Positions 1 to 26,530 of a stretch of DNA of 26,530 nt are shown here, one piece after another. Source of the stretch: Flavobacterium psychrophilum (GTDB lineage Bacteria; Bacteroidota; Bacteroidia; Flavobacteriales; Flavobacteriaceae); the NCBI GenBank assembly GCA_943325515.2, contig CALPPS020000028.1, forward strand, positions 1 to 26,530, given 5' to 3'. Within the stretch, counting starts at the first letter, position 1; every line of letters starts with the position of its first letter. Both the position numbers and the translations under genes were made by a program. Under the pieces are notes generated by a model that worked only from the letters and a program-made list of their open reading frames with translations, searched no databases and was not told the DNA's origin.

Positions 1-1229
1 ACATAAAATTTTGAAGCATCTATAAGCACTTCATTATCTACATCTGGGCTATCAAATTCTGTTCTTCCAATGAAATGTTGCCCTTCTTTTCTATCAATAA
101 TACATTTGAAGGTTTGCCCAATTTTTTCCTGATTTAAATCCCAAGAAATTTGTGATTGTAAATCCATAATTTCGGCTGCACGAGCTTGTTTTACTTCTTC
201 GGGAACATCATCTTCTAATAAATAAGCGTGTGTATTTTCTTCGTGAGAATAAGTGAAACAACCCAAACGTTCAAATTTCATTTCCTGAACCCAGTCGCGC
301 ATGATTTCAAAATCTTCTTGAGTTTCGCCTGGATAACCTACAATAAGCGTTGTTCTAATAGTCATTCCAGGAACTGCTGCGCGAAACTCTTTCAAGAGTT
401 TTGTTGTTTTTTCTTTGGTAGTTCCACGTCGCATAGATTTCAGAATATTGTCTGATATATGTTGTAACGGGATATCTATATAATTACAAATTTTTGGTTC
501 GCGCTTCATCAAGTCTAAAACATCCATTGGAAATCCTGTAGGGAAAGCATAGTGTAACCTTATCCATTCTATTCCTTCTACTTTTACAAGGTTTTCGAGA
601 AGTTCGGCTAGGTTTCTTTTTTTGTATAAATCTAGGCCATAATAAGTCAAATCTTGCGCTATAAGAATCAATTCTTTTACGCCGTTTTTTGCTAAACCTT
701 CGGCTTCTTTTACCAACTTCTCAATAGATTGGGAAACATGTTTACCACGCATAATAGGAATAGCACAAAAACTACAAGGACGATCACAGCCTTCGGCAAT
801 TTTTAGATAAGCATAATTTTTGGGTGTAGTTGTGATTCGTTCACCAAGCAATTCATGCTTATAATCAGCGCCAAGTGCTTTTAATAAAAGGGGTAATTCG
901 GTAGTGCCAAAATATTGGTCCACATTAGGGATTTCCTTTTCTAAATCGGGTCTGTATCTTTCTGACAAACACCCTGTAACAAATACTTTATCAACTAGAC
1001 CACGTTCTTTTTTATCAGCATATTCTAGAATTGTATTTACTGATTCCGCTTTTGCATTATCTATAAACCCACAAGTGTTTATTACTACAATATTTCCTTC
1101 TTGTTCGTGTACTACATCTTTTCCGCTGGCTTTCAATTGACCCATTAAAACCTCACTGTCATAGGTGTTTTTAGAGCATCCAAGGGTGATAACGTTGATT
1201 TTATTTTTCTTTAATGACTTAGTTCTCAT
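1..1229 (-). CDS. rimO: Ribosomal protein uS12 methylthiotransferase RimO (3' end beyond window)
   Basis: Radical-SAM enzyme that methylthiolates a conserved aspartate of ribosomal protein S12 in the cytoplasm, using two 4Fe-4S clusters. Seen: reading from ATG at 1229 gives an N-terminal MTTase domain with Cys18 (LGCSKNTYDSE), Cys53 (NTCGF) and Cys87 (VTGCLSER). The radical-SAM motif GCDRPCSFCAIP follows, with Cys148, 152 and 155. The last visible part resembles a TRAM domain (IGRTEFDSPDVDNEVLIDAS). LGCSKN with EMRD-like downstream text fits RimO better than MiaB. About 409 residues are visible and the family is usually ~430-440, so only the extreme C terminus is missing. A -7-like TAATTTTG box lies 19 bases upstream of the start. 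The gene follows the FadL-type gene on the same strand but is separated from it by a terminator. Confidence 0.95.
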   Translation of the reverse strand, partial: MRTKSLKKNKINVITLGCSKNTYDSEVLMGQLKASGKDVVHEQEGNIVVINTCGFIDNAKAESVNTILEYADKKERGLVDKVFVTGCLSERYRPDLEKEIPNVDQYFGTTELPLLLKALGADYKHELLGERITTTPKNYAYLKIAEGCDRPCSFCAIPIMRGKHVSQSIEKLVKEAEGLAKNGVKELILIAQDLTYYGLDLYKKRNLAELLENLVKVEGIEWIRLHYAFPTGFPMDVLDLMKREPKICNYIDIPLQHISDNILKSMRRGTTKEKTTKLLKEFRAAVPGMTIRTTLIVGYPGETQEDFEIMRDWVQEMKFERLGCFTYSHEENTHAYLLEDDVPEEVKQARAAEIMDLQSQISWDLNQEKIGQTFKCIIDRKEGQHFIGRTEFDSPDVDNEVLIDASKFY

Positions 1230-1247
1230 TGATTTTAAATTGGAGTT

Positions 1248-1255
1248 CAAAATTA
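1248..1255 (-). promoter_or_regulatory. Candidate -7 element of rimO
   Basis: On the minus strand this reads TAATTTTG, matching the Bacteroidota -7 consensus TAnnTTTG, 18 bases before the rimO ATG. I see no TTG at the expected -33 distance, so only half of the promoter is supported. Confidence 0.4.
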
Positions 1256-1293
1256 CATTATTTATTCCGAATTATCCTTCTAGTGAATTATTA

Positions 1294-1328
1294 TATAAAA
1301 CAAGAAACCGCTTCAATTGAAACGGTTT
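1294..1328 (-). terminator. Rho-independent terminator after the FadL-type gene
   Basis: A hairpin at 1305-1328 pairs AAACCG with CGGTTT and has a second self-complementary TTCAATTGAA inside, with one C/A mismatch between them. On the minus strand it is followed by a T-rich stretch. It lies 25 bases after the stop of the outer-membrane protein gene and separates that unit from rimO. Confidence 0.75.
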
Positions 1329-1352
1329 TACTTTAGTGAATAGTATTATTTT

Positions 1353-2858
1353 TTAAAAATTAATGGAATAACTAACAGTAATATTGTTGTTGTGTCTGCT
1401 AATTCTAGCAGGATCAGTCATTCCTGAAGAAAGGAATGCTTGATTAAAATTTCTGTGATCATAGGAATAGGCTAAATCTATTCTGCTGTCATCAAAAGTG
1501 TAACCAAGTCCTCCAGTATACCCTGTCAAATCTCCAAAAGTCTGATCCACTTTATAAGGACTTTCTTCAAAACGATAACCTGCTCTAAGGCTTACTTGTT
1601 GAATTCTATATTCTCCACCAACTCTAACTTCAATAGCATCTTTTAAAGCGTTTCGCATGTAATTATTTATACCTACATAATCATTTTTTGGTCTAAAAGT
1701 GGTTGCACTATAATCTTTTGTAGAAATATCAGCACTTATTAATCCTTTCTTTCCAAAAATGTAAGCTAAACTTCCAGTCCATTTTCCTGGTGTTTGAATT
1801 TTATAAGGAAGGTAAGTCACTGGGTCATGAAAGGATTTTGGATATTCATTGTTATCTGGATTGTTTAAGCTATGAGTGCTCAATTGTTGTTGTAATTCAT
1901 CTGTTAATCTGTACCAAGTTGGAGATTCATAAGACAATCCAATTCGTAAGCTTTCTATGGGTTTGACAATGGCTCCTAAATTAAGAGAAAAACCAGAACC
2001 AGTAGTTGCTAATTGATTTTCAAAAAGTATTTCTGTAATTGTTGAACCGGTATCATAAACCGGATTAGTATTGCTTTCATATACAGAAAAAGTTTTTTGA
2101 ATATTTACAAAGTGAAAATTCAAATTTCCCCCGAGAAATAATTTATCTTTATATGCCGCCGAAAAGTTTGCCGTTAATTTTCCATTATAGCCTGTAGTTA
2201 AGACTTGATTTTCTTGATAATAATTTCCTCCGGTTGGAATATTTGTATAATAGGAAGTATTGTTTGGAGTTGTATTACTAGCTTCAAAAATATAAGTGTC
2301 ATAACCTAAATAAGCTTGTTGCTGATAAAAATTTAAATCATAGTAATTATAATTTGTCAATACATTTGTTTGAATTCCTTGAGCAATATCCAAAAAATAA
2401 TTCCCTATTGAGTTATATGGATTTGTTCCTGCAGAAAACAAACTATTGTTAAAATTATTTGAATTCTCATAATTTAAAGCAAAAGCAATTTTTTTCCAAT
2501 CATTTTTACTGTTTTTAATATCTTTAAAAATAAATACAGCACCAATTTGATTGATATCTAGAGTGTTGTCGTTATCATTTGCATATTTTCCAAAATATTT
2601 TGATTTGTTTTTAGCGTTATATACAGAACCTGTTACAGTTCCAAAATTGTTATTGAAAAATAGTGACCCAGCTGGATTTACATTAATTGATGATAAATCA
2701 CCACCAACTGCGCCAAATGCACCACCCATGGCTCTAAATCTTGCAGTGCCAGTTAAGTTGTCAACAGCAAGTCTTAAAGCGTCTTCAGGAGTTGTCTCTT
2801 GTGCTTGAATTGAAACAAATGAAAATCCTAAAATTATAGATAAAAAAAAATTTTTCAT
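1353..2858 (-). CDS. OmpP1/FadL/TodX-family outer-membrane transport protein
   Basis: Predicted outer-membrane beta-barrel for uptake of hydrophobic compounds. The 501 residues open with a signal peptide (MKNFFLSIILGFSFVSIQAQ, cleavage probably before QET). The mature N terminus has the family signature GTARFRAMGGAFGAVGGDLS, then INVNPAG, which matches the 'hatch'/plug entry of FadL-like proteins. The rest is alternating aromatic and polar strands ending in ITVSYSINF, an aromatic C terminus usual for barrel insertion. The length fits Flavobacteriaceae members (~480-520). It lies 72 bases downstream of the lipoprotein gene on the same strand with no terminator between, so the two are probably co-transcribed. 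The substrate cannot be read from the sequence; long-chain fatty acids or aromatics are family-level guesses. Confidence 0.85.
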   Translation of the reverse strand: MKNFFLSIILGFSFVSIQAQETTPEDALRLAVDNLTGTARFRAMGGAFGAVGGDLSSINVNPAGSLFFNNNFGTVTGSVYNAKNKSKYFGKYANDNDNTLDINQIGAVFIFKDIKNSKNDWKKIAFALNYENSNNFNNSLFSAGTNPYNSIGNYFLDIAQGIQTNVLTNYNYYDLNFYQQQAYLGYDTYIFEASNTTPNNTSYYTNIPTGGNYYQENQVLTTGYNGKLTANFSAAYKDKLFLGGNLNFHFVNIQKTFSVYESNTNPVYDTGSTITEILFENQLATTGSGFSLNLGAIVKPIESLRIGLSYESPTWYRLTDELQQQLSTHSLNNPDNNEYPKSFHDPVTYLPYKIQTPGKWTGSLAYIFGKKGLISADISTKDYSATTFRPKNDYVGINNYMRNALKDAIEVRVGGEYRIQQVSLRAGYRFEESPYKVDQTFGDLTGYTGGLGYTFDDSRIDLAYSYDHRNFNQAFLSSGMTDPARISRHNNNITVSYSINF

Positions 2859-2930
2859 GGTATGATTGTTTTTGTTTAAGAAAACTATGCGGATTAAAAA
2901 AATATAGTTATAAGAAAAAGTTTTTTAAAT

Positions 2931-3878
2931 TTATCTTCTTCCCCCAGAAGATCTGCCCCCGCTAAATCCTCCCCCAGATGAACTTCCACCTTCATAATTT
3001 GAACTAGGAGTGTAAGATCGTGTAGGAGTATTAGATTCAGATCTAGTATTTTCTCTTGGTTGAGTCGGACTTGGGTTATAATTAGGTCTTGGGGAGCTAT
3101 TAGAATTAGTTCTACTAGGAACAGAATTATTGTTATTACTAGGGTTATTAAAGTTGCTTCTAGTAGTATTGAAATTATTATTTCTTGGAGTTGTAAAGTT
3201 GTTATTTCCTCTAACACCATTAAAATTGTTTGATAAATTTCTTGAGTCGCCACTTCTAGCACCAACAATTCTGTTACCATAATCACCATAAGAAGAGCCT
3301 CTTCTTCCACCAGAGTGTGAGTAATAGTTATTATAATAATTTCCTCCCCAATAGTTACCATACCAACTTGGTCCATACCAGTTATTCCATCCAATTCCCC
3401 AACCCATACTTAGTCCAGGCCCATACCAACCATTCCAGCCCCATGAAGGCCCATACCAACTATTCAAACCCCAATAACCGCCATACCAATAGTTGTTCCA
3501 ATAACCATAACCCCAATTATTATCATATACATTTACAGTTACTGACTGAGGATTGTTTCCCCAACTAGAATTGTTAGAATTTGAATTGTAATTTTCAGTA
3601 CTATTAGCATTTGTATCATTATTAGTTGAACTATAATTATCCACATTAGTAAAAACATCTTGGTTTTTATTTAAGTCACTAAAATATTCTTGATACTTAT
3701 TGCTTTGACTATTGTCATTTGAATTAGTCTCTCGGTTTTGTTTTTGAGAATTTCCATATACACCATCATCATAGTAAGAGCTATTTTGGTATGAACCGCA
3801 TGAGGAAATAGCTAAACCTAGAGATCCAAAAAGTAAATAAATGGATAATCTTTTACTGGAAAAATAATAAGTTTTCAT
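2931..3878 (-). CDS. Low-complexity Trp/Tyr/Gly/Asn-rich lipoprotein, function unknown
   Basis: A 315-residue protein with a lipoprotein signal: basic start, hydrophobic run and lipobox-like ISSC with acceptor Cys27. After the anchor come an Asn/Ser-rich stretch (residues ~28-110), a short VTVNVYDN segment, and a Trp/Tyr/Gly/Asn-rich block (~119-187) in which WYGP recurs three times (~141, 151, 167). Then comes an Asn/Arg/Ser/Pro-rich region and a Gly/Ser/Arg tail ending SSGGRR. No enzyme domain is visible. It probably sits in the outer membrane with a flexible, possibly self-associating exterior. Two long overlapping open frames here are by-products of the biased composition. It is divergent from proS, and the FadL-type gene follows. 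The anchor is clear; any role beyond envelope structure is unknown. Confidence 0.8.
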   Translation of the reverse strand: MKTYYFSSKRLSIYLLFGSLGLAISSCGSYQNSSYYDDGVYGNSQKQNRETNSNDNSQSNKYQEYFSDLNKNQDVFTNVDNYSSTNNDTNANSTENYNSNSNNSSWGNNPQSVTVNVYDNNWGYGYWNNYWYGGYWGLNSWYGPSWGWNGWYGPGLSMGWGIGWNNWYGPSWYGNYWGGNYYNNYYSHSGGRRGSSYGDYGNRIVGARSGDSRNLSNNFNGVRGNNNFTTPRNNNFNTTRSNFNNPSNNNNSVPSRTNSNSSPRPNYNPSPTQPRENTRSESNTPTRSYTPSSNYEGGSSSGGGFSGGRSSGGRR

Positions 3879-3894
3879 ATCTATAGTATTTTTA

Positions 3895-3925
3895 TTGTTG
3901 GACTATACAAAAATAGTTAGTTTTG
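3895..3925 (+). promoter_or_regulatory. proS promoter
   Basis: TTG at 3895-3897, then 20 bases, then TAGTTTTG at 3918-3925. This fits the Bacteroidota sigma-factor consensus TTG-N(17-23)-TAnnTTTG and places the proS transcript start about 45-50 bases before the ATG. Confidence 0.6.
3908..3915 (-). promoter_or_regulatory. Candidate -7 element for the lipoprotein-FadL unit
   Basis: On the minus strand this reads TATTTTTG (TAnnTTTG consensus), 29 bases before the lipoprotein start. No TTG sits at the usual -33 spacing. It lies inside the proS promoter (3895-3925), so the two divergent promoters would overlap. Confidence 0.35.
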
Positions 3926-3961
3926 CTGAACTATTTAGTTAAAATTAGTTAAACAATTTTT

Positions 3962-3982
3962 ATGCCAAAACATTCAATATGA
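3962..3982 (+). other. Short upstream ORF overlapping the proS start (possible leader peptide)
   Basis: An ATG at 3962 opens a six-codon frame reading MPKHSI. Its TGA stop overlaps the proS ATG as ATGA (3979-3982). Because the proS promoter lies upstream of both, the frame should be in the transcript. It contains one proline codon directly after the start. Translation is not shown; this could be chance. Confidence 0.3.
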
Positions 3983-5457
3983 GCAAGGATTTGACAAAAA
4001 GAGAAGAAGATTATTCAAAGTGGTATAACGAACTAGTTGTTAAGGCAGATTTAGCCGAAAATTCTGGGGTTAGAGGTTGTATGGTTATCAAGCCATATGG
4101 TTATGCTATTTGGGAAAAAATGCAAGCAGAATTAGATAGAATGTTCAAAGAAACAGGGCATAGTAATGCCTATTTCCCTCTTTTTGTACCTAAAAGCATG
4201 TTTGAAGCCGAAGAAAAGAATGCTGAAGGTTTCGCCAAAGAATGTGCTATTGTTACTCATTATCGATTAAAAAATGATCCTGACAAACCAGGAAAATTGA
4301 TGGTTGACCCCAACGCAAAGTTGGAAGAAGAACTAATTGTTCGTCCTACGAGTGAAGCTATTATTTGGTCAACTTATAAAAACTGGATTCAATCTTACAG
4401 AGATTTACCGTTATTAATTAATCAGTGGGCGAATGTAGTACGATGGGAAATGAGAACAAGATTGTTTCTAAGAACTGCAGAGTTTTTGTGGCAGGAGGGA
4501 CATACTGCACATTCCACAAAGGCAGAAGCTGTTCAAGAGTCTGAAAAAATGATGCATGTTTATGCCGATTTTGCTGAAAATTTTATGGCTATTCCTGTTG
4601 TAAAAGGGATAAAAACGGCCACTGAACGATTCGCAGGAGCAGAAGAAACCTATTGTATTGAAGCATTAATGCAAGATGGAAAAGCATTACAAGCTGGAAC
4701 TTCACATTTTCTTGGCCAAAATTTTGCTAAAGCATTTGACGTGAAATTTGCTAATCAAGAAGGAAAACAAGAATATGTGTGGGGAACTTCATGGGGAGTT
4801 TCTACTCGTTTAATGGGTGCTTTAGTTATGACTCATTCTGATGATAACGGATTGGTTTTACCACCAAACTTGGCGCCAATCCAAGTTGTCATTGTTCCAA
4901 TATTTAAAACAGACGAAGACTTTGATAAAATTTCAAATGTAGCGAACGATTTAGTTACTCAGTTGAAAAAATCTGGAGTTTCTGTTAAGTTTGATAATCG
5001 AACTACACAAAAACCAGGATTTAAATTTGCGGAATGGGAATTAAAAGGGGTTCCGGTTAGAATTGCTATTGGACCAAAAGATATAGAAAATGCTACTTTT
5101 GAAATCGCTAGGCGAGATACATTAACAAAAGAAGTCATTTCAAATAATAGCGCAGTAAATTACATTAATGAATTGCTAGAACAAATTCAAAATGATTTAT
5201 TCAATAAAGCTTTGGAATATAGAAATTCACATATTACTGAAGTTAATTCTTTTGAAGAATTTAAAGATGTTTTAGAAAGCAAAGCAGGATTTATATCTGC
5301 TCATTGGGATGGATCTTCAGAAACTGAAGAAAAAATAAAGGATTTAACTAAAGCTACGATAAGATGTATCCCATTAAATAGAGTAGAACAAGAAGGAATT
5401 TGTGTTTTTTCTGGAGCCAAGTCTCTTGGTAGAGTGCTATTTGCAAAAGCATACTAA
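3979..5457 (+). CDS. proS: Prolyl-tRNA synthetase (short, eukaryote/archaea-like type)
   Basis: Charges tRNA-Pro with proline in the cytoplasm. The 492 residues have the class II aminoacyl-tRNA synthetase layout without the inserted editing domain of the longer (~570-residue) bacterial type. Visible landmarks are [17 protein letters not shown] near the N terminus, the class II motif 2 region [19 protein letters not shown], the proline-site stretch [18 protein letters not shown], and motif 3 at [20 protein letters not shown]. An anticodon-binding domain follows, then the typical C-terminal [10 protein letters not shown]. In the C-terminal domain the cysteines that bind zinc in the Thermus-type enzyme appear mostly lost: the CVxCG-like position reads CVFSG, and the upstream cysteine pair is replaced around SAHWDGSSE. 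Start at 3979 is supported by the upstream promoter and the N-terminal family sequence. Confidence 0.96.
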
Positions 5458-5485
5458 AAAAAATAAAAAAAAATATATACTAATC

Positions 5486-5515
5486 TTGCGAAAATAAAAA
5501 ATAGTTGTATTTTTG
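5486..5515 (+). promoter_or_regulatory. Promoter of tRNA-Glu (and probably rpsT)
   Basis: TTG at 5486-5488, a 19-base spacer, and TATTTTTG at 5508-5515, a full match to the Bacteroidota promoter consensus. The tRNA 5' end begins 19 bases after the -7 box. Confidence 0.75.
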
Positions 5516-5534
5516 CATCCGCATTGAGAAAGAT

Positions 5535-5606
5535 GGCCCGTTCGTCTATCGGTTAGGACGCCAGGTTTTCATCCTGGTAAGAGGGGTTCGATTCCCCTAC
5601 GGGCTA
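5535..5606 (+). tRNA. tRNA-Glu (anticodon UUC)
   Basis: A 72-base cloverleaf. The acceptor stem GGCCCGT pairs with ACGGGCT (first pair G-U) and the discriminator is A. The anticodon stem is CCAGG/CCTGG with loop TTTTCAT, giving anticodon TTC. The T arm GGGG-TTCGATT-CCCC is intact. CCA is not encoded. The gene lies between proS and rpsT on the same strand, 26 bases before rpsT, with no terminator between, so a shared transcript with rpsT is likely. Confidence 0.97.
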
Positions 5607-5632
5607 CAATTTTAAACAAAATAAAAGAAATA

Positions 5633-5884
5633 ATGGCAAATCACAAGTCAGCTTTAAAAAGAATTAGAAGTAACGATAAGAAAAGAGTATTAAATAGATA
5701 CCAACACAAAACTACTCGTAATGCTATTAAAGCATTAAGATTAGCCACAGATAAATCAGAGGCTTCTGCAAAATTATCTACTGTAATTTCTATGATTGAT
5801 AAATTAGCTAAGAAAAATATCATTCATGATAACAAAGCTGCTAATTTAAAGTCTAAATTAACAAAACACGTTTCTAAGTTATAG
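5633..5884 (+). CDS. rpsT: Small ribosomal subunit protein bS20
   Basis: An 83-residue, Lys/Arg-rich protein that binds 16S rRNA during 30S assembly. It starts MANHKSALKRIRSNDKKRVL and continues with the expected helical pattern (TTRNAIKALR, IDKLAKKNIIHDNKAANLKSKL), matching bS20 over its whole length. It lies directly after tRNA-Glu, and a strong terminator follows 24 bases after the stop. An 11-base A-rich stretch rather than a Shine-Dalgarno precedes the ATG, as is usual in this phylum. Confidence 0.95.
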   Translation: MANHKSALKRIRSNDKKRVLNRYQHKTTRNAIKALRLATDKSEASAKLSTVISMIDKLAKKNIIHDNKAANLKSKLTKHVSKL

Positions 5885-5908
5885 TTAAGCGCATATAATT
5901 AATATTAA

Positions 5909-5936
5909 GGCACTCATTTATTGAGTGCTTTTTTTA
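5909..5936 (+). terminator. Rho-independent terminator of rpsT
   Basis: A perfect 7-bp stem GCACTCA (5910-5916) / TGAGTGC (5922-5928) with a 5-base loop is followed by seven T residues. It closes the tRNA-Glu/rpsT transcript. Confidence 0.9.
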
Positions 5937-6062
5937 TTAATTAATATTTTAAAATTTTAAATCGTTTTTTTAAGCTTCTAAATAGCAATCTTTATATTTG
6001 GTTATCCCAGTTTTTAATTTATCAAAAACCTTTATTTTTTTAATATGTAAACTAATTTGTTA

Positions 6063-6096
6063 TTGTTTTTTTAGCTGAAAATAAAGTGTACCTTTG
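6063..6096 (+). promoter_or_regulatory. typA promoter (decides the start codon)
   Basis: TACCTTTG at 6089-6096 matches the TAnnTTTG -7 box, with TTG at 6063-6065 (23-base spacer, the long end of the range). The -7 box lies downstream of an in-frame ATG at 6086, so transcription should start after that codon. This argues for ATG 6116 as the true typA start. Confidence 0.6.
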
Positions 6097-6115
6097 CACC
6101 CACAAAAAAGCACAC

Positions 6116-7912
6116 ATGGAATCTATTAGAAACATTGCAATTATTGCACACGTTGACCACGGTAAAACAACTTTGGTTGATAAAATTATGTATCACTGTC
6201 AATTATTTCGTGAGAATGAAAATACAGGTGATTTAATTCTTGACAACAATGACTTAGAAAGAGAAAGAGGGATCACTATTACTTCAAAGAATGTTTCTGT
6301 AGTTTATAAAGGAACAAAAATTAATATTATTGATACCCCAGGTCACGCCGATTTTGGTGGTGAAGTTGAACGTGTATTAAACATGGCTGATGGAGTTTGT
6401 CTTTTGGTAGATGCTTTTGAAGGACCCATGCCACAAACACGTTTTGTGCTACAAAAAGCCATAGACTTAGGATTGAAACCTTGTGTGGTTATTAATAAAG
6501 TTGACAAAGAAAACTGTACTCCTGAAGAAGTTCATGAGAAAGTTTTCGACTTAATGTTTGAATTAGGTGCAGAAGAATGGCAGTTAGATTTTCCAACGGT
6601 TTACGGTTCAGCGAAACAAAATTGGATGTCTGATGATTTCAGAAATGTTACAACAAACATAGAGCCATTATTAGATATGGTAGTTGCTCACGTTCCGGCT
6701 CCAAAAGTATCTGAAGGAACCCCCCAAATGTTAATTACATCTTTAGATTTCTCCTCATTTACTGGACGTATTGCTATCGGAAGATTAGAAAGAGGAGAAC
6801 TAAAAGAAGGAATGCCAATTTCTTTGGTAAAAAGAGACGGTAAAATTTTAAAATCAAGAATTAAAGAGTTGCACACTTTTGAAGGTCTTGGCCGTAAAAA
6901 AGTAGAAAGTGTCATTGCTGGAGATATTTGCGCTATTGTTGGAATTGAAGGTTTTGAAATTGGAGATACTGTTGCCGATTTTGAAAATCCTGAAGCTTTA
7001 CAGACAATTGCCATTGATGAGCCAACAATGAGTATGTTGTTTACTATTAATGACTCCCCATTTTTTGGAAAGGAAGGCAAATTTGTGACTTCTCGTCACA
7101 TCAGAGATCGTTTAACTAAAGAGTTAGAGAAAAATTTAGCAATGAAATTAGGTGAAACTGATTCAGCTGATAAGTTTATGGTTTTTGGTCGCGGTGTTCT
7201 CCATTTGTCAGTGCTGATAGAAACTATGAGAAGAGAAGGATATGAAATGCAGATTGGTCAACCTCAGGTTATTATAAAGGAAATTGATGGTAAAAAATGT
7301 GAGCCAATAGAAGAATTAACTATTGATTTACCCGAGAATTTATCGGGTAGAGCGGTTGAATTTGTTACTATACGTAAAGGAGAAATGTTGAGTATGGAGG
7401 CTAAAGGTGAACGTATGATTATTAAATTCAACATTCCATCTCGTGGAATTATTGGTTTAAGAAATCAATTGCTTACAGCTACTGCAGGAGAAGCAATTAT
7501 GGCACACCGTTACATCGGATACGAACCTTATAAAGGAGAAATTCCTGGAAGAAACAATGGTTCATTAATCTCTATGGAAAACGGTAAAGCAATTCCATAT
7601 TCTATTGATAAGTTACAAGACAGAGGAAAATTCTTCGTGAATCCTAATGATGAAATCTATGAAGGACAAGTTATTGGTGAAAATTCTCGAAGCGATGATA
7701 TGGCTATCAATGTTACAAAAGCCAAAAAACAATCAAATGTTCGTTCTTCAGGTAATGATGAAAAAGCAAGAATTATTCCGCCGATTATTTTCTCATTGGA
7801 GGAAGCATTAGAATATATTCAGAAAGATGAATATGTTGAGGTGACACCAAAATCTATTCGTTTGCGTAAAATTTATTTAAACGAGAATGATAGAAAACGC
7901 AATAAAATCTAA
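6116..7912 (+). CDS. typA: Ribosome-associated GTPase TypA/BipA
   Basis: Translational GTPase of the EF-G family that acts on the ribosome in subunit assembly and stress adaptation. It has 598 residues from ATG 6116. Motifs visible are G1 AHVDHGKT (residues ~11-18), G2 RERGITI, G3 [10 protein letters not shown] and G4 NKVD. Domain II, EF-G-like domains III and V, and the C-terminal domain characteristic of BipA ([20 protein letters not shown], then PIPYSI-like and [13 protein letters not shown]) follow. The frame is open further upstream to an ATG at 6086, but that codon overlaps the promoter and would add ten residues absent from the family, so 6116 is preferred. A monocistronic transcript is likely, with a promoter before and a terminator after. 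Confidence 0.96.
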
Positions 7913-7926
7913 TTTTCAACTTGCAT

Positions 7927-7957
7927 AAAAAAAAACCATCACTTGATGGTTTTTTTA
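7927..7957. terminator. Bidirectional terminator between typA and the converging large surface-protein gene
   Basis: AAACCATCA at 7933-7941 pairs with TGATGGTTT at 7944-7952. A-rich sequence lies on the left and T-rich on the right, so the hairpin can terminate both typA (plus) and the convergent 1699-residue gene (minus), whose stop lies 19 bases beyond. Confidence 0.85.
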
Positions 7958-7975
7958 TGGAATTTAAATAGTAGT

Positions 7976-10900
7976 TTATCGTTTTAAAGCAAAATGTCCT
8001 TTTGCACTTCTTCCATCTTCAAATTCAATGGAATACCAATAGTCATCAGCTGGTAATTGATTACCCTCATACGTTCCGTCCCAACCAGCGCCTGTTGCTG
8101 AAAGTTGTTTCAATAATTTACCAAAACGGTCAAAAATTGATATTACAGATTTAGAATTGGTAAGCAAATTGGCACCTTTTACATTCCAATAATCATGAAA
8201 ACCATCACTATTTGGTGTAAAATAATGAGGAATTCCTAAAACTGTTGCCGCTAAAGGGCCGAGTGTTCCGCATCCATTTTTGTCTCTTACAAATATTTCA
8301 TGAAGTCCCATGGGAACATTGTTGAAGAAATTGCTGTCTTGATAGGGTCCATTTATATCGTCAATAGCAAATTCATATACTCCTGAACCAGTATAATTGA
8401 TTAGTATAGAATTGATATCAGACAAATCTACGATATCAATATTTTGAAGAGTTGCTATTTCAGAACCAGTTACAGAAATTGTTCTTATTTTGGAACAATT
8501 AGATCCATTAGTTACTGTAACACTATAAATTCCGGTCGTATTGATTGTCAAATTTGGATCAGTTTGTCCATTCAGTAAAGCATTGTAAAGATACCATTGG
8601 AAGCTATAATTTGAAGTTGATGTTTGATCAAGAATTCCTGCATCAATCAAAGCTTGTGTATTTGGTAGACAGATTATGATACTTTCTTCTTGGTCAATTT
8701 TTGGAGTAGGGCGAACTACAAAAGGAATGATAAGTTGTGCATTACAAGCTGTATTTATTGGATTTTCGACAACTACTCTAACATTTTGTGTGCCAGTTTT
8801 GAAAGGATTTGGCAATTGATTTGGAATTGTACTTGGAATTAAAATATTATTTTCATCATAATAGTAAACATTCATTCCGGTTTGTGTTCCTAAAATGGTA
8901 TTTAGAAAATTAGTAGTATCAAAATCGATAAATCCATCTTGATCAATTGGATTGGGTTCATCATCACATACAGAGGTTAGTGAAGTAGCTATAGGAAATG
9001 CTTGTGGCAAATCATCTACTATAAATTGTAATGTTTCTTCGTCGTAACATGGTTGTCCGCCAGTTTGAGTAGCATTATTGTATACTCTGATAGTAATAGT
9101 TTCCGTTCCTGTAACAAAAAAAGGATTGGGTAAAGGAGATATTTGAGTTCCGTTGGCTCTGTAATATTTCACATTAACACCTATTTGTCCATTCAAAACC
9201 GCCGCTTGAATTCCAGTTGTATCAAAGCCATAAATAGTATCATAATTATCATCGCAATGACGAATCAAGTTGTTCGTATTTATGGGATTAGCGATGGGTA
9301 AAGCTTCAACTACTATATCAAAAGTTTTGAAACCGAAACAAGAATTATCTATTGTGCTTTCTACCCGAACCCAAATTGTTTGCGTATTTTGGAAACCAAT
9401 GTTTCTGTAATTTGTACTATTAGTAATTGCGAGAGAATTTCCTGCAGCATCAGTCTCAGCAAGGAAATCAGCTTCTGTTTTATAGTATTTTATCGAAACA
9501 TTATTAGGTAATATAGCCGAAAGACTTGCTGTGATTGTACTAAAATTAAAAGGTCCAGAAACGCCATCTCTATCATTATTGACTACATCAAGATAGTCAT
9601 CACACAAATATTGATTAGGAATGACAAAATTGGCTGGTATTTGGGTCACAGAAACAAACAAATCAATTTGGGCTATAAGAAAACAGCCATTACTATTTTC
9701 TACTCTTGCATAAATACTTGTATTTCCTGAAGATGTGTAAGCTATTGGATTACTTATTAAAAAAGTATTATTTTGATTATTTGCCGCTGCATAAGTAGTG
9801 TAATAAGTAAATGTTTCATTCAAATAATTGGTTGAAATTACATCATTTTTTTGTGTCAAATTGAAAGTTGAAATTCCATCGCTGTTATCATCACATTGTT
9901 TCAAAGTAATTGGGGTTGTAATAATAGGTAGCGGAAATGTGGTTAAAATAGCAGTTGCTGAATATAAACCACAGGTATTTCCGTTTTTGTTTAGAAACAC
10001 TCGATATTGATAACCGCTCATTGATGGTGTCACATTGGAAATCGATAAACTTGCCGATGTAGCTCCAGTATAGTTAGCAATATTTAATATGGGATTCCAA
10101 GTTACACCATTATCAGTTGAAAGTTGCCATTGATAGGAGGTTACTAAATTTGATGTTACTGTAAAAGAGCCAGATTGCAGTTCACAAATTTGAATGTTAA
10201 TAGGTTGGTTATTTATTATTATTGGTGCTGCGGTAATATAATTTGCATTCGGATTACCATAACCAGTCCCACTAGTTACAATTCCGTTTACATTTACTGA
10301 CGGTGATGTTGTTCCTCCTAATAATCCATCAAGGTTACTATCTAAATATCCAGCTTCAGTGACATCGTTACACAAATCATTGTCACTATCTAATTCTATG
10401 TAATTAAATATTCCATCGGTATCAGAATCTGCTAAAGTATAGTTTACAATTCCACTATCAGCAGATGTTTCAATTGAGTTGGCTAAACCATTGACACCAA
10501 AATTGGCGCCATCTATAATTCCATTATTGTTTAGGTCGGTTGCATTACTTCCTGACTCATCTAAATCATGAATTCCGTCATTATCAGTATCTAAATCAAG
10601 ATAATTTGGTATCGAATCAGAATCGCTATCAGCTGGTGTTATTCCTGTTCCAAAGGCATCATCTATTCCGTCATTATTGTCATCAATATTTGAAAGAACT
10701 ATAACATTGGTTCCTTGGTATTCTACCAAATCTATTAAGGAGTCATTATCACTATCATAATCATTTTGGTCAGCAATTCCATCTCCATCTGAATCTTTAG
10801 GGACACAAGTAGCCAGTAACCTTAAGGCAACTCGACTAGTACTTGTATTCACAAGGTTTATATTTGTAATTGAAATAGAATTTATCAAATTTCCTCTAAC

Positions 10901-13075
10901 AGAGAATGTTCCTGTTCCTGCTACTAAAGGAATGTTACTGTTTAAACGAAAACGAATTTCAAATGAGGAATATTCAGTTATTCCATTTTCAAAAATCCCA
11001 TCATAATTAGTATCAATAAGTAGTTGATTGTCAGGGTTCAAAACCGTCAATGTTTTATTTACAGGACATGTAATTCTTATTTCTGTAGACGACGTAAACA
11101 AATCTGAATTCAAAGCAGTTGAAGCATATTCAACCGCTAGACTAATAGGGTTTGTAAAATTGGATACCGTATAATTTATTTTGTTTTCTTTTCCTTGAGC
11201 CGCTTCTGTTACAAAATTCCCATTTGCATCTCCAACAATTGGATTGGATGATGGAATTCCTGTTCCTGAAAAAGATACTACTCCAGTGTATGCATTTGTG
11301 TAATTTTCAATGTTTATTGAGCCAGCATCCGTATTGGTTAAATTAAAATTTTGATTTCCATAGGATTCTGTACAATTTGTTATACCATCATTGTCATTGT
11401 CAAGATCGTTATTATTATTAACACCATCATTATCTGTGTCAATTGGACATGTACTTACAGGGATTTTATCAGAGTCTTTCGGGTCACTACAACCTGCAAT
11501 AGTAGCAGAAACATAGTAATACCCTGGTGTTGTTGGAGTATAAGTGCTATTTGTTTCATTTTGAATAACTAAATCATTAAAATACCACTGAAAAGTATCA
11601 AAAGGACTCAGCGTATTTACAGATAATTTGGTATTTGGAATACAACTTGATTGTGTTACATCTATTTGATTGAAAGTCACTTCTGGTTTAAAGGTAAATC
11701 CAGAATAAAATCCACCAAAAGTGGCTGCACCACTGGAACCATAAGCAGCCAAATATAATTCCCCAGTAGAATATACAGAAACATTACCCGTAATACCAGT
11801 AATCACATAAGTTTTATAATTTTGGTTTCCGACTACATCTGTTGGGCCAATTACCGTAGCACCAATAGGTAAAGATGTTAGCGTATAATTAACTCCATCA
11901 ATAATAAAATTTAAGGTTGAACCTGTTTTTGTTACCAGAGTTACTCTTCCAATAAATTGCCTATCCCCTACATAATCAATAAATGGTATATTATCAATCA
12001 CTCTTGGTGTTTGACAACTTAATGGAGGGACAAAAAACATTTCTTGATTTCTCTGATTAGATGAGCTATTATCACCTATGCTTTGATAGGCAAATGTTTT
12101 TTTAGAGGTTTGTACATATAAATTTCCATCAGTATTAAATACATTCCCAAGAATTTCATAATAATCACCTGCATCTATAGTGGCGATAGCTATTGTAGAG
12201 CCATTTATGAAAATTTGGGTATTATCTTCATCTGCCACTAAAAGTACTTTTTCAACCTCTGGAACACCTGTACTTTTAATAAAAATATATTCCGTTCCAG
12301 TTCTTTCGGCAGATACTATTTGATCAAAACCTAAATCCAAATTCCCTACGGCATTACTTCCACCAAATGAACCACAGTTTAGAGCGATAGGTTTGTCCGA
12401 AGTTACAAGGGAACCTATTAATCCATCACGGTTAGCCGTGTTGGGACCTTGAACTGCCAAAACATAACTTTGACCACTATTTAATGTTATACTAAAAGGA
12501 CTACTTCCTGTTGAGCTATTTATTGGTGTGACGTTTGTTTTTAGGTTGCTAAAATTTACAATTGTGTTATTTTCGGTTGCTAACACCGAAATAAAAGTTG
12601 TATGTTTTTCATCATAATTACTTAATAAAACATTTGTCAGAGCACCAATTCTGAATCGCTTTCCTAAAGAGGCGAGGCCTTTTGAAACTAATTCTCCAGC
12701 TTGAGCTCCGTTGCCAGCTGTAACTCTTGCAGATACATAGACCAAATCATCAGCTTCTACGATATAACCTTTATTGCTGAAAATGGTATTGGATAAAGAA
12801 GCATCAACATGAAGATGTGTATCGTTACCAAATCCAATATTATAAACATAAGGCTCATCTCTAGAAACTTTCCCCAAAATGGTAGTTCCGCCTAATTCAA
12901 TAATTCTAAAGTTTATTTTTGTAATACTAGGTGTTGAAATATATAAAAATTGATCTTCAGAAATAATAATACTAGAACCGGAAAGAGGCGGTATATAATG
13001 TGTTTTACTAAATTGAGAGAAACAATTTAGGCTAACTATAAATGTAAATAGTATTAAAATTAACTTCTTTTTCAT
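7976..13075 (-). CDS. Giant T9SS-secreted surface protein: IgGFc-binding-like head, TSP3 repeats, type B sorting domain
   Basis: 1699 residues. A signal peptide (MKKKLILILFTFIVSLNCFS) leads into a ~450-residue region (about 25-470) resembling the bacterial IgGFc-binding-like N-terminal domain, with TDKPIALNCGSFGG, FDQIVSAERTGTEYIF and FFVPPLSC. Then come an Ig-like module (~480-545) and four thrombospondin type-3-like Asp-rich patches (~546-570, 759-783, 814-840, 882-908), for example DTDNDG, DSDGDGIADQNDYDSDND and DLDTDNDGIHDLDESG, expected to bind Ca2+. Four modules about 100 residues apart each open with CDD (~1060, 1158, 1275, 1367). After a second Ig-like module the last ~85 residues (TPNSDGFHDYWNVKG ... 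ISIFDRFGKLL ... WDGTYEGNQLPADDYWY ... GHFALKR) are the gliding-motility-associated C-terminal domain, a T9SS type B signal. It is probably a surface or secreted adhesin. Ligand unknown. Confidence 0.85.
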   Translation of the reverse strand: MKKKLILILFTFIVSLNCFSQFSKTHYIPPLSGSSIIISEDQFLYISTPSITKINFRIIELGGTTILGKVSRDEPYVYNIGFGNDTHLHVDASLSNTIFSNKGYIVEADDLVYVSARVTAGNGAQAGELVSKGLASLGKRFRIGALTNVLLSNYDEKHTTFISVLATENNTIVNFSNLKTNVTPINSSTGSSPFSITLNSGQSYVLAVQGPNTANRDGLIGSLVTSDKPIALNCGSFGGSNAVGNLDLGFDQIVSAERTGTEYIFIKSTGVPEVEKVLLVADEDNTQIFINGSTIAIATIDAGDYYEILGNVFNTDGNLYVQTSKKTFAYQSIGDNSSSNQRNQEMFFVPPLSCQTPRVIDNIPFIDYVGDRQFIGRVTLVTKTGSTLNFIIDGVNYTLTSLPIGATVIGPTDVVGNQNYKTYVITGITGNVSVYSTGELYLAAYGSSGAATFGGFYSGFTFKPEVTFNQIDVTQSSCIPNTKLSVNTLSPFDTFQWYFNDLVIQNETNSTYTPTTPGYYYVSATIAGCSDPKDSDKIPVSTCPIDTDNDGVNNNNDLDNDNDGITNCTESYGNQNFNLTNTDAGSINIENYTNAYTGVVSFSGTGIPSSNPIVGDANGNFVTEAAQGKENKINYTVSNFTNPISLAVEYASTALNSDLFTSSTEIRITCPVNKTLTVLNPDNQLLIDTNYDGIFENGITEYSSFEIRFRLNSNIPLVAGTGTFSVRGNLINSISITNINLVNTSTSRVALRLLATCVPKDSDGDGIADQNDYDSDNDSLIDLVEYQGTNVIVLSNIDDNNDGIDDAFGTGITPADSDSDSIPNYLDLDTDNDGIHDLDESGSNATDLNNNGIIDGANFGVNGLANSIETSADSGIVNYTLADSDTDGIFNYIELDSDNDLCNDVTEAGYLDSNLDGLLGGTTSPSVNVNGIVTSGTGYGNPNANYITAAPIIINNQPINIQICELQSGSFTVTSNLVTSYQWQLSTDNGVTWNPILNIANYTGATSASLSISNVTPSMSGYQYRVFLNKNGNTCGLYSATAILTTFPLPIITTPITLKQCDDNSDGISTFNLTQKNDVISTNYLNETFTYYTTYAAANNQNNTFLISNPIAYTSSGNTSIYARVENSNGCFLIAQIDLFVSVTQIPANFVIPNQYLCDDYLDVVNNDRDGVSGPFNFSTITASLSAILPNNVSIKYYKTEADFLAETDAAGNSLAITNSTNYRNIGFQNTQTIWVRVESTIDNSCFGFKTFDIVVEALPIANPINTNNLIRHCDDNYDTIYGFDTTGIQAAVLNGQIGVNVKYYRANGTQISPLPNPFFVTGTETITIRVYNNATQTGGQPCYDEETLQFIVDDLPQAFPIATSLTSVCDDEPNPIDQDGFIDFDTTNFLNTILGTQTGMNVYYYDENNILIPSTIPNQLPNPFKTGTQNVRVVVENPINTACNAQLIIPFVVRPTPKIDQEESIIICLPNTQALIDAGILDQTSTSNYSFQWYLYNALLNGQTDPNLTINTTGIYSVTVTNGSNCSKIRTISVTGSEIATLQNIDIVDLSDINSILINYTGSGVYEFAIDDINGPYQDSNFFNNVPMGLHEIFVRDKNGCGTLGPLAATVLGIPHYFTPNSDGFHDYWNVKGANLLTNSKSVISIFDRFGKLLKQLSATGAGWDGTYEGNQLPADDYWYSIEFEDGRSAKGHFALKR

Positions 13076-13093
13076 TCGTTAAAATTAGTAAAT

Positions 13094-13133
13094 AAAAAAG
13101 AGAAGTAAATGATAGATTATAAATCTCTTTTTT
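13094..13133 (-). terminator. Possible terminator at the end of the ABC transporter unit
   Basis: A 10-bp A/T-heavy stem, AAAAAAGAGA (13094-13103) with TCTCTTTTTT (13124-13133), has a 20-base loop and overlaps the last codons of the permease gene. It is symmetric, so either strand could be read. The large loop and weak stem make it uncertain. Confidence 0.4.
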
Positions 13134-13953
13134 TGATTATTTTATAGGACATAAAAATGAATATCGCTGTCCATACTAAAACAATAATAATTGATGAAAA
13201 ATGCACACTATAATCTTTAACATCTGTATCTCCAACTGCAGTTTTTATATTTTTAATTATTGATAATCTTGTAATTGGTTCTACTATTAAATTACTCATC
13301 GATTCTAATGGAAAGAATTGTGTGATTTTTGATGCGGAATCACTTTTTGGATAGATTCTAAAAGTTAAAATACCATTGGCAATTCCTTCTATAATATTCC
13401 AAACAAAAAGAAAACCTATAGCAAAAGCTGAACGTTTAACTAAGACACCAAGAAATAAACAAAAAGAGAAGAAGCCAACTAATTTAACAAAATAGGCTAG
13501 GAGGTACTCTAAATCTGATAAAACAATTCCTAATTCAGTGTATGACGAAAAGCTGTAACCCAACATTAGGGACATTATAAAAACAAATACTGTTGATGTC
13601 AAGGCAAAAAGGATAACGGTTAAGAATTTTGATAACACAAATTCTTTTTTGCTCATGCCATCAATTAAGTTTTGTTTTAAAGTGCCATAACTATATTCAT
13701 TGGCCATCATAGAAACTATAACTATAGCTAAAAAGAATTTTAAAATGGCAGCAATGTATGTGTTGAAATGCCAAATAAAAGGAAAGTTAAAGATTCCCAT
13801 CTCAGCAAAATGTAATTTAAAATTTCCGATATTGAATTTTATAGAAGCAATTAAAGCAATAAACGAAAGGATAACAAAATAACTAAGAGTCAATATTCTA
13901 CTGGCTCTGTTTTTCCATATTTTTTGTAATTCTATAGAGAGTAATCTATACAT
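13117..13953 (-). CDS. ABC-2 type transporter permease
   Basis: A 278-residue inner-membrane protein. It begins MYRLLSIELQKIWKNRASR, the amphipathic start typical of ABC-2 permeases. About six hydrophobic segments follow, near residues 20-40, 60-85, 105-135, 150-175, 180-200 and 250-270, and it ends in a basic KIIKKRDL. A cytoplasmic stretch, MANEYSYGTLKQNLIDGMSKKEF, is the conserved coupling element seen in bacitracin/Nos-type exporters. It lies 11 bases downstream of the ATPase gene, so the two form one operon and one exporter. The substrate is unknown; relatives move peptides, lipids or antibiotics, or act in gliding. Confidence 0.85.
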   Translation of the reverse strand: MYRLLSIELQKIWKNRASRILTLSYFVILSFIALIASIKFNIGNFKLHFAEMGIFNFPFIWHFNTYIAAILKFFLAIVIVSMMANEYSYGTLKQNLIDGMSKKEFVLSKFLTVILFALTSTVFVFIMSLMLGYSFSSYTELGIVLSDLEYLLAYFVKLVGFFSFCLFLGVLVKRSAFAIGFLFVWNIIEGIANGILTFRIYPKSDSASKITQFFPLESMSNLIVEPITRLSIIKNIKTAVGDTDVKDYSVHFSSIIIVLVWTAIFIFMSYKIIKKRDL

Positions 13954-13964
13954 GATTCTGACTT

Positions 13965-14861
13965 TTATTTATTAGTTAGTGCTAAAAATTGTTCTTCTAA
14001 ACTCAGTTTTTTATTTATCAAATGATTCAAATAAATTCCTTTATCAGATAAAAGTTTATTTAATTGCGAAGCTTCAATATCATGTTTAAAATGCACAATA
14101 ACTTTTCCGTCTACTTCAGAAACCTTTTCAAAATCCGGATGATTTTTTAATGATTCGATAAGCGTTGAATTATTTTCTGCTTGAAGCTCAAAGAATCCTC
14201 TTTGATTGGTCATTCCATCAACAGTTCCGCTATATAAAATTTTGCCCAAGCGAAGAACTAAAACATGACTACATACTTTTTCTACTTCATCCAAGAGGTG
14301 AGAAGCCAATAGAATTGTTGTTCCTTGTGAAGCAATAAGTTTAATAATATCACGAATTTGATGAATACCTTGTGGGTCTAAACCATTAGTAGGTTCATCA
14401 AGGATTAAAATTTCGGGGTCATTCAGTAGGGCAGAAGCAATGGCTAAACGTTGTTTCATTCCTAATGAAAAAGTTTTGAATTTGCTATCTTTTCTATCGA
14501 TAAGTCCAACTATTTCTAATTTTTCAATTACTTTAGAATAAGCTACACCTTTGATTTTACATACCAATTCTAAATTTTCTTTGGCAGTCATATAAGGATA
14601 GAAATTTGGTCTTTCAATAATAGCGCCAACTTTTTTTAACGCTTCATGGGTGTGCATTGTGCCGCCAAACCAACTGTAATCTCCAGAAGTTTTGTTGACT
14701 ACATTTAAAATGATTCCCAATGTAGTGGACTTACCCGAACCATTAGGTCCGAGAATTCCATAGACATTACCTTTTTGTATTTCTAGAGAAACATCTTTTA
14801 CAGCATGTACTTTGCCGAAATGTTTATTGAGTTTGTTTATAGAAAGAATAGCTGTTTCCAA
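13965..14861 (-). CDS. ABC transporter ATP-binding protein (TTG start)
   Basis: 298 residues. ATPase partner of the adjacent permease. Walker A GPNGSGKS (~39-46), signature FSLGMKQR (~133-140), Walker B ILILDEP (~155-161), D-loop GLDP and switch histidine LLASHLLDE are all intact. A ~75-residue C-terminal extension is typical of the BcrA/NatA-like subfamily. The first in-frame start is TTG at 14861 (METAILSINKL). There is no ATG until after the Walker A motif, and homologous proteins start at this point, so a TTG start is supported. Alternative starts upstream are only ATT or ATA. Nothing here identifies the exported substrate. Confidence 0.9.
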   Translation of the reverse strand: METAILSINKLNKHFGKVHAVKDVSLEIQKGNVYGILGPNGSGKSTTLGIILNVVNKTSGDYSWFGGTMHTHEALKKVGAIIERPNFYPYMTAKENLELVCKIKGVAYSKVIEKLEIVGLIDRKDSKFKTFSLGMKQRLAIASALLNDPEILILDEPTNGLDPQGIHQIRDIIKLIASQGTTILLASHLLDEVEKVCSHVLVLRLGKILYSGTVDGMTNQRGFFELQAENNSTLIESLKNHPDFEKVSEVDGKVIVHFKHDIEASQLNKLLSDKGIYLNHLINKKLSLEEQFLALTNK

Positions 14862-14982
14862 AAGTATAATTTTTAGGTTAAAGATATGACGAATTAAACT
14901 TTAAATTGTTACTTTTTTATTTAAATAGAATTGGATAATAAATTGTTTTAAAAACTTATAATTAGCGACTTATAAAATATTT

Positions 14983-16821
14983 TTATCTGTAAGGAACAAT
15001 AATCGGTTGACCAATTTGAAAATCTGGCAAAGCTAAATCATTGTTTTTAAATGAATTAGTTTTTAATATATTACTCCCTTCATAGGGAATTGAAGGATAA
15101 TATGAAAAAGAGATTTGAAAACTATTAAATACTAAATAATCATTATTTATTAAAACACCTAAACTAAATTTTGAATATAACTTATGATCAAAAACTTGAT
15201 TGGATTTGTCTCCCAGTAATCCAAAAGTAGCATTAAGATATGGGCTAAAGTGAAATCCATGCCAATTTCCTGGTGCATAGGTTTGAGTTTGTAGGGCAAG
15301 AGTTAATTTTTTTGTCCCGTTAATTAAGGGATTATTAAAACCTACAATTCCATTTTCGTCTGAGATTATAACTCTGTCTTTTATAATTGGTGCACGGTTA
15401 TTTCCTATAGTCAGTGTAGGTTTTATGAACTGTCTAATTTTCCAATCGCCGAGATACAGTAAATTAGTAAAATAATTGGTTTCAATTTTAAAAGTCATTT
15501 CCTCGGTTATTCCATTAGTAAAAAAACTTCCCCATTCTATATTTGTTCCTAAGTAGCCAAAGGAAAAATAATCACCATAGGAAAATCGCCCACCAAAGTA
15601 ACTTCTTTTTTTATAATTTTTATCTTGAAAACCTCCCGTTAATGCATAAACTTGTCCATAGGGAACGTCTTCGATAATTCCAAAATTAAACAAGTATTTA
15701 TCTTCATAAAATTTTCTAGTATTCAAGCCAATTGTGGTTAGATATAATTTTTCGGAAGCAAAAAAACTTGTACTATCATAGGTTAATGATGGCGTTTTTA
15801 AGTAACTAATATTTTTATAGCCAATAGAAGTAACTAGATTAGTCGTCCTAAAATCTACATTTTTCCCTTTAAAGATTTTAAATGAATGCCCAAGCCAGTA
15901 ATCTTGTGTTTCTAACTTAAAAGTTTGTTTTGCAAATAGGGTATTGTTATCAGGTAATGAATCTATATAAAACTTGTTTTCAAAATACATTCCTCCAGCC
16001 AATCTGGTTAATGGTGAGTAAAAAGGGCGTTCTATTTTTATACTCTTCGTAGTATAATTATTCAACGAATTCTCATAGGAAATTGTTGAGTTAATGAAAG
16101 TATTTTTTATATTACTTATAGCATATCTTCCTAAATAGGCATTTTGATCTGTTGTAAAACGTTTAGTAAAATCATTTTCAAATTCGTGACCTAATCCCAA
16201 AAAGTTTCTTTCTGTAATTTCAAAATTGGCTTGTGTATTAGAAAGTGAACCGTTTGGAATTAAACTCCAAGAATCTAAAACTCTAATAGAAACATCAACA
16301 GAATCTTTATTGTTTGGAATTTCAATAGGTTTTATGATTACACTTCTTACATAGCGTTGTCTTCTTATCAAACGTTCAGATTCTTTTGTCTTAAGAGAGT
16401 CTAAAAGTTCATTTTTTTTAAAAAGCAACAAGTTTCTAATTGTCCAGTTTTTAGTTTTTAAATGCAAACGATTTCCTGTTTTTTCAAAACCTTTTTCAGG
16501 CACATCTTTATGATTTTCAACAGTGTATCCAAAAGGGTCTAAAGTTTCGATATAAATATTACGTATGATTTTACCTTCCGATCTTTCAAATGATTTTTCG
16601 ATAAAATATTTATTTCTGTTTAAATTAGAAGTGGGTTTTACTTTCCGATTAGATTTGAATAAAAGTTTATAAATAAATTGATTGAACTTATTTTTGTTAG
16701 AAAAGTTTTCTATTTTTTTGTATACTTTGACCGAATCATTACCAATGTTTTTTTCCTGCCCTTGAAGATTTTGACAAGACAGAGAAAACAGAAATATTCC
16801 AAAAAATAAATTTTTAAACAT
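14983..16821 (-). CDS. Omp85/BamA-like outer-membrane protein with a POTRA-like domain
   Basis: 612 residues. A signal peptide (MFKNLFFGIFLFSLSC ... LQGQ) is followed by a basic linker. A region at about residues 85-190 resembles one POTRA module (GKIIRNIYIETLDPFGY ... ESERLIRRQRYVRSVII ... VDVSIRVLDSWSLIP). The remaining ~420 residues are beta-strand-rich (ITERNFLGLGHEFENDF, IERPFYSPLTRLAGG, FSLGVLINNDYLVFNSFQI), as in the Omp85 barrel. The F-xGLGH and YSPLTRLAGG patches match what Omp85 proteins show at their first strands. With one visible POTRA it is not BamA itself (five POTRAs). It may be a Bacteroidota-specific insertase or transporter. It ends in IVPYR without the usual terminal aromatic. 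A TACATTTG -7-like box lies 22 bases upstream of the ATG. Confidence 0.7.
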   Translation of the reverse strand: MFKNLFFGIFLFSLSCQNLQGQEKNIGNDSVKVYKKIENFSNKNKFNQFIYKLLFKSNRKVKPTSNLNRNKYFIEKSFERSEGKIIRNIYIETLDPFGYTVENHKDVPEKGFEKTGNRLHLKTKNWTIRNLLLFKKNELLDSLKTKESERLIRRQRYVRSVIIKPIEIPNNKDSVDVSIRVLDSWSLIPNGSLSNTQANFEITERNFLGLGHEFENDFTKRFTTDQNAYLGRYAISNIKNTFINSTISYENSLNNYTTKSIKIERPFYSPLTRLAGGMYFENKFYIDSLPDNNTLFAKQTFKLETQDYWLGHSFKIFKGKNVDFRTTNLVTSIGYKNISYLKTPSLTYDSTSFFASEKLYLTTIGLNTRKFYEDKYLFNFGIIEDVPYGQVYALTGGFQDKNYKKRSYFGGRFSYGDYFSFGYLGTNIEWGSFFTNGITEEMTFKIETNYFTNLLYLGDWKIRQFIKPTLTIGNNRAPIIKDRVIISDENGIVGFNNPLINGTKKLTLALQTQTYAPGNWHGFHFSPYLNATFGLLGDKSNQVFDHKLYSKFSLGVLINNDYLVFNSFQISFSYYPSIPYEGSNILKTNSFKNNDLALPDFQIGQPIIVPYR

Positions 16822-16843
16822 TGTATAAGTCGAGCAATTTTAA

Positions 16844-16851
16844 CAAATGTA
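16844..16851 (-). promoter_or_regulatory. Candidate -7 element of the Omp85-like gene
   Basis: On the minus strand this reads TACATTTG (TAnnTTTG), 22 bases before the ATG and downstream of the ndpA terminator. I see no TTG at the -33 spacing. Confidence 0.4.
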
Positions 16852-16902
16852 AAGAAATATGATAGCTGATTTATTGTTTTTAACATTGTCTGCTATATTC
16901 AA

Positions 16903-16939
16903 AATTAAAAAATCCTCAATCGGTTTATCAATTGAGGAT
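16903..16939 (-). terminator. Rho-independent terminator after ndpA
   Basis: A perfect 9-bp stem ATCCTCAAT (16912-16920) / ATTGAGGAT (16931-16939) with a 10-base loop is followed on the minus strand by TTTTTTAATTTT. It closes the pRiA4b-like / four-helix / ndpA unit. Confidence 0.88.
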
Positions 16940-16974
16940 AAAATTCTTCACTTTGGTTTAGGTTATAAGGTAAT

Positions 16975-18033
16975 TTAACTTTTTTGTTCTTTATTAAAAT
17001 ATACCAAGTAGTAATACATTTGTTTTTCTTCGTCCCAACCTTTTTCAACATATTTCTCAGCACTTTCTGGGTTGATGAAATCTAATTTGATTTGGATATT
17101 TGTGTCTAAATTGATCACGTTTTTGATAGATTTTCTAGCATCGCTTACGGCAGCATTGGCAATTGGAAAGTTAGTAATGTCTTCAATACTATATTTTTCA
17201 CCTTTATCTACTTTATAATTTTTGAACTCAGGTATTAAGTCTGGATTATCTAAAACTTCGTTCAAGAAATTACTTTCTTCAAACTGATCGTTTTTGGCAA
17301 AATAATTAACAGAACGATTCATGAACATTACTTCTTCTTTTTTGTCTTCAGCAGGGAAAACGACATCTTTTGCAAAACCTTGACAGAATTTCAAATACTT
17401 TTTAGTGAAGAAATTTTCATCCTGAAACGCATCTACAGAAAGGAAATGTTCTAACCAATAACGTGCATCATAGCGATTGCTATCTACCGTTAAAATTTTA
17501 TACCCTTCTTCTTTTTTATGATTAAAAATTAAGCAACCTTTATCTAGTTTGTTGAGGTTAATACCTTGTTGTAAAATCATTTCTAGAGTAGTGCCTTTTT
17601 CTTTAAACTGCATAAAGTCAGTTTGAATTTCACTTTTAAAGACACCGATAGCATCAACTACATTATTATCAATATTCAAATTGGTAATATGCGCCACATA
17701 AACTTCTCCATTCTTTATGTGTGGATGATTAGATTGTTCAAAAAGATGTTTGGTAATCTTTTTTGATACTTCATGAGTGTCACTTGGATTAGTGAAAATT
17801 TCGGTAACCAAATTGAATATATCGTTATATTCCAAATCGACTTCGTGTGCAAACTGAAAATAGTTTTCTTCTTTTTCTCGAAATGGTTTGAAAAAATATT
17901 CCTTTAACAACGGAACAATTTCATCATTCAAATTATAGGGTTGGTCTGAAAGGAAAATAGCTTCGTTTCGGCTTTTGTTTCCCACACGATGTATGGATAA
18001 GGATTCTATGTGAGCATTGAATAGGTTGATCAT
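16975..18033 (-). CDS. Nucleoid-associated protein, NdpA/YejK family
   Basis: 352 residues, matching the 37-kDa nucleoid-associated family (NdpA/YejK) over its length, which is close to the family's ~335-350. It begins MINLFNAHIESLSIHRVGNK and has the conserved middle VYVAHITNLNIDNNVVDAIG then VFKSE. LEMILQQGINLNKLDKGCLIFN and SNRYDARYWLEHFLSV follow. The C-terminal part is IKLDFINPESAEKYVEKGWDEEKQMYYYLVYF. It is thought to bind DNA in the nucleoid; its precise role is not established. The start lies only 7 bases after the left inverted repeat of the four-helix cassette, so any promoter or leader must lie inside that cassette or further upstream. This implies co-transcription with the pRiA4b-like gene. 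A terminator follows 36 bases after the stop. Confidence 0.88.
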   Translation of the reverse strand: MINLFNAHIESLSIHRVGNKSRNEAIFLSDQPYNLNDEIVPLLKEYFFKPFREKEENYFQFAHEVDLEYNDIFNLVTEIFTNPSDTHEVSKKITKHLFEQSNHPHIKNGEVYVAHITNLNIDNNVVDAIGVFKSEIQTDFMQFKEKGTTLEMILQQGINLNKLDKGCLIFNHKKEEGYKILTVDSNRYDARYWLEHFLSVDAFQDENFFTKKYLKFCQGFAKDVVFPAEDKKEEVMFMNRSVNYFAKNDQFEESNFLNEVLDNPDLIPEFKNYKVDKGEKYSIEDITNFPIANAAVSDARKSIKNVINLDTNIQIKLDFINPESAEKYVEKGWDEEKQMYYYLVYFNKEQKS

Positions 18034-18040
18034 TTTTTTT

Positions 18041-18075
18041 AAGTTGCTGAGTAACTAGGTGACTGAGTTGCTGAG
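18041..18075 (-). repeat. Left arm of inverted repeat: four tandem octamers (consensus TNRCTGAG)
   Basis: After AAG at 18041-18043, four back-to-back 8-base units occupy 18044-18051, 18052-18059, 18060-18067 and 18068-18075. The first and last are TTGCTGAG and the third is TGACTGAG. Compared with the reverse complement of 18467-18501 it is identical at 26 of 35 positions by hand alignment. It lies between the frame-restored stop of the four-helix gene and the ndpA start. Confidence 0.8.
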
Positions 18076-18076
18076 A

Positions 18077-18428
18077 CTATTTTAGCTTTTTTGAAAAGGA
18101 AATAATCATTGCTTCTAGTTCTTCAAGTTTCTTCATATATTTTTTTAAATTCGATTTCGTTTAAATAGTTGATGTTTTTTGCAATTTCGATTTGTGTTTG
18201 AAACTCAAACAAGGAACTGATTGCAATGTTTATAAATCTATAAAATTCTTTGTTGCTCTCTCTACCATATCCTTCAGCAATATTACTTGGTAGTGAAATA
18301 GCACTTCTTCTAATTTGAGAAGTCAATCCGAATAATTCTTCTTTTGGAAAATTTTGTGTTAACTCATAGGTTTGGGCAACTAATGTCATTGATTTTTGCC
18401 AAATAAATAAATCTCTAAAGATTTTCAA
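18077..18428 (-). pseudogene. Four-helix-bundle protein (S23/IVS family), frameshifted
   Basis: The intact part reads 101 residues from 18428 (FRDLFIWQKSMTLVAQTYEL, QIRRSAISLPSNIAEGYGR, FYRFINIAISSLFEFQTQ), which is the four-helix-bundle / 23S rRNA IVS protein family. The frame then stops at 18123. One extra base in the run at 18128-18130 is enough to explain this. Skipping it restores LEELEAMIISFSKKLK and a stop at 18077-18079, giving about 116 residues, the normal family length. There is no ATG: the possible starts are TTG at 18428 or ATA at 18443, the latter perhaps a mutated ATG. Both features suggest recent decay, though a single-base sequencing error is possible. Family members are small RNA-associated-like proteins of unclear function, often linked to mobile intervening sequences. 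Confidence 0.8.
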
Positions 18429-18466
18429 TTTTTTTGATTTTATAGTTTACTCAAATATAAAAAAAA

Positions 18467-18501
18467 CACAGCAACTAAGCTACTCAGTCACTCAGTGACT
18501 T
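18467..18501 (-). repeat. Right arm of inverted repeat: four tandem octamers (consensus TNRCTGAG)
   Basis: On the minus strand the units occupy 18491-18498 (TCACTGAG), 18483-18490 (TGACTGAG), 18475-18482 and 18467-18474, preceded by AAG at 18499-18501. The arm starts 2 bases after the stop codon of the pRiA4b-like gene and is complementary to 18041-18075 with nine mismatches. Confidence 0.8.
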
Positions 18502-18503
18502 CG

Positions 18504-19040
18504 TTAATTCCAATTCTCTTCAAATCCAAAGTCTTCAAAGCTGTCATCTCCACTAAACATGTCTAAATCTTCTTCGTCTAAGTCATCTTCAAATTCATCG
18601 TAGAAGTCTTCGCCTTCGGCTTCAAATTCTTTTTCGGGAGCAACGGCTGGTAATTCACCGTGAGAGAATAAAAGATTTGGATAAATCACACCTATTTCTT
18701 CTTCTTCAACAGCTGCAAGTTCAACTAAAAATGTCCACATATTTATAAAATCATATACATAGATAATCTTGGTTTGGTCTTTGCCTAATAATTGATTTAA
18801 AGCATAATCGCTCATGATTTTTTGTTCACCTGCTACATCGCCAGTGTCAAACATCGGAATTTCATCTTCTTGATTCCATTGGTCATCACAAGTATAAAAG
18901 GAAGCCACTTCTAAACCATCAAAACCAAAGGCGTTTACGATGGCATTATGCAAGTCTTCAAGAGTATCTTCTTCTTGGATAGCAATGTCTCTGAAAACAT
19001 CTTCTTCGGCATCGAGAATTGCTCTGAATTTATAAATCAT
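18504..19040 (-). CDS. Plasmid pRiA4b ORF-3-like protein with strongly acidic C-terminal tail
   Basis: 178 residues. The N-terminal ~130 (MIYKFRAILDAEEDVFRDI, TLEDLHNAIVNAFGFDGLE, ASFYTCDDQWNQEDEIP, IIYVYDFINMWTFLVEL) match the pRiA4b ORF-3-like / IS1096 passenger family, found on plasmids and chromosomes. No catalytic residues are established for it. The last 43 residues hold 22 Asp/Glu (for example FYDEFEDDLDEEDLD), an acidic tail that could mimic nucleic acid or be a flexible binding segment. It is first in a same-strand series with the four-helix frame and ndpA. A TAACTTTG -7-like box lies 22 bases upstream of the ATG. The family call is confident; the function is unknown. Confidence 0.85.
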   Translation of the reverse strand: MIYKFRAILDAEEDVFRDIAIQEEDTLEDLHNAIVNAFGFDGLEVASFYTCDDQWNQEDEIPMFDTGDVAGEQKIMSDYALNQLLGKDQTKIIYVYDFINMWTFLVELAAVEEEEIGVIYPNLLFSHGELPAVAPEKEFEAEGEDFYDEFEDDLDEEDLDMFSGDDSFEDFGFEENWN

Positions 19041-19062
19041 AGTTCTAATTTTTTAAAGCGAA

Positions 19063-19070
19063 CAAAGTTA
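19063..19070 (-). promoter_or_regulatory. Candidate -7 element for the pRiA4b-like / ndpA unit
   Basis: On the minus strand this reads TAACTTTG (TAnnTTTG), 22 bases before the start codon. No clear TTG at -33. Confidence 0.4.
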
Positions 19071-19109
19071 AAATTTTAATTGTGAAAAATGGAGGTGTAT
19101 AATGAATTG

Positions 19110-19655
19110 TTAACGTGTTTGTTTTTTTAGTTTTGATAAAATTTCTTGTAACTCTTTGTATTCTCCTGATAATCCAAACTGAGTGGCATCATATCGTGCA
19201 CCAACTATAGAACTCAAACTACAATCAAAAGAGATTTTAGCAATTCCAATGACTTTATTTTTGTTTCTAAAAACTAGTATGGTTCGGTATACTTTTTCAC
19301 AAGCTGGATAATCAGGTTTTTCTACTGTTCGGAGTGAGAATAAATGACTTATTTTAGTATTTAAGTTTTTAGGAAGTGTTTCTTTTTCAAACGCTAAAAT
19401 GTCCATGTTATTAATAAACACAGTATCTAGCGTGCTTACGGGTACTTTTCCTTTAATGATTTGTAATAATCCTTGTTCTTTTCTGGATTTGTTTTGTTTT
19501 TGTAGTATAGCATTTATTGTATCATCTGAAATGGTTTTATGATAATAATCTATTTGGTCAAAAAAGAAGAAAGGTAATTCGCCATGGGCTGTTGGCTCTT
19601 TTTTGTTACAAGATATTGCCAAAATACCTAGTAGAAGGAATATCGCTTTTTTCAT
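19110..19655 (-). CDS. Putative lipoprotein, function unknown
   Basis: 181 residues with a textbook lipoprotein signal: MKKAIFLLLGILAISC, acceptor Cys16, followed by NKKEP. The rest is a compact soluble domain (ISDDTINAILQKQNKSRKEQ, DTVFINNMDILAFEKE, YRTILVFRNKNKVIGIAKISFDCSLSSIVG) with two further cysteines (~118 and 144) that could pair. I recognise no named family. It lies on the minus strand, 69 bases upstream of the pRiA4b-like gene, and its transcript could run into it, but that gene has its own -7-like box. It is probably anchored in the periplasmic or outer-membrane leaflet. Confidence 0.8.
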   Translation of the reverse strand: MKKAIFLLLGILAISCNKKEPTAHGELPFFFFDQIDYYHKTISDDTINAILQKQNKSRKEQGLLQIIKGKVPVSTLDTVFINNMDILAFEKETLPKNLNTKISHLFSLRTVEKPDYPACEKVYRTILVFRNKNKVIGIAKISFDCSLSSIVGARYDATQFGLSGEYKELQEILSKLKKQTR

Positions 19656-19780
19656 TTTAGATGATTTTTTATTTTAATACTAACTTAAACCTTTATGATT
19701 TAGCAAAACAAGTTACAAATTTTTACAGCTAGTGTTGGACTGCTCAATAAGGGCAACAACTGTACATAAATTATTCAAAA

Positions 19781-20233
19781 CTATTTTTTACCATTTTTAA
19801 ACTTAACCTTTTCAACTACTTGGATTTTTGTTGTTTGTTTTTTGTCTTTTGGATTAAAAGGTTTTTTCTTGGTTTCGGTTTTTGGTTTAGTTTCGCTCCG
19901 ATCGCTTTTTTCTCTGGTGAATTCTGTTTTAGTTTCTACTTTAAGCTTAGTAGCTATGTTTTTTTTAACTGTTTCCTGATTTTGTTTTATCACATCTACA
20001 GCATTTTTTGGATTTTCTTTGGTGCCACGCAAATGAATAACCAGTCCGTTTAAAAAATTGCGCAAAACTTGATCTCCACATTCCATAAAATTTGGATGGT
20101 CTTCATTTCTAAAAAAGTTGCCAATTTCTCCTTTTGACATTCTGAAATCAACTAGTTCTAGTATTTCTACAATTTGATCATCGCGAAGTTGCAGAGCCAC
20201 ACGTAGTTTTTTGAATATATCGTTATTGTTCAT
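19781..20233 (-). CDS. DUF1456 (YehS-like) protein with single repeat and Lys-rich tail
   Basis: 150 residues. Residues 1-70 (NNNDIFKKLRVALQLRDDQI, FRMSKGEIGNFFRNEDHPN, ECGDQVLRNFLNGLVIHLRG) form one DUF1456 repeat. They correspond most closely to the second of the two repeats in E. coli YehS, so the first repeat is absent and not merely cut off by the start. Residues ~71-150 are a highly basic, low-complexity tail (KPKTETKKKPFNPKDKKQTT) that is likely disordered and could contact nucleic acid. Cytoplasmic, no signal peptide. A TACCTTTG box lies 78 bases upstream. Biological role unknown. Confidence 0.82.
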   Translation of the reverse strand: MNNNDIFKKLRVALQLRDDQIVEILELVDFRMSKGEIGNFFRNEDHPNFMECGDQVLRNFLNGLVIHLRGTKENPKNAVDVIKQNQETVKKNIATKLKVETKTEFTREKSDRSETKPKTETKKKPFNPKDKKQTTKIQVVEKVKFKNGKK

Positions 20234-20310
20234 TTTTATGCTGAGTTTGGTTTAGCCTGTTGTGCTGAAAATTAAAACATTTTTTTGTCGTTTGGACTAA
20301 CTAAAACAGC

Positions 20311-20318
20311 CAAAGGTA
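20311..20318 (-). promoter_or_regulatory. Candidate -7 element of the DUF1456 gene
   Basis: On the minus strand this reads TACCTTTG (TAnnTTTG), 78 bases before the ATG, in the gap after the upstream secreted-protein gene. No TTG at the -33 distance. Confidence 0.3.
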
Positions 20319-20394
20319 AGTTTTTTTAAACCTTTCTCTCCATAATTTTTCATTATACTGTCCGCCTTTAAGTCTAAACTTTTGTTTAATTTTT

Positions 20395-20868
20395 TTATTC
20401 TAATTCTTTCTTTTTCTTTTTTGTCTTTTTGGTATCATTACCAAAACCTTTTTCATCCCTTAGTATTTGGTATTTTTCTTTTTGTGACGAATTCAAATAA
20501 CTGTTGATTATTTTTTCTGTTTTTTCTTGAATGGCTTGATATTGTTTGGTTTTGTCTTCTTGTGATATCTCACTTTTCATTAAAATGTCAACACTCTTAC
20601 TATTAGCAATCAATTCATTTTTGATGGCAATATACTGAAGATCGTCAAGAGTTAAATTATCTTTTATCTGTTTCATAAATTTATCTACTCTTGCGTTTCT
20701 AGCTTTAGTAATTTCCTCTGGTGTTGGCTCTTTGGGTTCGTTATTCTGAGGGATTTGATTGCTTCTATCTAAACCACCCATTCTATTAATATAAGGATTT
20801 CCATATTGAGCTGCAGCATTCATACTAGATAGTATAAGACTAAAAAATACTATTTTTAAAGTTTTCAT
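20395..20868 (-). CDS. Small secreted helical protein of unknown function
   Basis: 157 residues from the ATG at 20868 (MKTLKIVFFSLILSSMNAAAQ), a signal peptide cleaved probably before QYG. The frame is open to a TTG three codons earlier, but the ATG gives a normal signal peptide and is preferred. The mature part has a Pro-rich segment (IPQNNEPKEPTPEEITKARN) and long amphipathic helices (DKFMKQIKDNLTLDDLQYIA, KTKQYQAIQEKTEKIINSYL). The LTLDDLQ and LNSSQKEKYQ patterns recall LTXXQ/Spy-CpxP-like periplasmic helical proteins, though the match is loose. It ends in a Lys run. Divergent from the TerB-like gene. Family assignment is tentative. Confidence 0.7.
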   Translation of the reverse strand: MKTLKIVFFSLILSSMNAAAQYGNPYINRMGGLDRSNQIPQNNEPKEPTPEEITKARNARVDKFMKQIKDNLTLDDLQYIAIKNELIANSKSVDILMKSEISQEDKTKQYQAIQEKTEKIINSYLNSSQKEKYQILRDEKGFGNDTKKTKKKKKELE

Positions 20869-20983
20869 AATAGTCAAAATTTAAGAAGTTAAAATTAAAT
20901 AAAATAATATTGCATCAATGTTAAAAAATAAATCATTACAATATCACAAAAATTGATATTTTAGCTAAAAATTAAGTTAATTA

Positions 20984-21385
20984 ATGAGCAACCACGAAGA
21001 AAAATTAGCGCTATTAGCGGAGATGATTACTTTTTCTGTGGTTGATGGAAAATTACACGAGAGAGAATATCTTTTTCTCACCATGATTGCTGATGAACTT
21101 CAAATTACTTTAGAAGATTTTAAAGCGTTGTTTCATCAAGAAAATTATCCAATGGTCATCAAGTCACAATTTGAGCGCATTCAGCAATTTTATCGTTTAG
21201 CTTTGTTGATGCATTGTGATGGTGTTTTGCATGAACGCGAGCAAAATAAAATACACGAAATAGGGGTTACTATGGGATTAAATCCTCACGCCATCAAACG
21301 TGTTTTGAAAGCCATGGAAATTTCTCCAACCAAAATTATTTCTCCAGAGTTTCTTTTAGAAGTTTTTCAAGAACAGTTAAACTAA
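20984..21385 (+). CDS. TerB-like helical protein
   Basis: 133 residues, all-helical and cytoplasmic. Two similar halves, each with an Asp-Gly and a HERE-type signature (VVDGKLHEREYLFLTMIADE and HCDGVLHEREQNKIHEIGVT), resemble the TerB/tellurite-resistance fold, in which such acidic and histidine residues can bind metal. No other ter genes are nearby, so a tellurite role is not supported here; related single genes are common in Flavobacteriaceae with unknown function. It is the only plus-strand gene in this half of the window, divergent from the secreted helical protein, with 115 bases between the two starts. Confidence 0.75.
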   Translation: MSNHEEKLALLAEMITFSVVDGKLHEREYLFLTMIADELQITLEDFKALFHQENYPMVIKSQFERIQQFYRLALLMHCDGVLHEREQNKIHEIGVTMGLNPHAIKRVLKAMEISPTKIISPEFLLEVFQEQLN

Positions 21386-21820
21386 AAATTATACAGTTTA
21401 TTTCTTTTATACCAAGTATTTTTTAAACTGATAGTGTTATGTAGTCGAAATAGTTTTATTGCTAACGGTTAATGATAGAGCTCGTGGCGGTTTATAGAAA
21501 GCTGTATTTGCATTTCATAAGGTCATTTTTGGTGTCTTAAACCCAAAATTATCATTCCAGAGCCGCAACGGATGTATTTTCAAACGCAACAATGCACTCA
21601 TTTACTTCTCGAAAGGTCTCTTTTAGGAGAATGTTCTAATAAATGACAGTGATATTTCATTAAATTACTGCTCGTGGCTAGTCGGATTAAGAAGTTAGGT
21701 ATTTGTAAGCTTGAAATTTTGATTTAAAACTAATATTAATGTACAAAAATGGGTTTAAGATTATACCCTTAAACCCTAATTTCTTATAATGCTGTTCTAG
21801 TTTGTAGTGTTTTCTAAACA
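21386..21820. other. 435-base intergenic region between convergent genes, no supported gene
   Basis: It contains the PEBP terminator (21743-21776) and a stem-loop candidate at 21598-21646 (TCATTTA with TAAATGA, plus an inner TTCTC/GAGAA). The phrase GCTCGTGGC occurs twice, near 21479-21487 and 21671-21679, as remnants of a dispersed repeat would. I see no open frame of useful length with recognisable coding, so it may be decayed repeat DNA or an unrecognised RNA. Confidence 0.4.
21743..21776 (-). terminator. Rho-independent terminator after the PEBP gene
   Basis: A 9-bp stem GGGTTTAAG (21751-21759) / CTTAAACCC (21768-21776) is followed on the minus strand by ATTTTTG. A separate perfect 8-bp hairpin (21805-21812 / 21816-21823) overlaps the stop codon but lacks a T tract. 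Confidence 0.7.
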
Positions 21821-22375
21821 CTATTTATCTCGCTTGTAATAAGCTACAATGCTAGCTTTTGCAAGCGTACTATTCCATAGATAAAACCCTACTACAGCAG
21901 GATTACTATTTGCGTCAAGTCCTAATTTGTCAGTTTTTAAGGCATGAATGGTTATGATGTACTGATGAAATCCGTGTCCAACAGGTGGGCAGGGACCTCC
22001 AAATCCGTTAATTCCATAATCTGTTTTACTTTGTATAGCTCCTTTGGGCGCTATATTTAGTTTGACGTTACCCGCATTAGTTACTAACTCGTTTGTGTTT
22101 GCTGGAATGTCAAATACTACCCAATGCCAAAAACCACTGCCAGTTGGAGCATCTGGGTCATACATTGTAATGGCAAAACTTTTTGTTCCTTCGGGTGCAT
22201 TTTTCCAAGATAATTGTGGCGACACATTGTCTCCTGAACAGCCAAATCCGTTAAATTCTTGAACTTTAGTGGTTTCTCCACCCAAATCTTTACTAGATAA
22301 AGTAAATGTTTTTTGTCCGAAAACAGTAGTTCCTATAAGTAAGAACAATGCTAAAATTAAATTTGTTTTTTTCAT
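21821..22375 (-). CDS. Secreted YbhB/YbcL (PEBP / Raf-kinase-inhibitor-like) protein
   Basis: 184 residues with a signal peptide (MKKTNLILALFLLIGTTVFG, then QKTF). The PEBP fold motifs are in place: SPQLSWKNAPEGTKSFAITM with the following YDPDAP, then GFWHWVVFDIPANTNEL, and the ligand-pocket segment GFGGPCPPVGHGFHQYIITI. Bacterial members bind small anionic ligands, but their physiological role is unclear; here it should be periplasmic or exported. It has its own promoter (22400-22428) downstream of the AraC-type regulator and a terminator after it, so it can be expressed apart from the upstream cluster. Confidence 0.93.
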   Translation of the reverse strand: MKKTNLILALFLLIGTTVFGQKTFTLSSKDLGGETTKVQEFNGFGCSGDNVSPQLSWKNAPEGTKSFAITMYDPDAPTGSGFWHWVVFDIPANTNELVTNAGNVKLNIAPKGAIQSKTDYGINGFGGPCPPVGHGFHQYIITIHALKTDKLGLDANSNPAVVGFYLWNSTLAKASIVAYYKRDK

Positions 22376-22399
22376 TTTATTAAATTTATAAATTCAATT

Positions 22400-22428
22400 C
22401 AAAATTAATATTAGTACTAAAGATTCAA
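22400..22428 (-). promoter_or_regulatory. Promoter of the PEBP gene
   Basis: On the minus strand, TTG at 22426-22428, an 18-base spacer and TAATTTTG at 22407-22400 match the Bacteroidota consensus. The -7 box ends 24 bases before the ATG. Confidence 0.6.
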
Positions 22429-22462
22429 TACAGAGTAACGTTCAAAAACTGTTGCCAAAAGT

Positions 22463-23299
22463 TCAATCTTTATGGTGCTGTTTGGGTGTAACTCCATATT
22501 TTGATTTATAAGCCTGAATAAAACTTGATAAACTCTCAAAGCCAACTTCAAAATATATTTCTGAAGCATTCTTTTGTTCTAGGTAAAGCAAATGATGTGC
22601 ATAGTCTAGTCTTTTATTTTGAAACCATTTTATTGGCGATTCAGCGTAGTGTTTTTCAAATTCTCTTTTGAAAGTGGACACACTCATATTACATAAAAAT
22701 GCCAATTCTTTAAGTGTAAGTTTGCGCATCCAATTCGTTTCAACGGTTTGAATAAATTTTTGCGATGCATCATTACTTTTTTCAGACAACGAGTAAATAA
22801 AATCTGTTCCATATATAGCTATTAAGTAGAGCATTATTTCATCAAATTTCACTTCAAGCAACTTCTTTTGTACATCTTTTGAAAGTATAGAAATATCTAG
22901 TAAGCTGTTTACAAAACGTTTTATAAATACATTGTATTCAAAAGCATAAACCGATTTATGATCATTTAGTTGGGTTCTCTTTAGTTCATTATTTCTGATG
23001 AATTTCAACAAAGTTTCGCTGGAAAAGAAAAAAAGTACACTTCTGTAATTTCGTATTTCTGAAAGTTTTTCTGTCATCAAACACTTTCCAGACTTCATGA
23101 TTAGAAACTTGGAATTGTCAATTGATAATGTTGAATTATCAAAAACAACATCTTTATTTCCCTCAATTAAGAAACTAAATGTATGTTGATTGAGAATAAT
23201 TTGCTGCTTGATAATTTCTTTTGTGCTACGGTAGTCGAAAACTTGAGCAGACTGTAAATTATCAAAATTAAGTTCATCAGGAAGTATAATAGTATTCAT
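22463..23299 (-). CDS. AraC-family transcriptional regulator
   Basis: 278 residues. The first ~180 form a cupin-like sensor without a recognisable ligand signature. The C-terminal ~95 are the double helix-turn-helix AraC/XylS DNA-binding domain (LTLKELAFLCNMSVSTFKRE, then a second HTH with ASEIYFEVGFESLSSFIQAY and the closing KYGVTPKQHH). Cytoplasmic. It lies downstream of the DUF2798 gene and upstream of PEBP on the same strand; a 166-base gap separates it from DUF2798. Plausible targets are itself, the PEBP gene or the enzyme cluster above, but no operator could be identified. Confidence 0.92.
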   Translation of the reverse strand: MNTIILPDELNFDNLQSAQVFDYRSTKEIIKQQIILNQHTFSFLIEGNKDVVFDNSTLSIDNSKFLIMKSGKCLMTEKLSEIRNYRSVLFFFSSETLLKFIRNNELKRTQLNDHKSVYAFEYNVFIKRFVNSLLDISILSKDVQKKLLEVKFDEIMLYLIAIYGTDFIYSLSEKSNDASQKFIQTVETNWMRKLTLKELAFLCNMSVSTFKREFEKHYAESPIKWFQNKRLDYAHHLLYLEQKNASEIYFEVGFESLSSFIQAYKSKYGVTPKQHHKD

Positions 23300-23465
23300 T
23301 CATTTCTATTTTTGTTTTTATGCACTTATTATAGTATAGACTAAATCGTTTCGGTGTTTGTCGAAGATTAATTATAGATTGCACTAAAGTATATAAATAA
23401 TATAAAAGTAAATAAAACCATCAATTTTTAGCCAATTATTAAAGCCCAATATTTCAAAACCCTTG

Positions 23466-23705
23466 TTAGCTGATGTTTTTATTCTCGGTAAGCGAGTTAA
23501 ACCATCTTGATATAATAGGAACTATCAATAATCCAGTTGGAATGGCTATTAGGCAACCCACCAAAAAATCACGCAACCAAATTTTGAAAAAGTTATCGCA
23601 GTATCCTGAATGCACATATAGCATTCCTGCTGTCATGACAATCGTCATCGAAATAGAAACCAAAATATTGGATAATAAGTTGGCTTGTTTTATAGATAAT
23701 TTCAT
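23466..23705 (-). CDS. DUF2798 small membrane protein
   Basis: 79 residues from ATG 23705 (MKLSIKQANLLSNILVSISM); a GTG two codons earlier is the alternative. Two transmembrane segments (~10-32 and ~44-64) are joined by a short loop with HSGYCDNFFKIWLRDFLVG, the pattern of DUF2798, whose members have two such helices and unknown function. The start lies only a few bases after the T tract of the terminator that closes the DUF2147-like gene, so expression needs read-through or a promoter inside the hairpin. No enzymatic residues. Confidence 0.82.
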   Translation of the reverse strand: MKLSIKQANLLSNILVSISMTIVMTAGMLYVHSGYCDNFFKIWLRDFLVGCLIAIPTGLLIVPIISRWFNSLTENKNIS

Positions 23706-23710
23706 AAACA

Positions 23711-23749
23711 CTAAAAAAAAAGAAAGGTTGTCTCAAAAAAACAACCTTT
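23711..23749 (-). terminator. Rho-independent terminator after the DUF2147-like gene
   Basis: A 9-bp stem AAAGGTTGT (23723-23731) / ACAACCTTT (23741-23749) is followed on the minus strand by CTTTTTTTTT. It lies directly before the DUF2798 start, so it can also act as an attenuator for that gene. Confidence 0.88.
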
Positions 23750-23764
23750 AAATAATAGTTATGA

Positions 23765-24100
23765 TTACTTTATGATATCCCAATAAATAGTCTTCGATAA
23801 AAATCCTTTGTGTGCAACAATTTTCAGCTTGTTACCGTCCAATAAAATCTCACACGAAGCCGTCATATCTTTTTTGGGATTGTAGGTGGTGCCTTTCCAC
23901 TCTTTGCCATCAAATTTTATATCTTTTAGCACCACCTTTTTCATATCATCTATTCCTACAAAACCAGTTGCTGTTTTGGTAATAATTACAGTATTCCCAT
24001 CATCGGTTTTGTATTTTCCCGCGAAATTGTCGGTGGCTTTTTGTGCAAATGTTACAGATGTCATTGCCAGAGCAATCAATAAATAAAATATTTTTTTCAT
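23765..24100 (-). CDS. Secreted DUF2147-like protein
   Basis: 111 residues with a signal peptide (MKKIFYLLIALAMTSVTFAQ). The mature ~90 residues show FAGKYKTDDGNTVIITKTAT, then WKGTTYNPKKDMTASCEILL and DGNKLKIVAHKGFLSKTIYW. This corresponds to the N- and C-terminal blocks of DUF2147 (GKW-type start, YDPxxG-like middle, Lys/Gly end with W). It is shorter than most members (~140), lacking the central RPIxGL-type loop. Function unknown; probably periplasmic. It lies 32 bases downstream of the beta-barrel gene and ends at a strong terminator, so it is likely last in the fusion / barrel / DUF2147 unit. Confidence 0.7.
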   Translation of the reverse strand: MKKIFYLLIALAMTSVTFAQKATDNFAGKYKTDDGNTVIITKTATGFVGIDDMKKVVLKDIKFDGKEWKGTTYNPKKDMTASCEILLDGNKLKIVAHKGFLSKTIYWDIIK

Positions 24101-24132
24101 TTTATTATTTTTTATAGTTATACAAATTCAAT

Positions 24133-24729
24133 TTATATTTTAATAATTGCTCCAATTTTCAAATTGGTTACGTCACCACCAATGGTAAAACCTTCTGCGG
24201 CAGAATTATTAAATTCATCAAAGGATGCAGATGAATAAGATAATCCAGCATAAGATGCTTGTAGAATGAAATGTTTGGATATTGAATAGAGAAAACCTAA
24301 TGATATGCCACCACCAGCACCATCTAAAGTTTTTGAAGTCAAATTGTCTTTTGCGTGTGCGTATACACCTGATACCTCGTTGAAAAATGAGTATTGTTTG
24401 TGTGGTGTGTATACATACCTCGCAAATACCCCTCCAGTGTAAATTGATTGATCGGTTTTTTTCACACCATCATAATCTTTTGTTATAGATGAGCTATAAC
24501 CACCAAGAGTTCCAAGAATTATATTATTTGTTACAAAATAACCAGCCGAGGTTACAAATTCAAAAGTGTTGTTTTTTTGATCATTAAATTTTAAATTTTG
24601 GTACTTGTAACTCACAAGTCCTGAAATGAATAAAGCGTCACTTTTAACCTCTTTATCAGCATCTGCTGTTTGAGCAAATGTTACTGTTGCGAATAATAGA
24701 CTTAAGCCTACATAAATAATTTTTTTCAT
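24133..24729 (-). CDS. Outer-membrane beta-barrel protein (OmpA/porin-like, small)
   Basis: 198 residues with a signal peptide (MKKIIYVGLSLLFATVTFAQ). The mature protein has eight or so amphipathic strands (ALFISGLVSYKYQNLKF, TFEFVTSAGYFVTNNIILGT, QSIYTGGVFARYVYTPHKQY, GGGISLGFLYSISKHFILQA, VTNLKIGAIIKI), a small outer-membrane barrel of the outer-membrane-protein beta-brl family. No periplasmic peptidoglycan-binding domain. It is 34 bases downstream of the fusion oxidase gene and 32 bases upstream of the DUF2147-like gene, with no terminator, so it is probably in the same operon. Role unknown. Confidence 0.82.
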   Translation of the reverse strand: MKKIIYVGLSLLFATVTFAQTADADKEVKSDALFISGLVSYKYQNLKFNDQKNNTFEFVTSAGYFVTNNIILGTLGGYSSSITKDYDGVKKTDQSIYTGGVFARYVYTPHKQYSFFNEVSGVYAHAKDNLTSKTLDGAGGGISLGFLYSISKHFILQASYAGLSYSSASFDEFNNSAAEGFTIGGDVTNLKIGAIIKI

Positions 24730-24763
24730 TTTTGTTTTGTTTATAGGGTTTGTATTAATTAAT

Positions 24764-26530
24764 TTAAAGTTTAATTTCTGGTCGGCTGTGCCATTCGTGG
24801 AACAAGCCTTTTGGATCTCTGTCTGCTCTAATTTGTTGCACTTTTTTCAAATTCGCATCCGATAAAAATGGTGCAGTTCTTTTGTGCAACCCTTCATCAG
24901 CCAATTGAATTCCTGTACTCATGTGGTTCATTTTACTCATCATAGATGCCGCCCAATCGCCATATTTTGAAGTATCGCCTGCGTTTTTCCAAATGGTATA
25001 CAAGGCAATGTAAATATTGTCCTCATTTGAATAAGCCATATCTGATTTGATTTGACCAGGATGCCAATTCAACCAAAGCATGTGCGAAGGAGGAGGAGGC
25101 AAGGTTCTTGCGATTTCTTTAATAAACGGCATTAAGTCATCCAAAGAGGAGTGTGTCCACATGTTGTCAACGCCATAATGATGATTTTCTGGATAATGCG
25201 TCATCACTAATTTGTATAAGGCATTGATGCCAGGGTTAATCGCTGGAGTAGCAATCAATGCTTTATTTTTGATCGGGCTATTTTTCATAAAAGTCATTGC
25301 CTCTTCAAATTCGTCTTTGGTATCGGCAAAAATCGGAGCGGCGGCTTCAATACCTGGACCAAATATTCCCGACATTTTATTGCTCATGATCATTTGAAAT
25401 TCAACGGCTTTTGGGATGCTTGGACCTACTTCATATGCCCAGCTGTACACATCTTCCAAATGTTTCATATAGAATTGATGGGCGATGATGGCTCTATATT
25501 TAGGCAATTGATACACCTTTAAATGGAAACGAACGACTACCCCAAAAAAACCACCTCCTGAGCCACGTGCCGCCCAAAACAAATCACCATTTTCACTTTC
25601 GTTAGCATGAATGTATTCGCCTTCTGCGGTAACCATGTCAATTCCAATCACACTTTCGCAAGCGATACCTAATTTTCTACCATTCCAACCGTAGCCACCT
25701 TGTAGCAAATAACCACCGATGCAAACTCCTTTGCAATGACCTGCCGGAAAGAAAAGATCATGCTTATACAATTCTAACATCAACTCGCTTCCACCAACAC
25801 CTGGTCCGGCGGTGGCAGTCATTTCATTCACATTGACTTCAAATTGATTGAAGTGTTTCATCATAATTAAAATACTATTGTCTCTAATATGATTGGCACT
25901 AAAACTATGACCCCCCGAGCATACGGTAAGCTTTTTGCCATGTGATTTGGCATATTTTATGGTTTCAATAATGTCCTGAACTGATTTGGCTTCAACCACT
26001 TTAACTGGTCTTTTACCTGGATCTATTTTATTGAATAGTGAACCCATGACAACGTTTTCAAAATCTTCATCGGTTCTTTCGATGACTCTTCCCTCCACAT
26101 TTAATTTTTCGACTGTCTCATTTATTTCTGAATACAATTTTGGTAAAAATGCTGCTAAATGCGTCATTTCTTCCGAACAATGAATCACTATACTGCGCCC
26201 AAAATCTGCAGGTAATAACTTTTGTTTTTGTAGGAAAGAAGAAGCTAAGTCTGGCAAAATTCCTTCTCTTCTAACGTGTACATATTTTCCACCCATCCAG
26301 AAGCGAGAGCGCATTTCTGAACCGCCTTCAACAGCACGAACTTGATGAACAATATAACCAAAATCTACAGGAAATTTAGAGTGTCCTACTCTTGCACAGA
26401 TGTAAACCGCCTTGGAAGGGTCTTTTACGGCATCAAAAGAGAAACCGAATTCAGTAGGAGATTTAAATTGAATAAGCCCATCCGTAAATTCGTCAACAAT
26501 ATATTCCTCAATAACAGAGTTTCTACCAAT
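24764..26530 (-). CDS. Fusion enzyme: DAPG/phloretin hydrolase-like domain plus berberine-bridge-type FAD oxidase (5' end beyond window)
   Basis: The frame is open to the window edge, so the ATG at 26314 is internal; 588 residues are visible. Residues 1 to ~133 resemble the C-terminal half of PhlG-type hydrolases: ICARVG, FGYIVHQVRAVEGGSEMRSR then FWMG, and HCSEEMTHLAAFLPKLY, where His117 and Glu121 match the HxxxE zinc pair. PhlG hydrolyses the C-C bond of acylphloroglucinols. The other two expected zinc ligands would lie outside the window. Residues ~165-588 form an FAD-linked oxidase: PCMH segment with SGGHS (His208, likely flavin link) and PAGHCKGVCIGGYLLQGGYG (Cys266, possible second link), a substrate domain, and a BBE-like end (LKKVQQIRADRDPKGLFHEW). 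The oxidase is continuous with the hydrolase with no stop between. It looks more GC-rich than its neighbours by eye. A barrel gene follows by 34 bases. Confidence 0.8.
   Translation of the reverse strand: MGRNSVIEEYIVDEFTDGLIQFKSPTEFGFSFDAVKDPSKAVYICARVGHSKFPVDFGYIVHQVRAVEGGSEMRSRFWMGGKYVHVRREGILPDLASSFLQKQKLLPADFGRSIVIHCSEEMTHLAAFLPKLYSEINETVEKLNVEGRVIERTDEDFENVVMGSLFNKIDPGKRPVKVVEAKSVQDIIETIKYAKSHGKKLTVCSGGHSFSANHIRDNSILIMMKHFNQFEVNVNEMTATAGPGVGGSELMLELYKHDLFFPAGHCKGVCIGGYLLQGGYGWNGRKLGIACESVIGIDMVTAEGEYIHANESENGDLFWAARGSGGGFFGVVVRFHLKVYQLPKYRAIIAHQFYMKHLEDVYSWAYEVGPSIPKAVEFQMIMSNKMSGIFGPGIEAAAPIFADTKDEFEEAMTFMKNSPIKNKALIATPAINPGINALYKLVMTHYPENHHYGVDNMWTHSSLDDLMPFIKEIARTLPPPPSHMLWLNWHPGQIKSDMAYSNEDNIYIALYTIWKNAGDTSKYGDWAASMMSKMNHMSTGIQLADEGLHKRTAPFLSDANLKKVQQIRADRDPKGLFHEWHSRPEIKL

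What the first reader, a model, noticed from the sequence alone, without database searches (positions are those of the whole stretch)
18041..18501. Octamer-built inverted repeats around a decayed four-helix-bundle gene: candidate IVS-like cassette
Each arm is exactly four 8-base units (consensus TNRCTGAG) preceded by AAG, and the two arms are complementary at 26 of 35 positions. They enclose an S23/IVS-type four-helix-bundle frame. The unit leaves only 2 bases to the upstream stop and 7 bases to the downstream ATG, as expected if it inserted into a tight operon junction. In RNA the arms would form a stem with the gene in the loop, as in 23S rRNA intervening sequences. I know of no description of octamer-structured ends for a protein-gene-associated copy, though I could not search.
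Basis: partly seen in the sequence, partly recalled or inferred. Interest (0 to 1): 0.78.

Follow-up and report, generated by a model that had tools for sequence, protein, structure and literature searches.

The report
Gene cassette between short-word inverted repeats
A small decaying gene for a four-helix-bundle protein sits between mirror-image runs of an 8-base word, and related genes in other bacteria often sit between similar runs made of other words, so this looks like one worn copy of a widespread, little-recognised kind of movable cassette.

Summary
In detail: both arms are AAG plus four octamers, complementary at 26 of 35 positions, around an interrupted PF05635 gene (E 2.9e-38) between pRiA4b-like and ndpA-like genes. 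It is one member of a class. Of 79 related junctions, 34 carry a PF05635 gene, from two clades with different arm words; the rest carry gene-less inverted repeats of other words, little, or nothing. Of 90 PF05635 genes examined, 75 have inverted arms at score 18 or more, against 12 of 196 small control ORFs. The word follows the protein clade, even between different sites. Arrays of a word are commoner in genomes with the matching clade for three of four words tried. 89 of 90 cassettes, 25 of 26 distinct sites, lie in sense between co-directional genes. The arms co-vary, without a G-U signature. Cyanobacterial plasmid copies and PF13366 genes often show the same design. Best reading: a mobile IVS-related cassette whose protein recognises its own word. 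Binding and movement are inferred, not shown.

The parts
18467..18501 (-). 5' arm (relative to the gene): AAG + four octamers of the form TNRCTGAG
18041..18075 (+). 3' arm (relative to the gene), written on the + strand: AAG + four octamers; 26 of 35 positions complementary to the 5' arm
18123..18428 (-). interrupted PF05635 / TIGR02436 four-helix-bundle ORF, 101 aa, TTG start
18077..18122 (-). C-terminal remainder of the same gene in a different reading frame (relict)
   Evidence: read by eye
18452..18459 (-). TATATTTG, promoter-like box in the leader; TAnnTTTR boxes occur in 23 of 28 leaders of CTRAG-type cassettes at this junction (window included) against a shuffled mean of 10.7, maximum 16
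   Evidence: the Bacteroidetes -7 motif is recalled
18504..19040 (-). upstream host gene, pRiA4b ORF-3-like (PF07929); stop codon 2 bases from the 5' arm
16975..18033 (-). downstream host gene, NA37/ndpA-like (PF04245); start codon 7 bases from the 3' arm

Best explanation
The unit is a decaying copy of a mobile cassette. A PF05635 protein gene, often with its own promoter-like box, lies between inverted arrays of a short word that belongs to that protein clade (CTRAG plus three free bases here). Cassettes settle in the gap between two co-directional genes, in sense. The protein (inferred) recognises its own word, probably in the folded hairpin, and helps the unit to be copied or moved by host machinery. 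Gene-less hairpins with the same word are non-autonomous relatives served in trans (inferred). Shown by sequence comparison: architecture, inheritance of the word with the protein, co-occurrence of word and clade, turnover at a site, sense orientation, arm co-variation, purifying selection. Inferred: binding, movement and its chemistry.
For: Inverted arms at score >=18 around 75 of 90 PF05635 genes, against 12 of 196 small and 48 of 366 large control ORFs and 74 of 628 genes of all kinds in one contig. Protein identity tracks arm-word similarity among different-site pairs: r 0.26, 0 of 2000 permutations; of 27 different-site pairs above 70% identity 70% share the word, 16% of 31 pairs at 60-70%, 0-1% in each bin below 60%. 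One clade (word AGTC) lies at three different junctions, which I read from recalled sequence features as nuoF/nuoG, clpP/clpX and sufC/sufD. The window's junction needs 37 state changes on a 79-row host tree. AGTC pattern matches number >=8 in 9 of 9 genomes with the clade gene and 2 of 29 without; CTRAG 17 of 19 against 6 of 19; TTAGC 2 of 2 against 0 of 36. Own arms pair better than arms swapped between 28 elements, 0 of 10000 permutations. One polarity in 46 of 48 array pairs picked by eye. dN/dS below 0.5 in 176 of 176 close pairs, median 0.11.
Against: No transposase, nuclease or target-site duplication was identified for PF05635 cassettes. RVT_1 reverse transcriptases are absent from 23 of 38 genomes. 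In the arm test, swapped arms of other PF05635 cassettes score high too (95th percentile 20, 99th 27.4), and only 13 of 90 own pairs exceed that 99th percentile. The AATAGA word showed no gene-array match. Two genomes hold many AGTC matches without the clade gene (G018 17, G035 21), three hold many CTRAG matches without one (G008, G017, G037), and AGTC arrays also associate with the CTRAG gene (p 0.003), so ancestry confounds the co-occurrence. The cut of 8 was set after seeing the counts. Reversed-pattern controls were not empty in 5 of 38 genomes for CTRAG and in more for AGTC. Protein-word binding is untested.
Confidence: 0.58

Rival explanations
1. RNA-level IVS-like element: the arms pair in the polycistronic mRNA, RNase III (or similar) cuts the stem, and spread happens through RNA (reverse insertion or reverse transcription), which would explain the sense orientation in operons.
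For: PF05635 is the protein family of 23S rRNA IVSs, which are excised at a stem by RNase III (PMC4990558, passages); sense orientation at 25 of 26 sites; the fold of the window unit closes on its arms; distant homology to the DGR protein Avd (PMC10053308, passages).
Against: G-U pairs (112) are fewer than A-C mismatches (172) in the sense strand of 91 elements, and the own/swapped ratio is about the same (40:65 against 1110:1693); RVT_1 absent from 23 of 38 genomes; gene-less hairpins also occur between convergent genes.
Confidence: 0.15
2. Host-serving hairpins: short-word hairpins are terminators or mRNA-processing and stability signals between genes, and the PF05635 protein is an RNA-binding partner that regulates them; there is no true mobility.
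For: Word-array sites in an 800-kb contig: 26 co-directional, 4 convergent, 1 divergent, 1 inside a gene; 6 of the 26 are arms of PF05635 cassettes; purifying selection on the protein.
Against: Replacement by unrelated words or nothing at one junction; same-clade cassettes at unrelated junctions.
Confidence: 0.15
3. Slippage by-product: low-complexity hairpins arise in neutral operon gaps and PF05635 genes merely tolerate the same places.
For: Words are low-complexity, unit numbers vary, and some arrays are long plain tandems.
Against: Link to PF05635 against other genes; word inherited with the protein clade across sites; fixed polarity; arms co-vary.
Confidence: 0.07

Closest known systems
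23S rRNA intervening sequences (IVS) with S23/IVP ORF
   Same: PF05635 protein gene between inverted arms that fold into a stem; scattered presence and absence (PMC4990558 and PMC2801512, passages)
   Different: Lies in protein-operon junctions, not in rRNA; arms are arrays of short clade-specific words; gene-less hairpins of the same word occur genome-wide in relatives; no sign of G-U tolerance in the arms
REP/REPIN elements with RAYT transposases (recalled)
   Same: A single protein gene flanked by short palindromic units, with many gene-less relatives in the same genome
   Different: PF05635 is not a HUH transposase; the units are degenerate words of about 7-10 bases in tandem, and the word changes from clade to clade
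Cyanobacterial short tandemly repeated repetitive (STRR) sequences (recalled) and TAACTGA heptamer arrays of Beggiatoaceae and Bacteroidetes (PMC4679880; abstract, outline and section 12 read)
   Same: Short words in tandem in intergenic gaps, absent at the same gap in relatives
   Different: In what I read these arrays are not linked to PF05635 genes or to inverted flanks
DGR accessory protein Avd
   Same: Distant four-helix-bundle homology (bAvd 1.9e-5, below its cut-off; DivGenRetAVD 1.5e-5, below its cut-off)
   Different: No reverse transcriptase among the 7 neighbouring proteins scanned with Pfam, and RVT_1 absent from 23 of 38 relatives

Membership tests
23S rRNA IVS | Encodes or is related to PF05635 protein | tested here: met
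   E 2.9e-38
23S rRNA IVS | Located inside a 23S rRNA gene (helix 25 or 45) | tested here: not met
   between pRiA4b-like and ndpA-like genes; the only Rfam match in the window is a tRNA
23S rRNA IVS | Inverted ends that form a stem | tested here: met
   sequence and predicted fold only
23S rRNA IVS | Excised from RNA by RNase III without religation | not testable with these tools
   needs RNA
REP-RAYT | Palindromic units with the gene's own hairpins dispersed in the genome | tested here: inconclusive
   met in relatives; the window's own genome is not held
REP-RAYT | HUH (Y1) transposase gene | tested here: not met
   the gene between the arms is PF05635
Diversity-generating retroelement | Reverse transcriptase and template/variable repeats beside Avd | tested here: not met
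   no RT among the 7 neighbouring proteins scanned; template/variable repeats were not searched
Classical insertion sequence / MITE | Target-site duplication and defined terminal inverted repeat recognised by a transposase | tested here: inconclusive
   no duplication seen by eye comparing filled and empty junctions; no transposase family found for the cargo
STRR-type repeats | Tandem degenerate words of about 7 bases in intergenic gaps (definition recalled) | tested here: met
   the window's word is 8 bases; other cassettes about 7-10

The most novel reading that the evidence does not exclude
PF05635 and PF13366 proteins are the missing drivers of short-word repeats in bacteria. Each protein clade recognises its own word of about 7-10 bases in a hairpin and spreads cassettes and gene-less hairpins into operon gaps by a transposase-free route. 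The heptamer arrays of cyanobacteria, the octamer hairpins of Flavobacterium and the IVSs of 23S rRNA would then be faces of one element class.
Probability: 0.3. Interest if true: 0.92.

Novelty: new variant of a known kind. Interest (0 to 1): 0.78.

Why it matters
PF05635 'four helix bundle' genes are common (38 of 38 relatives' genomes and 61 of 80 genomes of a phylum sample) and, as far as I know, have no settled function outside IVSs. Finding them embedded in inverted arrays of a clade-specific word joins an orphan family and an old puzzle (where short tandem intergenic words come from) into one testable question: does the protein bind its own word and move it? It may also explain why such genes turn up inside CRISPR operons of cyanobacterial plasmids, where they could be mistaken for functional partners.

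Tried and rejected
Rejected: chance. Rejected: the octamer as the defining feature, since many other cassettes use other words. Rejected as the main driver: a reverse transcriptase in the same genome. RNA-stem selection was tested through G-U against A-C counts and not supported. The AATAGA pattern did not separate genomes with and without the nearest gene clade. No plasmid match to the unit's DNA, no phage match to a relative's protein, no plasmid match to one PF13366 cassette, no Rfam family other than a tRNA in the window. Structure prediction and the large protein search were not run; solved relatives exist (2gsc, 2rld).

Counting notes. The 38 genomes are those of 38 of the 80 loci, picked for better assemblies. 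The 90 PF05635 sites are mostly the best-scoring of 267 matches there, so weak and broken copies are under-sampled; they fall into 26 distinct sites. The control ORFs come from the 80 junction loci, not from the 90 sites, and their windows start 30 bases inside the ORF. Pattern counts are overlapping matches and include the cassettes' own arms, 2 to 4 in the six genomes whose listing shows them. Clade limits were set by me: AGTC E <= 1e-30 (77-100% identity), CTRAG E <= 1e-35 (56-100%), TTAGC 94% or more. Of the 6 genomes counted as 'without' the CTRAG gene that have 8 or more matches, three (G012, G020, G033) do hold a diverged or broken CTRAG-type gene at the junction (L023, L041, L071). Hairpin labels on the host tree were given by eye; L033 was left out (too short), L079 is masked at the junction, and 23 of the tree's 74 inner branches are weakly supported, so 37 changes is not a firm minimum. 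One search used 91 elements with score 18 or more, after dropping duplicates of the same junction. Without the closeness limit dN/dS over 1901 pairs has median 0.58 and reaches 1.36, where sites are saturated. In the phylum sample 11 of 29 (the best-scoring loci) reached score 18 against 7 of 174 swapped pairs; orientation was not tested there. The 21 plasmid copies are 21 of the 40 records; L272 and L273 are near copies, as are L277 and L280. 12 of 21 reached 18 against 16 of 168 swapped pairs. PF13366 had no control of its own.

Full report
Observation. The two arms are as described: AAG plus four octamers each, at 18041-18075 and 18467-18501, complementary at 26 of 35 positions; pieces taken at 517 positions in the window reach at most 24. 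The 7 octamer-pair matches in the window lie in or overlap these arms; shuffles give 0.25. The enclosed gene is PF05635 (E 2.9e-38), called 'four helix bundle protein' by NCBIfam, with solved relatives 2gsc and 2rld. It is interrupted near its C-terminus. The neighbours are a pRiA4b ORF-3-like gene and an NA37/ndpA-like gene.

The junction in relatives. A search with the pRiA4b-like protein kept 80 loci of Flavobacterium or close kin; 79 hold both host genes. In 34 of these a PF05635 gene lies between them: 27 with CTRAG- or CAAAG-type words, as in the window, and 7 of a distant clade (32-36% identity) whose arms are built of a GTTTAA-type word. Many of the others carry a short gene-less inverted repeat made of other words, and some have only 22-45 bp between the genes. 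On a tree of the host proteins (78 loci and the window) ten states, labelled by eye, need 37 changes; 23 of 74 inner branches are weak. For example L050, L051 and L073 (cassette) sit beside L052 and L063 (AATAGA hairpin). The unit is therefore most simply read as an insertion in an often-reoccupied gap. Elements mostly replace one another; a partial second copy is seen in L069 and L076.

The rule. All 38 genomes searched have PF05635 genes, 267 matches in all. I examined 90 sites. Aligning upstream sequence to the reverse complement of downstream sequence gave a score of 18 or more in 75 of 90, against 12 of 196 small and 48 of 366 large control ORFs from the 80 junction loci; in an 800-kb contig 74 of 628 genes of all kinds reached 18, PF05635 genes included. 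A stricter control, arms swapped between cassettes, has median 12 and 95th percentile 20 but a 99th percentile of 27.4, because cassettes share words, and 13 of 90 exceed that. The arms are runs of short words, and the word differs between cassettes: CTGAGTTG, TTAGACTGAC, AGTATTAAG, GGTTGTC, TTAGTCC, GTTTAATCG, TTAGCTT, AGTCTTAAT, GGTTGAT and others. Among pairs at different genomic sites the word follows protein identity (r 0.26, 0 of 2000 permutations): of 27 pairs above 70% identity 70% share words, of 31 pairs at 60-70% 16%, and in each bin below 60% 0-1%. The AGTC clade lies at three unrelated junctions (the gene names nuo, clp and suf are recalled from their sequences). Gene and arms therefore appear to travel together.

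Gene-less relatives. CTRAG octamer arrays occur in 27 of 38 genomes, up to 110 overlapping matches in one; the reversed-pattern control is empty in 33 of 38. Many are close inverted pairs, and 46 of 48 pairs picked by eye keep one polarity. AGTC matches number 8 or more in 9 of 9 genomes with the AGTC-clade gene and in 2 of 29 without. CTRAG matches reach 8 in 17 of 19 against 6 of 19, and three of those six do hold a diverged or broken gene. TTAGC matches reach 8 in 2 of 2 against 0 of 36. A fourth word, AATAGA, gave no such separation. The cut of 8 was set after seeing the counts; rank tests give p 9e-6, 1e-4 and 9e-4. Genomes are related, and AGTC arrays also associate with the CTRAG gene (p 0.003), so these counts are suggestive rather than conclusive.

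Orientation and sites. In 89 of 90 cases, at 25 of 26 distinct sites, the cassette lies between two co-directional genes and in sense with both; one (L130) is antisense. In 800 kb of one Flavobacterium contig 70 of 120 small genes lie so. In that contig 32 word-array sites divide into 26 co-directional (6 of them cassette arms), 4 convergent, 1 divergent and 1 inside a gene, against 334, 69 and 84 intergenic gaps of the first three kinds. Of the CTRAG-type cassettes at the ndpA junction 23 of 28 carry a TAnnTTTR box ahead of the gene (shuffled mean 10.7), so sense orientation may not be needed for expression.

DNA or RNA. The arms of an element pair better with each other than with arms of other elements at the same junction (mean 24.3 against 20.0; own above its row mean in 22 of 28; 0 of 10000 permutations), so they change together. 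If selection acted on an RNA stem, G-U should outnumber A-C; the reverse is seen (112 against 172 in 91 elements), with about the same ratio for swapped arms. This argues for recognition or repair at the DNA level, or for arms renewed together when the cassette moves. The RNA fold of the window unit does close on its arms. Close gene pairs are under purifying selection (176 of 176 pairs below 0.5, median 0.11), so the protein matters to the element or its host.

Breadth. In a phylum sample around one of these genomes 61 of 80 genomes have PF05635, and 11 of 29 examined loci reach score 18 against 7 of 174 swapped pairs. Twenty cyanobacterial plasmid copies and one of Gemmatimonadota show short-word runs on both sides in most cases by eye, such as (GGGAACA)n, (TTAGCTT)n, AGCAGGGG, GAGTCAG and GGGCAGGA; 12 of 21 reach score 18 against 16 of 168 swapped pairs, and L289 has direct rather than inverted runs. 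Of the 18 with annotated genes on both sides, 14 are in sense between co-directional genes, 3 antisense and 1 mixed. The 5' arm has more G than C in 90 of the 98 elements with score 18 or more. PF13366 (GxxExxY) genes also carry inverted short-word arms: 16 of 30 at 18 or more, several clear by eye and some gapped chance matches, with no control of their own. The class may therefore hold at least two gene families.

Literature. Nine searches for IVS, S23, four-helix-bundle, GxxExxY or Avd with repeats, and for short-word repeats, listed no title or abstract start that links PF05635 genes with flanking word arrays (only the listed top rows were seen). A tenth, for PF05635, TIGR02436 or 'S23 ribosomal', found one paper, on retroelements. 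Closest are the TAACTGA heptamer paper PMC4679880 (abstract, outline and section 12 read) and the Coxiella IVS paper PMC4990558 (passages). PMC10053308 (passages) notes the PF05635-Avd likeness. PMC10910872 (one legend passage) names 23S rRNA IVP among the domains of a CRISPR figure. PMC5088731 uses STRR as a fingerprint (passages). PMC2801512 describes Campylobacter IVSs (passages). PMC5524665 lists four helix bundle genes in F. columnare (passages). Only the open library was searched, so subscription papers may hold a description.

Verdict. The feature is real and is a worn member of a widespread cassette class related to IVSs by its protein. That the protein recognises its own word and drives spread is the best reading (0.58) but untested.

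Noticed in passing
L274, L276, L281 (cyanobacterial plasmids): PF05635 cassettes sit between cas6 and cas4 (L274, L276) and between cas10 and a Cmr3-family gene (L281); they may be insertions rather than CRISPR parts.
   Followed up: partly
L291-L320, e.g. L294, L305, L307: PF13366 (GxxExxY) genes are also often flanked by inverted short-word arms such as CGCAAAG and CACAGAG.
   Followed up: partly
L222:2704-2878 and other places in L201-L240: About 100-170 bp inverted-repeat elements with TTGTCATTTCGA near their ends, MITE-like, several copies in one contig; not of the short-word kind.
   Followed up: no
L013, L020: Contigs titled Candidatus Nitrotoga and Rhizobium MAGs hold a clear Flavobacterium-like pRiA4b-ndpA junction, probably binning errors.
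   Followed up: no
98 elements with arm score 18 or more in L081-L170, L241-L269, L270-L290: The 5' arm has more G than C in 90 of 98 elements, although the words differ.
   Followed up: partly
G017:C7:44836 and 46479; G033:C3:74964 and 76697; G011:C217:6646 and 9467: Two PF05635 genes lie within about 2-3 kb of each other in these genomes.
   Followed up: no
L069 and L076, junction: Second copy of the 3' arm and of the gene's tail after the cassette, as if a partial second cassette or duplication.
   Followed up: no
G038:C9:17604-18890: Runs of CTRAG octamers on one strand over more than 1 kb.
   Followed up: no
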